Shown here: one piece after another, positions 1 to 64,000 of the stretch
Numbering within the stretch: position 1 is the first letter of the stretch
Layout: each line of letters opens with the position of its first letter
NCBI RefSeq assembly: GCF_011764425.1
Contig: NZ_BLPF01000001.1
Span: 4,145,001-4,209,000 of the forward strand
Length of the DNA: 64,000 bases
Reading direction: 5' to 3'
Source: Phytohabitans houttuyneae
GTDB lineage: Bacteria; Actinomycetota; Actinomycetes; Mycobacteriales; Micromonosporaceae
Notes under the pieces: generated by a model
Databases searched by the model: none
The model's input: only the letters and a program-made list of their open reading frames with translations
Told to the model about the DNA's origin: nothing
Position numbers and translations under genes: made by a program

Positions 1-585
1 CACCTGGATCACGCGGCGGATCTCGGAGTCACGGCCGATGACCGGGTCGACCTTGCCGTCGCGGGCGCGCGTGGTGAGGTCGACGCCGTACTTCTCCAGC
101 GCCTGGTAGGTCTGCTCGGGATCCGCGGTGGTGACCCGCCGGTCGCCGCCGCGCACGCTTGGAAACGCCGCGACCAGGCTCTCCTCGGTCGCGCCGGCGG
201 CCTTGAGGGTTTCGGCGACCGCGCCGCCCACCCGGGCGAGGCCGGCGAGCAGGTGCTCGGTCGACGTGTACTCATCGCCGAGAGGGCGGGCGATCTGCTC
301 GGCAGCCCCGATGGCGTTTACGAACTCACGGGAGAGGCTGGGCTCGGCGATGCTCGATCCCCGCGCGCTCGGCAGCGTCTCGACCGCACGCGCGGCGGCC
401 CGGCGGATGTCGGCCGGGTTGGCACCGACCGCACGCAGCAGACCGCCAGCGGTGGACCCGCCGGTGTCGAGCAGGGAGAGCAGCAGGTGCCACGGCTCGA
501 CGGTGGCGTGCCCCCGCTGGTTGGCGATGGCGACCGCGCCGGTGATCACCTCGCGGCTCTTGGTGGTCAAACGTTCGGCGTTCAA
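1..585 (-). CDS. clpB: ClpB disaggregase, N-terminal part (cut by window edge)
   Basis: First 195 codons of the ClpB/Hsp104 AAA+ disaggregase, which works with DnaK-DnaJ-GrpE to rescue aggregated proteins in the cytoplasm. The start is taken at TTG 585 because the protein then begins [13 protein letters not shown] and GGGGAG lies about 5 nt upstream. Residues about 1-145 are the two-fold repeated Clp_N domain ([25 protein letters not shown]). The linker into the first AAA+ module ([21 protein letters not shown], then IRRVIQV) runs off the window edge, so the Walker motifs are outside. The promoter carries an HspR-type inverted repeat at 600-620. Identification is firm from sequence; co-regulation with dnaK is inferred from the shared site. 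Confidence 0.95.
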
Positions 586-599
586 GCTGGCTCCCCAGA

Positions 600-624
600 G
601 TTGAGCGTGGACCACTCAACTTTA
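600..624 (-). promoter_or_regulatory. HAIR operator (HspR site) and -10 box of clpB
   Basis: GTTGAGC-N7-ACTCAAC (600-620) matches the HspR-associated inverted repeat CTTGAGT-N7-ACTCAAG at 12 of 14 arm positions. On the minus strand TAAAGT (619-624) is a reasonable -10 box that overlaps the repeat by 2 nt, so bound HspR would cover the transcription start. The predicted leader is about 25-30 nt. Confidence 0.8.
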
Positions 625-653
625 GCGCGCGCTGCCGAGAACGGCGCGGGGAG

Positions 654-1226
654 TCACCAGCGCCACCGCCAGAACCGGTACTGATGGCGCACGACCAGGT
701 CACCCATCCGCTGCCGGCCGGTCACCACGAAGTGGATGTTGCCCCCGTGCTCGCCGATCTGCTGGCGAATCTTGAGGCTTCCCGCCATCGTGTGCACCTC
801 GCTCGCGTCGACCGTGGCTCCCACCGGCAGCACGATCACGGTCGTACCGGCCAGCACGTCGAGGTGGATCTCCACGACGGGGAAGCTGATCAACGCATCG
901 GTGAAGTCGAGCTTTACGCTGCCCGCCGAGTTGCGCACGACGAGCCGGCGAGGAACGGTCCAGGCGCCCGAACGGCTGAGAGTGGAGGCCATCGACTTCA
1001 GCTCGATGACGTCGCGCACCGGCGGAGCTGGAGGCTGGGGAAGGTCTGCCAGGTACGGCTCGACCTCGCCGAACGTGCGGGCGGCCAGCACCCCGGCGAC
1101 CCGCTCCTCGAACTCGGCCAGCGTGATCCGGCCCTCCCCGACCGCGGCGTTGAGCATCTGCACAACGCGCTCCCGGTCGGCATCGGCCATCCGTAGCTCG
1201 CGACGCTGAGGGGAAAGCTCGCTCAC
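654..1226 (-). CDS. DUF1707 (SHOCT-like) domain protein
   Basis: 190-aa protein. Residues about 12-65 (MADADRERVVQMLNAAVGEG...ITLAEFEERV...YLADLP) are a typical DUF1707 domain, a small helical module common in actinobacteria. Residues 80-190 form a beta-rich tail (VEIHLDVLAGTTVIVLPVG) like the DUF2154/LiaF-type C-terminal region of cell-wall stress proteins. It has no signal peptide or membrane segment. It starts at GTG 1226; ATG 1190 at MADADRE is an alternative. The gene is divergent from the khtT-like gene, with only 14 bp between start codons. Its function is unknown; a link to envelope sensing would be inference from the family. Confidence 0.8.
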   Translation of the reverse strand: MSELSPQRRELRMADADRERVVQMLNAAVGEGRITLAEFEERVAGVLAARTFGEVEPYLADLPQPPAPPVRDVIELKSMASTLSRSGAWTVPRRLVVRNSAGSVKLDFTDALISFPVVEIHLDVLAGTTVIVLPVGATVDASEVHTMAGSLKIRQQIGEHGGNIHFVVTGRQRMGDLVVRHQYRFWRWRW

Positions 1227-1240
1227 AGCAGAAAGGTACC

Positions 1241-1750
1241 GTGTTCGACGTGCGAGTACGGGTAGAGCAGACCGCGCTGCCGGGCATCGGCGTGCGCCAT
1301 GATCTGGTGACCGAGTCGGGCCGGCGCGTGGGCGTGGTGACGCACCGCACGGGACGTAGGGACCTGGTCCTGTACGACGAGGACGATCCGGACTCGTGCA
1401 TCGCGTCGATACCGCTCAACGACGACGAGGCGGAGGCGCTCGCCGACGTGCTCGGCGCTTCGCTCATGCTCGGCCAGCTCTCCGGCCTGCGCCAGCAGGC
1501 GGCCGGCCTGCTCACCGAGCAGATCTCGATCCCGGCCGGGTCGCGCTTCGTCGGCCGGAAGCTCGGCGACACGAAGGCACGCACCCGCACCAGCGCCTCC
1601 ATCGTCGCGGTGCTGCGTGACGGCCAAGTGATCAATTCACCCGGTCCCGAGTTCGTCTTCCAGGCGGGCAACGTGGTAGTGGTCGTCGGCACCCGTCAGG
1701 GCCTCGACGGCGTCAGCCGGATCCTCGCCGACGGCGACCCGGACAGCTGA
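1241..1750 (+). CDS. Cation:proton antiporter regulatory subunit (KhtT-like, TrkA-C domain)
   Basis: 169 aa, GTG start. Residues about 90-165 form an RCK_C/TrkA-C domain (SIPAGSRFVGRKLGDTKART, then GPEFVFQAGNVVVVVGT), the ligand-sensing module of K+ transport regulators; KhtT in Bacillus gates the KhtU antiporter. The N-terminal 85 residues match the conserved KhtT N domain (VRVEQTALPGIGVRHDLVTESG). The antiporter gene begins 4 bp after its stop, so the two form an operon and presumably one complex at the inner face of the membrane. Family assignment is strong. Ion specificity (K+/H+) is inferred from the KhtTU family. Confidence 0.88.
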   Translation: MFDVRVRVEQTALPGIGVRHDLVTESGRRVGVVTHRTGRRDLVLYDEDDPDSCIASIPLNDDEAEALADVLGASLMLGQLSGLRQQAAGLLTEQISIPAGSRFVGRKLGDTKARTRTSASIVAVLRDGQVINSPGPEFVFQAGNVVVVVGTRQGLDGVSRILADGDPDS

Positions 1751-1754
1751 GCGG

Positions 1755-2963
1755 ATGCACGACACCACGGTTCTGCTCATCGAGCTCGGTGCCATCCTCT
1801 TCTGCCTCGGACTTCTCGGCCGCCTCGGCCGGCGCATCGGGCTCTCCCCCATCCCCCTCTACCTGCTCGCCGGCCTCGCCTTCGGTCACGGCGGCGTGCT
1901 GCCGCTTTCGGCCAGCGAGGAGTTCATCGCGGTCGGCGCCGAGATCGGCGTCATCCTGCTGCTGGTGATGCTCGGGCTGGAGTACTCGGCCCGCGAGCTC
2001 ATCGGCAACCTGCGCACCAACGCGCCAGCGGGACTGCTGGACGGGTTGCTCAACGCCCTTCCTGGCCTGGCGTTCGGCCTGCTGCTGGGCTGGGGCTGGG
2101 TGGCCGCGCTGGTGCTCGCCGGCATCACCTGGGTCTCCTCGTCCGGCGTGATCGCGAAGGTGCTCGCCGACCTGGGCCGGCTGGGTAACCGGGAGACGCC
2201 GGTCGTGCTCTCGATCCTGGTGATCGAAGACCTGGCCATGGCCCTGTACCTGCCGCTGCTCACCGCCGTGCTGGCCGGCACCGGCCTCATCGGCGGCGCC
2301 AAGGCCCTCTCGATCGCGGTCGGCACCGTCATCGTTGTACTGATCGTCGCGCTCCGGTTCGGCCACGCGATCTCCGCGTTCATCTCGGCCCGCGACCCCG
2401 AGGCCCTGCTGCTCGGTGTATTCGGCCTCACCCTCCTCGTCGCGGGCCTGGCGGCGGAACTGCAGGTGTCGGCGGCGGTGGGCGCGTTCCTGGTCGGCAT
2501 CGCGCTCTCCGGGCCTGTCGCACACCACGCCACCGAGCTGCTCTCCCCGCTGCGCGACCTGTTCGCCGCGGTGTTCTTCGTCTTCTTCGGGCTGTCCACC
2601 AGCCCGGGCGACATGCCACCGGTGCTGCTGCCCGCGCTCGCTCTCGCCGCGATCACCATGGGGACGAAGATCATCACTGGGTACCTGGCCGCGAAGCGCG
2701 CCGGCATCGCCGTGCCCGGTCGGGTCCGGGCCGGGTTGGGACTCATGCCGCGCGGCGAGTTCTCGATCGTCATCGCCGGACTGGCGGTGGCGACGCCCGG
2801 CATCGAGCCCAAGCTCGCACCCCTCGCGACGGCCTACGTTTTGATCACAGTTGTGAGCGGGCCGATGCTGGCACGGCTGCCGGACTTCGCCTGGTTCAAG
2901 CGGATTATCCGGCGGCCCGCCCGCCCAGCACCCCGCGCCGAGCCGTTACCGACAACGGACTGA
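1755..2963 (+). CDS. CPA2-family cation:proton antiporter (KhtU-like)
   Basis: 402-aa integral membrane protein with about 11-12 hydrophobic segments from residue 7 to 375 (Na+/H+ exchanger family, PF00999). Typical CPA2 motifs are GLEYSARELI near residue 75, the ALVLAGITWVSSSGVIAKVL stretch near 120, and VIEDLAMALYLPLL near 157 with the ED pair expected in the ion path. It lacks the C-terminal RCK domain of KefB/C; that function is supplied by the TrkA-C protein encoded immediately upstream. It probably exports K+ (or Na+) in exchange for H+ for pH and ion homeostasis. The end is proline/arginine rich. Confidence 0.9.
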   Translation: MHDTTVLLIELGAILFCLGLLGRLGRRIGLSPIPLYLLAGLAFGHGGVLPLSASEEFIAVGAEIGVILLLVMLGLEYSARELIGNLRTNAPAGLLDGLLNALPGLAFGLLLGWGWVAALVLAGITWVSSSGVIAKVLADLGRLGNRETPVVLSILVIEDLAMALYLPLLTAVLAGTGLIGGAKALSIAVGTVIVVLIVALRFGHAISAFISARDPEALLLGVFGLTLLVAGLAAELQVSAAVGAFLVGIALSGPVAHHATELLSPLRDLFAAVFFVFFGLSTSPGDMPPVLLPALALAAITMGTKIITGYLAAKRAGIAVPGRVRAGLGLMPRGEFSIVIAGLAVATPGIEPKLAPLATAYVLITVVSGPMLARLPDFAWFKRIIRRPARPAPRAEPLPTTD

Positions 2964-3107
2964 CAGGGAGTGCTTACGTAACGGGTTGGCGAATGGCGCT
3001 TACCGCCCCTTCCGTAAATAGCTCGCCGCGCGTTACCGTTTCGCCGCAGAATCCCTGAGGTTGGGGCCCGGGGCCTGCGGGAGGCATGCTCGCGAGGGGA
3101 GCAGCGG

Positions 3108-3539
3108 GTGACCTTACAGCAGTCGACGTTCAGGGGTTTCGCCAACGCCGTCGATCCCACCGCGGCTGAGCTGCGCGCTTGGGCTTACCAGCCCGACTCC
3201 GTGCCGCTGCAGACCATGCCGCAGGACTGGGATCTTCTCGTGTCCGGTGACCGCCTGATCGGCACCCTCTTCGATCTCGCCATGGACCGCTCGTGTCCGG
3301 CCCGCCGCTTCGCGCTGCACTGTCTGTATATCTACGCGGCCGACGGCATCCGCACCAACTTCCGCGCCCATCCCAAGCGGCGCCTGCGCAAGCTCGTGGA
3401 GCAGGCCGAGGAGTATGGCGACGAGCTGATGGTCACCTGGGCGCACAACAGCCGCGTGCTGCTGGCCAAGCCCGACCTCTTCGACTACCACGACTGGTGC
3501 GAGGGCGGCCTGGTCCGGCAGTCCCGCCGGCTGGCCTGA
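3108..3539 (+). CDS. Conserved hypothetical protein, 143 aa
   Basis: Soluble 143-aa protein with no signal peptide or membrane helix. Its middle (SCPARRFALHCLYIYAADGIRTNFRAHPKRRL) and end (EEYGDELMVTWAHNSRVLLAKPDLFDYHDWCEG) are rich in aromatic, His and Cys residues. I do not assign a domain; similar short proteins are recalled from Micromonosporaceae genomes without a function. The GTG start at 3108 follows GGGGAGCAGCGG. It stands alone between the antiporter and a hairpin terminator (3568-3596), and codon use is typical of the neighbours, so it is likely a real gene. Confidence 0.75.
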   Translation: MTLQQSTFRGFANAVDPTAAELRAWAYQPDSVPLQTMPQDWDLLVSGDRLIGTLFDLAMDRSCPARRFALHCLYIYAADGIRTNFRAHPKRRLRKLVEQAEEYGDELMVTWAHNSRVLLAKPDLFDYHDWCEGGLVRQSRRLA

Positions 3540-3567
3540 CACCGGGGCCACACCCAGACAAAGAGAC

Positions 3568-3596
3568 GGGCGGGGATCCCCCGTGGATCCCCGCCC
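3568..3596. terminator. Bidirectional terminator hairpin
   Basis: A 12-bp perfect stem (GGGCGGGGATCC / GGATCCCCGCCC) with a 5-nt loop lies between the convergent 3108-3539 and 3628-3828 genes. There is no T-run, as is usual for actinobacterial terminators. Confidence 0.75.
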
Positions 3597-3627
3597 GCGC
3601 GCTTGTCGCCATGTCGCGCCGACGAAC

Positions 3628-3828
3628 TCAGCGGTTCGGTTCGTCGTCCATCTTTTCGACGTAGTCAGACGCGGCCGCCTGCCCCTTGTCGATGTGACTG
3701 GAGTACTTGCCACCCGTCATCTCATCGACCTTGTCGCCGGCCTTCTCCACGCCTTGCTTGACCCGGTCTCCACCGATCTTGTCGATGGCCTGCTCAGCCT
3801 TGTCCTTAAAAGAATCGGCGATCCCCAT
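3628..3828 (-). CDS. Rv0909/MT0933-like antitoxin-family protein (PF14013)
   Basis: 66-aa, highly charged, Lys/Asp-rich protein. DKVDEMTGGKYSSHIDKGQ is the signature of the MT0933/Rv0909 antitoxin family (PF14013), which has a heptad-like amphipathic N-terminus (MGIADSFKDKAEQAIDKIGG). The ATG at 3828 is chosen because GAGGAGGGG lies just upstream; a longer reading from 3879 has no ribosome site. No toxin gene adjoins it. In many actinomycetes these small proteins are orphan and superficially resemble CsbD-type stress proteins, so a toxin-neutralising role is not shown here. Confidence 0.8.
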   Translation of the reverse strand: MGIADSFKDKAEQAIDKIGGDRVKQGVEKAGDKVDEMTGGKYSSHIDKGQAAASDYVEKMDDEPNR

Positions 3829-3934
3829 TGACCCCTCCTCTGTGTTTCCTTTTGGCCTGGAATGTGCCGTCCAAGCCAAAGGTCAGGTTAGTCGACGGGG
3901 ACCGCCTGTGCTGCAGAAACGCGGATGTGGGTGA

Positions 3935-4372
3935 TCAGGAGGAGCGGCGAGGACGCCACACGACCAACGCGTTGGAGGTGCGGGTGGTGGGGACCAGATC
4001 ACCCCGCCGTGGGTACGCGCCGGCCTCGTACTCAGCCAGTCGCTGGTACGCCTCACCCAGTGCGGCTTCCAGCTCGCCGACCCGCTCCTGGAGCTCGGCG
4101 ACGAGCTGCTCCAGCCCGATGATGCGCTTGATGCCGGCCAGGTTGACGCCGTCTTCCTGGCTCAGCCGCTGCACCTCGCGCAGCAGCGCCACGTCACGTG
4201 CGCTGTACCGCCGGCCACCGCCGGTCGCCCGGCCCGGCTGCACCAGCCCCAGCCGGTCGTACTGCCGGAGCGTCTGGGGATGCATGCCCGCCAGCCGAGC
4301 CGCCACCGAGATGATCAACACCTTTGCGTCGGAGGCGGCTTCGACGGTAATCGTGAACTCCTCTTCCACCAC
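3935..4372 (-). CDS. hspR: HspR, MerR-family heat-shock repressor
   Basis: 145-aa MerR-type regulator. Residues 18-85 hold the winged helix: VLIISVAARLAGMHPQTLRQY, then GLVQPGRATGGGRRYSARDVALL. A coiled coil follows (LEQLVAELQERVGELEAALGEAYQRL). The HPQTLRQYDRLGLV motif is diagnostic of HspR rather than other MerR proteins. HspR, with DnaK as co-repressor in Streptomyces, binds HAIR sites; such sites lie before dnaK (8308-8328) and clpB (600-620). It is the last gene of dnaK-grpE-dnaJ-hspR, about 19 bp after dnaJ, so it is autoregulated through the dnaK promoter. GTG start. Confidence 0.95.
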   Translation of the reverse strand: MVEEEFTITVEAASDAKVLIISVAARLAGMHPQTLRQYDRLGLVQPGRATGGGRRYSARDVALLREVQRLSQEDGVNLAGIKRIIGLEQLVAELQERVGELEAALGEAYQRLAEYEAGAYPRRGDLVPTTRTSNALVVWRPRRSS

Positions 4373-4391
4373 GGCTCACCTCCTAACGTGG

Positions 4392-5573
4392 TCAACCATA
4401 TCGACGCACCCGCGCGTCCAGCTGTTCCCGCGAAGCGGGTGGAATCTCCGAGGCCAGCGTCTCCATCGCGTCGCGAGCCTTGTCGCTCAGGTCCTTCGGT
4501 ATCGCGATCTCGACCGTGACCAGCAGGTCACCGACCTTGCCGTCGCGCCGGGCCACACCTTTGCCGCGGGCCCGGAGCGTGCGCCCGCTGGGAGTGCCCG
4601 GCGGCACCCGCAGCGTCACCGCGCCGTCCATCGTGGGCACCTTCAGGTCGGTGCCGAGCACCGCTTCCGCGATCGTGATCGGGACCGTGAGCGTGAGGTC
4701 GTCGCCGACGCGCCCGAACAGGTCGTCGCGGCGGACCTTGACCAGCACGTACAGATCACCGGAAGGCCCGCCCCGCTCGCCCGGCTCACCCCGCCCGGCA
4801 AGGCGGATGCGCTGCCCGTCGGCGACGCCGGCCGGGAAGCGGACGTTGATCGCGCGGGTCTTGGTGACGCCACCGGTGCCCTGGCACTCCGGGCACTTCT
4901 CGTCGACGATCGAGCCCACGCCTTGGCACTCGCGGCACGGCTCCGAAAAGCTGAACGACCCCTGGTTGCGGGTCACCAGACCGGAGCCGAGGCAGACCGG
5001 GCAGGCGCGGGGCTGGGTGCCGGGCTTGGCGCCGCTGCCGTGGCAGGTGTCGCAGGTGCCCGGCGAGCGCAGGGACAGCGGGAGCGTGATGCCGCGTACG
5101 GCGTCGCCGAAGTCGAGCACGACCTCCGCCTCGACGTCGCGTCCACGCGCCGGCCCGCGGGCACGGGTGGCACCGCCGGCGCCGCCGCCCGAGAAGATCG
5201 AGCTGAAGAGGTCGGAGAACCCGGCGCCGCCGAACCGGCGGTCACCGCCACCGCCGCCACCGCCGCCCTGGAATCCGCCGAACAGGTCCGACGGGTCGAA
5301 CCCGCCGCCGCGCGCGTTGCGCCGGAACTGGCCCGATCCGAAGAGCGCGCGCATCTCGTCGTACTCCTTGCGCTTGCGGTCGTCAGACAGCACGGAGTAC
5401 GCCTCGGAGACCGCCTTGAACCGGTCTTCGGAGTTGGTGTTGCCGGGGTTGTGGTCGGGGTGAAGCTCGCGGGCGAGCTTCCGGTACGCCTTCTTGATCT
5501 CGTCAGAGGAAGCGGACTTCGGCACCCCCAGGACGGCGTAAAAGTCCTTCTCCAGCCAGTCCTTTGAACTCAC
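4392..5573 (-). CDS. dnaJ: DnaJ co-chaperone
   Basis: 393-aa class A J-protein. The J domain is at about residues 9-75 with the HPD triad (LARELHPDHNPG). A Gly/Phe-rich linker follows (GGGFDPSDLFGGFQGGGGGGGGD). The zinc region at about 150-225 has four CxxCxGxG repeats (CDTCHGSG, CPVCLGSG, CRECQGVG, CPECQGTG), then the two C-terminal beta domains (VRFPAGVADGQRIRLAGRGEPG). It stimulates DnaK ATPase and delivers clients. GTG start at 5573. It follows grpE after an 87-bp gap holding a large hairpin (5596-5648). The SKDWLEKDFYAVLGVPKSAS opening is that of the DnaJ linked to the hspR operon in actinobacteria. Confidence 0.96.
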   Translation of the reverse strand: MSSKDWLEKDFYAVLGVPKSASSDEIKKAYRKLARELHPDHNPGNTNSEDRFKAVSEAYSVLSDDRKRKEYDEMRALFGSGQFRRNARGGGFDPSDLFGGFQGGGGGGGGDRRFGGAGFSDLFSSIFSGGGAGGATRARGPARGRDVEAEVVLDFGDAVRGITLPLSLRSPGTCDTCHGSGAKPGTQPRACPVCLGSGLVTRNQGSFSFSEPCRECQGVGSIVDEKCPECQGTGGVTKTRAINVRFPAGVADGQRIRLAGRGEPGERGGPSGDLYVLVKVRRDDLFGRVGDDLTLTVPITIAEAVLGTDLKVPTMDGAVTLRVPPGTPSGRTLRARGKGVARRDGKVGDLLVTVEIAIPKDLSDKARDAMETLASEIPPASREQLDARVRRYG

Positions 5574-5595
5574 TCGCTCCTCCGTCTTTGCTACC

Positions 5596-5648
5596 GATCA
5601 GGGAGTTGGCACGGACGCTCAGCGCGCCGCCGCACCAACTCCCTGATC
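5596..5648 (-). promoter_or_regulatory. Intra-operon hairpin between grpE and dnaJ
   Basis: A 14-bp perfect inverted repeat (GATCAGGGAGTTGG / CCAACTCCCTGATC) with a 25-nt loop sits in the 87-bp gap after grpE. It lacks a U-run. It may attenuate or stabilise mRNA segments and so set the GrpE/DnaJ ratio (inference). Confidence 0.5.
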
Positions 5649-5660
5649 AGCTGAGGGGTG

Positions 5661-6381
5661 TTATTCGGGGTCGGCTACGGCGACCAGGGCCGCCCGCAGG
5701 AGGCGGTCGCCCAGCAGGTAGCCGCGGCGCATGACCTCGACGCAGGTGGGCTCGGTGACCTCGGACGAGGTGCGGTGCGCTACCGCCTCGTGCCGAGTGG
5801 GGTCGAAGGGGTCGCCCTTTTCACCGAACGCGGTCAGCCCGAACTTGCCCAGCGCGGCGACCAGCTGCTCGGACACCGCGGCGAAGGGGCCCACCAGATC
5901 CCCGTGCTCGCGGGCCCGGTCGAGGTCGTCGAGCACGGGCAGGAGGGCGCTGATCACCAGGCCGGTAGCCTGCTCCGCCTGCACGCCCCGGTCGCGGTCG
6001 ACCCGCTTGCGGTAGTTGGCGTACTCCGCGGTGACCCGCTGGAGGTCGCGCGTGCGCTCCTCCAGGTCGGACCTCAGTGCCTCCAGCTCGGGGCCAAGCG
6101 GCCCGCCTGACTTGGCGGCCTCGGCCTTTTCCGTGGCGGGGCGTCCGAAGTGGACGCCTCCTCCTCGTCTTCGGGATCCGGCGCCGCGTGGCTCGGCTTG
6201 CGCTCCTTCTTCGCCGCGCCGTCCGTGGCCGCACTGTCCTTTGTGGCCTCGGCTGGCGCCTCGTCGGTCTCGTCCGCTGTGGCGGTATCGGCATCCTTCG
6301 CCTTGCCGCCGGTCGGATCTATCTTCCGCTTGTCACGGATGACGACCCGCTCGGCGGCCTGGCCATCGTCTCGTGCAGAGC

Positions 6382-6385
<4 letters not shown>
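5661..6385 (-). CDS. grpE: GrpE nucleotide exchange factor (apparent frameshift)
   Basis: Nucleotide exchange factor of DnaK. The N-terminus (ATG 6385, overlapping the dnaK stop by 4 nt) is a charged, disordered stretch ([20 protein letters not shown]...). The GrpE domain follows: long helix [48 protein letters not shown], and the beta wing with FDPTRHEAV and [17 protein letters not shown]. The two parts lie in different frames; one extra C/G in the run at 6138-6141 restores a single protein of about 241 aa reading ...[18 protein letters not shown]. GrpE is essential, so the shift is most likely a sequence error. Confidence 0.88.
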
Positions 6386-8268
<1,883 letters not shown>

Positions 8269-8307
8269 GTTCGCTTCCCTCGCTTCTGACGTGAGTCTGT
8301 GTGTCAA

Positions 8308-8354
8308 GTTGAGTGGACCGGACTCAATAGTGCCACGGGCTCGGTCAGCGTCAA
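8308..8354 (-). promoter_or_regulatory. dnaK promoter with HAIR operator
   Basis: On the minus strand TTGACG (8349-8354) and CACTAT (8327-8332) form a -35/-10 pair with 16-bp spacing. GTTGAGT-N7-ACTCAAT (8308-8328) is a near-consensus HspR inverted repeat overlapping the -10 by 2 nt and covering the start point. The geometry equals that at clpB. Confidence 0.82.
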
Positions 8355-8508
8355 GTTAGAGGTTGAGCCCAACACGCGCAACATTGGCGCGCACCTAGAT
8401 CCTGATGAATCGACCGCCCGATCCCCGGTCAGCCGGAAACGGGCAAAGGCGCGCGGAAGCCGCAGGGTTCCTGTTGTCTGCGATGCCTGGATCGGGCAGG
8501 CTTTACCC

Positions 8509-10958
8509 GTGACGTCGCACGGTGACATGCCGCCGGGCCGGTCCGGCACGCCCACCGTGACTCCCGAAGAGCCGCCGGACGCCCCGAAACCCGGGCCTGA
8601 CCAGGGCTCCGACGCCGCTGAGCGCGAGACGACACAGGAGAAAGCGCCGGTGGCGGACAAGGGCAAGAGAGAAGCGGAGGGTGAGGCCGCGTCGCCGGCC
8701 AAGGAGCCCGAGGCTGCCATAAACGGTACAAAACCGGCGGCACAAGAATCGGAGCCCACCACCGAGGCCGCACAGCCGCCGGACGACGCGCCCGAGCCCG
8801 TCGTGGAGACCACGGAGACGTCGACCGAGACGGCCAAGCCGGAGGTGGACGCGCCCGAGCCCGTGGTGGACGCACCCGAGCAGGCCACCGAGACGGCAGA
8901 AGACCCCGCAGAGGCGACCGAGCCACCCGCCGAGTCGCCGGACGCCGCCGAGGAGCCACCCGCCGAGGAGCCCACGACCGAGGAGCCGGCGGAGCCCACG
9001 ACCAAGGAGCTGGCGGAGCCCTCGGGCGAGGAGCCCACGGTCGAGCAGTCACCCGCCGGGGACGAGCCGACCGCCGAGCGCACCCTCCCCGTGGCCAAGG
9101 ACCCGACGCCGACGCTCACCGCCTTCGCCGCCAAAGCCCAGCCGTCAAGCGAGCGCACCCTCAAGATCGAGCCGGCCACGCCGACCGAGGCCGCTGCCGC
9201 CACACCCAGCGCGCCGGCCGAAGATGCCAGCAACGAGGTCGCCTCGGCGCTGCGCCGTCTCCGTTCGGCGATCGTCGGCTCGGCGTACCCCCTGGTGCTG
9301 GCCTCCGCGGAGGAGGCCCGCCACATCAGCGCGGCCCTTCTCGCGCAGCTCGACGACTATCTGCTCCCCGCCTGGCCCGCCTCGACGCGCCGCTCCTGGT
9401 CGTTGTCGGCGGCTCCACCGGCGCGGGCAAGTCCACATTGGTCAACAGCTTCGTCCGCGCCCCGGTGAGCCCCGCCGGCGTGCTGCGGCCGACCACGCGT
9501 ACGCCGGTGCTTGTCTGCAACCCCGCCGACACCCAGTGGTTTCGCCGCGGCGAGCTGCTGCCCGGGCTGACCCGCACGGCAGAGGCGACCGCCGACCCCA
9601 ACTCGCTGCAGATCGTCGCCGCCCCCGCCCTCACGCCCGGCCTCGCCTTCCTCGACGCGCCCGACATCGACTCCGTCGTGGACGCCAACCGCGCGCTCGC
9701 CGCACAGCTGCTGGCGGCCGCGGACCTCTGGCTGTTCGTGACGACGGCCGCGCGGTACGCGGACGCGGTGCCGTGGGAGCTGCTGCAGACCGCCCGCTTC
9801 CGGGGCACGGTCACCGCACTGGTCCTCGACCGCGTCCCGCCGGAGGCCACCGAAGAGGTCACCGCCCACCTGCTGGAGATGCTCTCGATCCACGGGCTGC
9901 ACAATGCCCCGCTCTTCGTCCTGCCGGAGACCGAGATCGACAGCCAAGGGCTGCTGTCCGAGGGTGTGATGGCGCCGTTGCGCGACTGGTTCGGGCGGAT
10001 CGCCACCGACGCGGCCACCCGCGCGGCGGTGGTGCGGCAGACGCTCGACGGTGCGCTCGCCGCGCTGGTACCGGCGGTGGAAGGGCTGGCCGCGGCGGCC
10101 GACGAGCAGGTGAACACCGCGGACGCGCTGGACGACCGGGTCCGCGCCGCGTACCGGAATGGGCGCCGCACGGTGTCGCAGGGTGTGCAGGACGGGCGGC
10201 TGCTGCGCGGCGAGGTGCTCGCGCGGTGGCAGGAGTTCGTCGGCACCGGCGAGCTGCTGCGCACGCTCGAGGCGCGGGTGGGGCGGCTGCGCGACCGCAT
10301 CGTGGCCGCGTTCACCGGCCGCCCCCAGCCCGGGCGCGAGTTGAAGTCGGCGATCGAGGCCAACCTTGTCACGCTGATCCGGGGTGCGGCGGCGGACGCG
10401 GCCGACTCGGCGTACACGGGCTGGCAGGCGCACCCCGCCGGCGCCGCGCTCCTCGAGCCGTCGCTCGGCCGGCCCAGCTCCGACCTGCCCGAGCGGGCCG
10501 AGCGGCTGGTGCGCGACTGGCAGCGTGGCGTGCTGGAGCTGATCCGCAAGGAGGCCGGCCACAAGCGGGCCACCGCCCGGGGCGCCGCGTACGCGGTCAA
10601 CGCGACCGGGCTGATCGTCATGATCGGTGTGTTCGCCTCGACGGCGTTCATCCCCACGGGTGCGGAGGTGGCGGTGGCCGGCGGTACGACGGTCGCGGCG
10701 CAGAAGGTACTCGAAGCGATCTTCGGTGACCAGGCCATCCGGCGGCTGGCCACGAAGGCCAGGGAAGACCTGATCTCCCGCACCAACGCGCTGCTCGACG
10801 CGGAGGCGGGCCGCTACACCGACCGCCTCATCGCGGCCGGCATCAGCGCCGACCCGGGCAAAGACCTGCGCGACGCCGCCGCGCTCGTGGAGTACACGCG
10901 GGCGAAGGCGGAGCTGACCGGCAACACCGGCCTGGCGCTGCCGGGGGTGGATGGGTGA
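8509..10958 (+). CDS. Dynamin/YfjP-like GTPase with long acidic N-terminus (apparent frameshift)
   Basis: About 816 aa when one base is restored. Residues about 1-220 are disordered and rich in Glu, Pro and Thr, with loose repeats such as EPVVETTETSTETAKPEVDAP. Then come a helical segment (NEVASALRRLRSAIVGSAYPLVLASAEEAR) and the GTPase domain, whose P-loop GGSTGAGKSTLVN is only formed if one C is added to the run at 9366-9369. Downstream are the switch region RPTTRTPVLVCNP, FLDAPDIDSVVDAN and LVLDRVP. A hydrophobic hairpin (ATGLIVMIGVFASTAFIPTG) near the C-terminus may touch membrane. The start is uncertain (GTG 8509 or ATG 8527); earlier codons would overlap the dnaK promoter. The next GTPase overlaps it by 4 nt, so the two probably act together. 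Substrate unknown. Confidence 0.8.
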
Positions 10959-12610
10959 GTCTCCTGAGCAGGCTGCGCGGCGGGGATCGGATCGACGCCG
11001 ATCGGCTGGTCGGGCGGGTCGAGGCCGTCGACCGGTTTGTCCACGTGGTCGCCGGTCACCTGCCGGAGCAGCGCCTGATCGGCGCGCACACCGTGGTCGA
11101 GCGGGCCGGCGCGCGCCTCGCGCTCTCCCGCGACCACACGGTCGTGGCGCTCGCGGGCGCGACCGGCAGCGGCAAGTCGAGCCTCTTCAACGCGCTCGCC
11201 CGCCTCGACCTGTCGCCGGTGGGTGTCCGGCGCCCGACGACCGGCATGGCGCACGCCTGCGTGTGGGGCAACCTCCAGGGCGCCAACCGGCTGCTCGACT
11301 GGGTGGGTGTGCTGCCGCGGCACCGGTTCATCCGGGAGAGCGCGCTCGACGGCGACGACGAGGCGGCGCTGCGCGGCCTGGTGCTGCTGGACCTGCCCGA
11401 CTTCGACTCGGTGGAGCGTTCGCACCGGCTGGAGGTCGACCGCCTCCTCGGCCTTGTCGACCTCGTGGTGTGGGTGGTCGACCCGCAGAAGTACGCCGAC
11501 CGGGTCGTGCACACGCGCTACCTGCAGGCTTTCCGCAGCCACAAGGACGTCACGGTCGTGGTGCTCAACCAGGCCGACCGGCTGCCCAAGGACGAGGTCG
11601 AGCGGGTCCTCGACGACCTGCGCAAGCTGCTCGACGCCGACGAGCTCGACGGCGTGCCGCTGCTGGCCACGACCGCCCTGCACCAGCCGGCGATCGCCGA
11701 GCTGCGCGGTCTGCTCGAGCAGACCGTCGCCGAACGCCAGGCCGCGCTGCGCCGCCTCGCCGGCGACGTGGACGTCGTGGTCGGCCAGCTGTCCGATGTG
11801 GTCGGACCGCCGGTGGCCGAGGACGAGATCGACCGCAACACGGTGCGCGGGCTGACCGACGCGCTATCGGTGGCGGCGGGCGTGCCGGCGGTGGCCGAGG
11901 CGACCGAGCGGGCGTACCGGCACCGGGCCGCCAAGGCGACCGGCTGGCCGATCGTGCGCGGCTGGCGGCGGCTGCGCGCCGACCCGCTGCGCCGCCTGCA
12001 CCTGCCGGAAGGTCCGGTGGAGGCGGGCACGCCCATCGGCGCCACGTCCGTCCCCGACCCGGACGCCGCGCAGCGCGCCGCCGTGAGCCTCGCGGTGCGC
12101 TCGGTCGCCGACCGTGCCGCGACGCCCCTGCCCGCGCCGTGGTCGGCGGCGATCAACACGGCGGCCCGCTCGCGCCTGCACGACGTACCCGACGCGCTCG
12201 ACCACGCGGTGGCCAGCACAAACATCCACATGGACCACGGACCCACCTGGTGGCGGGCGGTCGGCGGGCTGCAGTGGATGGTCACGCTCGCCGCGCTGGG
12301 CGGGCTGCTCTGGCTGGCGGTCGGCTACGCGCTGCGGGTGCTCGGTCTCCCGCCTCTCGACTACCCCAAGGTCGGCGTGGTGCCGCTGCCCACCGCCATG
12401 CTGCTCGGCGGCCTCCTCTTCGGGCTGCTGCTCAGCCTGCTCGTGCGCCCCCTCATCCGCCAGGCCTCGCGACGCGCCCGGCGGCGTGCGGAAAACCGGC
12501 TGCGCGCGGCGGTCACCGACGTGGCCCGCGAATACATCGTGGCGCCGGTACGGACGGTCCTCCACTCGTACGCGGAGGCGCGGGAGGCGCTCGAGTCCGC
12601 TCGATCATGA
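10955..12610 (+). CDS. YfjP-family GTPase with C-terminal membrane segments
   Basis: 551-aa GTPase. G1 is GATGSGKSSLFNAL (about residues 66-79), the switch I Thr lies in RRPTTGMAHA, G3 is LLDLPDFDSVE and G4 is NQADRLPKDE. Two hydrophobic segments near residues 430-455 (WMVTLAALGGLLWLAVGYAL) and 468-490 (LPTAMLLGGLLFGLLLSLLV) anchor the C-terminus in the membrane. A basic helix (RQASRRARRRAENRLRAAV) follows. Its GTGA start overlaps the stop of the upstream GTPase, indicating translational coupling. Paired dynamin-superfamily GTPases often form hetero-oligomers acting on membranes (family knowledge); a role here is inference. Confidence 0.85.
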   Translation: MSLLSRLRGGDRIDADRLVGRVEAVDRFVHVVAGHLPEQRLIGAHTVVERAGARLALSRDHTVVALAGATGSGKSSLFNALARLDLSPVGVRRPTTGMAHACVWGNLQGANRLLDWVGVLPRHRFIRESALDGDDEAALRGLVLLDLPDFDSVERSHRLEVDRLLGLVDLVVWVVDPQKYADRVVHTRYLQAFRSHKDVTVVVLNQADRLPKDEVERVLDDLRKLLDADELDGVPLLATTALHQPAIAELRGLLEQTVAERQAALRRLAGDVDVVVGQLSDVVGPPVAEDEIDRNTVRGLTDALSVAAGVPAVAEATERAYRHRAAKATGWPIVRGWRRLRADPLRRLHLPEGPVEAGTPIGATSVPDPDAAQRAAVSLAVRSVADRAATPLPAPWSAAINTAARSRLHDVPDALDHAVASTNIHMDHGPTWWRAVGGLQWMVTLAALGGLLWLAVGYALRVLGLPPLDYPKVGVVPLPTAMLLGGLLFGLLLSLLVRPLIRQASRRARRRAENRLRAAVTDVAREYIVAPVRTVLHSYAEAREALESARS

Positions 12611-13017
12611 CGACCGCACTGGTCCGCGGCGGGCTCGTGCTGCTCGGCGCGCTGCACCTCTCCTGGGGAGTGCCCGCGACGCTCGCCCCGCGGTGGTTCT
12701 TCGACAGCTTCCCCGGGCTCGGGCACGCGTGGACGGCCGCGTACCCGCCGTACAACGGGCATCTCGTCACGGACCTCGGCGCAACGTTCACCACATTGGG
12801 CGTACTCCTGCTGCTTGCGGCCTGGCTCGCGGACCGCAAGGTGACCGCGGTGGTCCTGTGCGGTGTGCTGGTCTTCTCCTCCCTCCACCTGGCCTTTCAC
12901 GTGCGCGACCACGGCGAGCTGGCCGGCGCGGACCTGGCGGCCAGCCTCACCGCGCTGGTGATGGGCGTGGTTCTCCCGGCGGCGCTTTTAATGCTCGATC
13001 GACGGAAGCGGGCGTAG
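12607..13017 (+). CDS. Small four-helix membrane protein
   Basis: 136-aa protein with four hydrophobic segments (about residues 5-25, 45-68, 76-97 and 108-130). The ATG overlaps the GTPase stop (ATGA), so it is the third gene of this operon. PRWFFDSFPGLGHAW and PPYNGHLVTDLG between helices 1 and 2 resemble conserved loops in small actinobacterial DoxX-like or unnamed membrane proteins. The C-terminus LMLDRRKRA is positively charged and probably cytoplasmic. No function can be assigned. Confidence 0.75.
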   Translation: MTTALVRGGLVLLGALHLSWGVPATLAPRWFFDSFPGLGHAWTAAYPPYNGHLVTDLGATFTTLGVLLLLAAWLADRKVTAVVLCGVLVFSSLHLAFHVRDHGELAGADLAASLTALVMGVVLPAALLMLDRRKRA

Positions 13018-13027
13018 GGTCTGCCAC

Positions 13028-14242
13028 ATGGCCACGCCACAGACTCCATACGACGCGGTGCTCCGCGCCGCACGGGACGTGACCAAGCTGGACTGCGCGC
13101 TCGACGCCGAGATGCTCGGGACCGCGCTGCTGGGCAGCGTCTACGCCATTGCCGAGGACGACCGCGCGGGGGCGGTGCGCGACTTCGTGAGCGCGTTCCT
13201 GGCGGCCACGTCACGCCGCCGTACCGCGGCCGCGACCACCATCCGGGAAATCTTCGCGACACTCGTGCCGGAGGCGCCGGGCGCCGCGGCCGTCAAGCGG
13301 GGTGCCCAGGCGCCGCCGTGGGCCGACCAGCTGGGGCGGGTGCGGCTTACCGGCACGTATGCGTACGGGGACGTATGGGGTGACCAGACGTCCTACCTGG
13401 CCACGTTCGCGTACGACGACCGTGACGCGGGCGGGCCCGAGCACGCCGTGGTCGCCCTGGTCGACCACAACATCGGCATCACGAAGGACGTCTTCGTGGG
13501 CGGGCCGGCCGAGCGCATCCTCGGTCAGGTGCGCGAGATGTGCGCGGGCGACGAGCTGACCTGGTTTCGCGAGGAGGACCCGCGTCGCCTGCGCAGCGAA
13601 GTGGCCCGCCACCTGCGGATCACCGACGGCCTGACCGACCTGCCCGACGAAGGCTCGCTGGCGACCGACCGCGCCCTCGCCGGCGCGCGGCTCGCCCTGC
13701 TGCCGGCGCCGGCGCTCACCGTGGTGCCGGCCGAGCCGGAGCCGCTCTCCTCCGACGAGCGCACCCGGCAGGTGCGGCGCTTTCTGGAGTCGCCCGAGGC
13801 CGCTCGCTTCAGCCTGGCCGAGGTGTCCGAGGCGGAGCTGCCGTCACTGCACTTCTGCCTCAGCCTGATCTTCGACCACACGGACACGTTTCCGGACCCC
13901 GACCCGATGCGGTGGAGCCCGGCGGTGGCGGGGCTCTTCCTGCTCGACTGGGTGCACCGGCGGGCGGTGCTGGACATGGACGACGCGGCGATGCTGCCGC
14001 GGGTCGTGCGGGCCTGGGCGGCCTACGCCAACCGGCAGCGCGGCCTGCCTGCGTCGGCGGCCGAGCGTACCGACGAGGCGATCGAGGAGATGGTGCCGGA
14101 GTTCGTGCGCCTCTACACGACAGGCGAGCGGCGCAGCCCCGCCACGGCGGCGGTGGCGCAGCTGATCGCGGAGGGCATCGACCCGAGCGACCCGGCGGCC
14201 CTGGAAGCCTGGATCGAGGCCAACCGCGACGACTTCAACTGA
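13028..14242 (+). CDS. Conserved hypothetical protein, 404 aa
   Basis: Cytoplasmic 404-aa protein without signal or membrane segments, starting ATG 13028 10 bp after the membrane-protein gene. The N-terminal third is helical (YDAVLRAARDVTKLDCALDAEMLGTALLGSVYAI). The middle reads like a beta domain (LTGTYAYGDVWGDQTSYLATFAYDD, AVVALVDHNIGITKDVFVG). The C-terminal part (DPMRWSPAVAGLFLLDWVHRRAVLD) is helical and rich in Trp. I recall long homologues in actinomycetes annotated only as hypothetical. It converges with and overlaps the VOC gene by 8 bp. Confidence 0.8.
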   Translation: MATPQTPYDAVLRAARDVTKLDCALDAEMLGTALLGSVYAIAEDDRAGAVRDFVSAFLAATSRRRTAAATTIREIFATLVPEAPGAAAVKRGAQAPPWADQLGRVRLTGTYAYGDVWGDQTSYLATFAYDDRDAGGPEHAVVALVDHNIGITKDVFVGGPAERILGQVREMCAGDELTWFREEDPRRLRSEVARHLRITDGLTDLPDEGSLATDRALAGARLALLPAPALTVVPAEPEPLSSDERTRQVRRFLESPEAARFSLAEVSEAELPSLHFCLSLIFDHTDTFPDPDPMRWSPAVAGLFLLDWVHRRAVLDMDDAAMLPRVVRAWAAYANRQRGLPASAAERTDEAIEEMVPEFVRLYTTGERRSPATAAVAQLIAEGIDPSDPAALEAWIEANRDDFN

Positions 14243-14678
14243 CGCAGATCTCGTTGCCGTCGGGATCGGCCATCGTGACCCAGCTCATCGGGCCCACGGA
14301 CGCGTCCCACAGCCGCCGAGCGCCGAGCTTTGTGAGCTTTTCGACCGTCTCATCCCGGTTGTCCACATGCAGGTCTAGGTGCAGCCGGTTTTTCGCGGTC
14401 TTGGGGGTGGGCTCGTCCTGGAAGAGCATCCGCCCGCCCCGGCCGGTGCCGGAGAACTCGTCGAAAGGACCCTCGGGGTCGCGGATCGCCGCGTACTTCC
14501 GCCACCGCAGCCGCCCGTCGACGGTCTCCACGTCGTCTTCGGTGGTGGCCCCCTGCTCCAGCAGCGACGTGATCAGGGTGGTGTGGTCCTCCACCACGTA
14601 GCCGATGGCCTCGGCGTAGAAGGCCGCCAAGCCGTGCGGATCGGCGGTCGAAAAGGTCACCTGGTAGTGAACGCTCAT
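14235..14678 (-). CDS. VOC-superfamily (glyoxalase/bleomycin-resistance-like) protein
   Basis: 147 aa with two beta-alpha-beta-beta-beta modules typical of vicinal-oxygen-chelate proteins: YQVTFSTADPHGLAAFYAEAIGY at the N-terminus and NRLHLDLHV...VTMADPDGNEICV at the C-terminus. Possible metal ligands are His at residue 4, His in HLDLHV and Glu in GNEICV. Actinobacteria hold many such proteins, and the substrate cannot be told from sequence. The gene is monocistronic and convergent with the preceding hypothetical. Confidence 0.85.
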   Translation of the reverse strand: MSVHYQVTFSTADPHGLAAFYAEAIGYVVEDHTTLITSLLEQGATTEDDVETVDGRLRWRKYAAIRDPEGPFDEFSGTGRGGRMLFQDEPTPKTAKNRLHLDLHVDNRDETVEKLTKLGARRLWDASVGPMSWVTMADPDGNEICVS

Positions 14679-14695
14679 GGTCGGACGCTAGCGCC

Positions 14696-15336
14696 TCAGT
14701 CCGACAGGCACTTGTCGAGATCCGGCCAGCAGGTGGGCAGTCCGGTCGGCGGTACCACCGACGGCGTGAGCGAGGGCGGCAGCGGCACGTACGGCCCGGT
14801 CGGCAGCGGCGGCCGCGGGATCACCGGCGGCCGCGTCGACGGCGTGGGCGAAGCGGACGGCTTGGGCGGCTGCGTGGGCTCGGCGGACGTCCGCGACGGT
14901 TTGGGCGCGGGCGCCGACTCGGTGGGACGGGCCGGTCGCTTTGTCTTGCGCACCCGGCGGCGCTCGCTTGCCTCCCGCTTGGGGGCCACCGCGCGCAGCT
15001 GCTCGGCCACGCCGGCCGGCAGTGGCACCTCGGCCGGCAGAGCGGTCGGCGGCGGTGGCACGACCACCGGCCCTTCAGAGGGGGCGCGATGAAAGGCGTG
15101 GTACCGCTGGCGTCGACCGAGCCGCCCACGTCCGCCGAGCCGGCGGTGATGCCGGCGATGATCGGCAGCGACGACATGGTGGCGAGCATGACCACAATCA
15201 CCGTGTACCGCCTGGTGGGACCCGCCAGGCCGGCCGCTCTGTGCACGCCTGCGACCCGCCGGCTCGCGACGTGCGTCCCGCCCATCCGGCGATGGCGGAC
15301 GAGCAGTGGCGCCGGGGTGTCCCCGTGCTGCGGCAC
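14696..15336 (-). CDS. Membrane-anchored or secreted proline-rich protein (apparent frameshift)
   Basis: The N-terminal part (from about 15336) has a basic stretch followed by a hydrophobic segment, RYTVIVVMLATMSSLPIIAG, then GITAGSADVGGSVDASG. The C-terminal part, in another frame, is a Pro/Ser/Thr-rich outer region (ALPAEVPLPAGVAEQLRAVA, then TESAPAPKPSRTSAEPTQPP) ending with a Cys pair (LPTCWPDLDKCLSD). Adding one G/C in the run at 15080-15084 joins them (TPFIAPPSEGPVVVPPPP). The start is uncertain because several Met/Val codons precede the hydrophobic segment. This looks like an anchored cell-surface protein of unknown function. Confidence 0.6.
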
Positions 15337-15761
15337 GACCGAAGCTCCTTTGCGTCAAGGTCCTCACACAGGGTGGACCAAGTCGACACGCAGCGCCACC
15401 ACTAGAGAGCGTGTCAATGTGCCAACTTTCAGGCTCAATCCGAACAATCCGCGCCACGAGTCAACCTTGATCAGCTATATGGACCTTGATCGCCAAACTC
15501 GAAAACGGGGGCGGCAAGGCTCCTACCAGGCAGGCTGGCAATGAGGCGTCCGCCGGATGTGAGGTGGCTCTGTAGAGAGGCTCCTCACCTCTGCGAATAT
15601 GGACCCGACGGCACCGCCGCCGTAATCTCCGCCCAGCCGCGGTGATCACGAGACGGGCCGCCGTACCGCCGCGCGGCAACCCACACCCGGGCTAGGCGTG
15701 GCGACCGAGCCGCGCGGTCCGGGACACCCCCGGCAGCCGCACCGACGACAGGGAGAGACGG
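15337..15761. other. Intergenic region, divergent promoters
   Basis: 425 bp between the divergent proline-rich gene and pdhA. It is AT-richer than its surroundings around 15400-15500 (several TTGATC and TATATGG stretches), consistent with promoters for both sides. No open frame with a ribosome site, tRNA or strong hairpin was seen. GGGAGAGACGG precedes the pdhA ATG. Confidence 0.4.
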
Positions 15762-16919
15762 ATGGCGAAGGGCGACCGCGGAGCTCCTGCCCGCGGCAGG
15801 GAGGTTGCCGGCGAACCAGCGCCGGATTTCGTCCAGTTACTCACCCCGGACGGGGAGCGGATTGACAAGTCGGTCGGTGCCGACGGCGTGGAGTACACGG
15901 TCGACTTCACGGACGAGGAGTACCGGGGGCTGTACCGCGACCTCGTGATGATCCGTCGCCTGGACGCCGAGGCCACCGCCCTCCAGCGGCAGGGCGAGCT
16001 GGGCATCTGGGCCAGCCTGCTGGGCCAGGAGGCGGCGCAGGTGGGTTCCGGCCGGGCGCTGCGGGAGCAGGACATGGCGTTCCCGACGTACCGCGAGCAC
16101 GGCGTGCTCTACTGCCGGGGCATCGACCCGATCATGCCGCTCAGCCTCTTCCGCGGCGTCGACCAGGGTGCGTGGGACCCGCTGGAGTTCAAGGTCAACA
16201 TGTACACGATCGTGATCGGCGCGCAGACGCTGCACGCGACCGGGTACGCCATGGGCATCGCCAAGGACGGCAAGGTCGGCGGCGACGACGGCGAGGCCGT
16301 GATCTGCTACTTCGGCGACGGCGCCACCTCACAGGGCGACGTCAACGAGGCGTTCATCTGGGCCAGCGTCTTCCACGCGCCGATCGTCTTCTTCTGCCAG
16401 AACAACCAGTACGCGATCTCCGAGCCGATCGAGAAGCAGACCCGAATCCCGCTGTACCGCCGCGCGGACGGCTTCGGCTTCCCCGGCCTGCGGGTGGACG
16501 GCAACGACGTGCTCGCCACGTACGCGGTGACCCGCACAGCGCTCGACAACGCCCGCCACGGCCAGGGCCCGACGTTGATCGAGGCGTACACGTACCGGAT
16601 GGGTGCGCACACCACCACCGACGACCCGACCCGCTACCGCGTGGCCAGCGAGGTCGAAGAGTGGCAGGCCAAGGATCCGATCACGCGGGTACGCGCCTTC
16701 GTGGAAAAGCAGCAGATCGCCGACGCCGCCTTCTTCGCCGAGGTCGACGAGCAGGCCAAGCAGGAAGCGCTGCACCTGCGCGAGCGCGTGCTGTCCATGC
16801 CCGACCCGCAGCCGCTGACAATGTTCGACCACGTCTACCCCCACGGGTCGCCCGTCGTCGACGCGCAGCGGGAGCGGCTCGCCGAGTACCTGGACTCGTT
16901 CGAGGGGAGTGCGCACTGA
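15762..16919 (+). CDS. pdhA: 2-oxoacid (pyruvate or branched-chain) dehydrogenase E1 alpha
   Basis: 385-aa thiamine-diphosphate-dependent E1 alpha subunit. The TPP motif runs from ICYFGDGATSQGDVNEAF (about residues 180-197) to the CQNNQYAISEP stretch about 25 residues later. The phosphorylation-loop region YRMGAHTTTDDPTRYR is also typical. It decarboxylates a 2-oxoacid and passes the acyl group to E2. It is the first gene of an E1 alpha-E1 beta-E2 operon; the stop overlaps the E1 beta start (TGATG). Comparable operons in mycobacteria (Rv2497c-2495c) are branched-chain dehydrogenases (bkdABC), so bkdA is an equally valid name. No E3 gene is nearby; lipoamide dehydrogenase must come from elsewhere. 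Confidence 0.92.
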   Translation: MAKGDRGAPARGREVAGEPAPDFVQLLTPDGERIDKSVGADGVEYTVDFTDEEYRGLYRDLVMIRRLDAEATALQRQGELGIWASLLGQEAAQVGSGRALREQDMAFPTYREHGVLYCRGIDPIMPLSLFRGVDQGAWDPLEFKVNMYTIVIGAQTLHATGYAMGIAKDGKVGGDDGEAVICYFGDGATSQGDVNEAFIWASVFHAPIVFFCQNNQYAISEPIEKQTRIPLYRRADGFGFPGLRVDGNDVLATYAVTRTALDNARHGQGPTLIEAYTYRMGAHTTTDDPTRYRVASEVEEWQAKDPITRVRAFVEKQQIADAAFFAEVDEQAKQEALHLRERVLSMPDPQPLTMFDHVYPHGSPVVDAQRERLAEYLDSFEGSAH

Positions 16920-17892
16920 TGGCCGAGAAGCTCACCATTGGCAAGGCGCTCAACGCCGGCCTCCGCCGTTCCCTGGAGCAGGACCCCAAGGTGCTCATCA
17001 TGGGCGAAGACGTCGGCAAGCTGGGCGGCGTCTTCCGGATCACCGACGGCCTGCAGAAGGACTTCGGGGACGACCGGGTCATCGACACCCCGCTGGCCGA
17101 GTCGGGCATCATCGGCACCGCCATCGGCCTCGCGATCCGCGGCTACCGCCCGGTCTGCGAGATCCAGTTCGACGGCTTCGTCTACCCGGCGTACGACCAG
17201 ATCGTCTCCCAGGTCGCCAAGATGTACTACCGGTCCCAGGGCAAGGTGAAGGTGCCCATGGTGATCCGGATCCCGTTCGGCGGGGGATCGGCGCGGTCGA
17301 GCACCACTCCGAGTCGCCCGAGGCGTACTTCTCGCACACCGCCGGCCTCAAGGTCGTGGCGTGCAGCTCGCCGCAGGACGCGTACACGATGATCCAGCAG
17401 GCCGTCGCCTCCGACGACCCGATCGTGTTCCTGGAGCCCAAGCGGCGGTACCACGAAAAGGGCGAAGTGGACCTCGACGCCACGTACCCGCTGCACGCCT
17501 CGCGCCGCCTGCGGGAGGGCACCGACGCGACCGTCCTGGCGTACGGCCCGATGGTGCGCACCGCCCTCGACGCTGCCACCGCAGCCCAGGAGGACGGCCG
17601 CGAGCTTGAGGTCTTCGACCTGCGCACGCTTTCGCCGCTGGACCTCGAGCCGGTGTACGAGTCGGTCCGCCGCACCGGGCGCTGCGTGGTCGTACACGAG
17701 GCGCCAAGCAACGTGGGGCTCGGCGCGGAGATCGCCGCCCGCGTCACGGAGGAGTGCTTCTACTCGCTGGAGGCGCCGGTGCTGCGGGTGACGGGCTTCG
17801 ACACGCCGTACCCGGCCGCGCGGCTCGAAGAGGACTACCTGCCCGACCTCGACCGGGTGCTCGACGCCGTCGACCGCACCTTCGGCTGGTGA
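16919..17892 (+). CDS. pdhB: 2-oxoacid dehydrogenase E1 beta (apparent frameshift)
   Basis: About 324 aa when repaired. It starts MAEKLTIGKALNAGLRRSLE and holds the E1 beta motifs MGEDVGKLGGVFRIT, DTPLAESGIIGTAIGLA and EIQFDGFVYPAYDQIVSQ. After the break it continues EHHSESPEAYFSHTAGLKVV, SDDPIVFLEPKRRY, and the C-terminal transketolase domain with VVVHEAPSNVGLGAEIAA. One G added to the run at 17282-17286 gives IPFGGGIGAVEHHSESPE-like sequence and joins both halves. It pairs with E1 alpha as a heterotetramer. Flanking genes are in operon with 0-6 bp spacing. The break is almost certainly a sequence error in a conserved central-metabolism gene. Confidence 0.88.
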
Positions 17893-17897
17893 GCGGG

Positions 17898-19201
17898 ATG
17901 TCGCGGATCAAGGAGTTTCCCCTGCCCGACCTCGGTGAGGGCCTGGTCGAGGGCGAGATCCTGAAGTGGCTCGTCGCCGTGGGCGACACCATCGAGCTCA
18001 ACCAGCCGATCGTCGAGGTCGAGACGGCCAAGGCCGCCGTCGAGATCCCGGCGAAGTGGGCCGGCAAGGTCCACGCCATCCACCACGAGGAGGGCACGAC
18101 GGTCGAGGTCGGCATGCCGATCATCTCGATCGACACCGACCCCGGAGCCGGCGAGCCCGCGGAGGCGGCCGAGGCGGCGCGCACGCCGGTCCTGGTGGGT
18201 TACGGTCCGCGGACGGCCGCGGCGTCGCGCCGACCCCGGAAAGCAAATGGGAGTACCGCCGCCGTCTCCCCGCCTCCGGTAGAAGTGGCTCCCCCACCAC
18301 CGCCACCCCTCCGGTCGTGGAGACCCCGGCGCCTCCGGCGCGTGTGCTCGCCAAGCCGCCGGTGCGCAAGCTCGCCCGCGACCTCGGCGTCGACCTCACC
18401 GGGCTGACCGGCTCGGGTCCACAGGGCTCGATCACGCGCGACGACGTGCAGGCCGCGGTATCGGCTCCGGCTCCCGTCGCCGCCGCCCCGGTCTTCTCCG
18501 CCGACCGCGAGCAGCGCGTACCGGTCAAGGGCGTGCGCAGGCTGACCGCGGAAAACATGGTGTCCTCGGCGTTCACGGCGCCGCATGTCACCGAGTTCCT
18601 GACGATCGACGTGACGCGGTCGGTCAAGGCGCTCGACCGGCTGCGTGCGCTGCCCGAGTGGCGGGAGGTGCGGATCTCCCCGCTGCTCCTGGTCGCCAAG
18701 GCGGTGCTGCTGGCCGTCGGCCGCCACCCGATGGTCAACTCGACCTGGGCCGGCGAAGAGATCGTCGTCAAGCAGTACGTCAACCTCGGCATCGCCGCCG
18801 CCACCGACCGCGGCCTCATCGTCCCCAATATCAAGGACGCGGGGCGGCTCTCGCTGCGGGAGCTGGCCGACGCGATGACAGGGCTGGTGCAGACCGCCAA
18901 GGCGGGGCGCACCGCACCGGCCGACATGACCGGCGGCACCTTCACGATCACCAACGTGGGCGTCTTCGGTGTCGACACCGGTACCCCGATCCTGCCGCCG
19001 GGCGAATCGGCGATCCTCGCGTTCGGCGCCGTCAAGGAGGCGCCGTGGGTCCACAAGGGCAAGATCCGTGTGCGGCACGTCACGACGCTGGGTCTCTCGT
19101 TCGACCACCGCGTCATCGACGGCGAACTTGGGTCGAAGTTCCTGCGTGACGTGGGGGCCTTCCTCTCCGATCCGGAGGCCAGCCTCCTGGCTTGGACTTA
19201 G
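17898..19201 (+). CDS. pdhC: 2-oxoacid dehydrogenase E2, dihydrolipoyl acyltransferase (apparent frameshift)
   Basis: About 434 aa after repair. Residues 5-80 form one lipoyl domain (FPLPDLGEGLVEGEILKWLV; lipoyl Lys in VEVETAKAAVEIP). A Pro/Ala linker follows. The peripheral-subunit-binding domain is VRKLARDLGVDLTGLTGSG...GSITRDDV. The catalytic domain ends with SFDHRVIDGELGSKFL, containing the active-site His and Asp. The linker is broken: adding one C in the run at 18306-18309 merges VEVAPPPPP with PPVVETPAPPARVLAKPP. The ATG at 17898 is 5 nt after the E1 beta stop. It is the core of the complex that receives the acyl group from E1 and transfers it to CoA. A strong terminator follows at 19209-19250. 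Confidence 0.9.
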
Positions 19202-19208
19202 ATTGTTA

Positions 19209-19250
19209 GGCGGGTGGCCGACCTCACCTAATAATCGTTGGCCACCCGCC
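19209..19250 (+). terminator. Terminator of the pdh/bkd operon
   Basis: An 11-bp perfect stem (GGCGGGTGGCC / GGCCACCCGCC) with a 20-nt AT-rich loop lies 7 bp after the E2 stop. Confidence 0.8.
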
Positions 19251-19294
19251 CCTCTCCCGCGCTTCAATGAAAGGGAGCTACAGGGGGAGGAACC

Positions 19295-19432
19295 ATGAAG
19301 ATGATCGACCGCTACCGCAGCCACCGTGAGGCCACCCGTCGCGCCCGCGCCATCGAGCGCGCGCTCCGCCAGGCCAACTCGCCTGCCGTGCGCGACGAGA
19401 TCCGCATCATCGCGCAGCGCCACTACGGGTAG
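19295..19432 (+). CDS. Small basic protein, 45 aa
   Basis: A 45-codon frame starting ATGAAGATGATCGAC with a very strong ribosome site (GGGGGAGG) 5 nt upstream. The product, MKMIDRYRSHREATRRARAI followed by ERALRQANSPAVRDEIRIIAQ, is Arg-rich, amphipathic and helical. It has its own terminator (19451-19479). Small actinobacterial proteins of this style are annotated as hypothetical. The coding character (ribosome site, terminator, GC3 pattern) supports a real gene; the function is unknown. Confidence 0.7.
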   Translation: MKMIDRYRSHREATRRARAIERALRQANSPAVRDEIRIIAQRHYG

Positions 19433-19450
19433 TTTCACTACTCAGATCTA

Positions 19451-19479
19451 CGACCCGTCCGGTTTCTCCGGGCGGGTCG
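19451..19479 (+). terminator. Terminator after the 45-aa gene
   Basis: A 12-bp stem (CGACCCGTCCGG / CCGGGCGGGTCG, one G-T wobble) with a 5-nt TTTCT loop, 19 bp after the stop codon. Confidence 0.75.
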
Positions 19480-19714
19480 TTGGCATGTGTACGCCCCTCT
19501 TCGGGCATTCACAGGTCCGCAAGACCGGGATTCCTTGGGGCTGCACGCGCCCGGTACGGTTGGCGGGGTCGCCGCCCATGGGTCACGCACCCGCCGTCAT
19601 CGATCGACCACAGGTGGCAGCGGGGCGTATGCAGGAGCGGCGACATGCACGGCCGGCCTCGCCGGACCTCCCGCGCGGGGGCGGTGCGGCCGAATGCGAT
19701 GAGGGAGGCGCAAC

Positions 19715-22700
19715 ATGACGTCCGAGGGCCCGCAGCACACCGGCCACGAGCCGGACGACGCTGCGCGGGGCGCCAGCGGACCCGCGCCGTACGGCGGCCA
19801 GCCGGCGCACGACAGCGAGTGGGACGCCCCGCAGTGGGGTGCACCGCAGGGCGGCGCTGAGCCCGCACCGCCCGCACCGACCTACCAGAGCGGCTGGTCA
19901 CCGGAGCCCGGCGCGTACCCGCCCCCACCGGCCGCGTACCCCCCGCCGCCCGCACCGGCTGGTGGCCCTTCCGGCTCCGCCTCGGTGCCCCCGCACGGCG
20001 TGAGCGGCTCGGCGTCGGTGCCGGTGCCTGGCGGCCCTTTCGGCGGCCCCCGCCCTCAAGGCTCGGCCTCCGTCCCGCAGGGCACCGCGTCCGTACCTCG
20101 CCCGGCCGCCGAGCCGGTCGGCCTGCCGCCCGAGGCGTGGGCGCCAGCCGGCTCGTGGCCACCCGCTCCGACCCCTCCGCCAGCGGCCTTCCCCCGCCGG
20201 CTTCGCACGGCCCTGCGTCGGCTTCCGCATCAGTACCGGGCACCGCTTCCGTCCCCACTTCAGCTCCGGTGCCAGGCTCTGCTCCCGTCTCCGGCCCGGG
20301 CGCGGATGGCGGCTTCCCGTCCGGATACCAGCCGGGCCTCGGCTTCCCGCCGCCCAACATCCCGCCCGCCGGCTCGCCTCCCGAGGCGCCGACGAGCGGT
20401 GGCCGGGGCGGCCTGCCCAGGCGCGAGCCCGGCCGCTTCGAGCCTTTGGAGCCGATGTCCCGCGAGGCGGCCTTCGGCTCCGCCCGCGTCGACCAGGGCA
20501 GCGCCGGCGCCCCTGACGAGCGCGGCCAGGGCGGCCCCGCCGACCGCCGCGGCATCGGCGCCGCTTTCCCACAGGACCGCGGCAGCTACGGCGGCGGCTC
20601 GCCTGACGAGCGGGGCTTCGGCGCCCCGGGTGGTTTCGCGCCCGGCCGCCCCGACGATGACAGCTTCGGCGGCGGGCGCCCGGGTCCGTCCGCTTTCGGC
20701 GGCGACCGTGAGCCTGGCGGCTTCGGCGCATCCCGCGAGCCGGAGGGCTTCGGCGGCGACCGCCAGCCCGGCAGCGGCCGCGACCGGGAGGGCTTCGGGT
20801 CCGACCGGGAGCCGGGAGGGTTCGGCGGCGAGCGCCAGCCTGACGGCTTCGGCGCATCCCGCGAGGCGGACGGCTTCGGTGGCTCCCGTGGGCCGGAGGG
20901 CTTCGGGTCCGATCGCGAGGCGGGAGGGTTCGGCGGCGAGCGCCAGCCCGGCGGCTCCGGCGGGGCTGGTGCGTTCGGCGGCGACGGCCAGCCCGGCTTC
21001 AACGGCTTCGGCGCCGACCGGGGCGGCTTCCGGCCCGACCACGAGTCCGGCGGCCACCGCCAGCCTGACGGCTTCGGGTCCGACCGCGAGGCGGGAGGGT
21101 TCGGATCGGACCGCGGTCCCGCCGTCTATGGGAGCGGCGCTGGCGATGACGACCGGCGCTTCGGGGCTGGTTCGGGAGTCGGGTCCGATCGCGAGCCGGG
21201 TGGGTTCGGCGCCGGGCCTGGCGGCGACCGCCGCTTCGGTGGCGCTCCGGACGACGACCGAGGCTTCGGTCCCGGTGCCGGCGATGACCGTGGCTTCGGC
21301 GCGGGTCCTGGCGACGACCGTGGCTTCGGCCCGGGTGCGGGCGACGGGCGCCGTTTCGGCGGCGAGTCCGAGCCTGGTGGGTTCGGCGGCGCGAGCGACA
21401 GCGACCGCCACGTCGGCGCGGGCCACAGCGAGGACGACGGCCGCTTCGGCGCAGGTCCCGGTGATGAAGACCGCCGCTTCGGGGCGGGTTCGGGTGACGA
21501 GGACCGCCGCTTCGGCGGGGGCGCTGACGACGACGGCCGCTTCGGTGCGGGTGAAAGCCGTGGCTTCGGCGGCGACGAGGGCTTCAGCAGCGGCGGTGGC
21601 CAGGTCTATGGCGACGGCGGCCGTGGCTTCGGCGACGGCCAGCAGGGCTTTGGCGGCAGCGGCGTCGACGAGAGCGGCTTCGGCGGCGATCGCGAGTTCG
21701 GCGGCAACACCCCTGACGAGCGCGGCTTCGCAGCCGCCGGCCAGGGTGACCGCGGCTTCGCGACAGCCAGCCAGGACCAGCATGGGTATCCGGCCGCCGG
21801 CCAGGACGAGCGCGGCTTCGCCGCCCCCGGCCAGGACGAGCGCGGGTATCCGGCCGCCGGCCAGGACGAGCGCGGCTTCGCCGCCTCCGGCCAGGACGAG
21901 CGCGGGTATCCGACTGGCGGCCAGGACGAGCGTGGCTTCGGGGCCGGCGGCCAGGACGAGCGTGGCTTCCGTCCCCAGCACGAAGGCTTCGGAAGCGGCG
22001 GCCACAGCGGCTTCGGGCCCGCTGACCACGATGGGGCCGGCCACGACGGGTTCGGACCTGCCGGGCGGGAAGGCTTCGGGCAGGCGGAGCGCGACGGGTT
22101 CGGCGGTGCTGGGCGTGACGGGTTCGGGGCTGCCGCCCGCGAGGGTTTTGGTCCGGCGGGCCACGACGGCGCGGATGACTACGGCCAGGGACAGCGTGAC
22201 GCCAGCGGCTTCGGCTCGGCCTGGACGGGTGCCTTCGAGTCCGGCCGTGCCGGGCGCGCGGAGGTACCGGGCCGCTACGAGGCGTTGGGACGGCCCGACG
22301 GCGGTCCCGCTGACGTCGACCGGGCGGAAGGCCACGACCGGGCGTTCGAGGAGCACCGCTTCGAGGCGGGCGGGTTCGACGCCGGCCGCCGCGAGGCTGG
22401 TCACCGCCAGCCCGAGCGCGAGGACACCCCGCCGCCGCGGCCGTTCGAGGGGCAGGAGGTCCGGGTTCCGGGCGCCCACCTCGGTACCCCGCCGCCGGAC
22501 GAGCCGGGTGCCGGCCGCGGGATGTTCAGCGTGGACGAGGACGCGCCGCCGCCTGGGCGTGCGCCGGCTCCCCGCCCCACCGGGGCGGCGTCGGTGCCGG
22601 GTGCCGGTCCGTTCGGCTCCAACGGACACGAGTTCGGCCCGCCGCACCCGGACGCACAGCCGCCGGTGCCGCAGCCACGTGGTCCTGGTGGCGAGATCAA

Positions 22701-23891
22701 GCCGGTCTCCGCGAGCGCCTCTGTGCCGGTGGCCAGCCGGATCACACCGCCGACCGAGCAGCCGGTGCAGCCGCCGCAGTCCGGTGCGCCGCAGCCCCGG
22801 GTGTACGGCCGGCCCGCGCCAGCCGACCCCGACGACGATGCCGCGCCGCCGCCACCCCCGCCGCCCCGCGCTGGCAGCGTGACGGCCAGCGCGCGGGTCG
22901 CACCGCCGCCGCCTCCTGGCGCACCGCACGGGCCGCCCGGCTCTCCGGCCGCGCCGTACTCCGAGCCCACGGGCGTCTTCACCGGCGGCTCGCCCTACGG
23001 CGACGGCCCGCACGGCAGCCCGGTTGGACCCGGTAGCCCCGTGGGACCGGGCAGCCCGGTCGGTATCGGCAGCCCAGTGGGCCCGCCGCCGGGCAGTCCT
23101 GCCGGACCGATGGGGCCCTACAACCAGCCGCCGCAAGGCTTCGGCGCCCCGCCCGGACCGACGACGTACCCGCCGTCGACGTACCCGCCGCCGCCCGGTG
23201 GCTTCCCGCCGCCCGGTGGACCCCCGAGCGGCTTCGCACCGCCGCAGGGACCGCCCGGCGGCTACGAGCCCCCACACGGCCCACCCGGCGGGTTCGAGCC
23301 GCCACAGGGACCGCCCGGTGGCTACGAGCCCCCGCACGGCCCGCCCGGTGGCTTTGCGCCGCCTCAGGGACCGCCTGGTGGCTACGAGCCCCCGCAGGGT
23401 CCGCACGGTGGCCCGCCGCAGGGCACCGCCGCCTTCCAAGCGGGTGGCTTCCCGCCGCCCGGACCGCCCCAGGGCGGCAACACCGCGAGCTGGGGTGCAC
23501 CGCAGGACGGCACGCAGGATCGCTTTGGCGCGTTCCAGCCGGAGGCGGGGGCCAGAGCCAGGCCACGAAGCCCGAGCCGAAGGAGCGCAACCTGCGCGTC
23601 TTCGTCCTCGTGGTGATCGTCGCCCTCCTGGTGCTGGTCGTCCCGCTCGGCCTCGTGTACGCCTTCACCCGCGGCTCGGACGCCTTCAGCCCGGACGTCG
23701 GCAGCTGCGTCAAGCAGTCCGGCACCAACGGCGCGGTGGCGGCCGAGTGCAGCGAGGCGAACGCGTTCGAGGTCGTGTCCAAGGAGGACAGCGCCGCGAA
23801 GTGCGCCGACCAGGCCCAGCCACGGATCGAGATCGCCGGCGACGGCGGTCGCGTCGAGGTGCTGTGCCTCAAGCCGGCCGCCAGTGGCTGA
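19715..23891 (+). CDS. Giant GF/FG-repeat, Pro-rich protein with TM helix and LppU-like outer domain (two apparent frameshifts)
   Basis: About 1390 aa when two bases are restored (C run 20191-20195, G run 23547-23551). Order: a Pro/Gly N-terminus with repeated SASVP motifs (residues about 85-230); a region of about 650 aa dense in GFG, RGFG and GGFG motifs among Asp, Glu and Arg; 10-aa tandem units (GQDERGFAAP type); a Pro-rich stretch with GPPGGYEPPH/GPPGGFEPPQ units; one transmembrane helix (FVLVVIVALLVLVVPLGLVYAF); and an outer domain of about 70 aa with four Cys (GSCVKQ, AECSE, AKCAD, VLCLK) like the LppU/SCO3897 family. The long cytoplasmic part is predicted to be disordered. GAGGGAGG precedes the ATG. 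The next gene overlaps by 8 nt. The function is unknown; a scaffold or condensate role is inference from composition. Confidence 0.75.
21721..21969 (+). repeat. 30-bp in-frame tandem repeats (10-aa GQDERGF/GQDERGY units)
   Basis: Eight consecutive 30-bp units alternate between GFAAxGQDER and GYPAAGQDER; they align exactly two per 60 bases. They are part of the disordered region of the large FG-rich protein. Confidence 0.9.
23214..23411 (+). repeat. 30-bp Pro/Gly tandem repeats (GPPGGYEPPH units)
   Basis: Six to seven 30-bp units encode GPPGG(Y/F)(E/A)PP(H/Q). This second 10-aa repeat family in the same protein lies just inside the membrane helix. Confidence 0.85.
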
Positions 23892-25730
23892 TCCAGTCTC
23901 CGGCCGCCACGCCCGCGTACGCGCACCTGAGCTGCGCGGGCGTGGCTGGCTGAACACGGGGGCAAGCAGCTCAAGCTCGCCGACCTGCGCGGCAAGGTGG
24001 TGCTGCTCGACTTCTGGACGTTCTGCTGCATCAACTGCCTGCACGTCCTCGACGAGCTGCGCCCGCTCGAAGAGAAGTACGGCGACGTGCTCGTGGTCAT
24101 CGGCGTCCACTCGCCGAAGTTCGAGCACGAGCGCGACGCCGCCGCCCTCGCCGCCGCCGTCGAGCGGTACGGCGTCGCCCACCCCGTGCTCGACGACCCG
24201 GAGCTGGTCACCTGGCAGCAGTACGCGGCCAAGGCCTGGCCCACCCTCTCCGTCGTCGACCCGGAGGGCTACGTGGTCGCCTCCATGGCCGGTGAAGGGC
24301 ACGCTGAAGGCCTCGGCCGCCTCATCGACGAGCTGATCGCCACCCACGAGGCCAAGGGCACGCTGCACCGCGGCGACGGGCCGTACGTGCCGCCCGCCGA
24401 CGCCGCCACCACCCTGCGCTTCCCCGGCAAGGCACTCGTCCTGCCGAGCGGCAACCTGCTCGTGTCCGACTCGGCTCACCACTCGCTCGTCGAGCTTGGC
24501 GCGGATGGCGAGACGGTCGTGCGGCGGATCGGCTCGGGCCAGCGCGGCCGCGCCGACGGCGGTCCGGCCGTGGCGGAGTTTTCCGAGCCGCAGGGACTGT
24601 GCCTGCTGCCGGAGCACGAGGCGGGTGTCGCCGGATACCACGTGGTGGTGGCCGACACCGTCAACCACCTGCTGCGCGGCCTGCGCCTCGACACCGGCGA
24701 GGTCACCACGATCGCCGGCAGCGGAAACCCGTGGCGATCCACTGTGGACGACCACGCGCACGACGCGCTCGCCGCGGACCTCTCCTCGCCGTGGGATGTC
24801 GCCTGGTACGACGGCCGCGTCATCGTCGCGATGGCCGGCATCCACCAGCTGTGGTGGTACGACCCGGTGAAGCGCACGACCGGCGTGTACGCGGGCACGA
24901 CCGTCGAGGCACTCCGCGACGGCCCGATCCCGGACGTGTGGCTCGCCCAGCCGTCGGGGCTCTCCGCCGGCGGAAAGACGCTGTGGCTCGCCGACAGCGA
25001 GACCTCAGCCCTGCGCTACATCCGCGACGGCGTGCTGCATACCGCCGTCGGGCAAGGGCTCTTCGACTTCGGGCACATGGATGGACCGGCCGACCAGGCG
25101 CTGATGCAGCACCCGCTCGGCGTGTGCGCGCTGCCGGACGGCTCGGCGCTGGTGGCCGACACCTACAACGGGGCCGTACGCCGCTACGACCCCGCCACCG
25201 ACACCGTGTCCACAGTGGCCGGTGACCTCGCCGAGCCGAGCGACCTCGTGCTCACCGGAAGTGGCGACGTGCTCGTGGTGGAGTCCGGCGCGCACCGGAT
25301 CGTGCGGCTCGCGCCCGGCGCGATCCCGCAGGCCGCGACGGTGGCCGGCGCCCGCCACCGCACCGAGCGGCCACCCACCGACCTCGCGCCCGGCGAGGTG
25401 ACGCTGGACGTGGTGTTCACACCGGCGCCGGGGCAGAAGCTGGACGAGTCGTTCGGCCCGTCGACCCGGCTGGAGGTCTCGGCCTCGCCGGCGGAGCTGC
25501 TGCTCGAAGGCGGTGGCGTGACCACCGACCTCTCCCGCCGGCTCGTGCTCAACGCGTCCGTCTCGGAGGGTGTGCTGCAGGTGGTGGCCCAGGCGGCGAC
25601 CTGCGACGCGGAGGCCGAGCACGCCGCCTGCCACCTCACGCGCCAGGACTGGGGCGTGCCGATCCGGCTCACGCCGGAGGGCGCGCAGAGGCTCCCGCTC
25701 GTCCTACGCGGGCTGGACGAAGGCGCCTAG
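23884..25730 (+). CDS. Thioredoxin-like/NHL-repeat protein (NHLRC2-like; apparent frameshift)
   Basis: About 615 aa. The N-terminal thioredoxin-like domain has FWTFCCINCLHVLDELRPL, whose CINC is a CxxC redox motif, and the cis-Pro site AKAWPTLSVVDPEG. An NHL beta-propeller spans residues about 170-480 (GNLLVSDSAHHSLVEL, VVADTVNHLLRGLRL, LWLADSETSALRYI, ALVADTYNGAVRRYD). A C-terminal beta domain follows. It begins at GTG 23884, overlapping the previous stop. A base missing in the G run at 23958-23962 separates the first 25 codons (RGRGWLNTG) from KQLKLADLRGKVVLLDFW. This domain pair is that of NHLRC2-type proteins; the partner is unknown. No signal peptide is evident, so it is probably cytoplasmic. 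Confidence 0.85.
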
Positions 25731-26462
25731 CCGCACGCCGGCCGCTTCGAGGGCCGCCCGCACGCCGCGAGCCAGCTCCACCGCGCCGGGCGTGTCGCCG
25801 TGCACGCAGATCGACTCCACGGGCAGGCGCAGGTCGATGCCGTCGACGGTGTGGACCACCGACTCCACCGCCATCCGCACCGCCCGCGCGGCCACCGCGT
25901 CCGCCGCCTTGACCAGCGCGCCCGGCGCCGATCGGGGCACCAGCGCGCCGCTGGCCTGGTATCCCCGGTCGGCGAAGCCCTCCGCCACCGCGCGCAGCCC
26001 GGCACCCGTCGCGAGCTGGCCGAGCACCGAGCCGGGTGGGCACAGCACCGGCAGCGTGCGGTCGTAGTCGACCACTGCCGCGACCACGGCCGCCGCCTGC
26101 GCCTCGTCGACGGCGGCGGTGTTGTAGAGGGCGCCGTGCGGCTTCACGTACCGCACGCGGGTGCCGGCCACCCGGCAGAACGCGTCGAGCGCCCCGATCT
26201 GGTACAGCACGTCGTCGCGCAGGTCGTCGAACGCGTACTCGATCCGGCGCCGCCCGAAGCCCGCCAGGTCGCGGTAGCCGACCTGCGCGCCGACGGCGAC
26301 GCCCTTTTCCGCCGCGCCCGCGCAGACCCGCCGCATCGTGCCCGAGTCGCCGGCGTGAAAGCCGCACGCCACGTTTGCCGAGGTCACGACCGCGAGCAGC
26401 GCGTCGTCGTCGCCGAGGCGCCAGGCGCCGAAACCCTCGCCGAGGTCAGCGTTCAGGTCCAT
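25704..26462 (-). CDS. pxpA: 5-oxoprolinase subunit A (LamB/YcsF family)
   Basis: 252 aa. LamB/YcsF motifs: MDLNADLGEGFGAWRLGDD, SANVACGFHAGDSGTM, RYVKPHGALYN and ESICVHGDTPGAVELA. With PxpB and PxpC it forms the ATP-dependent enzyme opening 5-oxoproline (pyroglutamate) to glutamate. It is the third gene of the minus-strand operon pxpB-pxpC-pxpA; its ATG lies inside the pxpC 3' end (17-bp overlap). Its own 3' end overlaps the convergent NHL gene by 27 bp. Confidence 0.94.
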   Translation of the reverse strand: MDLNADLGEGFGAWRLGDDDALLAVVTSANVACGFHAGDSGTMRRVCAGAAEKGVAVGAQVGYRDLAGFGRRRIEYAFDDLRDDVLYQIGALDAFCRVAGTRVRYVKPHGALYNTAAVDEAQAAAVVAAVVDYDRTLPVLCPPGSVLGQLATGAGLRAVAEGFADRGYQASGALVPRSAPGALVKAADAVAARAVRMAVESVVHTVDGIDLRLPVESICVHGDTPGAVELARGVRAALEAAGVRLGAFVQPA

Positions 26463-27291
26463 GGAACGTCACGGTAGTACCGGGCGCCGCCTGCGCGAGT
26501 GGCGTTACGTCGTCGACCACCCCGATAACGGGGTATCCGCCGGTGGTGGGGTGATCCGCCAAGAAGATCAACGGTTGGCCGCTCGCCGGCACCTGCACCG
26601 CGCCGAGCACGATGCCCTCGCTGGGCAGCTCCGCGGCCTCCGCGCGGGTCAGGGTCGCGCCGGACAGTCGCGCGCCGACGCGGTTGCTGACCGGACTCAC
26701 CGTGTACACGGTGCCGAGCAGCATCGCCACCGCCTCCGCTGTGAACCAGTCCGCCCTGGGGCCGAGCGTGATGCCCAGCGCGAGCTCGCGCGGTGGCGGC
26801 CGCCAGGGCACGAAGTCCACAATGGACGGATCTTGTGGCGCCCCCAGCGGCAGCCGGTCCCCGTCCCGCAACGGGGCGGGGCCCAGCCCGGAGAGCGTGT
26901 CGGTCGACCGGCTGCCGAGCACGGGCGGGGCCGCGATCCCACCGCCGATCGCGAGGTAGGACCGCACGCCGTGCACCACGCGACCGACCGTGACCACGGC
27001 ACCGGCCGGCACCGGCACGGGCAGGCCGAACCCCGCCGGCCGGCCACCCACCGCCAGCGACGCGGCCGCCCCGGTCAGCGCGACCGTCCCGGCCGCCGGC
27101 AGGCGCAGCGAACACCCACCCGCCGTCACCTCCAGCCCAGCCGCGTCCGGCGGGTTGCCCACGAGGCGGTTGGCAAGGCGCAGCGCCGGCCCGTCCAGGG
27201 CTCCCGCGCGTGGCACGCCCAGGTGGGCGAAGCCGGGGCGGCCGAGATCCTGCACGGTGGTCAGCGGCCCGGCCTTGAGCACCTCGATCAT
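26446..27291 (-). CDS. pxpC: 5-oxoprolinase subunit C (biotin-dependent carboxyltransferase family)
   Basis: 281 aa from ATG 27291, which overlaps the pxpB stop by 4 nt. The opening IEVLKAGPLTTVQDLGRPGF is the hallmark of the KipA/PxpC family, and GVPRAGALDGPALRLANRLVGN and GGYPVIGVV follow. The protein is the AHS2-domain subunit of 5-oxoprolinase. In some bacteria PxpB and PxpC are fused; here they are separate but translationally coupled. Confidence 0.93.
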   Translation of the reverse strand: MIEVLKAGPLTTVQDLGRPGFAHLGVPRAGALDGPALRLANRLVGNPPDAAGLEVTAGGCSLRLPAAGTVALTGAAASLAVGGRPAGFGLPVPVPAGAVVTVGRVVHGVRSYLAIGGGIAAPPVLGSRSTDTLSGLGPAPLRDGDRLPLGAPQDPSIVDFVPWRPPPRELALGITLGPRADWFTAEAVAMLLGTVYTVSPVSNRVGARLSGATLTRAEAAELPSEGIVLGAVQVPASGQPLIFLADHPTTGGYPVIGVVDDVTPLAQAAPGTTVTFHGPER

Positions 27292-27893
27292 TCGGATACC
27301 AGCCGCACGCGCGTGCCGGGTGCCAGCAGCGCCGGCGGGTCGCGCTCGATGTCGAAGAGGACGGCGTCGGTGCTGCCGACGAGCCGCCACCCGCCGGGTG
27401 AGGCGGTGGGATAGATGCCCGCGTACTCGCCGGCGAGCGCCACCGAACCGGCCGGCACGCGAGGGCGCGGCGTGGCGAGGCGGGGCACCGGCCACGGCAG
27501 GCCGGTCATGTACGCGAAGCCGGGCGCGAACCCGCAGAACGCGACGCGCAGCTCGGTACCGGAGATCCGCTCCACCGCCTCGGAGACCGGGACGCTCCAC
27601 CCCTCGGCGACGGCCGCGAGGTCGACACCGTCGTACCGGACGATGATCTCGACGAGCGGGCCGGCCGTGGTGCCGGCGGCCGGCGGCGGTGCCCAGCCGG
27701 CGAGCAGGCCGGCCGTTTGCTCGGGGTCGGTGAGGCCGTCGAGCAGGACGGTGCGGGCGCCGGGGACGATTTCGGCCGCGGCCAGCTCACCCTGCTCGCG
27801 GCGGCGCCACAGCTCGGCTCGCCACGCCTCGACCTCGGCGCCGTCCGCGCATTCGACGAGCAGGCCGGTGGCTCCGGCGCGGCGGGTGTGCAT
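27288..27893 (-). CDS. pxpB: 5-oxoprolinase subunit B (KipI/AHS1 family)
   Basis: 201 aa with the AHS1 motifs IIVRYDGVDLAAVAEGW, VAFCGFAPGFAYMTGLP, RVPAGSVALAGEYAGIYP and SPGGWRLVGST. It is the first gene of pxpBCA and divergent from the PAQR gene, with 65 bp between starts that must hold both promoters. A KipI-like role in inhibiting a histidine kinase is possible, but the complete pxpBCA set points to 5-oxoproline use. Confidence 0.93.
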   Translation of the reverse strand: MHTRRAGATGLLVECADGAEVEAWRAELWRRREQGELAAAEIVPGARTVLLDGLTDPEQTAGLLAGWAPPPAAGTTAGPLVEIIVRYDGVDLAAVAEGWSVPVSEAVERISGTELRVAFCGFAPGFAYMTGLPWPVPRLATPRPRVPAGSVALAGEYAGIYPTASPGGWRLVGSTDAVLFDIERDPPALLAPGTRVRLVSE

Positions 27894-27958
27894 GACGTCA
27901 TCGTGCCTGACGTCTCTGCTCTACTTGCAAGTAACCTACGCTGCCGTAACCTGGAACA

Positions 27959-28636
27959 GTGACAACTGATGCACCCGTCCGGCTCCGCCCGGTAGACGTG
28001 GGCAAGCCGCGGATGCGCGGCTGGCTGCATGCGTACGCGTTTTTTGTCGCCGTGGTCTGCGGGATCGTGCTCTGCTCCCTGGCCGCCACCCGGCCCGGCG
28101 TCGCGCCGCTGGTGAGCTGCGTGATCTACAGCCTTACGGTGTGCGGGCTGTTCGGCACGAGCGCGCTTTACCACCGCCGGGTGTGGTCGCCGCGCGGCTT
28201 CCAGATCATGCGGCGCCTCGACCACTCCATGATCTTCATCTTCATCGCGGGGACGTACACGCCGTTCTGCGTTCTCCTGCTCCCGCAGAAACTCGCCACG
28301 ATCCTGCTCGCGATCGTGTGGGTCGGCGCGGTCGGCGGCGTGGTGCTCAAGCTGGCCTGGCCACACGCGCCGCGGTGGGCGTCGGCGCCGCTGTACGTGG
28401 CTTTGGGCTGGGTCGCGATCGCCGTGCTGCCCGACATCGGCCGGCACGGTGGGCCGGCGGCGCTGGTGCTGCTGATTGTGGGCGGCGTGGCGTACACGGT
28501 CGGTGCCGTCTTCTACGCGCTACGCCGCCCCAACCCCTGGCCGACGGTCTTCGGTCACCACGAGTTCTTTCATGCCTGCACCTTGGTGGCCGCGCTGTGC
28601 CACCACATCGCGATCTACTTCGCCCTCTATTCGTAG
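27959..28636 (+). CDS. trhA: PAQR/hemolysin III family membrane protein
   Basis: 225 aa with seven membrane helices. Family motifs: SALYHRRVW (His near residue 70), RRLDHSMIFIFIAGTYTPFC, and HEFFHACTLVAALCHHIAIY at the end. The Ser, His and Asp residues at these sites form the zinc site of PAQR hydrolases. Bacterial members (TrhA, YqfA) affect membrane lipid fluidity; true haemolysis is not implied. GTG start. The 3' end overlaps the convergent DUF6458 gene by 10 bp. Confidence 0.92.
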   Translation: MTTDAPVRLRPVDVGKPRMRGWLHAYAFFVAVVCGIVLCSLAATRPGVAPLVSCVIYSLTVCGLFGTSALYHRRVWSPRGFQIMRRLDHSMIFIFIAGTYTPFCVLLLPQKLATILLAIVWVGAVGGVVLKLAWPHAPRWASAPLYVALGWVAIAVLPDIGRHGGPAALVLLIVGGVAYTVGAVFYALRRPNPWPTVFGHHEFFHACTLVAALCHHIAIYFALYS

Positions 28637-28911
28637 AGGCGACCGCTGGGACGCCGCACCTCGCGACGCTCCTCGATCCGCTCGGTCTGCACCGGCACGA
28701 CCCGCTCGACCCGCTCGGTGGGCTGTACCACCGTGGTCGTGGTGCGGCGGCGGCTCTGCCAGAAGGAAATCGTCAGCAGGAGACCGGCGAGGCCGGCGAT
28801 CATCAAGACCCAGCCAACGACGTTGATGTCGAGCCAACCGAGATCGAACTCGACCGCGAACGCGAATATCGCACCCAAGGCGATGAGGAAGATGCTTCCA
28901 CCGATACCCAT
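28627..28911 (-). CDS. DUF6458 family membrane protein (copy 1)
   Basis: 94 aa with two membrane helices (IFLIALGAIFAFAVEF and VVGWVLMIAGLAGLLLTISFW) and a charged, Arg/Glu-rich tail (TERVERVVPVQTERIEERRE). The opening MGIGGSIFLIALGAI is the DUF6458 signature, widespread in actinobacteria. A paralogue (29606-29887) lies on the other side of sixA. Function unknown. Confidence 0.88.
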   Translation of the reverse strand: MGIGGSIFLIALGAIFAFAVEFDLGWLDINVVGWVLMIAGLAGLLLTISFWQSRRRTTTTVVQPTERVERVVPVQTERIEERREVRRPSGRLYE

Positions 28912-28961
28912 AAGGATTGCTTACCCAGGTGTTTCGTGCCTCAATCAGGCAAGCTGTACAC

Positions 28962-29459
28962 ATGACGGAACGCACCCTCGTGCTGTTGCGCCACGCCAAG
29001 GCCGAGCGCCCGGCGGGCACCGCTGACGTCGACCGGCCTCTCACCGCACGCGGCCACGCGGATGCCGCCGCGGCCGGCGCCTGGCTGGCACACCACTCGC
29101 TGCTGCCCGGCGAGGTCATCTGCTCGCCGGCGAAGCGGACCCGCCAGACGTGGCACGGGGTCGCCCTGGCGCTCGGCGGTCCCGCGCCGGAGGTGCGTTA
29201 CGAGCCGCTGATGTACGGGGGAACCGCTCGCGAGCTGCTCACCCTCATCCGCGGCACCGCTGAGGGCACCGACACGGTACTGGTCATCGGCCACAACCCG
29301 ACCATTTCCGACCTGTCCGGCCTGCTCGACCCGGCCGCCGCGCTCGACTCGGACGGCCTGCGCACGAGCGGGTTGGCGGTGCACCGCTTCGACAGCTCAT
29401 GGGCCGACATCGAGCCGGGCAAGGCGGCGCTCGCCGACACGCACACGGCCCGCGGCTGA
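28962..29459 (+). CDS. sixA: SixA-type phosphohistidine phosphatase
   Basis: 165-aa histidine phosphatase. The catalytic RHA motif is in TLVLLRHAKAERP (His near residue 11), CSPAKRTRQTW carries the phosphate-binding Arg, and VIGHNPTISDL holds the second His. Its compact length fits SixA, which dephosphorylates phospho-His on phosphotransfer proteins. Actinobacterial members are often annotated only as histidine phosphatases, so the target here is unknown. It starts at ATG 28962 (MTERTLVL). Confidence 0.88.
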   Translation: MTERTLVLLRHAKAERPAGTADVDRPLTARGHADAAAAGAWLAHHSLLPGEVICSPAKRTRQTWHGVALALGGPAPEVRYEPLMYGGTARELLTLIRGTAEGTDTVLVIGHNPTISDLSGLLDPAAALDSDGLRTSGLAVHRFDSSWADIEPGKAALADTHTARG

Positions 29460-29605
29460 CCGCCGCCCCTGTCCGCCGGTCTGTCCACAGTGGCCGGGCG
29501 GCTCCGGAGGCCGCCGCGACCAGCGGCGGAGGGTGAGGCCGCGGGAGCAACGGTCCGGACCAACGACGGGCGTCGCGGTAGCTCACCCCTAAAAAGTGAT
29601 CTCTC

Positions 29606-29887
29606 TCAGCCTGAGGGTGACGGCGGAGGTGGCGCGTCCGGCGGGATCGGGGGTTGGGAGCCGCCGTCGCCGGTCTGGTGGGACAGGCGGTTTTCCTCGA
29701 CCCACGACCGGATGACCCGGCGGCGGCGGTCCTGCCAGTACCAGAGGGTGACGAGGATGACGGCCACGCCGGCGAGGATCAGCACGAGGCCGACCGTGTC
29801 GATGTCGATCCACCATGGATCCAGCCGGATCGCGAACGCCAGCATGGCGCCGAGCGCGATCAGGAAAATCCCGCCGCTGATGCCCAT
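29606..29887 (-). CDS. DUF6458 family membrane protein (copy 2)
   Basis: 93 aa, start ATG 29887 (MGISGGIFLIALGAMLAFAI). Two membrane helices as in copy 1, with the matching loop LDPWWIDIDTVG. The tail is different and Pro-rich (PPIPPDAPPPPSPSG). It is a paralogue of 28627-28911 and follows the same orientation around sixA, suggesting an old local duplication. Function unknown. Confidence 0.85.
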   Translation of the reverse strand: MGISGGIFLIALGAMLAFAIRLDPWWIDIDTVGLVLILAGVAVILVTLWYWQDRRRRVIRSWVEENRLSHQTGDGGSQPPIPPDAPPPPSPSG

Positions 29888-29970
29888 CGGACCATTAGAG
29901 CGTCCGTTATGGGCGATGCGCAGCCAAATGCCGGGCAGTGGCACATTGCTCACTGCCCGGCATCGGCGTG

Positions 29971-31830
29971 TTAGAACGCGTCCTCGGCCAGGTCCATCAG
30001 CTCGAGGTTTGTCGACTCGATGATCCGGCGGTCGGCGCCGATGCGCGGCAGCACCTCGTGCGCGAAGAACCGGGCCGCGGCGACCTTGCCCTCGTAGAAG
30101 GACTTGTCCGCGGCCGAGGGCTCGCCGGCCAGCGCGCGGAGCGCCACGTCGGCCTGCCGCTGGAGCAGCCACGCGATGATCAGGTCGCCGAGCGCGAGCA
30201 GCAGGCGGCGGGAGTTGAGGCCCACCTTGTAGAGCGCGCGCGGCTCGCCGCCCTGCGCCTCGCCGAGCCAGCCGGTCATCGTGCCGAGGATCGTCTGCAC
30301 CTCGGCAAGCGCCTTGCCCAGCGCCAGCCGCTCCTCCTTGAGCTGGCCGTTGCCTCCCTCGCTCTCGAGGAAGGACTGGATCTCGCCGGCCACTGTCATC
30401 AGCGCCTTGCCGCCGTCCCTGACCACCTTGCGGAAGAAGAGGTCGAGGCTCTGGATGGCGGTGGTGCCCTCGTACAGCGTGTCGATCTTCGAGTCGCGGA
30501 CGTACTGCTCCAGCGGGTAATCCTGCAGGTAGCCGGAGCCGCCGTAGGTCTGCAGCGCCTCGTGGCCCAGCATCTCGTACGCCCGCTCGGAGCCGACGCC
30601 CTTCACCAGCGGGAGGAGGAAGTCGTTGATCCGCTTGGCGACCTTCGCGGCCCGCTCGTCGCCCGCCGCCTCGGCGAGGTTGATGCGGTCCTGCCAGGTC
30701 GCCGTGTACATGACCAGGGCGCGCAGCCCTTCGGCGTACGACTTCTGCAGCATCAGCGAACGCCGCACGTCCGGGTGGTGCGTGATCGTCACGCGCGGCG
30801 CGGTCTTGTCGGACATCTGCAGCAGGTCGGCGCCCTGGACGCGCTCCTTGGCGTACTCGAGCGCGTTGAGGTAGCCGGTCGACAGGGTGGCGATGGCCTT
30901 GGTGCCGACCATCATGCGGGCGTACTCGATGATGAGGAACATCTGCCGGATGCCCTCGTGCACGTCGCCGAGCAGCCAACCCTTGGCCGGGACGCCGTGC
31001 TCGCCGAAGGTCAGCTCGCAGGTCGTGGAGACCTTGAGGCCCATCTTGTGCTCGACGTTGGTGGCGAAGACGCCGTTGCGCTCGCCCAGCTCGCCGGTCG
31101 CGGGGTCGAAGTGGAACTTCGGCACGACGAAGAGCGACAGGCCCTTGGTGCCCGGGCCGCCCACGCCCTCGACGCCGACCGGGCGGGCCAGCACGTAGTG
31201 GATGATGTTTTCCGAGAGGTCGTGCTCGCCGCTCGTGATGAAGCGCTTGACGCCCTCGATGTGGAAGCTGCCGTCCGGCTGCGGGATCGCCCGCGTGCGG
31301 CCGGCGCCGACATCAGAGCCGGCGTCCGGCTCGGTCAGCACCATGGTCGACGCCCAGCGCTTTTCCACGAAGAGCTTCGCCCACTCCTTCTGCTCGGCCG
31401 TGCCCTCGCGGTGGAGGGTGGTGGCGAAGGACGGGCCGGAGGCGTACATCCAGACCGGCGCGTTGGAGCCGAGCACGAGGTCGGCAAGCGCCCACCAGAA
31501 CACGCGCGGCGCGGGCGTACCGCCGATCACCTCGGGCAGGTCGAGGCGCCAGAACTCCGCCTTCATGAACGCCTCGTACGACTTGCGGAACGCCTCCGGC
31601 ATCGCGACCGAGTGGGTCGCCGGGTCGAAGACGGGCGGCGTGCGATCGCCGGCCGAGAAGCCGGCCGCGAGGTCCTCGCGCGCCAGGCGGTCCATCTCGC
31701 CGAGGATGCTGCGGGCCGTGTCCGCGTCGATATCGGAGTACGGCGCTTGCCCGAACGCTTGCGCCTCACCCCCGAAGACCTCGAAGAGGTTGAACTCAAG
31801 GTCACGGACGTTGCTCTTGTAGTGCGTCAT
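29971..31830 (-). CDS. FadE5-type acyl-CoA dehydrogenase
   Basis: 619 aa. The start [20 protein letters not shown] is close to mycobacterial FadE5 (family knowledge), an acyl-CoA dehydrogenase of broad chain length. Motifs: [20 protein letters not shown] (FAD and substrate contacts), [13 protein letters not shown], the active-site region [21 protein letters not shown], and [16 protein letters not shown] near the C-terminal helical domain. The extra C-terminal region (about 100 aa) is typical of this long subfamily. It acts in the first step of beta-oxidation, passing electrons to ETF. Two copies of a TetR-type operator (31860-31898) lie just upstream, so it is likely repressed until an acyl-CoA or fatty acid is present. 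Confidence 0.93.
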
Positions 31831-31859
31831 GCTCGTTGGCCCCCGCTCCCGGGCAGTGG

Positions 31860-31898
31860 TTACCGGTCAGTAATTTTGATTTTATTACCGGTCAGTAA
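31860..31898 (-). promoter_or_regulatory. Two TetR-type operators upstream of the fadE5-like gene
   Basis: TTACCGGTCAGTAA occurs at 31860-31873 and again, identical, at 31885-31898 (25 bp centre to centre). Each is an imperfect palindrome. On the minus strand TTGTCG and TAAAAT could be -35 and -10 boxes around the upstream copy. The same motif as a perfect palindrome precedes the etfD-like gene (60689-60704). Confidence 0.75.
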
Positions 31899-32073
31899 GG
31901 GCCGACAAGGAGACGGTGGAAGTGACCGTCACCACATGGTTAATTTTTGTCCCATTAGACCCGATTAGCCGGGGAGGCAAGTCAGCACGCCGACAGTCTC
32001 GTCACGCCGGTCGATGTCACCTCGTTGGGTCGGATACCCGCCGCCTGAAGGCGGACCCACCCCGGGAGGCACC

Positions 32074-32151
32074 ATGATCGCCAGGTTTCTCACTCTGATC
32101 GCCGAGCCCAGCCTTCTGCGCCGCTACGTGGGTCGCCACCGGGCGCGCTGA
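32074..32151 (+). CDS. Possible 25-aa small protein
   Basis: An ATG preceded by CGGGAGGCACC opens a 25-codon frame encoding MIARFLTLIAEPSLLRRYVG plus RHRAR, a short amphipathic basic helix. The spacing and ribosome site are ideal. Nothing else supports it, and it may be a leader peptide. It lies alone in the 348-bp gap between the divergent fadE5-like promoter and the PP2C gene; the rest of the gap holds only the promoter elements. Confidence 0.4.
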   Translation: MIARFLTLIAEPSLLRRYVGRHRAR

Positions 32152-32178
32152 GCGTCACCTTGCTGGCGCTCCGTGTTC

Positions 32179-33306
32179 TCAGCTTTCCGGGGCTCCTACT
32201 TCCCAGCTGGGCACCGCGGCGGCGGTGACCTGCCGGGTGCCCGCGTACTCCATGAGCACCAGCGCGATGTCGTCGTCGAGGCGGCCGTGCACCCACTCGA
32301 CCAGGGCCGTCTCCAGCGAGGCCAGCCCGTCGCCGACCGTGCCGTGACCGAGCAGCCGCCACGCGCGGTCGGCCGTCGGGAAGAACTCGCCGTCCCGCCG
32401 CGCCTCGCCCAGCCCGTCGGTGAAGAGCAGGAGGCGGTCACCGGGTTCGAGGCGCTCGACCCGCGGGCGTACCACCGGCATGAACCCCAGCGGCGGCGCC
32501 GGCGCCGGCGGCTCCAGCGGGATGACCTCACCGCGGCGCAGCAGCAGCGGGGCAGGGTGGCCACAGTTGACGATCGTGAGCGTGCCGCCCCGCTCCTCCA
32601 CCAGCGCCGCGGTCACGAAGTCCTCGTCACCGACGCTGCGGGCCACCGCCCGGTCCAGGTCGGCGACGATGGCGCGCAGGTCGGCCCGCTCGTACGCCAC
32701 GTGGCGGTAGGAGCCGAGCACGATGCTGGCCAGGCGTACCGCGTCGAGGCCCTTGCCACGCACGTCACCAATGATCATGCGGACGCCGTAGGGCGTGTCC
32801 AGCGCTTCGTAGAGATCGCCGCCGATGTCCGCAGCCGCCGTCGCCGAGATGTACCGCCCGGCCACGGCGAGCGTGCCCACCTGCGGGCCCAGCGGCCGCA
32901 GCACCGCCTGCTGCGCCACCGAGGCGAGACGGGAGAGCTCGGCGATGCGCTCGGCCTGCCGCTCCCGGATGAAGGCGACCGCTGCCGCGATGGCGGTGGC
33001 CAGGCCGATGCCGACCACGATCGTCAGGTTGGCCAGCCGGTTTTCCCGCCCGGCCAGCGCGAACGCCCCACCCACCGCGGTGGCCAACATGCCCACCCCG
33101 AGCACCACCCGCCACGAGGCGAACGCCGCGGCCAGGAAGGGTGCCGCCACGATCAGGCCGATGTAGCGCGCCTCTGAGCCGTCCGCGAGCTCGATGGCGG
33201 ACACGAGTGCGAGCAGCACAAGGGCCGCGCCGAGGCCGGCGCGGGAACCAGAGCTCAACGGGCGGCGGCCCGGCGGCAACAAACGCATGGGTACGCCGAA
33301 CAGCAT
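32179..33306 (-). CDS. Membrane-bound PP2C/SpoIIE-type serine phosphatase
   Basis: About 375 aa. Residues about 20-125 have four to five membrane helices (AALVLLALVSAIELAD, RYIGLIVAAPFLAAAFASW, LTIVVGIGLATAIAAAVAF). The SpoIIE/RsbU phosphatase domain follows, with metal-binding motifs DIGGDLYEA, MIIGDVRGKG, HPAPLLL, LLLFTDGLGEAR and DDDIALVLMEY. Actinomycetes use many such enzymes to dephosphorylate anti-anti-sigma factors; the target here is unknown. The start is uncertain: ATG 33306 (MLFGVPMRLLPPG) or 33288. Confidence 0.85.
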   Translation of the reverse strand: MLFGVPMRLLPPGRRPLSSGSRAGLGAALVLLALVSAIELADGSEARYIGLIVAAPFLAAAFASWRVVLGVGMLATAVGGAFALAGRENRLANLTIVVGIGLATAIAAAVAFIRERQAERIAELSRLASVAQQAVLRPLGPQVGTLAVAGRYISATAAADIGGDLYEALDTPYGVRMIIGDVRGKGLDAVRLASIVLGSYRHVAYERADLRAIVADLDRAVARSVGDEDFVTAALVEERGGTLTIVNCGHPAPLLLRRGEVIPLEPPAPAPPLGFMPVVRPRVERLEPGDRLLLFTDGLGEARRDGEFFPTADRAWRLLGHGTVGDGLASLETALVEWVHGRLDDDIALVLMEYAGTRQVTAAAVPSWEVGAPES

Positions 33307-33415
33307 GCCTGATCGACGGGCGCGACTGAACGAAGTTGACCCCTCGACCGATGGGGTTTTGACCACCTGGTGCAAAGTTCCCGATCGGCTTGGTCGGGGG
33401 TTGCTGCTCACCCGG

Positions 33416-34009
33416 TCATTTCAAGATCTCGTAGCGCACGTCGATGTGCCCCAGGTCCAGCGACGCGATGGCCCGGAAGGCGGCCCGGGAGAGGTCGATG
33501 CACCGCCCGTCGATGTACGGCCCGCGGTCGTTGATGCGGACGACGACCGACTTTCCGTTGGCCGGGTTGGTCACCCGCACCCGCGTGTCGAACGCCCACG
33601 TCTTGTGCGCCGCGGTCAGCGCCTCGGGGTCGAACTGCTCCCCGTTCGCGGTGCCCTGCGGCTCGTCGTAGAAGGACGCCCCGCAGCTGCCGGTGTCGGT
33701 GACCACCTCGGTCCTGGCCTTGGGGCTGGCGGTGGTCTTGCTCGGCGTCGGGCTGGGCTCCGCCCTGCGCACGTCGCCTCGCGATGCCCGCTGCGGCGTC
33801 TTGGACGGCGTCGGGGCCGGCGTGGCGCTCGCGGCGGGTGTGCCGGTCGTCGGCGCGGCGGTGATCTCCACCGTCGTCTCCGGAGTCCGCGCGCCGGCAA
33901 GCTGGACCGCGCCCACGCCACCCCCGACGAGCAGTGCGCCAACCACGGCCGCCGAGGCCACGGCGCTGATACGACTCCTCTGGGACCTGCGGTGATGCTT
34001 TCCGGTCAC
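33416..34009 (-). CDS. RlpA-like double-psi beta-barrel secreted protein
   Basis: 197 aa. A basic N-terminus and hydrophobic segment (ISAVASAAVVGALLVGGGVGAV) act as signal or anchor. A Pro/Thr/Ser linker follows, then the RlpA double-psi beta-barrel at residues about 105-195: GSCGASFYDEPQGTANGEQF, LTAAHKTWAFDTRVRVTNP, KSVVVRINDRGPYIDGRCIDLS. The Asp in INDRGP and the His in AAHK match the catalytic residues of lytic-transglycosylase-like barrels. It probably acts on peptidoglycan outside the membrane. Classical RlpA has a SPOR domain, absent here. Confidence 0.9.
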   Translation of the reverse strand: MTGKHHRRSQRSRISAVASAAVVGALLVGGGVGAVQLAGARTPETTVEITAAPTTGTPAASATPAPTPSKTPQRASRGDVRRAEPSPTPSKTTASPKARTEVVTDTGSCGASFYDEPQGTANGEQFDPEALTAAHKTWAFDTRVRVTNPANGKSVVVRINDRGPYIDGRCIDLSRAAFRAIASLDLGHIDVRYEILK

Positions 34010-34142
34010 CGGCGGACCGTAGCCATCCCGCCACTTACGCTGTCAAAGTGATCTATGGCTTTCGTACACCTTTGCGGTGAAACGTTCAGCCATTCGAACG
34101 AGGCGGTGTAGGTCGGTTGTCCAGGTGGCGGACCATTGTCCT

Positions 34143-34694
34143 GTGGCTGACCTCGCTAAACGCCTCGTACACAGCTTCCGGTGGATCGACCCCGGTCCGG
34201 AGAGCACCCATCTGGTCAGCGACATGTCCGGCTGGTGGCGCGACCCGGAGATCCTCGCCGCGCTGGGCCCCGCACTTGCCGACCTCTACCGGCCGTCGCG
34301 CCCCACGCTCGTGGTGTCGCCGGAAGTGACCGGCTATCTGCTGGGCCCGCTGGTCGCGGCCGCGCTCGGCGTGGGCTTCGCAGCCGGCCACAAGGAGGGC
34401 GCCGACCGCCAGATCGCCGAGCCGGTCACGTGGGCACAGACCCCGCTGGACTACCGCGGGCGCAGCCTTTCACTGGGCGTACGCAGCCGGCTGATCGGTC
34501 CCGCGGACCGCGTGCTGGTCGTGGACGACTGGGTGACGACGGGGGCGCAGGTGAGCGCGCTGTATGAGGTGGCCCGCACGCTGGGCGCCGAGGTGGTGGG
34601 GTGCGCCGCGGTGGTGGCTGACTGCAGCCCGGCGGTGACCGCCACCTTGGGGATCAGGTCACTGCTGACGTCGGACGACCTCGCCCCGAACTGA
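34143..34694 (+). CDS. Phosphoribosyltransferase-family protein
   Basis: About 183 aa. The PRPP-binding loop is VLVVDDWVTTGAQVSAL near residue 122; the Asp pair and Thr-Thr-Gly-Ala are diagnostic. A helical start (FRWIDPGPESTHLVSDMSGWW) and a substrate region (VVSPEVTGYLLGPLVAAALG, KEGADRQIAEPVTW) resemble adenine-type phosphoribosyltransferases. The base specificity is not clear. GTG 34143 is chosen because conserved sequence begins shortly after it; GTG 34077 gives 22 more residues. It lies directly left of the integrated element and ends at a terminator. Confidence 0.8.
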   Translation: MADLAKRLVHSFRWIDPGPESTHLVSDMSGWWRDPEILAALGPALADLYRPSRPTLVVSPEVTGYLLGPLVAAALGVGFAAGHKEGADRQIAEPVTWAQTPLDYRGRSLSLGVRSRLIGPADRVLVVDDWVTTGAQVSALYEVARTLGAEVVGCAAVVADCSPAVTATLGIRSLLTSDDLAPN

Positions 34695-34709
34695 CCGAGG
34701 CCAATAAGG

Positions 34710-34740
34710 AAAGCCCAGGCCGGGCTCCGGCGTGGGCTTT
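34710..34740 (+). terminator. Terminator after the phosphoribosyltransferase gene
   Basis: An 8-bp stem (AAAGCCCA / TGGGCTTT) encloses a GC-rich 15-nt loop and ends in TTTG, 16 bp after the stop and 6 bp before attL. Confidence 0.7.
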
Positions 34741-34745
34741 GTCTG

Positions 34746-34789
34746 TGGAGCGGGTGACGAGAATCGAACTCGCACTGTCAGCTTGGGAA
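34746..34789. repeat. attL (44-bp core, displaced tRNA-Gly 3' end)
   Basis: Identical over 44 bp to 47527-47570. It corresponds to the 3' portion of tRNA-Gly from the anticodon loop to the acceptor end and is not a complete tRNA. Confidence 0.93.
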
Positions 34790-34875
34790 TCGTCCAACAT
34801 CGCCGGTTCGAGGCTGCCGCACGCTGGTCAGCGCAGCCTCCAGTGGCCTGGAGTGACCCTCAGCGTCCCCCGGTA

Positions 34876-34894
34876 TTGGCACGCCAATGGCACG
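34876..34894. promoter_or_regulatory. Candidate integrase arm sites, left
   Basis: TTGGCACG and ATGGCACG occur 11 bp apart (34876-34883, 34887-34894), 87 bp from the attL core. The same pair with the same spacing is at 47436-47454 near attR. A single TTGGCACG lies at 36025-36032. Confidence 0.5.
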
Positions 34895-34973
34895 CGTGCG
34901 GCGGATGACTCTGCGCCGTCGGATGTCATCCCCAGTCTGGTTTTGTGGGGCTAGCAGCGGCGCTGCCTCGCCT

Positions 34974-35198
34974 TTAGAGAATGTGGATTTGGCGCCTCGT
35001 GCCGGTCTTGCGATTCACGAGTCGGAGTTCGCTGCCGGCGCGCTGCTCATCGTCCAGCAGCTTGAGCACTGCGACCGCGCGTCGGACGATTTCAGTGAGG
35101 GAAGTCTGGTTTCGTGCCGCTAGCTCCCGAAGCGACTCGGCAGTTGTCGATGAGATGTTCACCGAGAGTCGCTCGCTCTGCTTAATCGAAGTAGTCAT
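34974..35198 (-). CDS. Ribbon-helix-helix-like small regulator
   Basis: 74 aa. RLSVNISSTTAESLRELAAR followed by NQTSLTEIVRRAVAVLKLL fits the ribbon-helix-helix fold (beta strand, helix, turn, helix) of Arc/CopG-type repressors. The C-terminus (LRLVNRKTGTRRQIHIL) is basic. An inverted repeat, ACTAC-N5-GTAGT, lies about 37 bp upstream (35235-35249) and could be its operator. No toxin gene is adjacent. In context it is cargo at the left end of the element, AT-richer than the core genes. Confidence 0.7.
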   Translation of the reverse strand: MTTSIKQSERLSVNISSTTAESLRELAARNQTSLTEIVRRAVAVLKLLDDEQRAGSELRLVNRKTGTRRQIHIL

Positions 35199-35234
35199 CG
35201 TATCTCAAATCTGTCACGCCGTTGAACGACATAC

Positions 35235-35260
35235 ACTACGCTTAGTAGTCATGAAACTAC
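35235..35260 (-). promoter_or_regulatory. Inverted repeat upstream of the RHH gene
   Basis: ACTAC-GCTTA-GTAGT (35235-35249) followed by a third ACTAC (35256-35260). Position and size suit a ribbon-helix-helix operator. The remaining bases to 35432 contain a GGAGCCC/GGGCTCC hairpin and no other gene. Confidence 0.45.
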
Positions 35261-35432
35261 CTGACGTTACAAGCTGTGGCCCGTAGCCCTCTCTGCGGCT
35301 CCTCGAAGCCGCACATCATGTGTACCACATCCACACCGGATGTGGACCGACATGATCCCAAACTGAGACACAGCCCGTGCGTGACCGCCCGCGACCACGG
35401 AGCCCGAAGGGGCTCCTACCACCGGAGGGACC

Positions 35433-35630
35433 ATGACAACCGCCTCATGGTCATGGGATGAAGACGAGGACCCCGGACCAGACGTCCCCCCCTGGACAAT
35501 GCGCCGGATCTCGCCGAGCGAGGACGTCCTTCCATCCCTTCAACAAATCGTTATACCCATCACTGCAACTCTGGGCCTGCTGGCGCTCGTCGGGTGGCGA
35601 GTTCGACGGGCGCATAGGAGGCGGAGATGA
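35433..35630 (+). CDS. Small single-pass membrane protein, 65 aa
   Basis: Acidic Pro-rich N-terminus (DEDEDPGPDVPPW), one membrane helix (LQQIVIPITATLGLLALVGW) and a basic end (RVRRAHRRRR). GGAGGGACC precedes the ATG. The next gene overlaps by 4 nt, so the three small genes 35433-35928 form one translational unit. By charge the acidic part should be outside and the Arg tail inside. Function unknown; Spd-type or entry-exclusion roles are possible within an AICE. Confidence 0.65.
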   Translation: MTTASWSWDEDEDPGPDVPPWTMRRISPSEDVLPSLQQIVIPITATLGLLALVGWRVRRAHRRRR

Positions 35631-35860
35631 TGGCGCCAATGGAGGAAGACCTGCCCCCTGGTCCGGACGAACCTTCCACCGACCTTAAAGAGGACGACAC
35701 CCCAGGACCCGATACCCAGCCTTACGTTGTGAGCGCTGGCGACGCATGGGTACGCAATGTATTGACGTTTGTCGTCGCGACCGTCTGGATCGCAGTACTC
35801 CTAGGGCTATTCCTTCAACTCCACTGGGATAAGCCCCCGAGGACGTTAACGTGTGGTTAG
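35627..35860 (+). CDS. Small single-pass membrane protein, 77 aa
   Basis: ATG overlaps the previous stop (ATGA). The acidic Pro-rich N-terminus (LPPGPDEPSTDLKEDDTPGPD) resembles that of the upstream protein (shared PGPD). It is followed by a helix, VLTFVVATVWIAVLLGLFLQL. GGCGGAGATG supplies the ribosome site. The C-terminus DKPPRTLTCG is short. The pair may have arisen by duplication. Function unknown. Confidence 0.65.
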   Translation: MMAPMEEDLPPGPDEPSTDLKEDDTPGPDTQPYVVSAGDAWVRNVLTFVVATVWIAVLLGLFLQLHWDKPPRTLTCG

Positions 35861-35928
35861 GAGCTTTGACAACCGTAACCGGCCTTTTCACCGGACTCGT
35901 TGGCTATTATATAGGCGAACAGTCGTAG
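35851..35928 (+). CDS. Tiny membrane peptide, 25 aa
   Basis: GTG start inside the end of the preceding gene (10-bp overlap), preceded by GAGGACG. It encodes MWLGALTTVTGLFTGLVGYY plus IGEQS, one hydrophobic helix. Overlap and composition suggest a third member of the small membrane operon. The bases between here and 36058 (130 bp) show no gene. Confidence 0.5.
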   Translation: MWLGALTTVTGLFTGLVGYYIGEQS

Positions 35929-36058
35929 CGGCGATCACGCTGTATCGCGCTTCCATATACCGGAGCCACGCAACGGCACAGCGTTTCTCCAACCGGCCTC
36001 TTTAGAACCTACGTGCCCCCGCTATTGGCACGGCCGCGCGGGACGGCTGCACGGCAAG

Positions 36059-36111
36059 AGCGGCTGAAACATGTGTGAGCGGCGCCGCTGCTCTCCCGTG
36101 TTTCAGCCGCT
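36059..36111. terminator. Large hairpin with nested palindrome
   Basis: A 13-bp perfect stem (AGCGGCTGAAACA / TGTTTCAGCCGCT) with a 27-nt loop that itself contains the 12-bp palindrome AGCGGCGCCGCT (36078-36089). It could end both converging transcripts, or form a cruciform next to the iteron repeat at 36114. Confidence 0.55.
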
Positions 36112-36113
36112 GT

Positions 36114-36197
36114 TCGTGTCACTCAACCGTCACACAAGATCAGACGCGTTTCCGCAGGTCAGAGGTGATTGAGTGACACGAGTGACACAGGTGACAC
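36114..36197 (-). repeat. 84-bp inverted repeat, left copy, with GTGACAC iterons
   Basis: About 85% identical, in inverse orientation, to 45677-45760. It contains three GTGACAC units at 9-bp period (36173-36197) and the invariant core CTCTGACCTGCGGAAACGC on the minus strand. It is a candidate replication or partition site of the element. Confidence 0.85.
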
Positions 36198-36204
36198 ACT
36201 CCCG

Positions 36205-36909
36205 CTACCGAAGTTTCAAGAGGGACATGAGCGCGTCCGCGACTTCACCCATGGAGGTGACCACGACATCGGCACCGGCCACCGCGAACCGGTCGATCTT
36301 CCATGGGCGGTTCGCATACCCGATCACTGGGACGCCGGCCGCACGCCCACCGTCGATGTCCGTGAGCGAGTCTCCAATCAGGACGCACTGCGCCGGATCG
36401 ACGCCAAGCGCGCTCGCGGCGCGCAAGATCGGATCGGGGCTGGGCTTCATCCGTGCCGGATCAGCGTAGGCGCGTCCTGCGACGGGATGCACGTGGCCGG
36501 CCAGCCGCCGCGCTGCGAGGTACGAGGTCACCGCGCCGGCCGAGTTGTTGCTGACTACCGCGACCGGTAAGCCGACCTGGCGCGCACCGACGATGACCTC
36601 ACGTCCGTACGGGGTTGGCTCCGCAGTAGCCACCGCGCGAACCTCAGCCGCGCAGAGTGCATCCTCCACCATCGTGACTAGGCGCTGATCACCAGCACGC
36701 CCGACCCACCGGAGCACTTCTAGCGGGTCCTGTTCCTCGGCAACCTCGGCCGGCACAGACACGCCACTGTCACCGATCAGTGCGACCAGGTCCCCGGCAA
36801 CGGTCCGCGCCGGGTAGCCGGCGAAGATGCTGCACACCGGCCCGTCAAAGTCGAGCAACAGGGGACCGCGCCGCGCCAGTAGGCCAGCCACGCTGTCCGC
36901 CGCGCTCAC
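36205..36909 (-). CDS. HAD-family hydrolase
   Basis: 234 aa from GTG 36909, which overlaps the GntR stop (GTGA). HAD motifs in order: LLLDFDGPVCSIF (nucleophile Asp), VAVVSNNSAGAVTSYLA (motif II), ARMKPSPDPILRAA (Lys), and VLIGDSLTDIDGGRAAGVP (motif IV). It resembles phosphoglycolate-phosphatase-type enzymes. It is co-transcribed with the GntR regulator. HAD genes beside the Kor-like repressor are recurrent in AICEs; the substrate is unknown. Confidence 0.88.
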   Translation of the reverse strand: MSAADSVAGLLARRGPLLLDFDGPVCSIFAGYPARTVAGDLVALIGDSGVSVPAEVAEEQDPLEVLRWVGRAGDQRLVTMVEDALCAAEVRAVATAEPTPYGREVIVGARQVGLPVAVVSNNSAGAVTSYLAARRLAGHVHPVAGRAYADPARMKPSPDPILRAASALGVDPAQCVLIGDSLTDIDGGRAAGVPVIGYANRPWKIDRFAVAGADVVVTSMGEVADALMSLLKLR

Positions 36910-37820
36910 GCTTCGTACCGATACGCGATGGTGGACCACACGGAGTCGAACCACGCCCGTGAGGACTCAACGAACTGCGTGCCGTGCGACGCCTCATCAT
37001 CACTCACGGCGTAGTGGAACAGCGGCACGTCCTTGCCCATCAGGTCGTAGATCGCGGTTGGCTCCCCCTTGATCGGTACGGCGCGCTCAACAACTGGGTA
37101 GAAGCCGAAGAAGACCTCTTCACCGTTGATGATGTAGAGCTTGAACAGCGACGCAGCCCGGTGCATGCGAACCTCGGCCGTGGTCGACCTGACCAAGCCG
37201 AGGTCACCCAACTCGGCCACCTGATCAAGGATGCCGTCCACCGCCCGGCGGGTGATGCGCTCGGCACGCTCGCGCACCGCGACGTCATCGCTCTGGGTCT
37301 CTGCCCGCGCCGGCACCGCCATCGGAACCGACATGTCCGAAACCAGAACGCGAACCGCGATGGTCTCTGGCGCCAGTCTTCCGACTCGTACCTTGTCGAG
37401 TACCTCGGCGAGCGCATTCCGCAGTGTCTCGCCGGAGAAGCCGGCGAAATCCACTGTGACGTGCGGCCGGTCGAAGGCCGCTTCGATGTGCGGCCGCAAC
37501 TCAACCGCCCGCTGGGTCTGGGCGCGCACAAACGCGCCGCTCCCCTGTCGCGACACGATCAGCCGCTCCGCGCGCAGCGCCTCAAGCGCCCGCTTCACAG
37601 TCTCCCTGGCGACGCCGTACCGCGCCGCGATCTCCGGCTGTGACGGCAGCTTGTCACCAGGCGCGAGGCGCCTCGTAAGGATCGCCGCTCGTAGCTTCGC
37701 CGCGATCTGCGCCGACGCCTGTCTTGGGTCATCCGGATCAAGGTCACCGAGAAAGTCAACGTCCGTGGTCACCAGATCACGATAGCGCTGACTAGCCAAG
37801 TTAGGAAACTTCAGCACCAT
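36906..37820 (-). CDS. GntR-family repressor (KorSA-like)
   Basis: 304 aa. An N-terminal extension of about 30 residues precedes the GntR winged helix at about 35-100 (AAKLRAAILTRRLAPGDKLP, then PEIAARYGVARETVKRALEALRAERL). The C-terminal half is an effector domain with little similarity to FadR or UTRA that I can prove. It is divergently placed from the transfer/replication operon. Five TGRCTAGCCA-like sites (37789-37898) cover its own start and the divergent promoter, so it likely represses both, as KorSA does in pSAM2. Confidence 0.88.
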   Translation of the reverse strand: MVLKFPNLASQRYRDLVTTDVDFLGDLDPDDPRQASAQIAAKLRAAILTRRLAPGDKLPSQPEIAARYGVARETVKRALEALRAERLIVSRQGSGAFVRAQTQRAVELRPHIEAAFDRPHVTVDFAGFSGETLRNALAEVLDKVRVGRLAPETIAVRVLVSDMSVPMAVPARAETQSDDVAVRERAERITRRAVDGILDQVAELGDLGLVRSTTAEVRMHRAASLFKLYIINGEEVFFGFYPVVERAVPIKGEPTAIYDLMGKDVPLFHYAVSDDEASHGTQFVESSRAWFDSVWSTIAYRYEA

Positions 37821-37898
37821 CTCTTGACCTGACTAGCCAACCAGGTCTACCTTCGTCTCACGCACCTGGCTAGCCATGCTAGGCAGGCTTGCTAGACC
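37789..37898. promoter_or_regulatory. GntR operator cluster and divergent promoter
   Basis: TGACTAGCCA at 37789-37798 and 37830-37839, the perfect palindrome TGGCTAGCCA at 37867-37876, and weaker ATGCTAGGCA (37876-37885) and TTGCTAGACC (37889-37898). A rightward -35 TTGACC (37824-37829) and -10 TACCTT (37848-37853) bracket the second site. The rest of the gap to 38139 shows no convincing gene. Confidence 0.7.
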
Positions 37899-38139
37899 GA
37901 CTGGTGTCGGGGAAGGCGATTCCGTCGGGATCGCGCGCCTACGGCCCGCTGTGATCGCTGGTTCATTGACAACTGAAGGGGTCGTGACCTCCCCGGAAAA
38001 GGTCGCCGCGCACGCCAAGGTCCGTGCGCTCTTACCCCCGGTTGACCTGGGGTTTTCCTCTGTCTCCGCTGGCGGCGCGTTGCGCTGATGCCGCGTGCCG
38101 CCAGCGGCTCCACTTCGACTCCCCCTGTGAGGCATCGAC

Positions 38140-38400
38140 ATGGACACGTTCGACGTGCCCGCGCTGGCTAAGGCCGGCCCGACTGTGGAAGATCTCGCCG
38201 CGATCACGGCTGAGTGGCCGTTGATCGAGGCTGAGCTTGACCTGCTGGACGCCGAGATCCGCATCATCACTACTGACGACAACGCCTCTGACCTGGACTG
38301 GCGCCGGTTGCGCCGGGCCGAGACTCGCGTGCTGCGCGAGGCGACCGCGTTCTATGGCCGCGCGTCCAGCGTCGCCGTGCCGCATCGGCTGGTGGCCTGA
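38140..38400 (+). CDS. DUF6284 family protein
   Basis: 86 aa. VEDLAAITAEWPLIEAELDL, LDAEIRIITTDD and DLDWRRLRRAETRVLREA are the conserved pieces of DUF6284, found as the first small gene of many AICE transfer operons. It is soluble, acidic and helical. It is the first gene of the rightward operon that runs without real breaks to the ATPase at 45676. The next gene overlaps its stop by 1 nt (TGATG). Function unknown. Confidence 0.8.
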   Translation: MDTFDVPALAKAGPTVEDLAAITAEWPLIEAELDLLDAEIRIITTDDNASDLDWRRLRRAETRVLREATAFYGRASSVAVPHRLVA

Positions 38401-38609
38401 TGACCGCCCGTAACACGCCGCACCCGCTGGCCCGCGCCGGTCGTGTGGCTCGCGTGCTCGGCCCGATCGCCGGGATCGGAGCTGCACTGTCCGCCGTGCC
38501 CGGTGTGATCGGCACGGCCGGCGCTCTGCTTGCGATCGCGGCCGGCATGCCGGCGGTGGTGCTCGGCCTGTACGACGTGCGCCGCTGGCTCCGGTCCGGC
38601 AGGCGGTAA
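38400..38609 (+). CDS. Small membrane protein, Spd-like
   Basis: 69 aa with a basic start (TARNTPHPLARAGRVARVLG) and two Gly/Ala-rich hydrophobic segments (PIAGIGAALSAVPGVIG, AGALLAIAAGMPAVVLGLY), ending RRWLRSGRR. Position and style match small Spd proteins thought to aid plasmid spread through mycelium; this is inference, as no specific family motif is seen. Confidence 0.7.
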   Translation: MTARNTPHPLARAGRVARVLGPIAGIGAALSAVPGVIGTAGALLAIAAGMPAVVLGLYDVRRWLRSGRR

Positions 38610-38613
38610 CCCG

Positions 38614-38976
38614 GTGAGCCGGATACGCGCCGCGTACTACGACCCGGAGGGGTCGCGGTACGGCATCCCAACGTTCTGGTGGCGTGGCGCGCCGGCCTGC
38701 TACGCGACCCGGCGGCAACTACGTGACCGGGGACTACGGCCTGCCGGTCAGCCGGTCGCCGCTCAGATCTTGTGGCGCGGCGTAGGCGGCACGCGGGTGG
38801 CCTACCTGTACCGCCTCGACCTGGCCCGCCCGAAGCGCACCGCAACGGCGCGTCAGCGCGCCGCGATCGACCGGGCGCTACTGGCGCGCCGGACCTGCCC
38901 GATCTGCCGCCGCGTGCGGCCCTACTACATCCGTCGCTCGCTCGGCGAGTGTCTCGACTGCAACGAAGGACGGTAA
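38614..38976 (+). CDS. RRQRL-motif zinc-binding protein
   Basis: 120 aa, GTG start. YGIPTFWWRGAPACYATRRQLRDRGLRP carries the RRQ(R)L-type motif (here RRQLR) that names this AICE family. The C-terminal zinc-ribbon-like Cys pairs are in RRTCPICRRVRPYY and LGECLDCNEG. It probably binds nucleic acid. It lies 4 nt after the Spd-like gene and 3 nt before the DUF2637 gene. Precise role unknown. Confidence 0.8.
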   Translation: MSRIRAAYYDPEGSRYGIPTFWWRGAPACYATRRQLRDRGLRPAGQPVAAQILWRGVGGTRVAYLYRLDLARPKRTATARQRAAIDRALLARRTCPICRRVRPYYIRRSLGECLDCNEGR

Positions 38977-38979
38977 CCG

Positions 38980-39768
38980 ATGACCGCCGCACCGACTGTG
39001 AACAGCGCCTACCCGGCGCCGATCGAAGACCTGCTCCCCCGCGCTCGCGCGCTCGCCGACGCGCTCGGCGAGATCCCCTCCCGTAACCGCCTCAAGAAAG
39101 AGCTGCGCGTCGGCTCACCCAAGGCCAACGCCCTGCGCGACGCGCTGGCCGAGCTGCTCACCCCGCCCGCGCCGGCCGCCGCGCCGGAGCCCACCGAACC
39201 CACCCCGGACCTGATCGGCACGCCACCGGCCACGCCCGAACTGGCGCCGGCCGAGCAGACGCCGCCGCTGCCCGCGTCGCCGCTGGAAGGCAGCGACGCA
39301 GACCCGGGTACCAACATCACGGCCGAAGTCACCGCGACCGCGCGGCGCCGCCCGGTTGTCTGGCCGGTCCTGCTGCTGGCCGCACCCGCGTTCGTCGCCA
39401 TCTGGGCCGGTTGGGTGGAGCTGGGCAAGCTCACCGGATTCGGCAAGGTCAACCTGCTGCCCGGTATCGCCGATGGCGTGATGCTGGACACGGCCATCAC
39501 CCTGCCGATCGGCATGGAGACCTACGCCGCGTACGCGCTGTGGGTGTGGCTGTCCGGCCGCGCCCCGCACGCCGCCCGGCGGTTCGCCAAGTGGTCCGCG
39601 ATCGCCTCGCTCGCGATCGGCGCCGCCGGTCAAGTCACCTACCACCTGATGGCCGCCGCTGGCTGGACGTCGGCGCCCTGGCCGGTCACCGCGCTGGTTG
39701 CCTGCCTGCCCGTCGCCGTGCTCGGCATGGGTGCGGCGCTGGCTCACCTAATGCGCGCTGAGCACTAG
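38980..39768 (+). CDS. DUF2637 membrane protein (Spd-like)
   Basis: 262 aa. Residues 1-60 resemble a DNA-binding or helical head (LADALGEIPSRNRLKKELRVG, PKANALRDAL). A Pro-rich linker follows. The DUF2637 part has four membrane helices (VWPVLLLAAPAFVAIWAGWV, LLPGIADGVMLDTAITLPIG, FAKWSAIASLAIGAAGQVTY, PVTALVACLPVAVLGMGAAL). DUF2637 proteins are found in actinomycete conjugative elements beside traB and are counted among spread proteins. It is followed by a hairpin (39775-39820). Confidence 0.85.
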   Translation: MTAAPTVNSAYPAPIEDLLPRARALADALGEIPSRNRLKKELRVGSPKANALRDALAELLTPPAPAAAPEPTEPTPDLIGTPPATPELAPAEQTPPLPASPLEGSDADPGTNITAEVTATARRRPVVWPVLLLAAPAFVAIWAGWVELGKLTGFGKVNLLPGIADGVMLDTAITLPIGMETYAAYALWVWLSGRAPHAARRFAKWSAIASLAIGAAGQVTYHLMAAAGWTSAPWPVTALVACLPVAVLGMGAALAHLMRAEH

Positions 39769-39774
39769 CACCGC

Positions 39775-39820
39775 CCGGCGGCGCGGCCCTGTGGCCTGAG
39801 AAACCGCGCCGCGCCGCCGG
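39775..39820 (+). terminator. GC-rich intra-operon hairpin
   Basis: A 12-bp perfect stem (CCGGCGGCGCGG / CCGCGCCGCCGG) with a 22-nt loop, 6 bp after the DUF2637 stop. It may reduce read-through between the early and traB parts of the operon. Confidence 0.5.
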
Positions 39821-39858
39821 TCCCCCTTCCAGCCTGGAAAGACTTCGGAGGAACCTCC

Positions 39859-40332
39859 ATGTTCGCAGACCCAACCGCCGAGCTGGGCACGTTCGGCGCT
39901 GTCTTCGCCGCTCTGTACGCCGCTCACCAGGTCGCCGACCACTGGATTCAGACCCAGTGGCAAGCAGACACCAAGGGCAAGACCGGGTGGCTCGCCAACC
40001 TCGCGTGTGCCGCGCACGTGGCCACCTACACGCTGACCGGCGTATTCGCGCTGTTCGCGCTCGCCGCTGCGACCGGCTGGCGTCCCGACCCGTGGCACCT
40101 GGTGATCGGGATGAGCATCTCGGCGGTCACGCACTACATCGCCGACCGGCGCACGCCGCTGTTCCGGCTGGCTTGCGCGCTGGGATCAGGTCGCTTTTGG
40201 ACACTCGGCGCGCCGCGCCCGGACCGTGACGACAACCCCTCGCTGGGCACGGGCGCGTACGCGCTTGACCAGTCCTGGCATGTCGGCTGGCTGTTCTTCG
40301 CCGCGCTGTTCATCTCCGGAGGTCAGTCGTGA
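39859..40332 (+). CDS. DUF3307-like membrane protein
   Basis: 157 aa with three to four membrane segments. LYAAHQVADHWIQTQWQADTK contains the conserved His and Asp of DUF3307, and ISAVTHYIADRRTPLFRLAC the second conserved His. ALDQSWHVGWLFFAALF is the C-terminal helix with another His. Conserved His/Asp inside membrane helices suggest metal binding. Similar proteins recur in AICEs between Spd genes and traB. GGAGGAACC precedes the ATG. Function unknown. Confidence 0.75.
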   Translation: MFADPTAELGTFGAVFAALYAAHQVADHWIQTQWQADTKGKTGWLANLACAAHVATYTLTGVFALFALAAATGWRPDPWHLVIGMSISAVTHYIADRRTPLFRLACALGSGRFWTLGAPRPDRDDNPSLGTGAYALDQSWHVGWLFFAALFISGGQS

Positions 40333-40547
40333 CCATCCACAGTGCGCTAGCCCGAATCGGTTATGTGACAACGGATCTGGACGACTATGCCGCCGCGCTC
40401 GCCGACCTCGCCGAGGCGATCAGGTGCCGCAAAAGCGCCGATGTGCTCGGCCACGTGGAGCGCATCGGCGCTTGTGACCCGCCTACGGCCGCCGCGCTGA
40501 CGGACTGGCTGATCTTCACTGAGATGTTCGAGGAGGTGACCTCGTGA
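40329..40547 (+). CDS. Hypothetical protein, 72 aa
   Basis: GTG start overlapping the previous stop by 4 nt; its own stop overlaps traB by 4 nt. Acidic and helical (YAAALADLAEAIRCRKSADV, THE/EMFEE-like acidic end). There is no known domain. The tight coupling on both sides supports a real gene in the transfer operon, perhaps producing a TraB partner. Confidence 0.7.
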   Translation: MTIHSALARIGYVTTDLDDYAAALADLAEAIRCRKSADVLGHVERIGACDPPTAAALTDWLIFTEMFEEVTS

Positions 40548-42688
40548 CCGTCAACCCCAACCCGGAAGAGTTCGACTGGAAGGCCGCTGAGGCTGACGTG
40601 ATCGGCGGCGCTGACGTGGTGGACCTCGACGGGGTACGCGCCCGCCGGCAGCGCCCTGAGACGCACTTTGAGACGGTTCTTGATGAGGAGCCCACCCCTG
40701 GCGGCGCGCCGGTTGACGTGCCCGAGCAGGGCAAGGGTCAGCCGCCGATGGTGCCGACCTGGTTGCAGGGATGGGCGAACCTCAAGCACTCGCTGCGGTA
40801 CGCGGCCAAGGTGACCGGCTATCGGGTTGGCTTCCACGCGATCCGCTCACCGTGGTACGCGACGCGAGCGCTGTTCTGGGCGGTACCGGGCGTGTTCCGG
40901 CTGACCGCGATGCACGTGCGCTGGTGGTGGGTGACCGAGCAGCACACGCTGCGGCAGAAGGCCGCTGACGACAACGACCCGCAGACGTGGCTCAAGCTGC
41001 ACCGTGAGGCCAAGTCAACCCGGTCCTGGCGCGGCTTCGTGCTGGTCTGTGAGGCCGTCGCTGTCCTGTGTGGAGCGCCGATCGCGTACGCGATGGCTCC
41101 CTGGTGGGCGGTCGCGATCGCGGCGGTGGTGGCGATCACTGGACTTGCCCACATTGGACGCCCCGCTGACCGGCCGATCGTGTCCCCGGCCACGGTGGCG
41201 GGTCGGTTCCGGCGCCTCAACTCCGACATCGTGCTGCGCGCCTACTACGCGGCCGGCCTCGGCAACCCGGACAAGCCACACCAGCAAATCCAGTTCGGCT
41301 CGCCGATGTCGCGTGACGCAACGGATTCCGGCTCACAGGTGCTCATCGACCTGCCGTACGGCAAGACGTTCGATGACGCGCTCAAGGCCAAGGGTGCGAT
41401 CGCCTCCGGGTTGGACGTGTCCATCAACCAGGTCTTCATCACCCGCGACCGCACCTCGCACCGCCGGCACGTGCTGTTCGTGGCCGACCGTGACCCGCTG
41501 GCCATCCCGGCCGGTCGCACGCCGCTGCTGGACGGCAAGCCGCGCGACATCTGGATTCCGGCACCGTTCGGGCTGGACGAGCGCGGCCGCAAGGTCGGTC
41601 TGCTGCTGATGTGGATCTCAGTACTGATCGGTGCTCAGCCGCGCAAGGGCAAGACGTTCTCCGCGCGGCTGCTGGCGCTGTACGCGGCGCTCGACCCGTA
41701 CGTCAAGCTGCTCGTGGTGGACGGCAAGATGTCCCCCGACTGGGACAAGTTCCGTCTCGTGGCGCACCGCTACGTGTGCGGCGTGGTGCCGGACAGCCGC
41801 GACAACGACCCGATCACGCACATGCTGGAGCTGCTCCGCGAGGTCAAGAAGCACATCGAAGAGGTCAACGACTTCCTGGCCAAGCTGTCCGTGACCGAGT
41901 GTCCAGAAGGGAAGATCACCCGCGAGCTGTCCCGCAAATACGCGCAACTGCGGGTGTGGGTGCTGGTCATGGAGGAGTTCCAGAACTACTTCGAGACCGA
42001 TGACCAAGACGTGAACAAGGAGATCGCGGCCCTGCTGTCGTTCATCAAGGCCGTAGGTCCCTCGGCGGGCGTGGTCCTGCTGTCGGCCAGCCAGAAGCCT
42101 TCCGGCGTCGGTGCTGGCGACGTGGCGCGGCTGTTCAACCGGTTCCGGGACAACCACGATGTGCGTTTCGCGCTCAAGTGCGGCAACCGCATCGTGTCCG
42201 AGGCGATCCTCGGCGGGGACGCCTACGCCGAAGGGTTCGACGCCTCCACCCTGCCCAACGGCCCGGAGTACCGGGGTGTCGGCATCCTCTACGGCGCCAC
42301 CGATGACACCCCGATCGTGCGCACCTACCTAGCCGACCACGCCGACGCGGAGAAGATCCTGCACGCCGCGCGTAAGCACCGGATCGCGGCCGGCACCCTG
42401 TCCGGCCTCGCCGCTGGCGAGCAGGTCGAGCGTGAGGTACGCGACGCGCTCGCCGACGTGCGTGCCGTGTTCAACGCTGGCGAGCGTGGCCTGCACTGGC
42501 TGCACATCGCTGCCCGGCTGGCCGAGCGGTTCCCGGAGCACTACGCCGACACCACGCCCGAGGCGATCTCCGCGCAACTGCGCGCGCTTCGTGTACCGAG
42601 CGTGAACGTGAAGGTCGCCGGGGAGACGCTCAAGGGTGCCCGGCTGGACGCCATCGACACCGCGATCCGAGCACGCGGCAACCCCTGA
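40544..42688 (+). CDS. TraB/TraSA DNA translocase (FtsK/SpoIIIE family)
   Basis: 714 aa. Two membrane helices at about residues 170-210 (FVLVCEAVAVLCGAPIAYAM, WAVAIAAVVAITGLAHI). The RecA-type motor has Walker A GAQPRKGKTFSARLL near residue 365 and Walker B VLVMEEFQNYF near 472. A C-terminal winged-helix-like region follows (LHWLHIAARLAERFPEHYAD, EAISAQLRALRVPSVNVKV), corresponding to the part of Streptomyces TraB that binds repeats in the clt locus. It moves double-stranded DNA between mycelia. Nine CGCTACC repeats begin 16 bp after its stop. GTG start. Confidence 0.92.
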   Translation: MTVNPNPEEFDWKAAEADVIGGADVVDLDGVRARRQRPETHFETVLDEEPTPGGAPVDVPEQGKGQPPMVPTWLQGWANLKHSLRYAAKVTGYRVGFHAIRSPWYATRALFWAVPGVFRLTAMHVRWWWVTEQHTLRQKAADDNDPQTWLKLHREAKSTRSWRGFVLVCEAVAVLCGAPIAYAMAPWWAVAIAAVVAITGLAHIGRPADRPIVSPATVAGRFRRLNSDIVLRAYYAAGLGNPDKPHQQIQFGSPMSRDATDSGSQVLIDLPYGKTFDDALKAKGAIASGLDVSINQVFITRDRTSHRRHVLFVADRDPLAIPAGRTPLLDGKPRDIWIPAPFGLDERGRKVGLLLMWISVLIGAQPRKGKTFSARLLALYAALDPYVKLLVVDGKMSPDWDKFRLVAHRYVCGVVPDSRDNDPITHMLELLREVKKHIEEVNDFLAKLSVTECPEGKITRELSRKYAQLRVWVLVMEEFQNYFETDDQDVNKEIAALLSFIKAVGPSAGVVLLSASQKPSGVGAGDVARLFNRFRDNHDVRFALKCGNRIVSEAILGGDAYAEGFDASTLPNGPEYRGVGILYGATDDTPIVRTYLADHADAEKILHAARKHRIAAGTLSGLAAGEQVEREVRDALADVRAVFNAGERGLHWLHIAARLAERFPEHYADTTPEAISAQLRALRVPSVNVKVAGETLKGARLDAIDTAIRARGNP

Positions 42689-42697
42689 AAGGTGGCG

Positions 42698-42852
42698 GCG
42701 GCGGCGCTACCCGGTAGCGCCGCCGCTACCTCTGCCGCTACCACCCTGGCCAGCCGCTACCTGTCCTGGTAGCGGGTAGCGCCAGCGGTCCCGCACACCC
42801 GAAAACCGGCCTCTGGAGGCATTCCATGCCCGCCCTTGCCGCTACCGCTACC
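42698..42852. repeat. CGCTACC iteron cluster, candidate clt
   Basis: Nine copies of CGCTACC/GGTAGCG: six direct (42705, 42724, 42736, 42755, 42840, 42846) and three inverted (42713, 42768, 42775). The first two form a 14-bp stem (42698-42711 / 42713-42726). The cluster fills the gap after traB and enters the next gene. TraB-type translocases recognise short repeated sequences in such places. Confidence 0.7.
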
Positions 42853-43095
42853 GCCAGCGCCGGCACGATCGGCGCTCTCCTGATCGCCATGATCGTTGTC
42901 ACGTTCGGTTACGCGTTCACGTGCTGGCTCTGGCCGTTCAAAGCCTGCCGCCGCTGCGGCGGCACCGGTCGCAAGCGCGGACCGATCGGCCGGATCTACC
43001 GGCTGTGCCGCCGCTGCCACGGCGACGGCCTACGCCTACGCGCCGGCCGCCGGATCGCCAACCACCTGCGTCAACTGCACCGGGACGCCCGATGA
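42826..43095 (+). CDS. Small membrane zinc-ribbon protein
   Basis: 89 aa. An N-terminal membrane helix (IGALLIAMIVVTFGYAFTCWLW) is followed by two CxxCxGxG motifs (CRRCGGTG, CRRCHGDG) like those of the DnaJ zinc centre. The basic tail is RLRAGRRIANHLRQLHRDAR. GGAGGCATTCC precedes the ATG. The 5' end contains two of the CGCTACC repeats. Anchored zinc-ribbon proteins of this kind occur in AICEs; function unknown. Confidence 0.75.
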   Translation: MPALAATATASAGTIGALLIAMIVVTFGYAFTCWLWPFKACRRCGGTGRKRGPIGRIYRLCRRCHGDGLRLRAGRRIANHLRQLHRDAR

Positions 43096-43406
43096 GCGTG
43101 TTCGACTTCAACCCTGATCACACCGACTGGTGTGCCCGCGATCACCGTTGCGGCACCGCCGGGGAACACCGGGCAGAGTCGATCGTGGTGCACATCCCCG
43201 GCCACGGCCGCGCCGCGCTCACCCGCGCACGCACGGCTGACGGCCGCGAGTACGCCGAGCTGCACATGCGCATCCCGCTGCGGCCGGTCGAGAACCATGC
43301 GCGCCGGCAACTGCACGGCATCCTGTCCGACCTACGCGACCTCGTAACCCGCGCCGCGACCATCACCCGACCTGCGTCCCGCCACAGTGGACGGAGGGCA
43401 GCGTGA
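43092..43406 (+). CDS. Hypothetical protein, 104 aa
   Basis: ATG overlaps the previous stop (ATGA). FDFNPDHTDWCARDHRCGTAGEHR has two Cys and several His and could bind a metal. A beta-rich region follows (ESIVVHIPGHGRAALTRART, YAELHMRIPLRP), then a helical end. It is soluble. Related proteins are known to me only as AICE hypotheticals. It couples to the next gene by a 4-nt overlap. Confidence 0.7.
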   Translation: MSVFDFNPDHTDWCARDHRCGTAGEHRAESIVVHIPGHGRAALTRARTADGREYAELHMRIPLRPVENHARRQLHGILSDLRDLVTRAATITRPASRHSGRRAA

Positions 43407-43705
43407 TGGCAGACAACCGCCGCGACGGACCGTCGTTCCGTGACCCGCCGCTGACCGGCGCCGAGGTCTGGCTGATCGGCACGCTCGCAGAGCTGCACGC
43501 CATCACGGCGGCGCTCGGCGATGCCGGCGCGGTCGCCTACCAGGCACCGCGCAAGGCCATGCACGGCAGCGACGCCGGCCGCTACCGCCAGTACGTACGC
43601 CTCAACATCGCCAGCGCTGCACCGCGTCAGCGCACCCACGCGCGACCGGACGACTCCGGCGGCGTGCTTATCGACCTCGACGCCGCCCGGCGGCGCACCG
43701 CATGA
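43403..43705 (+). CDS. Hypothetical protein, 100 aa
   Basis: GTG start overlapping the previous stop, with its own end overlapping the Prim-Pol gene by 4 nt. LTGAEVWLIGTLAELHAITAAL, GAVAYQAPRK and YRQYVRLNIA suggest a small alpha/beta fold. There is no recognised family. Translational coupling and position just before the primase support a replication-linked accessory role (inference). Confidence 0.65.
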   Translation: MMADNRRDGPSFRDPPLTGAEVWLIGTLAELHAITAALGDAGAVAYQAPRKAMHGSDAGRYRQYVRLNIASAAPRQRTHARPDDSGGVLIDLDAARRRTA

Positions 43706-44649
43706 CCACAATGGAGGGAGCAACCCTCATGACCCTGCTCGATACCGCGCTGGCCGCCGCACGGCGCGGCTGGCACGTCTTCCCCGTCCGGCCCGGGGAC
43801 AAGACCCCCGCCCTGCACGGCGACCGGCGCTGTCCCGGCACCGGCCCGTGCAAGTCCGGTCACCTCGGCTGGGAGCAGCGTGCCACCATCGACCCGGACC
43901 GTATCCGCGCCTGCTGGTCCGGCGCTGTCTACAACGTCGGCATCGCGTGTGGTCCGTCCGGCCTTGTCGTTGTCGACCTCGACCGGCCCAAGCCGAACCA
44001 GGTCGCGCCGGCCGAGTGGCGCATCCCCGGCATCAGCGACGGTGGCGACACGCTCGCCGTGCTCGCCGACCGGCGCGGCCAGCCGTATCCGTGCGACACG
44101 TACACCGTCACCACGACAAGCGGCGGCACGCACCTGTACTGGCAGCACCCGGACGGGCCAGAGCTGCGCAACACGGCCGGCGCGCTCGGATGGCTCATTG
44201 ACACCCGCGCACACGGCGGGTACGTGGTCGCGGCCGGCAGCATCGTGGCCGGCAATCGGTACACCGTCGAGTGGGAGACCGACCCGGTGCCGTTGCCCGG
44301 CTGGCTGGCCGACCTGCTCGCCGCGGAGTCCCGCCCGCTGCCGGTCGAGGAAGCCGCGCCGGTCCTGCTGCGCGAGGCCGGCCGCCGTGCCGCGTACGTC
44401 GGCGCCGCCATCGACGCCCAGCGTCAGCGGATCGCCGAGGCGCCGCAAGGCCAGCGCAACCGTGCGCTGTACCTGTCCGCCGTCGCGCTCGGCCAACTCG
44501 CCGCTGGCGGCGCACTCGCCGAGGAAGACGTTTACACAGCCCTGTGGCCGGCCGCACGCGCCGCCGGCCTCACCCGACGCGAGACAGACCGCACCATCCG
44601 ATCCGGCCTCAAAGCCGGCGCGGCGCGACCTCGGAGCGTGGCGGCATGA
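43702..44649 (+). CDS. Bifunctional DNA primase/polymerase (Prim-Pol)
   Basis: 315 aa. The N-terminal Prim-Pol domain starts LLDTALAAARRGWHVFPVRP. Further motifs are KTPALHGDRRCPGTGPC, VGIACGPSGLVVVDLDRPK (metal-binding acidic hDhD motif) and TSGGTHLYWQHP with the conserved His. A C-terminal helical part (YLSAVALGQLAAGGALAEEDVYTAL) follows. It is the replication initiator/primase type of AICEs and pairs with the RepA-like ATPase next door. ATG 43702 is coupled to the previous stop; ATG 43729, with GGAGGGAG before it, is an alternative start. Confidence 0.9.
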   Translation: MTTMEGATLMTLLDTALAAARRGWHVFPVRPGDKTPALHGDRRCPGTGPCKSGHLGWEQRATIDPDRIRACWSGAVYNVGIACGPSGLVVVDLDRPKPNQVAPAEWRIPGISDGGDTLAVLADRRGQPYPCDTYTVTTTSGGTHLYWQHPDGPELRNTAGALGWLIDTRAHGGYVVAAGSIVAGNRYTVEWETDPVPLPGWLADLLAAESRPLPVEEAAPVLLREAGRRAAYVGAAIDAQRQRIAEAPQGQRNRALYLSAVALGQLAAGGALAEEDVYTALWPAARAAGLTRRETDRTIRSGLKAGAARPRSVAA

Positions 44650-45676
44650 GCGCCGCGACGCCGGCCGAGCGGCCCGACCTACGCGTGGTCGAGCCGGGCG
44701 AACAGCCGGACGTGCTGTCCCCGGTCCGCCGAGAGACCGGCCGTCTGCGCACCGCATGGACAGCCGCCGACCTGATGGGCATGGACTTCCCCCGCCACGG
44801 TGGGCCGTACCCGGCATCATCTGCGAGGGCGTCAACCTGCTAGCCGGACCGCCGAAGGTCGGCAAGTCCTGGCTGTCCCTCGCGCTCGGCCTCGCCGTCG
44901 CGGCCGGAGGTCAGGCGTTCGGCGCCATCGACGTGCAAGCCGGGCCGGTGCTCTACCTCGCGCTGGAAGACACGCCGCGCCGGCTACAGAGCCGGATCGG
45001 CAAGGTCCTCGCTGGGCAACCCGCGCCGGCCGCGCTGACGCTCGCGACCTCGTGCCCGCCGCTACCGCAGGGTGGCGACGAAGCGATCGCGACCTGGTTG
45101 GACCGCAACCGCGACGCGCGCATGGTCATCATCGACGTGTTCGCCAAGATGCGCGGCGCCTCAGCGCCGGGCATGTCCGCCTACGACGCCGACTACGCCG
45201 CCGTAGGCCGAATCAAGAAGGTCGCCGACGCCTACGGGATCGCGGTCCTGATGGTCCACCACGTACGAAAAGCAGGCAGTGAGGACTTCCTAGAGGCCGT
45301 GTCCGGCACCAACGGCATCGCGGGTGCCGCCGACGCCACGCTGGTACTCAAACGGCCACGCGGGCAAGCCGATGGCGTGCTACACGTGACCGGCCGCGAC
45401 GTGGACGAATCCGAGTACCCGCTGGCGTTCGACGCGCACGCCGGAGCATGGCTCATGCTCGACGGCCCAGCCACCGACCACGAGCTAGGCGACACCCGAT
45501 CGGCGATCATCCGTCACCTGCGCGCCAACCCGGCCAGCGCACCGAAGGTCATCGCCGAGGCGACCGGCCTAAACCCGGCCACCGTCCGGCAGACCTGCAC
45601 GAGGATGCTCGCCGACGCGCAGGTCACCTGCGACGCCGCCGGACGCTACTCGCTGCCCGGCGGGGACCTGTCCTGA
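44646..45676 (+). CDS. RepA/RadA-like AAA ATPase (helicase; apparent frameshift)
   Basis: About 343 aa after repair. It starts ATG 44646, overlapping the Prim-Pol stop. Walker A is LLAGPPKVGKSWLSLALG near residue 70, Walker B ARMVIIDVFAKMRG, followed by VLMVHHVRKAGSEDFLEAVS (sensor) and a C-terminal winged helix (VIAEATGLNPATVRQTCTRM). This is the AAA_25/RepA hexameric helicase type seen beside Prim-Pol. One C must be added to the run at 44789-44793 to give DFPPPRWAVPGIICEGVNLL. The stop directly abuts the 84-bp repeat at 45677. Confidence 0.85.
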
Positions 45677-45760
45677 GTGTCACCCGTGTCACCCGTGTCA
45701 CTCAACCGCCTCTGACCTGCGGAAACGCTTCTGATCATGAGTGACAGCAGAGTGACAAGA
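45677..45760 (+). repeat. 84-bp inverted repeat, right copy, with GTGTCAC iterons
   Basis: Inverse of 36114-36197. It begins with three GTGTCAC units at 9-bp period (45677, 45686, 45695), then the shared core CTCTGACCTGCGGAAACGC. It starts one base after the helicase stop. The following 228 bp to the xis start show no convincing gene. Confidence 0.85.
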
Positions 45761-45988
45761 TCAGGCAGACATACTGTTACATAAGCCTCTGAGAGGCTCT
45801 GAGCGGACTAGACGGTACCCATCACACCGGACCATCACAGATCTTGGCTCTACGTGGCTCTGAGCGCGCCGTTCTACGGCCCGTTGAGCGTCCGCACCCC
45901 GCATCCACTCCCGACGCTGCGTGCCGCCCGATGGGCGCCTACAAGGCGTCTCAGGCGGCACGCGGCGCGACCGGAAGGAGCCTCCCGA

Positions 45989-46231
45989 GTGAGCGCGAAG
46001 TCGTTGGCGCCTCTGCCGGACGAAATGCTGACGATCGAAGAAGCGGCGGCGCGAATCAAGATGAGCGCCCGCTACGTGCGCCGGCTCATCGCCGAGCGTC
46101 GCATTCCCTTTCACCGGCTCGGCCGGTCTGTACGCATCCACCCAGCCGACCTGGCGTCGTTCGTTCACGCCGGTCGCGTCGAGCCGATCAACCCGGGAAC
46201 CGTGTGGAACGAGTTTAGGAGGGTCGCCTAG
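45989..46231 (+). CDS. xis: Excisionase / MerR-like helix-turn-helix protein
   Basis: 80 aa from GTG 45989, chosen because GGAAGGAG lies 8 nt upstream. MLTIEEAAARIKMSARYVRR, LIAERRIPFHRLGRSVRIHPADL is the excisionase-type winged helix (helix_turn_helix_17). It directs the integrase to excise. The stop overlaps the integrase start by 1 nt (TAGTG), the usual AICE xis-int arrangement. Confidence 0.88.
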   Translation: MSAKSLAPLPDEMLTIEEAAARIKMSARYVRRLIAERRIPFHRLGRSVRIHPADLASFVHAGRVEPINPGTVWNEFRRVA

Positions 46232-47436
46232 TGGCGAACAAGGGAGGGCACCGGCGGTTCGGCAACATGCGCCGGTTGCCGTCCGGCCGGTACCAGGTCC
46301 GCTACCCCGGACCGGACGGACTGCCGCGCACAGCGCCAGAGACGTTTGCGCGCAAAGGAGAGGCCGAACGGTATCTGTCCATCGTGGAGGCTCAGCTAGC
46401 GCGCCACGAGTGGGTCGATCCGGATCGGGCGAAGATCCGGCTACAGGACTACGCGGAGCGCTGGATCTCGCACCGTCCGAACCTCCGGCCGCGTACGGTC
46501 GCGCTGTACACGTGGCTACTGGGCAGGTACGTAACTCCGTACCTCGGCGGCGTGCCGCTCGGCCGGCTCGACACGCCGATGGTGCGCGAGTGGCGGGCAA
46601 CCCTGCTGGGAAACGGCGTATCGGCCACGATGACCGCCAAGGCGTACCGCCTGCTTCGCGCGGTGCTCATGACCGCCGTGAACGAGGATGAGCTAATCCG
46701 CAAGAACCCATGTCGCATACCGGGCGCTGACCAGGAAAAGGCGTCGGAGAGGCCGGTACTGAACATGGCTCAGGTCTTCGCGCTCGCCGATCAGGTAGGC
46801 GAGCGGTACCGGGCGCTGATCCTGGTAGCCACTTTCGGGTGTCTGCGGTGGGGCGAGGTCGCCGCGCTGCAACGGCAGGACATCAACGCCAGCACGGGCG
46901 TCAACCGCGTCCGTCAGGCGTTCACGGAGCTGCGCGGGGTTGGCATGGTGCTCGGCCCGCCCAAGTCGCGGGCCGGTCGCCGCGCGGTGTCCGTGCCGGC
47001 CGCGATCCTGCCCGTGCTCCGCGCCCACCTCGGCCGATGTGTCGGCGAAGGGCCGGACGCGCTGGTGTTCACCGGGCCGAACGGCGCGGCGATCCGGCGC
47101 GGCAACTTCAACAAGCTCACGAAGTGGTCAGCCGCCGTGGCCGCGATCGGCGCGGCCGGCCTGCACTTTCACGACCTCCGACACACGGGCAACACGCTCG
47201 CCGCGCGGACCGGCGCCAGCACGAAGGAGCTGATGGCGCGCATGGGTCACGACTCGGCACAGGCCGCGCTGATCTACCAGCACGCCACGGCCGAGGCCGA
47301 TCGGGCGATCGCCGAGGCGGTCAACGACGCCGTCAAGGCAGAACAGCGGCGGGGCAAGAAGGCGCCCAAGCGCGAGCGGAAGCGGCGCGGCGACCCTGAC
47401 GACGGAGCGGCCGGGATGCTCGCCAAGGTGAGCTAA
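46231..47436 (+). CDS. int: Tyrosine site-specific integrase
   Basis: 401 aa. The N-terminal arm-binding domain (MRRLPSGRYQVRYPGPDGLP) is followed by the core-binding domain at about 68-160 (RLQDYAERWISHRPNLRPRT). The catalytic domain has Arg in FGCLRWGEVAAL, HDLRHTGNTLA (His-x-x-Arg), GHDSAQAALIYQH (His, then Tyr nucleophile). All catalytic residues are present. The gene ends 90 bp before attR. It recombines attP with the tRNA-Gly attB. Confidence 0.95.
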   Translation: MANKGGHRRFGNMRRLPSGRYQVRYPGPDGLPRTAPETFARKGEAERYLSIVEAQLARHEWVDPDRAKIRLQDYAERWISHRPNLRPRTVALYTWLLGRYVTPYLGGVPLGRLDTPMVREWRATLLGNGVSATMTAKAYRLLRAVLMTAVNEDELIRKNPCRIPGADQEKASERPVLNMAQVFALADQVGERYRALILVATFGCLRWGEVAALQRQDINASTGVNRVRQAFTELRGVGMVLGPPKSRAGRRAVSVPAAILPVLRAHLGRCVGEGPDALVFTGPNGAAIRRGNFNKLTKWSAAVAAIGAAGLHFHDLRHTGNTLAARTGASTKELMARMGHDSAQAALIYQHATAEADRAIAEAVNDAVKAEQRRGKKAPKRERKRRGDPDDGAAGMLAKVS

Positions 47437-47454
47437 TGGCACGTGAATGGCACG
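47436..47454. promoter_or_regulatory. Candidate integrase arm sites, right
   Basis: ATGGCACG at 47436-47443 and 47447-47454, 11 bp apart, 73 bp from the attR core and just after the int stop. Same pair as at 34876-34894. Confidence 0.5.
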
Positions 47455-47485
47455 CGGGCCGATAGGCGCCGCAAAAGAGATCGAA

Positions 47486-47519
47486 AGCCCTGGTTGGGAC
47501 ATGCGTCCTGACCAGGGCT
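47486..47519. terminator. Terminator between int and tRNA-Gly
   Basis: A 9-bp perfect stem (AGCCCTGGT / ACCAGGGCT) with a 16-nt loop. It can end both int and the leftward tRNA transcript. Confidence 0.7.
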
Positions 47520-47526
47520 GGATCAC

Positions 47527-47570
47527 TGGAGCGGGTGACGAGAATCGAACTCGCACTGTCAGCTTGGGAA
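47527..47570. repeat. attR (44-bp core inside tRNA-Gly)
   Basis: Identical to 34746-34789. It spans the tRNA 3' half from the anticodon loop onward, so integration leaves a complete tRNA gene here. Confidence 0.93.
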
Positions 47571-47600
47571 GCTGATGTTCTGCCATTGAACTACACCCGC
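47530..47600 (-). tRNA. tRNA-Gly(CCC)
   Basis: 71 nt. Acceptor arms GCGGGTG / CACCCGC, anticodon stem TCAGC / GCTGA around the loop TTCCCAA (anticodon CCC), T arm GCGAG-TTCGATT-CTCGT. CCA is not encoded. It is the insertion site of the AICE; the 3' half is now supplied by the element. The 167 bp from here to 47767 hold no other gene. Confidence 0.95.
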
Positions 47601-47767
47601 AAGCGGAGACCACTGTACCTGGTCCTGCCTTCGTCACGCACGCACCTTCACCAGCGCGGCTCTAAGCCGCCCAAAGGTGTGCCAATCCGCACGTAACTAT
47701 TTTCAAGAACATCAATGCGATGTAGCCTCCGCTGCAAGCAGATTGGGCAACCTGGGGAGGGTTTGCG

Positions 47768-48694
47768 ATGCGGGCTTGGCGGGCGCTCGTCGCCGTCGTC
47801 GCCGCGATGGCGGCCGTCGGCACACCGCCGCCAGCGGGTGCCACCAGCGCCGCCTGCGTCGACACAGCCGCAACGCCAGGCACCACGCAGCCCGCCGCAC
47901 GAGCACGACCAGGCGCCGGCGCCCAGCACGACCCCAACCACCTCACGGCAGAGCAGGTCAGGCAGCTTCAACTCCTCACCGAACAAGCTCTCGCCGCCCG
48001 AGGCCTCGCCGGCCAGCCCCGGACCACGGCGACCGTCACCGTCCCCGTTGTCGTACACGTCGTCGCTCGCGACGCCTCACGAGAAGGCGGCAACATCCCC
48101 GACGCCATGGTCACCGCGCAGATCGACGTGCTCAACCAGGCCTACGCGGCGGCGACCCAGTTCGCCTTCGAGCTGGTGCGGATCGACCGGGTCACCAACG
48201 CCAGCTGGTACCCCATCGTCTATGAATCCGCCGCCGAGCTTGCCATGAAGACCCAGCTGCGCGTCGGTGGCATGGAGACGCTCAACCTCTACCTCGGCGA
48301 CCTCAGCGACGCCCTCCTCGGCTGGGCGACCTACCCCCAGCCGGCCCTCGACCCCAGCGACGGCGTCGTCATCCACAGCGAGTCGCTGCCGGGCGGGACG
48401 TCGCTTCCCTACAACGAGGGCGACACGGCGGTGCACGAGGTCGGGCACTGGCTCAACCTCTTCCACACCTTCCAGAACGGGTGCACCGAAGAAGGCGACC
48501 TCGTCGACGACACGCCCGCGGAGGCATCGCAGGCGCGTGGCTGCCCCGAAGGTCGCGACACGTGCACGGCGGATCCGGGTGAGGACCCGATCCACAACTA
48601 CATGGACTACAGCACGGACGCCTGCATGATCGAATTCACGCCGGGGCAGGCAGCTCGCATGCTGAGCGGCTGGGACGCCTTTCGGGCGACCTAG
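47768..48694 (+). CDS. Secreted M43-family (pappalysin-like) zinc metalloprotease
   Basis: 308 aa. Signal peptide at residues 1-25 ([22 protein letters not shown]). The catalytic zinc motif [17 protein letters not shown] is HExxHxxGxxH, and [11 protein letters not shown] is the Met-turn. A Cys-rich stretch ([29 protein letters not shown]) supplies calcium and disulfide sites typical of cytophagalysin/ulilysin enzymes. It is secreted and probably synthesised as a zymogen with a pro-region at about 30-90. GGGGAGGG precedes the ATG. It overlaps the convergent oxidase-like gene by 59 bp. Confidence 0.9.
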
Positions 48695-49184
48695 CGGGCT
48701 CCGCGGCGGCCGAGGGGTCGAGCCACACCTGCACGGCGGGGCGGCCAGGAGGCTCGACCGCGAACGGGGTGGCGCCGTTACGACCGTGTCGGGCGAGCAT
48801 GGCGACGTCGACCGTAAATTCGTACAGCTCCCAGTCGACCTGCGGCGCCGCGCGCAGGTGGCCGGCGAGGCGGGCGACCTTGGCGCGGTCGGTGACCACG
48901 GTGGCGCGGCCCGCGAGGTAGGCCTCGTCGTCGCTGTCCTCAGGCGGAAACGAGTGGAGCGCATACCGCCCGTCGCGCTGCAGGTCGCGCCGCTTGGGCG
49001 AGTCGACCACAAAGCAGAACAGCCCCTCATCCGTGATCACCGGCGAGACCGGGTGCACCCGCGGGCCACCGTCGGCGCGAACAGTCGCCAGGTAGCCCAG
49101 ACCCGGACCGTACTGCAGCATGAGGGCGCGGATCGCATCGGCGAGGCGGGGCTCGTCGGCGGAGAAGTCGGACCAGGATGCCAT
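48636..49184 (-). CDS. Pyridoxamine 5'-phosphate oxidase-like flavoprotein
   Basis: 182 aa from ATG 49184 ([20 protein letters not shown]). [20 protein letters not shown] and [23 protein letters not shown] form the split-barrel FMN/F420-binding fold. The C-terminus is Ala/Pro/Arg-rich. The family includes F420-dependent reductases, heme-degrading and pyridoxamine-phosphate oxidases, and the substrate cannot be chosen from sequence. Its 3' end overlaps the metalloprotease gene. Confidence 0.82.
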
Positions 49185-49238
49185 GAACACACTCTATCGA
49201 ACATACGTTCGACACAGGTAGTCCCCTATGGTGTGTTG

Positions 49239-49820
49239 ATGCTGCTCTCCGACCGTGACCTCGTCACCGAGATCAAGGCGGGCAACCTCGCGCTCGATCC
49301 GTTCGAGCCCGCGCTGGTCCAGCCGTCGAGCATCGACGTGCGACTCGACCGGCTCTTCAGGGTGTTCAACAACCACCTGTACACGCACATCGACCCCTCC
49401 GTGCAACAGGACGAACTAACCTCGCAGCTCGAGGTGCCGGACGGCGAGCCGTTCGTGCTGCACCCGGGCGAGTTCGTGCTGGCCTCGACGCTAGAGGTCA
49501 TCTCGCTAGGCGAGCAGCTCGCCGGCCGCCTGGAGGGCAAGTCGAGCCTCGGCCGCCTGGGGCTGCTCACGCACTCGACGGCCGGCTTCATCGACCCAGG
49601 CTTCAGCGGCCACGTGACACTTGAGCTGTCCAATGTGGCCAACCTGCCGATCACGCTCTGGCCAGGCATGAAGATCGGCCAGCTCTGCATCTTCCGGCTC
49701 TCCTCGCCGGCCGAGCACCCCTACGGCTCGACCGTCTACGGCTCCCGCTACCAGGGCCAACGCGGCCCCACCCCGAGCCGCGCCTGGAAAAACTGGCGCA
49801 CCTGGCCCACGAGCCGATAA
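49239..49820 (+). CDS. dcd: dCTP deaminase
   Basis: 193 aa, the normal Dcd length. Motifs: [45 protein letters not shown]-type ([13 protein letters not shown]) with the catalytic Glu following in the region [14 protein letters not shown], and [12 protein letters not shown]. It deaminates dCTP; actinobacterial enzymes are often bifunctional, giving dUMP directly. Whether that holds here cannot be read. Start ATG 49239. An AT-rich promoter lies in the 54 bp shared with the divergent flavoprotein. Confidence 0.95.
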
Positions 49821-49831
49821 AAGCCCGAAGT

Positions 49832-49950
49832 TTGCCCCCGTCCGCGCCAGCTGCGGACCGCATGCTCCCGCGGGCACCGCTCCGGCCGGCGACGAGCTGG
49901 CGCTCGTCGAATTCCCCGGCCTCCGCTTCCGGGCCCGCGCGACAAGCCCA
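49832..49950 (-). repeat. Dispersed structured repeat, copy 1
   Basis: About 119 bp similar in direct orientation to 54736-54855. It contains a long hairpin with inner stem CGACGAGC / GCTCGTCG and outer GGCC pairs, just after the dcd stop. In copy 2 the inner stem is CGGCGAGC / GCTCGCCG, so the pairing is conserved by paired changes. Confidence 0.65.
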
Positions 49951-50039
49951 CCCGCGCCGGTGGCACGACGCGCCCGCGGCGCGCAGGTCTCCCGGTGCAA
50001 TCAGCACGACCACCACGTAGCCCAGCGCGGTGCTACGCC

Positions 50040-50830
50040 GAATCAGGCGCAACATCGTCATCGCCACGCCGGCGCCAGAGTGCGGTCAGGTCGGCCGGCG
50101 GTGCGCAGCCGGAGACCGCACGAGTTGCCCAAGGGTGGCGCACGCCGCGCGTGGCCAACGCCGCACAGGCCCTTGTCGTCGATCTCGCAGCCCGGCGCCG
50201 GTGTTGCCAGCAACTCGATTCCGGATCCCGCTGCCAGCCCACCGGTTGGGGCGGCGTGCAGCCCGCTCCGGGCAGGCCTGGCCCAGCCGGCCCGTCGCGG
50301 TCAGCGTGACCAAACGTGGAGCCCTTTAGATGCCCAACCCCGGAACCGTGAGGCTGGCCCCGCCGGGCGATGGCGGGTCGGATCCCTGGCCGCGGACGGC
50401 CGTGCGGTGATGGTCGTGGTCATAGACGCGGTCGCCGTAGAGCAGGGCGGGACAACGACGCGGACGACCACGACGACCGGATACTGGTGGCACCCGCGTC
50501 GATCAGCGGCAACAGCTGAGTGATGTCATTGCGGTTGCCGCCGGTCAGGGCGGCGGCCAGCGATATACCGGCGCCCTCGGTGAACACATGGTGCTTGGAG
50601 CCCGCTCCGGCACGGTCGACCAGTCAGCTTGCCGGCGCTGTTCAACTCGGCCAGCAACAGCTCATGCAGGCGTTGCCACACCCCGGCCGGCCCCGATCCG
50701 AAACCAAGCTGCTGGGCAGGAACGCCCACTGAATACCGGTGCGCAGCACGAACAAGATCCCGCACAACACCCTCCTGTCCGGCAGCCGACGCCGCGGCAC
50801 GCGACGATCCGCGGGCCATTTTGGCCAGCG
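50040..50830 (-). pseudogene. Decayed IS5-family transposase
   Basis: On the minus strand, broken pieces of an IS5-type transposase are visible in several frames. Around 50700-50830 the N-terminal part reads GILFVLRTGIQWAFLP, then QQLGFGSG followed directly by GVWQRLHELLLAELNSAGKL; about 15 usual residues are missing between them. At 50330-50470 there is a later part (ALLYGDRVYDHDHHRTAVRG, IRPAIARRGQPHGSG) with the DRxYD motif. Stops and frame changes exclude function. The region 49950-51150 otherwise shows no intact gene. Confidence 0.65.
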
Positions 50831-51151
50831 AAGCCGCGGTGGGGAACCGGTCCTGGCAGTCACCGACCTCAGGCAGCAGCCGACCGCCGCGCGAAGCAAG
50901 CCTGCACGGGCCGGCCTAGTGAAGATCGGTGCGTCCCGAACTTGCTGTTGCAGGGCATCGGCCTGCTCGGGCTCAGCGTCCAGCGCGTCATGGGTGGCGA
51001 AGGCCGCGATTGGCGCCCGGGAGCTTGCAGTTTGCCAACTCGGACAACGACCCAACCGGCCTCGTCGGGGGCCAAGCAGCCAGCCAACGCCGGCGATCAC
51101 GAACAGGCCCCAGCAGTCGACACCCACGAGCTGGGACGAACGGACAAGAGA

Positions 51152-51184
51152 ACGCCCTCCCAGCCCGGGTGGATGGGAGGGCGT
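51152..51184. terminator. Strong terminator downstream of the NlpC/P60 gene
   Basis: An 11-bp stem (ACGCCCTCCCA / TGGGAGGGCGT) with an 11-nt loop, flanked by AGAGA and CTCTTTT that extend pairing and give a T-run on the plus strand. It lies 75 bp after the stop of the minus-strand hydrolase gene and probably acts in both directions. The 320 bp between the IS remnant and this hairpin hold nothing recognisable. Confidence 0.8.
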
Positions 51185-51258
51185 CTCTTTTACTGGCCGG
51201 TGCGGGTGCGTGACGGGGGAACACGCAGCAGGCGCGGCCACGGGGGTGGGTAACGCTT

Positions 51259-52230
51259 TTATCCGGGGCGGCCGTAGCTGTGGATGGGCGCGGCGTTGAT
51301 CGTGCGCATCCGGATCGGCACGCCTGGTTTGGACGCGTCGACGATGTAGCCGCCACCGACGTAGATGCCGACGTGGTGCAGGTCGCTGTAGTAGAAGACG
51401 AGGTCGCCGACCTTGAGGTTGCTCCGGCTGACCGACGGGACCTGGCCGCGCTGGCGAGCCGCGTTGTGGGGCAGGCTTGTGCCGGCGGCGGCCCACGCCT
51501 TCATGGTCAGGCCCGAGCAGTCGTACGTGTTGGGGCCCTCGTTGCCGAAGACGTAACCCTTGCCGATCTGGGCGCAGGCAAACTTGGCCGCCTTCGTGCC
51601 GGCGCTGCCGTCGTACTGCACGGGGCAGGGAGCCGGCCGGAGCTCGCCGATGCCGCCACCCGACCCGTACGCGTCCAGGCGCATCTTTTCGAGCTTGGCG
51701 ATCTCGACGTCGATCTGCTTCTTCTTCGCCGCCAGCTGCGCCTCTTCTTCGGTGAGCTGGCCGACGAGCTGGTCGAGCGGCTCCTTCTGCGCCACGTACC
51801 GCGCGCGGAGGTCGACGACCGCCGAAATGTCCTTCTGCGAACGGCGGGCGAAGACTTCGAGCATCTCGAGCTGGTTGGTGAAGGTCGAGGGCGACCCTGT
51901 CGTCAACATCGCGTTGAGCGCCGAGAAGTTGCCGCCCTTGTACTGCTCGGCTGCGTACTCTCCCACCTTCGCCATGGCGAGGTCGATCTGCAGCTGCAGC
52001 GGCGCGATCTTCTTGGCGAGCGCGTCAGCCTTCTTGCGCTTCGCCTGGAGGTCGAGCCGGGTCGCGTTGTGCTTTTCCGCCAGCGGCTCCAGCTTGACCC
52101 AGGCCGCGTCGATCTGCTTCTCGATCTCGGCGGGTGTGGGCTGGGCGCGTGCCACGGTGCCGGTGGAGAGCACGGTCGCGACAGCGACAAGAGCGGTGAT
52201 TACGGTGCGACGCGCGGCATAGCGTGCCAC
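51259..52230 (-). CDS. Secreted NlpC/P60 peptidoglycan hydrolase (RipC-like)
   Basis: 323 aa, GTG start. Signal peptide at 1-28 (TVITALVAVATVLSTGTVARA). A coiled-coil stalk runs over residues 35-185 (IEKQIDAAWVKLEPLAEKHN, EEEAQLAAKKKQIDVEIAKL). The NlpC/P60 domain at 210-323 has the catalytic Cys in NTYDCSGLTMKAWAAAG, the His in DLHHVGIYVGGGYIVDA and the third residue near APIHSYGRPG. It cleaves stem peptides during cell separation; the coiled coil likely contacts FtsEX-type regulators. The leader carries a ydaO-type riboswitch, so expression should respond to cyclic di-AMP. Confidence 0.93.
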   Translation of the reverse strand: MARYAARRTVITALVAVATVLSTGTVARAQPTPAEIEKQIDAAWVKLEPLAEKHNATRLDLQAKRKKADALAKKIAPLQLQIDLAMAKVGEYAAEQYKGGNFSALNAMLTTGSPSTFTNQLEMLEVFARRSQKDISAVVDLRARYVAQKEPLDQLVGQLTEEEAQLAAKKKQIDVEIAKLEKMRLDAYGSGGGIGELRPAPCPVQYDGSAGTKAAKFACAQIGKGYVFGNEGPNTYDCSGLTMKAWAAAGTSLPHNAARQRGQVPSVSRSNLKVGDLVFYYSDLHHVGIYVGGGYIVDASKPGVPIRMRTINAAPIHSYGRPG

Positions 52231-52249
52231 CGGAGCCGTTACTCCTTCT

Positions 52250-52425
52250 CCCTGGCCGCCTACCGGGTTAGCTGACGGGTTCGGGCGGGAGAGCGCGCCC
52301 TACCGCTTTCGCGGATTCACCCCGAAGTGCTTGGGTCCCCGGCTCGTTTCTTTCTCGACTCGGCGGGCTGAGCCGTGGTCTCCCAGGCTGGGAGGCCGAC
52401 CGCCGGCTCAACGATCCCCAAGGGT
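52250..52425 (-). promoter_or_regulatory. ydaO/yuaA-type c-di-AMP riboswitch
   Basis: On the minus strand the leader of the hydrolase shows the conserved segments GGGTGAATCCGC, GGGGACCCAAGC and CCGAACCCGTCAGCTAACC followed by GGTAGGCGGCC, in the order and spacing of the ydaO class, with pairing GGCTCAGCC-type arms at the 5' side. In actinobacteria this class commonly precedes cell-wall hydrolases, as here. Exact borders are approximate. Confidence 0.85.
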
Positions 52426-52763
52426 AGGAGTGGCCCAATCACCCGCGCAAGCGCTGTGGAAAACCCTCTCGGTGCGTATATGAGCCGGTAGCGGCGCGTG
52501 TATCGAAACGTTCTCGGTGAATGGTAATTAGCGCGGAATTCACAGTGGACACAAGAAGTAGCGCGGTGACTCCGAGGCGTGTACCGGCGCGTCGTGTGCA
52601 TAAAGCGTGACATTGCTCGATTGTGGAGTTTCGTGGCAAGGCGGACAAAGCGGCGAGCGAGACCGAGTGAAGCTTTTTTACGAGCGCGCTACATCTGGCG
52701 GAATCTATTGACGAAGACGGCTGGCGACAGCCAGGGTGACCCCATCCCCGAACGGAGGTTCTG
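52426..52763. other. Promoter region between riboswitch and amidase gene
   Basis: 338 bp, AT-richer than the surroundings, with no convincing gene. It should hold the promoters of the riboswitch transcript (leftward) and the amidase (rightward). CGGAGGTTCTG is the amidase ribosome site. No operator-like palindrome was recognised. Confidence 0.4.
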
Positions 52764-54719
52764 ATGCCCTACCTGACAACGCGCATCGCCCTCACGACAG
52801 CGGTGGTCGGGGCGGCGACCCTCATGCCGGCCGCCGCCGTCCCCGCGTCCAGCCCCACGCAAGACACCAGACAGCAGGAGTACGCAGCGGCCGCGGAACA
52901 GCACGGCGTCCCGGAGAGCGTGCTGCTCGCGGTGTCCTATCTGGAGTCCCGCTGGGACACCAACGCCGGCACGCCCAGCACCAGCGGCGGCTTCGGCCCG
53001 ATGCACCTCACCGACGCCGAGTACGTGATGTCGCTGCCCACCGGCAACCACCACGACCACGACGGCGAGGACCCGCGCGGCGACGCCGCCCGCCCCGCCC
53101 GAAACGTCGACTCCGGCGGCGTGGCCGCCCCGGCGCCGCAAGCGCTGCAGACGCTCGACCGTGCCGCGGCGATCACGGGTGCGTCCGAGGCCGACCTGCG
53201 CACAACCCCCGCGGCGAACATCGCCGGTGGGGCGGCACTCCTGGCCTCGTACCAAAGAAGCATTGGTGGACCGGCGGGGAGCGCGAGCGACCCCGCGGCC
53301 TGGTATGGCGCGGTGGCCAGTTACAGCGGCGCGGACAGTGCCGATGCCGCGGCGGCCTTCGCCGACGAGGTCTTCGCGACGATGCGGAGCGGCGTGGCGC
53401 GGGTGACCGACGACGGGCAGCAGGTCACGCTGGCCGCGCGCGACGTGGCGCCGGCGCGGAGCTGGCTGTCCCGCCTCGGCCTGCGCAAACTTGCCCGCCC
53501 GGACGGCCTGGAGTGCCCGACGGACATCTCCTGCGAGTGGATCCCGGCGCCCTACCAGGACCTCGGCGGCGGCGACTACGGAAACCACGACAAGGGCAAC
53601 AGACCCCAACAACAGAAGATCGAGTACATCGTCATCCACGACACCGAGGGATACTTCCAGCCGTCGGTTGACCTGGTGCTCGACCCCACGTACGTCAGCT
53701 GGCACTACACGCTCCGCTCCGTCGACGGCCACATCGCGCAGCACCTCAAGGCCAAGGACGTGGGGTGGCACGCCGGCAACTGGTACGTCAACGCGAAGGC
53801 CATCGGCCTCGAACACGAGGGCTTCGCCGCGCAGGGCACGTGGTACACGGAGGCGATGTACCGCACGTCGGCGAAGCTGGTGCGGCACCTCGCACTGCGG
53901 CTGGGCATCCCGCTGGACCGCAACCACATCATCGGCCACGACAACGTGCCCGGCACCGTGCCGTCCACGGTCCGCGGCATGCACTGGGACCCGGGACCCT
54001 ACTGGGACTGGTCGCACTACTTCGACCTGCTCAAGGCGCCCTTCCACACGACCGGGTGGCCGGGCAGCGGGCTGGTGACGATCGACCCCGACTTCGCGGC
54101 GAACAAGCCGGCGTTCGTGGGCTGCTCCGGCGGCGCCACCGTGCCGTGCCCACCGCGCGGCTCGTCCGCCGTCATCCTCCGGACCGCGCCGGACGCCTCG
54201 GCCCCGCTGGTCAAGGACGTCGGCCTGCGCCCCGGCGGCGAGGACGCGACCATGCAAATCTCCGACCACGGCGCGCGGGTGTCGGCCGGCCAGACGTACG
54301 CGGTGGCCGACCGCCAGGGCGACTGGACGGCGATCTGGTACCTGGGGCAGAAGGCGTGGTTCCACAACCCACGCTCAGCGCCGGCGGCGAAGTGGGCCAC
54401 CGGCCTGATCGTGACGCCAAAGGCGGGGAGGGCCACGATCCCGGTGTACGGGCGGGCCTACCCGGAGCAGGCCGCCTACCCGGCGGGTGTGCCCTATCAG
54501 GCGATCACGCCGCTGCAGTACACCTTGGCGGCCGGCCAGCGGTACGCCGTGGGCAACCTGCTGCCGAGCGAGTACTACCGCGCGGTCACGTTCGACGGCT
54601 CCTCACCCGGCGACTGGACGGTCATCCGGGGCGAGAAGAGGTACGCCCAGATCCAATTTGGACACCGGATCATGTTCGTGGATCTGGCCGACGTGGACGT
54701 ACGCCTGTCGTTCCTCTAG
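52764..54719 (+). CDS. Secreted N-acetylmuramoyl-L-alanine amidase
   Basis: 651 aa. Signal peptide at 1-28 (TRIALTTAVVGAATLMPAAA). A lysozyme/SLT-like region lies at about 40-200 (AAEQHGVPESVLLAVSYLES, PMHLTDAEYVM). The amidase_2 domain at about 285-420 has zinc ligands in EYIVIHDTEGYFQ and HIIGHDNVPG, and VSWHYTLRSVDGHIAQHL and AIGLEHEG. The C-terminal 220 aa are SH3-like/beta (AVILRTAPDASAPLVKDVG). It cuts the amide between MurNAc and L-Ala outside the cell. The two-domain arrangement suggests it may also cut glycan, but the muralytic Glu is not proven. Confidence 0.9.
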   Translation: MPYLTTRIALTTAVVGAATLMPAAAVPASSPTQDTRQQEYAAAAEQHGVPESVLLAVSYLESRWDTNAGTPSTSGGFGPMHLTDAEYVMSLPTGNHHDHDGEDPRGDAARPARNVDSGGVAAPAPQALQTLDRAAAITGASEADLRTTPAANIAGGAALLASYQRSIGGPAGSASDPAAWYGAVASYSGADSADAAAAFADEVFATMRSGVARVTDDGQQVTLAARDVAPARSWLSRLGLRKLARPDGLECPTDISCEWIPAPYQDLGGGDYGNHDKGNRPQQQKIEYIVIHDTEGYFQPSVDLVLDPTYVSWHYTLRSVDGHIAQHLKAKDVGWHAGNWYVNAKAIGLEHEGFAAQGTWYTEAMYRTSAKLVRHLALRLGIPLDRNHIIGHDNVPGTVPSTVRGMHWDPGPYWDWSHYFDLLKAPFHTTGWPGSGLVTIDPDFAANKPAFVGCSGGATVPCPPRGSSAVILRTAPDASAPLVKDVGLRPGGEDATMQISDHGARVSAGQTYAVADRQGDWTAIWYLGQKAWFHNPRSAPAAKWATGLIVTPKAGRATIPVYGRAYPEQAAYPAGVPYQAITPLQYTLAAGQRYAVGNLLPSEYYRAVTFDGSSPGDWTVIRGEKRYAQIQFGHRIMFVDLADVDVRLSFL

Positions 54720-54735
54720 GAGCGTTTATTAGCTA

Positions 54736-54855
54736 TTGCCCCGGTCCGTGTCAGCTGCGGACCGCATGCTCCCGCGGGCAACGCGGAGGTCGGCGGCGAG
54801 CTTGGCGCTCGCCGAGTTCCCCGACCTCCGCTGCCTGGTCCGCGCGACAAGCCCA
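54736..54855 (-). repeat. Dispersed structured repeat, copy 2
   Basis: About 120 bp similar to 49832-49950, again directly after a gene (amidase stop 54719). The hairpin is longer here: GGAGGTCGG...CGGCGAGC / GCTCGCCG...CCGACCTCC. Confidence 0.65.
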
Positions 54856-55539
54856 ATCGCCGTGCTGGGCCGGGGTCGCGTCTTCCATGCCGTGCCGGGG
54901 TCGCGAGGTCTCCTTTCCTGGAGGCGCGGGCGTCGTGTGGCGGATGTTCTCAAGCTGGGCGCACCGATGCGCCCACGTGCGGCGCCAGCCTCACCCGCGC
55001 CGGGGTTGGGCGCGGTGGTCGGGACCAGGGTCGGCCGGCCCGGCGGGCTGGGCCGCAGGGGAACGGTTTGTCCGGTTCGGCCTGTGCTTGTCGCGTGATG
55101 ATGGTCTGAGCAGGAAAAATCGCCCGACATTGGGTGCTCAGACCGTCGCAATGCGGCTGAAGCCATGGTCACGCTGGCCGGCGCAGGGCCTGAGGGCGAT
55201 GGGTTGACACGGGTGGGGGCGCCTGGTCGCTGGTCAGGTCAGTGAGCGCGGAAGCACGGGCAGAGCAACTGCTGGACGTGGACCAACCCGCACCAGCGGC
55301 ACGATCGCGGGGATCGCGGTGTTGTCCTCGATCAAGGACCTGCGCGTCGAGATCATGATGCGTGGCTGTGACGCGATCAAGACTGGGGACGCAACCGCTC
55401 AGCTGAGTGGAGACCGATCACGCGAGCTTGACGGCACCGGTGCGCGGACTGGTTGACGCTCTGCTGGACGATCCGAGGCAAGGCCGACTCAGGCCACACG
55501 CGGATCGCGCCTATACCGCGCCCCGCGACAAAGATGCAG
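54856..55539. other. Gene-poor region
   Basis: About 680 bp without a credible gene. A 10-bp stem (GGTCTGAGCA 55103-55112 / TGCTCAGACC 55135-55144) could be a terminator. The rest has a degraded look (short frames, mixed codon bias) like the IS-remnant region at 50-51 kb, but I could not identify a parent family. Confidence 0.4.
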
Positions 55540-56562
55540 TCAGCGCCCCGGCGCACCACGAGGACCCATGACGGCGGTGAGCACGTCGTCCAGGGTGACC
55601 ACCCCGAGCGCCGCCCGCCCGTCGCTGACCAGCACCATGTGGCGCCGCTCGCGGCGCATGGAGAGCAGCAGCTCGGCCAGCGTGCGCTCGGGTGGGACCA
55701 CGGCCAGCGAGCGCACGATCTCCTCGGGCACCGGGGCGGTACGGCGCGGGCCCTCGTAGCCGAGCACGTCCTTGACGTGCACGAAGCCGAGCACGCGCCG
55801 CGTCGCCCGGTGCACCACCGGAAAGCGCGAGCGGCCGGTGCGGGTGGCGAGTACCTCCAGCGAGGCCGGCGAGACGTCCTCCGCGACGGTCGTGACCTGC
55901 GCCCACGGGCGGAGCGCGTCCGCTGCCGTGCGGCGGCCGAGGGCGAGGGCGCCGGTGATGCGGGCGTGTTCCTCGGCGTCGAGCAGGCCCTCGGTACGCG
56001 CCTGCGACACCAAGCCGGCCAACTCCTCGGCGGTGAAGACGGTCTTGACCGCGTCGGTGGCCTCGACCCGCCAGATCCGCAGCACCGCGCGGGATGCCCA
56101 CTTCATCGCGAGCAGGAGCGGCTTGGTGGCCAGGCAGAAGACGAGCATCGCCGGCCCGAGCCAGAGCGCGGAGAGCTCCGGGCCGGCGAGCGTGATGTTC
56201 TTCGGGACCATCTCGCCGATCACCGTGTGCAGGAAGACCACGATGCCCAGCGCCAGCACGAACGCCACCGGATGGAGTGCGCGGTCGGGCACCCCGAGCG
56301 CGTGGAACGGTCCCTCCAGCAGGTGGGCCAGCGCCGGTTCGGAGATCGCGCCGAGCAGTAGGGCGCAGACGGTGATGCCCAGCTGGGCACCGGCGATCAT
56401 GAGGGGGATCTGGTTCATCGCGGAGAGCGCCCACCGGGCCCGCCGGGAGGTCTCCGCGAGTGGCTCGATGACCGTGCGGCGGGAGGCGATCAGCGCGAAC
56501 TCGCTACCCACGAAGAACGCGTTGCCCAGCAGCAGCACGACCGTGATCAGGACCTTAGTCAT
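55540..56562 (-). CDS. CNNM/CorC-type (HlyC/CorC) membrane transport protein A
   Basis: 340 aa. DUF21/CNNM membrane domain at 1-150 with three to four helices (VLITVVLLLGNAFFVGSEFA, QLGITVCALLLGAISEPALA, VVFLHTVIGEMVPKNITLAG). The CBS pair is at about 200-335 (ALRPWAQVTTVAEDVSPAS, LGFVHVKDVLGYEG, MVLVSDGRAALGVVTLDDVL). Family members export Mg2+ or affect divalent cations. It lacks the C-terminal CorC domain that its upstream partner has. It overlaps that partner by 8 bp, and the two probably form a heteromer. Confidence 0.9.
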   Translation of the reverse strand: MTKVLITVVLLLGNAFFVGSEFALIASRRTVIEPLAETSRRARWALSAMNQIPLMIAGAQLGITVCALLLGAISEPALAHLLEGPFHALGVPDRALHPVAFVLALGIVVFLHTVIGEMVPKNITLAGPELSALWLGPAMLVFCLATKPLLLAMKWASRAVLRIWRVEATDAVKTVFTAEELAGLVSQARTEGLLDAEEHARITGALALGRRTAADALRPWAQVTTVAEDVSPASLEVLATRTGRSRFPVVHRATRRVLGFVHVKDVLGYEGPRRTAPVPEEIVRSLAVVPPERTLAELLLSMRRERRHMVLVSDGRAALGVVTLDDVLTAVMGPRGAPGR

Positions 56563-57898
56563 AGTGCGCCACCTCCGGCGCGACCACGCGTACCTGCTCG
56601 ATGCGGTGCCGATCCACCTCCACGACCGTAAACTCCCAGCCCTTTTCCTCCACCGACTCGCCCGCCACCGGGATGTGTCCCAGCCGCGCCATGAGGAAGC
56701 CGGCGAGCGTCTCGTACGGCCCGTCGGGCAGCCGGAAGCCGATCTGCTCGGCCACCTCGTCGCCGCGCAGCAGCCCGTCCACCTGGAAGGTGCGCTCGCC
56801 GCCCGGCACGGTCAGCTCCACCGGGCCGGCGTCTTCGACCGCGTCCGGGTCGAACTCGTCGGCGATCTCCCCGACCAGCTCCTCGACCAGGTCTTCGACG
56901 GTGACGACGCCGTCGGTCCCGCCGTACTCGTCGACCACGATCGCCAGGTCGGCGTCGGCGGCGCGGAGCGCCTCCAGCACGCCGTCGAGATCCAGGCTCT
57001 CCGGGACGTAGACCGGCTCGCGGGCCACCGCGGCCACCGTCGTTGTCGACCTTCTCGCCGGGGTACACCGAGCGCGTCCGGGACGCCCACCACGCCGGTG
57101 ACCAGGTCGAGCGTGTCCTCGTACACGGGGAATCGGGTGCGTCCGGTCTCCTGCGCGGCCGTGATCAGCTCGGCCACCGTGGCGGTGGCCTTCAGGGCGA
57201 CCACGTCGACGCGGGGGTCATCGCTTCGGCGGCCCGCTTTTCGCCGAACCGGATCGTGCGCTGAAGCAGCCGCGCGGTCTCGGTGGGCAGCGCGCCGGCG
57301 CGCGCCGAGATGGCGGCCAGCAACCCCAGCTCCTCCGGTGAACGGGCGCTGGCCAGCTCCTCCTGGGGCTCGACGCCGAGGCGGCGGACCAGCCAGTTTG
57401 CCGAGTTGTTGAGGCCCCGGATGAGCCACCCGAAGACCATCGAGAAGCCACGCATCGGCGCGGCCGTCGAGAGGGCGGCCGGCATCGGGCGGGCGAGGGC
57501 GGCGTTTTTGGGTACGAGCTCGCCGAAGAGCATCGACAGCAGCGTCGCCAGCACCAGGGCGAGGATCGGGGTGACCGAGTCGGTGGAGTCGCCGGCGAGC
57601 GGGCGGATGGCCGGAGCGAAGATCTTGGCGAGTGCCGGCTCGGCGAGGTAACCGGTCAGTAGCGCGGTGATCGTGATGCCCAACTGCGCGCCGGAGAGCT
57701 GGAAAGACAGCTCGTGCAGCGCCTTCTGCACGGTTGTGGCACGGCGGTCGCCGGCCTCCGCGCGCTGTGCGATCTCGGCGCGGTCGACCGTCACGAGCGC
57801 GAACTCGGCCGCGACAAAGAAGGCGTTGCCCGCCGTCAGCGCGGCGAAGCCGAGCAGCGGCAGGATGGTCAGTAAAAGGCCGTCGATGGTCGATTCAC
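56555..57898 (-). CDS. CNNM/CorC-type membrane transport protein B (two apparent frameshifts)
   Basis: About 447 aa after repair. CNNM domain: LPLLGFAALTAGNAFFVAAE, LSGAQLGITITALLTGYLAE, LLSMLFGELVPKNAALARP. CBS region: RAAEAMTPRVDVVALKATAT and VDEYGGTDGVVTVEDLVEEL. The C-terminal CorC domain is FQVDGLLRGDEVAEQIGFRL...FTVVEVDRHRIEQVRVV. One C is missing at 57213-57217 and another at 57060-57063; adding them gives continuous family sequence. The start is unclear: GTG 57898 overlaps the VanZ stop (GTGA) but needs one more base after GGCCTTTT; an in-frame ATC at 57887 follows AGGTGA. Likely one transporter unit with 55540-56562. Confidence 0.85.
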
Positions 57899-58458
57899 CT
57901 CGGCGGTGATTCTCCCACGCCAGCGGGTTGACGGGTTGCCACCCGTGCGGCGAGCACGCCGAGCAGTACGCCCAGGATCGCGCCGATGGTGTTGTTGACC
58001 CAGTCGTACCCGACGCACTCCCGACCCAGGTGCATCACGGACTGGGTGAGCTCGATCCCGCCGGACATGAGCACTCCCACGGCCGCCACGAGCAGCGGGC
58101 GCCGGATGGCGAGGACGGCGAAGAACGTCGCGGGTACGAACATCGTGATGTTGCCGACCCGTTCGCCCCGCTCGGTGGTCGAGATCAATGCCCGCCACAG
58201 CTGCCCGGCGTCGGACAGCGAGCCCACGCACCTGTCGACGTCGGCCACGCCGGGGACCCCGATCGGCACGTGCGGCGCGGGTGGCAGCGTGAGCGTGAGC
58301 ACGATCGCGACGCTGAGCAGCATGCCGAGGCTCGGCCAGGTGGCCCACCGCATCCGCTCCGCGAGTGGCCGGTGCACCGCCACGGCGAGAGCCGACAGCA
58401 GCAGGAACGTGATCGCCGGCCACGGTTGGGAGAGGAAGTCGAAGGCCCAGCCGCGCAC
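57895..58458 (-). CDS. VanZ-family membrane protein
   Basis: 187 aa with four to five helices (WPAITFLLLSALAVAVHRPL, WPSLGMLLSVAIVLTLTLP, LLVAAVGVLMSGGIELTQSV, GAILGVLLGVLAARVA). ERVGNITMFVPATFFAVLAI and ECVGYDWVNNTIGAILG are the VanZ-like signatures (Asn in GNI, Asp-x-x-x-Asn). VanZ raises teicoplanin resistance in enterococci; most actinobacterial members have no proven role. It overlaps the CNNM-B gene by 4 nt, forming a three-gene unit. Confidence 0.87.
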   Translation of the reverse strand: MRGWAFDFLSQPWPAITFLLLSALAVAVHRPLAERMRWATWPSLGMLLSVAIVLTLTLPPAPHVPIGVPGVADVDRCVGSLSDAGQLWRALISTTERGERVGNITMFVPATFFAVLAIRRPLLVAAVGVLMSGGIELTQSVMHLGRECVGYDWVNNTIGAILGVLLGVLAARVATRQPAGVGESPPR

Positions 58459-58518
58459 TCGTGCCTTTCTACCGGAGGTACGCCAGCTGCCTTGCCGCCA
58501 ATCCGACAGCCGGACCGG

Positions 58519-60625
58519 TTATGCGTCGGCCTTGACCGATCGGAGGAGCACGGTCGCCACGTCGACGACCTCCACCTGCTCGTTCGCCCCTTGCCGGTAA
58601 CGCCGTCGTTGATCATGGTGTGGCAGAAGGGGCAGCCGACCGCGATCGTGCTGGCGCCGGTGGCCAGTGCCTCCTCGACGCGCTCGACGTTGATGCGCTT
58701 GCCGATCCGCTCTTCCATCCACATGCGGGCGCCGCCGGCGCCGCAGCAGAAGGACCGCTCCTGGTTTCGCGGCATCTCGGTGACTCCGCTGGCGCTGGCG
58801 TTGGCCAGGACCTCGCGGGGTGGCGTGAAGACCCGGTTGTGGCGGCCGAGGTAGCACGGGTCGTGGTACGTGACCGTGCCATCGAGCGGCTGGACCGGCG
58901 TCAACTTGCCGCCCGCGACCAGGTCGGCCAGCAGCTGGGTGTGGTGCACCACCTGCACGTTCTTGAGGCCGAGCTGCGGGTACTCGTTGGCGAGCGTGTT
59001 GAAGCAGTGGGGCAGGAGGCGACGATCTTCGTCACCTTCGCCTCGGTGAGCGTCTCCACGTTTTGCTGGGCGAGCATCTGGAAGACGAACTCGTTGCCGA
59101 TCCGCCGGGCCGGGTCACCGGTGCACGTCTCGCCCTCGCCGAGGATCGCGAAGTCGACGCCGGCCTCGTGCAGCAGCGTGGCGACGGCACGGGCGGTCTT
59201 CTTTGCCCGGTCTTCGAAGGCAGCCGCGCAACCGACCCAGTACAGGTACTCGAACTCGACCTCGCCGTCGGCCCGCTTGATCTCGAAGTCGAGGGCCTTG
59301 GTCCAGTCTTCGCGGGTGTTCGGCGGCGCGCCCCACGGGTTGCCCTTGTTTTCCAGGTTGCGCAGCATCACGCCGGCCTCGGAGGGGAACGAGGACTCGA
59401 TGAGGACCTGGTAGCGGCGCATATCCACGATGTGGTCGACATGCTCGATGTCGACCGGGCACTGCTCGACGCAGGCGCCGCAGGTAGTGCAGGACCACAA
59501 GACGTCGGGGTCGATCACGCCGCCCTCTTCGGCGCCGCCGATCAGGGGGCGCTGTGCCTCCGCCAGTGCCAGGGCGTCGACGTTGGCGTGATCGTCGCCC
59601 GCGAGCAGGTACGGCGCCTTCGCGTAGGCATGGTCACGCAGGGAGAGCACGAGAAGCTTCGGGGACAGCGGCTTGCCCGTGTTCCAGGCGGGGCACTGCG
59701 ACTGGCAGCGGCCGCACTCGGTACATGTGGTGAAGTCCAGCAGGCCCTTCCAGGTGAACTGCTCCACGCTGGCGATACCGAACTGGTCCTTTTCGGGGTC
59801 CGCCTCCTCGAAGTCGAGGAGCTTGCCGCCTGACGTCATGGGCTTCAGCCCACCGAGGCCAGAGCCCGCAGGCCGGCCCGGGTCGCGCTTGAAGAAGATG
59901 TTGAAGAACGCGGCGAACCGGTGCCAGGCCACACCCATCGTCAGGTTGGTGGCGATCGTGATCAGCCACGTCATCGACACCACGATCTTGATCGCGGCCA
60001 CGATGGACAGGGCGGCCTCGGATGCGGGCAGCACGTCGCCGAGCGCGTGCGAGACCGGGGCTGCCCAGGTCGGCCACTCCATGTGGCCGGTGGCGGCCTT
60101 GAACCCGCGGATCAGGAACCCGCAGATCAGGACCGCGACGATCACCCACTCGACGAAGTAGCCCTGCCACATCGTCGACCCGGTGAACCGCGAGCGCCCC
60201 TGCGGGCGAGTGGGCCGGTTGGCGAGCCGGATGCCGATCAGAACGAGGATGCCGGCGAGCCCGAAGACACCGATCAGCTCGGTGGCGAAGCCGTAGACCG
60301 CCCAACCGCCGATGATCGGCAGGCCGGCGTGCGGGTCCACCACCTCGAAATAGGCTTCCAGGACCAACAGCGACAGCACGATGAACGCGACCATCACGAA
60401 CCAGTGCGCCGCACCGACCACGGACCACTTGAGCATCCGCGTGTGGCCGAGGGTCTCGGCGAGCATCCGCTTCAGCCGCGTGGACTTGTCGCCGAATCGC
60501 GTCGGATCGGGCTGACCGGCACGGATCACCGCGAGCATCCGCCGCACCGCCCGCACGGCCAACGCCACCGCGACCACGGTGATCACGGCCGCGACGACTG
60601 AGGTCACGATCTGGACGCTGCCCAT
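58519..60625 (-). CDS. EtfD-like Fe-S membrane oxidoreductase (two apparent frameshifts)
   Basis: About 702 aa after repair. Five to six helices lie in residues 1-250 (IVTSVVAAVITVVAVALAVR, WFVMVAFIVLSLLVLEAYF, LIGVFGLAGILVLIGIRLAN). Two [4Fe-4S] motifs are CTECGRCQSQCPAW and CTTCGACVEQCPVDI. Two cysteine-rich CCG domains follow (VGCAAAFEDRAKKTARAVAT; later SFCCGAGGARMWMEE and IAVGCPFCHTMIND). One C/G is missing at 59009-59012 and at 58587-58590; adding them restores ASCPHCFNTLANEYPQLG and GKGANEQVEVVDVATVLL. The closest known match is mycobacterial EtfD (Rv0338c), which takes electrons from ETF into the quinone pool during fatty-acid oxidation. A 16-bp palindrome precedes it. Confidence 0.9.
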
Positions 60626-60688
60626 GTACGTCGCCCTCCCTGTGGAAAGGTCGTGGCTCCGTCGCCACGAGAGCAGCGTACTGTCTTA

Positions 60689-60704
60689 GTTACCGATCGG
60701 TAAC
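60689..60704 (-). promoter_or_regulatory. TetR-type palindrome upstream of the etfD-like gene
   Basis: GTTACCGATCGGTAAC is a perfect 16-bp palindrome 64 bp before the start codon. Its inner 14 bp match the fadE5 operators (TTACCGGTCAGTAA) at 12 of 14 positions. Confidence 0.75.
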
Positions 60705-60759
60705 GTGAATAAAGTCGCAGCCCAGGGCACAACCATAGAGGTTTGGCCAGAAGGCCGGG

Positions 60760-61023
60760 TCACCGCCAGCGAGACAGCAGGATCAGCGAGGCGACCATCG
60801 AGCCGAAACCGACCGCGAGATTCCAGTAGCCCCAGGACTCGACGGGGTAGGCGGTCTCGGTCAAGTAGTAGACGACGAGCCATCCGATGCCGGCGAAGAT
60901 GAGCCCCACCGCGGTGATCGGCAGCCAGATCGGGCTCGGCTTTTTGGCTGCCTGCGCTGCCGACGGACGAACGTCGGTCGGCGGGGTGTAGACCTTCTTC
61001 TTCCGGACCTGTGACTTGGGCAC
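60760..61023 (-). CDS. crgA: CrgA cell-division protein
   Basis: 87 aa, GTG start. PKSQVRKKKVYTPPTDVRPS is the conserved basic cytoplasmic head. Two membrane helices are separated by TETAYPVESWGYWNLAVG (PIWLPITAVGLIFAGIGWLV and FGSMVASLILLSRW). This length and topology are those of CrgA, which controls FtsZ-ring progress and recruits septal proteins in actinomycetes. It is divergent from the DUF881 gene with 130 bp between. The crgA-DUF881-sortase-trpG order is that of origin-proximal actinobacterial DNA. Confidence 0.95.
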   Translation of the reverse strand: MPKSQVRKKKVYTPPTDVRPSAAQAAKKPSPIWLPITAVGLIFAGIGWLVVYYLTETAYPVESWGYWNLAVGFGSMVASLILLSRWR

Positions 61024-61153
61024 GACGCTTACTCCTGTCAGCACTTTGGTACATAGATTAGCGCCGCTGCACCCGGCCGTCAGCCGGGCGAGGCTCGCAC
61101 CTACCGCTAGAGTAGTCAAGCCGGCGCGCGGAAGCACGAGGGGGCTGAGACGG

Positions 61154-61960
61154 GTGGAGTACACCTCCGGCGGCGCCTCTTGGCGCGAAGCGCTGCGCAC
61201 AGCCGCGTCGGGACTCTTCTCCCGCCCCGCTGGTCGGCGGCGTTCTCCCTGGTCAATCGGTGTCCCACTGATCGCGATCGCGGCCGGGCTGCTCTTCACC
61301 ACCAGCGCCACCACTGCCAACGGCACCTCGCTGCGCGAGGACCGCCGCCCACAGCTCGCCCAGCTCATCGAAGACCGGCGGGAGCGGGTCGAGGAGAGCG
61401 ACGAGCGGCGGGCCGCACTGCGCACCGAGGTCGAGGCGGCCACACAGGCACTCGCCGGCTCTGACACCCCGATCGCCGAGCAGCGAAACCGCGGTGACGC
61501 GAGCCTGCAGGGCGCGGGCTTCACCGCGCTGAAGGGGCCTGGCCTCACCGTCGAGCTCGACGACGCGCCTCGGCTGAACGAGACGCGGCCGGGCAACCCG
61601 AGCAACGACGACCTCGTCGTGCACCAGAGCGACGTTCAGGCGGTGGTCAACGCGCTGTGGGCCGGCGGAGCCGAGGCGATGTCGATCATGGGTGTCCGGG
61701 TGATCTCCACCAGCGCGGTACGCTGCGTGGGCAACACCCTCCTGTTGCACGGCAGGGTCTACTCCCCGCCCTTCAGGATCACCGCGATCGGCGATCCGGC
61801 GCGGCTGCGCGGCGCCTTGGACGCCTCAGATGGTGTGCGCCTCTTCCGCGACGCCGTCGACCACTTCGGCTTGGGCTACCAGGAGACCGTGGAAGGGAGC
61901 GTGACCGTGCCGGCATACGACGGTTCCAGCGCTCTCAGCGAGGTCGAGGTGCCGAAGTGA
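61154..61960 (+). CDS. DUF881 family protein
   Basis: 268 aa, GTG 61154 (MEYTSGGASWREALRTAASG). One membrane anchor (SIGVPLIAIAAGLLFTTSAT), a coiled coil (LAQLIEDRRERVEESDERRA), then the outer DUF881 domain: GPGLTVELDDAP, DLVVHQSDVQAVVNALWAGG and EAMSIMGVRVISTSAVRCVG. Its homologue in mycobacteria is Rv0012, in the crgA-trpG cluster. A role in division or envelope control is suspected from context only. It precedes the sortase gene by 10 bp. Confidence 0.92.
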   Translation: MEYTSGGASWREALRTAASGLFSRPAGRRRSPWSIGVPLIAIAAGLLFTTSATTANGTSLREDRRPQLAQLIEDRRERVEESDERRAALRTEVEAATQALAGSDTPIAEQRNRGDASLQGAGFTALKGPGLTVELDDAPRLNETRPGNPSNDDLVVHQSDVQAVVNALWAGGAEAMSIMGVRVISTSAVRCVGNTLLLHGRVYSPPFRITAIGDPARLRGALDASDGVRLFRDAVDHFGLGYQETVEGSVTVPAYDGSSALSEVEVPK

Positions 61961-61970
61961 GAGTCCGCCG

Positions 61971-63103
61971 GTGAGCCGGCACCGCGCTCGGGACGGCGAG
62001 GAAGACCCAACCGCGATCATCCCGCGCGTGCCCGACGACGGGCGTTCGCCGCCTTCATCCCGTCCCAGCCCACGCCCTGCCACGCCCACCGGTCCGCCGG
62101 TCGTGCCCGGCCCACCGATGCCAGGCCCACCGGTCGTCCCCGGTCCCCCGCTGGCCCTGTCGCCGGACGGCCGCCGGCTGACCTGCCGCCGCCCCCGGCC
62201 CGCGTGCCGCTCGACCGGACCGAGACGCCCACGGCCATCATCCCGGCCGTGCCGTCGGACGCGACCGGCCTGCTCGGCGCCGTCCCGCCGGTGCCGCCCC
62301 GACCCGACTCGCCCGCTGACAGCGCCGCGGACCGTCCCGCACCGGTCCAGCCGCGGCGAGGCGAGCGCGTGGTCAAGCTGCGGCCGGAGCAGACCGACGA
62401 GGGCTACAAGAGCGTGTACTCCGAGCTCACCCGCCCGACGATCGGCTCGCGCATCCGCACCGGCGTCCGCGGCCTCGGCGAAATCATGATCACGTTTGGC
62501 GTGGTGGTGCTGCTCTTCGCCGCGTACGAGGTGTGGGGCACCACCGCGGTCATCGGCTCCCACCAGGACACGCTCGACCAGCAGCTCAGCGAGGAGTGGG
62601 ACCAGCCGGACCCGACCGTCGGGCCCACGCCGAGCGCCTCACCCAACCCGCTCGCCGGCAACGCGATCGCCCGCCTGTACATCCCGAAGCTGGCCAAGCA
62701 GTGGGTGGTCGTGGAAGGCGTGACGCAGAAGGACATCCGGTACGCGCCCGGCCACTACCCCAGCAGCGCCGACCCCGGCAAGATCGGCAATTTCGCGGTC
62801 GCCGGGCACCGCAACCGGGCCACCTTCTGGCGGCTGGACGAGCTCGACCCCGGCGACGCGATCGTGGTGGAGACCAAGACCGACTGGTACGTGTACAAGG
62901 TCGTACAGACCCGCATCGTGCTGCCGACGCAGGTCGAGGTCGTGGCGCCGGTGCCCGGCCGTCCGGGCGTCAGGCCGACCCAGGCCATGGTCACGCTCAC
63001 CACCTGCAACCCGAAGTTCGACAACTACCAGCGCCTGATCGTCCACGGCGAACTGTCCCGCAAGCAGGCCCGATCTGCCGGCCAGCCCGCGGAGCTGGGT
63101 TAG
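61971..63103 (+). CDS. Class E sortase (apparent frameshift)
   Basis: About 378 aa after repair. A long Pro-rich cytoplasmic head (residues 1-110; [13 protein letters not shown], then [10 protein letters not shown] as a second copy of the TAIIP motif) is followed by a membrane helix ([19 protein letters not shown]). The sortase domain: [39 protein letters not shown] (catalytic His), [20 protein letters not shown] (TLTTC with catalytic Cys and Arg). The TLTTC motif marks class E. One base is missing, best placed at 62145-62149. It anchors proteins or housekeeping substrates to peptidoglycan. GTG start. Confidence 0.92.
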
Positions 63104-63112
63104 GGGCGCGGG

Positions 63113-63391
63113 GTGTACGCGTGGATCTGGCGGCACCTGCCGTTTCGCCAATGGCCGGCCAAGCTGGCCACCTCTCTGGTGCTCATCACCGCCGTCGGTG
63201 CGCTCCTCTGGTACGTCGTCTTTCCCTGGGCCGAGCCCCTGCTCCCCTTCGACGACGTGCAGGTGACCGAGGACTCCGGCGTGCCCGGCGGACCCGTCGA
63301 GCCGGATGCGCCGGGGGTCGGGGACGAGCCCTCGGGCGGAGACGAGCACGATATCCCTTACAGCACCAATGAGCCCGCGACACCAAGGTGA
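63113..63391 (+). CDS. Small membrane protein, 92 aa
   Basis: GTG 63113, 9 bp after the sortase stop. One helix (KLATSLVLITAVGALLWYVVF), preceded by WIWRHLPFRQWP, and an acidic Pro/Gly-rich outer tail (DDVQVTEDSGVPGGPVEPDA). The position between sortase and pabA is conserved in Micromonosporaceae as far as I recall. No function is known. It may interact with the sortase. Confidence 0.75.
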   Translation: MYAWIWRHLPFRQWPAKLATSLVLITAVGALLWYVVFPWAEPLLPFDDVQVTEDSGVPGGPVEPDAPGVGDEPSGGDEHDIPYSTNEPATPR

Positions 63392-63395
63392 TGGC

Positions 63396-64000
63396 ATGCG
63401 CGTCCTCGTGATCGACAATTACGACTCGTTCGTTTTCAACCTGGTCCAGTACCTGGGCCAGCTCGGCGCCGACTGCGACGTGCGGCGCAACGACGAGATC
63501 GACCTGGCCGCCGTCGGCCGCACCGGCGCCGCGGGCATCCTGCTCTCCCCCGGGCCGGGTACACCGGAGCGCGCCGGAATCTGCATGGACGTGATCCGGG
63601 AGTACGGCGGGAAGCTGCCCATCTTCGGCGTGTGCCTGGGCCACCAGGCGTTCGGCGCGGCGTACGGCGCGACGGTCAACCGTGCGCCCGAGCTGCTGCA
63701 CGGCAAGACCTCGGACGTGCACCACAAGGGCGCGGGGGTGCTTGCCGGTCTGCCCGACCCGTTCACGGCGACGCGCTACCACTCCCTGGCCGTGGTCGAG
63801 TCGACGCTGCCGGACGAGATCGAAGTGACCGGTCGCACGGATTCCGGCGTGGTCATGGCGATGCGCCACCGCGAACTCCCGATCGAGGGCGTGCAGTTTC
63901 ACCCCGAGTCGGTGCTCACCGAGGGCGGCCACGTCATGCTGGCCAACTGGCTGGCCACCTGCGGCCTGCCGAGCGCGGTCGACCGTGCGCCCGCGCTCGC
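63396..64000 (+). CDS. pabA: Aminodeoxychorismate/anthranilate synthase glutamine amidotransferase (cut by window edge)
   Basis: First 201 codons. Class I glutamine amidotransferase: VLVIDNYDSFVFNLVQYLGQ, LLSPGPGTPERAG, the nucleophile Cys in IFGVCLGHQAFGAAYG, and the His/Glu pair in GVQFHPESVLTEGG. It supplies ammonia to the PabB or TrpE subunit. In this cluster the gene is called trpG in mycobacteria (Rv0013), but the enzyme is commonly shared with p-aminobenzoate synthesis. The C-terminus lies outside. ATG 63396. Confidence 0.93.
   Translation, partial: MRVLVIDNYDSFVFNLVQYLGQLGADCDVRRNDEIDLAAVGRTGAAGILLSPGPGTPERAGICMDVIREYGGKLPIFGVCLGHQAFGAAYGATVNRAPELLHGKTSDVHHKGAGVLAGLPDPFTATRYHSLAVVESTLPDEIEVTGRTDSGVVMAMRHRELPIEGVQFHPESVLTEGGHVMLANWLATCGLPSAVDRAPAL

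Follow-up and report, generated by a model that had tools for sequence, protein, structure and literature searches.

Background

Phage P4 has two distant sites that bear boxes, ori and crr, and its alpha protein carries an SF3 helicase in the same polypeptide as the primase. The primase of alpha is of the Toprim type, according to the accessible part of one source (PMC4234260). As far as the available text of another tells, crr and the P4 origin were included but were inactive (PMC9942202). The IncQ plasmid RSF1010 is described, in the accessible portions of the cited papers, as having a RepA helicase, a RepB' primase and the iteron-binding protein RepC, together with an oriV containing ssiA and ssiB (PMC4434180, PMC6925257, PMC4234260). 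The origin of the plasmid pRN1 has a stem-loop, by the same partial account (PMC4234260).

The origin of Prim-Pol AICEs was not found described in a literature search to which the subscription literature was mostly out of reach. Omer and Cohen 1989 is said to be the source for the replication regions of the AICE SLP1. Two regions of SLP1 are reported as important for replication in the available part of a later paper (PMC3218068).

Results

The element and its inverted repeats

The window analysed here is a stretch of 64,000 nucleotides from Phytohabitans houttuyneae. It contains a Prim-Pol AICE whose ends are marked by a 44-bp tRNA-Gly repeat (Table 1). The original prediction of an AICE carrying a Prim-Pol and a RepA-like helicase was borne out by domain, PDB sequence and att-repeat searches, and the element has a tyrosine integrase, a tRNA att repeat, an FtsK-like Tra and a Prim-Pol. 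Of 354 genomes in the host's family, 88 contain Prim-Pol proteins of this type. The helicase belongs to the RepA family by sequence, its sole PDB sequence match being RSF1010 RepA (1g8y, E 2.1e-10). In a fold search RepA chains came at ranks 12, 15 and 17, with DnaB and RadA ranking higher; the structure model of the helicase is poor before about residue 46. An Rfam search matched the tRNA alone. At the place of the motif between the candidate origin and the integrase, GATCTTGGC was seen in 51 of 110 loci.

Table 1. Positions of the repeats, hairpin, att sites and genes in the window
Feature	Position	Strand	Remarks
attL, left element end	34746..34789	.	copy of tRNA-Gly 3' part, 100% over 44 bp
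Hairpin CTGAAACA...TGTTTCAG outside left copy	36056..36114 (about)	+	inverted-repeat list, fold test
Left (far) copy, candidate half-origin	36110..36197	+	reversed boxes; core 36149-36161 on +; then three boxes
HAD-family hydrolase	36205..36954	-	unmatched in many relatives
GntR regulator	36906..37820	-	domain search
TraB, FtsK/SpoIIIE-like transfer protein	40544..42688	+	without Pfam match
Prim-Pol primase/polymerase	43702..44649	+	PF09250, E 6.6e-45
RSF1010-RepA-like helicase (AAA_25), C-terminal winged-helix	44651..45676	+	recognition helix NPATVRQTCTRM; start codon provisional
Right (near) copy, candidate half-origin	45677..45764	-	three boxes, core 45713-45725 on -, two degenerate boxes
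GATCTTGGCTC...GGCTCT motif between candidate origin and integrase	45840..45868	+	sequence
Tyrosine integrase	46231..47436	+	domain search
tRNA-Gly(CCC), 3' part = attR	47527..47600	-	Rfam, att repeat

The inverted pair that had been predicted is real, but its arms are 88 nt long, not 84. They are 86% complementary and separated by 9479 nt, and no other of the 91 inverted pairs detected between 34 and 48 kb is as long, the runner-up having 40 nt and 70%. Both copies contain the expected triple boxes with a 9-bp period (GTGACAC at 36173, 36182 and 36191 in the left copy; GTGTCAC at 45677, 45686 and 45695 in the right) and share a core of 20 nt, GCGTTTCCGCAGGTCAGAGG. On the opposite side of the core each copy has one or two reversed boxes, some of them degenerate (in the left copy, GTGTCAC at 36116), so that each copy runs from reversed boxes through the core to the three boxes. 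The right copy directly abuts the helicase gene, as first proposed: the last base of its stop codon is 45676, and the copy begins at the next nucleotide.

A hairpin had also been placed beside the left copy, and the region 36040-36130 does fold strongly as single-stranded DNA (z -4.75). The copies themselves fold less well than the hairpin (left z -2.52), the right one no better than shuffles (z -0.91). In many relatives the hairpin motif adjoins the right copy instead, and TGTTTCAG lies close to 22 of 30 near copies and 8 of 28 far copies. Because of this patchiness and the poor folding of the right copy, the hairpin is a weak part of the model.

Conservation in related elements

The repeat DNA of the window matched only its own genome in a search of the genus (1 of 6), and relatives were therefore gathered through the Prim-Pol protein. 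The first set consists of 70 loci and the held-out set of 40; the window-type set comprises 25 elements with an AAA_25 (RSF1010-RepA-like) helicase. A strict scan for the core plus boxes gave 51 matches in the 25 related loci, none in reversed sequences, and 1, 0, 2 and 0 in four Markov-resampled control sets. The copies thus exceed chance expectation. A permissive scan, which also takes weaker matches on either strand, gave 37 control matches in 2.65 Mb.

Elements with the same genes and no repeats would have counted against the original prediction. Among the 25 relatives, 24 have a near copy by the scan, located where the helicase gene ends, and 23 have an inverted far copy. The box type is the same in both copies in all 23 pairs, the far copy of L071 being weak. 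One locus without a far copy (L088) has an upstream contig of just 3.7 kb. In L121 the near array is visible by eye; no far copy was found there or in the held-out L190. The eight held-out AAA_25 loci gave five further pairs by the scan (L152, L155, L164, L178 and L186, the far copy of L164 being mixed), and in L189 the box differs, GGGTTCA occurring four times per copy and nowhere else in the locus. The distance between near and far copies varies by kilobases across loci.

As expected of an iteron origin, the array lies near the putative initiator gene. Its distance to the start of Prim-Pol is 1.75-3.75 kb in 56 of 70 first-set and 30 of 40 held-out loci, and in the first set 72 of 560 bins of 250 bp within this range hold arrays vs 38 of 4796 elsewhere, far copies included. 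By the cluster rule the array is absent in 14 first-set and 10 held-out loci. Seven of the 14 have a near copy by the scan and three by eye (L095, L100, L121), and no array was made out in L057, L058, L065 and L097. Among the 10 held-out failures a near copy was found in L155 by the scan and in L190 by eye; none was made out in the other eight. In many relatives the array sits inside the 3' end of the helicase gene. Two deposited circular elements have it between the helicase and HTH/integrase genes, and in one of these (L191) it is the sole array found.

The core 13-mer was tried as a stand-alone marker and dropped. It is present in 28 of 41 genomes, in which the reversed control has no match. 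Several of the 30 places viewed by eye adjoin tRNA genes or fall in apparent coding sequence; in L094 and L096 the 13-mer resembles by eye one arm of a tRNA-terminator hairpin, and a pairing test for such a stem was positive at 1 of the 30. Occurrences of the 13-nt core are thus not confined to origins, and by itself it is not counted as evidence.

Box type and the helicase winged-helix

The boxes follow the C-terminal winged-helix of the helicase, which, judged from sequence co-variation, probably reads them. Nearest neighbours agree in box type in 24 of 25 cases for the winged-helix, 23 of 25 for the AAA part and 21 of 25 for Prim-Pol; the latter two also predict the box type fairly well because the module travels together. 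In AAA_25 helicases a Q before [TN][CA].RM goes with GTGAC in 9 of 9 and K/R with GGGAC in 14 of 16, an association with a Fisher value of 2.7e-5, not corrected for kinship. This one-residue rule is broken by L076, L077 and the held-out L155, and the helix pattern does not cover three of the eight held-out members of the family (L186, L189, L190). On a tree of the family built without the winged-helix the box type changed at least six times; well-supported branches leave only two independent pairs, the window, L092 and L121 being on long branches. An alternative rule based on the residue after TC is post hoc and broken by L186, and is not claimed.

A residue-base correspondence is also seen in a sister helicase family. 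In the first set RGN goes with CCGAG in 7 of 7 and RGD with CGGAG in 15 of 15 (22 of 22 overall). The tree of this family has seven changes of each, with four independent pairs on well-supported branches, all concordant. Fixed beforehand, the residue-base rule was correct in 17 of 17 held-out loci. The held-out loci show some kinship with the first set, at least two repeating one of its domain strings (L167, L176).

Short direct repeats with a 9-bp period on an AICE also recall the clt of Streptomyces plasmids, which contains 8-bp TRS repeats in the accessible part of its description (PMC4170104). Binding of the boxes by the TraB translocase for double-stranded conjugative transfer is nevertheless highly improbable. 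The test of it was indirect: the box type is not predicted by TraB (13 of 22, p 0.25; last 100 residues 12 of 22), and opposite boxes are found with near-alike TraB proteins (L063/L089 and L101/L072, normalised score 0.89-0.92). A better clt candidate is a CAGGGA cluster of 7-8 copies in the interval between TraB and Prim-Pol of three Streptomyces elements (L054, L055, L060).

TraB and GntR (9 of 16) are thus not supported as box readers, and Int (17 of 23, p 0.03) is weaker than the helicase. These values, and an array that lies behind the helicase gene or within its 3' end, not at a promoter, make regulatory or integrase-arm sites (operator, terminator, Int/Xis arms) very unlikely. The near copy does sit between helicase and integrase, and of the 13 loci in which both att repeats are present, 8 have the far copy 148-421 bp away from attL, but in the other 5 this distance is 1.4-2.2 kb.

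The original prediction also allowed for inversion of the 9.5-kb block, and recombination between the copies could flip it or amplify the element, as in the 2-micron plasmid. The copies and their internal box layout are indeed inverted, with the same boxes within an element. When both orientations of the block were looked for, however, integrase and replication genes had a single relative orientation in all 23 of the 25 loci with an integrase (none was found in L067 and L075), so that inversion finds no backing. Of the ten element proteins searched, the integrase alone matched a recombinase. In six sister elements, two cores are clear and lie inverted and 131-147 bp apart at the helicase gene end, and the boxes follow a helicase. 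A recombination substrate is therefore scarcely credible.

Discussion

A probable bipartite origin

Since box type and the DNA-reading part of the helicase vary together among relatives, we consider it likely that the copies are two halves of a bipartite origin, which the element's own helicase would bind through its winged-helix. The earlier suggestion of an origin stands insofar as the repeats belong to the replication module, and is sharpened here to helicase-read boxes in two halves of one origin. We infer that the C-terminal winged-helix would bind the 9-bp boxes around the core in each half, that the helicase would thereby be loaded at both halves, and that the core would be opened. Prim-Pol, encoded just upstream of the helicase, could then prime at the opened core. 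Priming at the core with one start per strand, as in RSF1010, is the most speculative part of the model and is proposed because the halves are inverted.

A division of labour between the copies was also weighed. An origin plus a ter or partition site is conceivable, but the equal boxes and core give no sign of different roles. The origin might also reside in one copy, with the other serving the same helicase as a site for copy-number control, incompatibility or activation, with parallels in the crr of phage P4 and in handcuffing iterons. The boxes alike in both copies, the variable distance between them and the presence of TGTTTCAG beside just one copy in 24 of 30 loci (L158 without a far copy) suit this arrangement. 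Core, spacing and inverted orientation are however kept in both copies (23 of 23), and a mere titration site needs none of these. We regard it as possible but doubtful.

With the copies taken as two halves of one origin, the window type may have had its halves pulled apart relative to the compact sister type, and the integrase and attP would therefore lie between them on the excised circle. Excision would bring the halves to 1.9-4.8 kb across attP with the three-box arms outward (13 loci), an arrangement also seen in the compact origin of a sister type. This type, the compact GCGGAGAT type with two clear cores (L104), fits a window layout that is the compact layout opened up. Among GxTGACA compact loci, the five that show two clear cores (L083, L090, L093, L095, L100) have them facing each other, and for this reason we think it unlikely, and offer only tentatively, that the origin is split by the integration module, with halves near the element ends in the chromosome that excision reunites and integration separates. 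If true, the split origin would tie replication to the excised state, and the element would offer a model for replication linked in this way to excision.

The analysis predicts where the origin lies, what it consists of and, in the helicase's own winged-helix, what probably reads it. Together with the residue-to-base rule of the sister family, these predictions make the origin directly testable. Minimal vectors for laboratory actinomycetes are a possible use.

Comparison with known systems

The comparisons below follow the available parts of the cited sources. SLP1 and other Prim-Pol/RepPP AICEs likewise have a Prim-Pol followed by a replication gene, but the origin sequence or a box rule is not given in the accessible text (PMC3218068). 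The plasmid pRN1 shares with the element a primase, a helicase, a C-terminal winged-helix and an origin just behind the replication gene (PMC4234260); it differs in its single SF3 fusion protein and in a lone stem-loop, without iterons in that account. In phage P4 the winged-helix of alpha reads the origin repeats (PMC4234260), which resembles the reading proposed here. The element has, in contrast, a Prim-Pol and a RecA-like RepA helicase in separate genes, and is not a P4 replicon.

RSF1010 and the IncQ plasmids differ from the element in several respects. The DNA-reading domain of the element is fused to its helicase, its primase is a PF09250 Prim-Pol, and each half of its putative origin has its own iterons, the halves being up to kilobases apart. 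No match to RepC was found among the ten element proteins searched, which are the larger ones. Given the fusion of winged-helix and helicase, the element is not classed as IncQ. The likeness lies in a RepA-type helicase, a primase of archaeo-eukaryotic type that is a protein of its own, and iterons, and where RSF1010 is described as having one priming site per strand with hairpins, the element has two inverted cores.

An inverted pair of box arrays

The AICE is bounded by a tRNA-Gly gene and a 44-bp repeat of its 3' part. It encodes a tyrosine integrase, a Prim-Pol (PF09250), an FtsK-like TraB with a match in PHROG and none in Pfam, and an AAA_25 ATPase, the putative helicase; its genes also include a HAD hydrolase, a GntR regulator and a DUF3307 protein. 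The C-terminal HTH matches of the ATPase are weak. RSF1010 RepA was the sole distinct PDB sequence matched by a profile of 17 ATPases. The AlphaFold model of the ATPase (mean pLDDT 77; residues 1-45 mostly below 50) matches RecA-like helicases in fold, with DnaB and RadA at the top; RepA takes ranks 12, 15 and 17.

The inverted pair of the original prediction is real and slightly longer than was claimed (88 nt, 86% identity). Each copy consists of reversed boxes, a 13-nt core (TTTCCGCAGGTCA) and the expected three boxes at a 9-bp period. The right (near) copy begins at the base directly after the helicase stop codon, as had been noticed. The hairpin reported beside one copy lies on the outer side of the left (far) copy and is predicted to fold strongly (z -4.75); the repeats proper give z -2.52 (left) and -0.91 (right). 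In many relatives (loci L067 and L070, for example) the near array is in frame with the helicase and encodes its tail, such as GVTGVTPVTGVTQPAL, whereas the window helicase stops just ahead of the array.

Features of the element in the window
Feature	Position	Remark
AICE left end	34746-34789	44-bp repeat of tRNA-Gly 3' part
Left (far) copy	36110-36197	
ARAGORN tRNA-Leu call	36589-36675	within HAD gene; no Rfam support, probably spurious
Right (near) copy	45677-45764	
GATCTTGGC motif	45840-45868	between candidate origin and integrase
AICE right end	47527-47600	tRNA-Gly gene

The GATCTTGGC motif, often part of GATCTTGGCTC...GGCTCTCAGCGGGC, occupies the interval from the candidate origin to the integrase in 51 of 110 related loci and occurs 70 times in all loci versus 5 in the reversed control. 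It is perhaps a control element of xis/int.

Paired copies in related elements

The pair is conserved and inverted in relatives. Prim-Pol was searched in 250 genomes of the family, of which 63 were positive at E 1e-20. The first set comprised 70 loci (60 stretches, 9 from named genomes and the window), and the ATPase type of the window was present in 25. These were scanned on both strands for core plus boxes. In 24 of the 25 loci (not L121), the search for paired copies suggested with the original prediction found a near copy at the end of the ATPase gene, on the minus strand. The best upstream copy was on the plus strand in 23, the exceptions being L121 and L088, whose contig stops 3.7 kb upstream; that of L071 is weak. 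Box type, either GTGAC or GGGAC, is shared by the two copies in 23/23 pairs. At the strict threshold there were 51 matches in the 25 loci versus none in reversed sequence and 1, 0, 2 and 0 in four Markov resamplings; the permissive threshold, which also admits weaker matches on either strand, gave 37 in 2.65 Mb of reversed sequence from all 70 loci.

The left copy is doubled, with two close together, in four loci (L069, L073, L107, L108). Far-apart array pairs also occur without the window-type helicase (L109, L117, L188), so the split layout is not bound to one helicase. Two further elements lie in the window's own genome. The first, at a tRNA-Ser (L009:8927-14120; C1, ~4.404-4.409 Mb), is a decayed relative in which HAD and GntR gene fragments, two inverted origin-like copies and the hairpin persist; the window's Prim-Pol and helicase are unmatched there. 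The other (L120; C1 4460600-4480000) has a Prim-Pol gene split in two, together with an inverted pair of 100 bp (97%) that carries ACGGCT boxes; its left copy has the TraB match on one side and, on the other, the Prim-Pol piece that served for orientation. The core TTTCCGCAGGTCA occurs 37 times in a genome of the same genus (G005; 0 reversed) and 7 times in the window's genome.

Box type and the winged helix

Box type co-varies with the winged helix. Q before [TN][CA].RM in the recognition helix accompanies GTGAC boxes (9/9), and K or R accompanies GGGAC boxes (14/16; exceptions L076 and L077), with a Fisher value of 2.7e-5 uncorrected for kinship. A tree built from just the AAA part, where the window, L092 and L121 are long branches, requires at least 6 changes of box type and 6 of helix state. 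Well-supported branches leave only 2 independent pairs, of which an average of 1.7 have the box following the helix and none the reverse. Nearest-neighbour agreement with box type is 24/25 for the winged helix, 23/25 for AAA, 21/25 for Prim-Pol, 17/23 for Int, 13/22 for TraB, 12/22 for its C-terminus and 9/16 for GntR.

A second helicase family (22 loci) behaves similarly in its terminal domain: RGN accompanies CCGAG (7/7) and RGD accompanies CGGAG (15/15). Motif and box change 7 times each on its tree, and all 4 independent pairs on well-supported branches are concordant. Scoring by 7-mers instead of 5-mers left 21/22 scorable, L116 having neither.

The box rules were fixed in writing before 40 unseen loci were read (34 new places and the six remaining from the first Prim-Pol search); this set is akin to the first, since L167 and L176 share the domain string of L103 and L106. 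The RGN/RGD rule was correct in 17/17, and the Q/K-R rule in 4 of the 5 loci with a pattern-matching helix (L155 wrong). The helix of L186, L189 and L190 falls outside the pattern, and the other 15 loci have neither helicase. The scan found the near-minus, far-plus pair in 5 of 8 ATPase loci (L152, L155, L164, L178, L186), the far copy of L164 being mixed (T3/G2). No far array was found in L190, and L158 is truncated by a contig end. In L189 the box is a new one, GGGTTCA, present four times per copy and absent elsewhere in 15.6 kb, which suggests that the far copy changes together with the near copy even for a quite different box.

Position on the element and the circle

Position is conserved as well. 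Arrays were called by a simple cluster rule and measured from the Prim-Pol start; one lies at 1.75-3.75 kb in 56/70 first-set and 30/40 held-out loci. Among the 14 first-set loci without an array by this rule, seven have a near copy by scan and three by eye, leaving four; of the ten held-out, L155 and L190 do have a near array, leaving eight. Occupied 250-bp bins number 72/560 inside this interval versus 38/4796 outside (first set) and 38/320 versus 6/2523 (held-out), the outside bins including far copies.

Two deposited circular elements (NZ_CP108827, NZ_CP108973) carry a CCGCTACC array between a DUF3631 gene, of the RepAM type of PMC3218068, and an HTH gene that adjoins the integrase and is probably xis. 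With the rule relaxed slightly, NZ_CP108827 has no other array; NZ_CP108973 has an additional CGTGAA cluster at 8.7 kb. In three Streptomyces loci (L054, L055, L060), 7-8 copies of CAGGGA cluster in the stretch from the TraB match to the Prim-Pol match; these clusters are a candidate clt site, separate from the putative replication array.

Both att repeats were located in 13 of the 25 ATPase loci. In these the far copy lies 148-2239 bp inside attL. The excised circle is 11.6-15.7 kb long, with 1.9-4.8 kb between the copies by way of int and attP and 8.8-13.2 kb by way of the rep/tra block. Six sister elements have two clear cores 131-147 bp apart, outward-facing in L104 and inward-facing in L083, L090, L093, L095 and L100. 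TGTTTCAG adjoins 22/30 near and 8/28 far copies; in 16/30 its position relative to the near core is -61/-62, and in 13 its reverse arm is ~22 bp off. It occurs 148 times in 2.02 Mb versus 7 in reversed sequence.

Relation to known replication systems

Iterons, RepA helicases and Prim-Pol are already known. A literature search, with subscription papers largely outside its coverage, found no description of a Prim-Pol AICE origin. The fusion of a helicase with a putative iteron reader, together with the box rule, appears to be new, as does a candidate origin made of an inverted pair, with its copies placed towards the two ends of an integrating element. The helicase would bind and load at both copies and, more speculatively, Prim-Pol might prime at each core, one strand each. 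This would parallel RSF1010, where RepB' primes at ssiA and ssiB (PMC4434180, PMC6925257). In SLP1, two regions are reported to be important for replication, one holding the Prim-Pol operon (PMC3218068). According to PMC4234260, the pRN1 origin directly follows a gene whose product has primase, helicase and winged-helix parts, and the origin proposed for the AICE would likewise lie just behind a replication gene.
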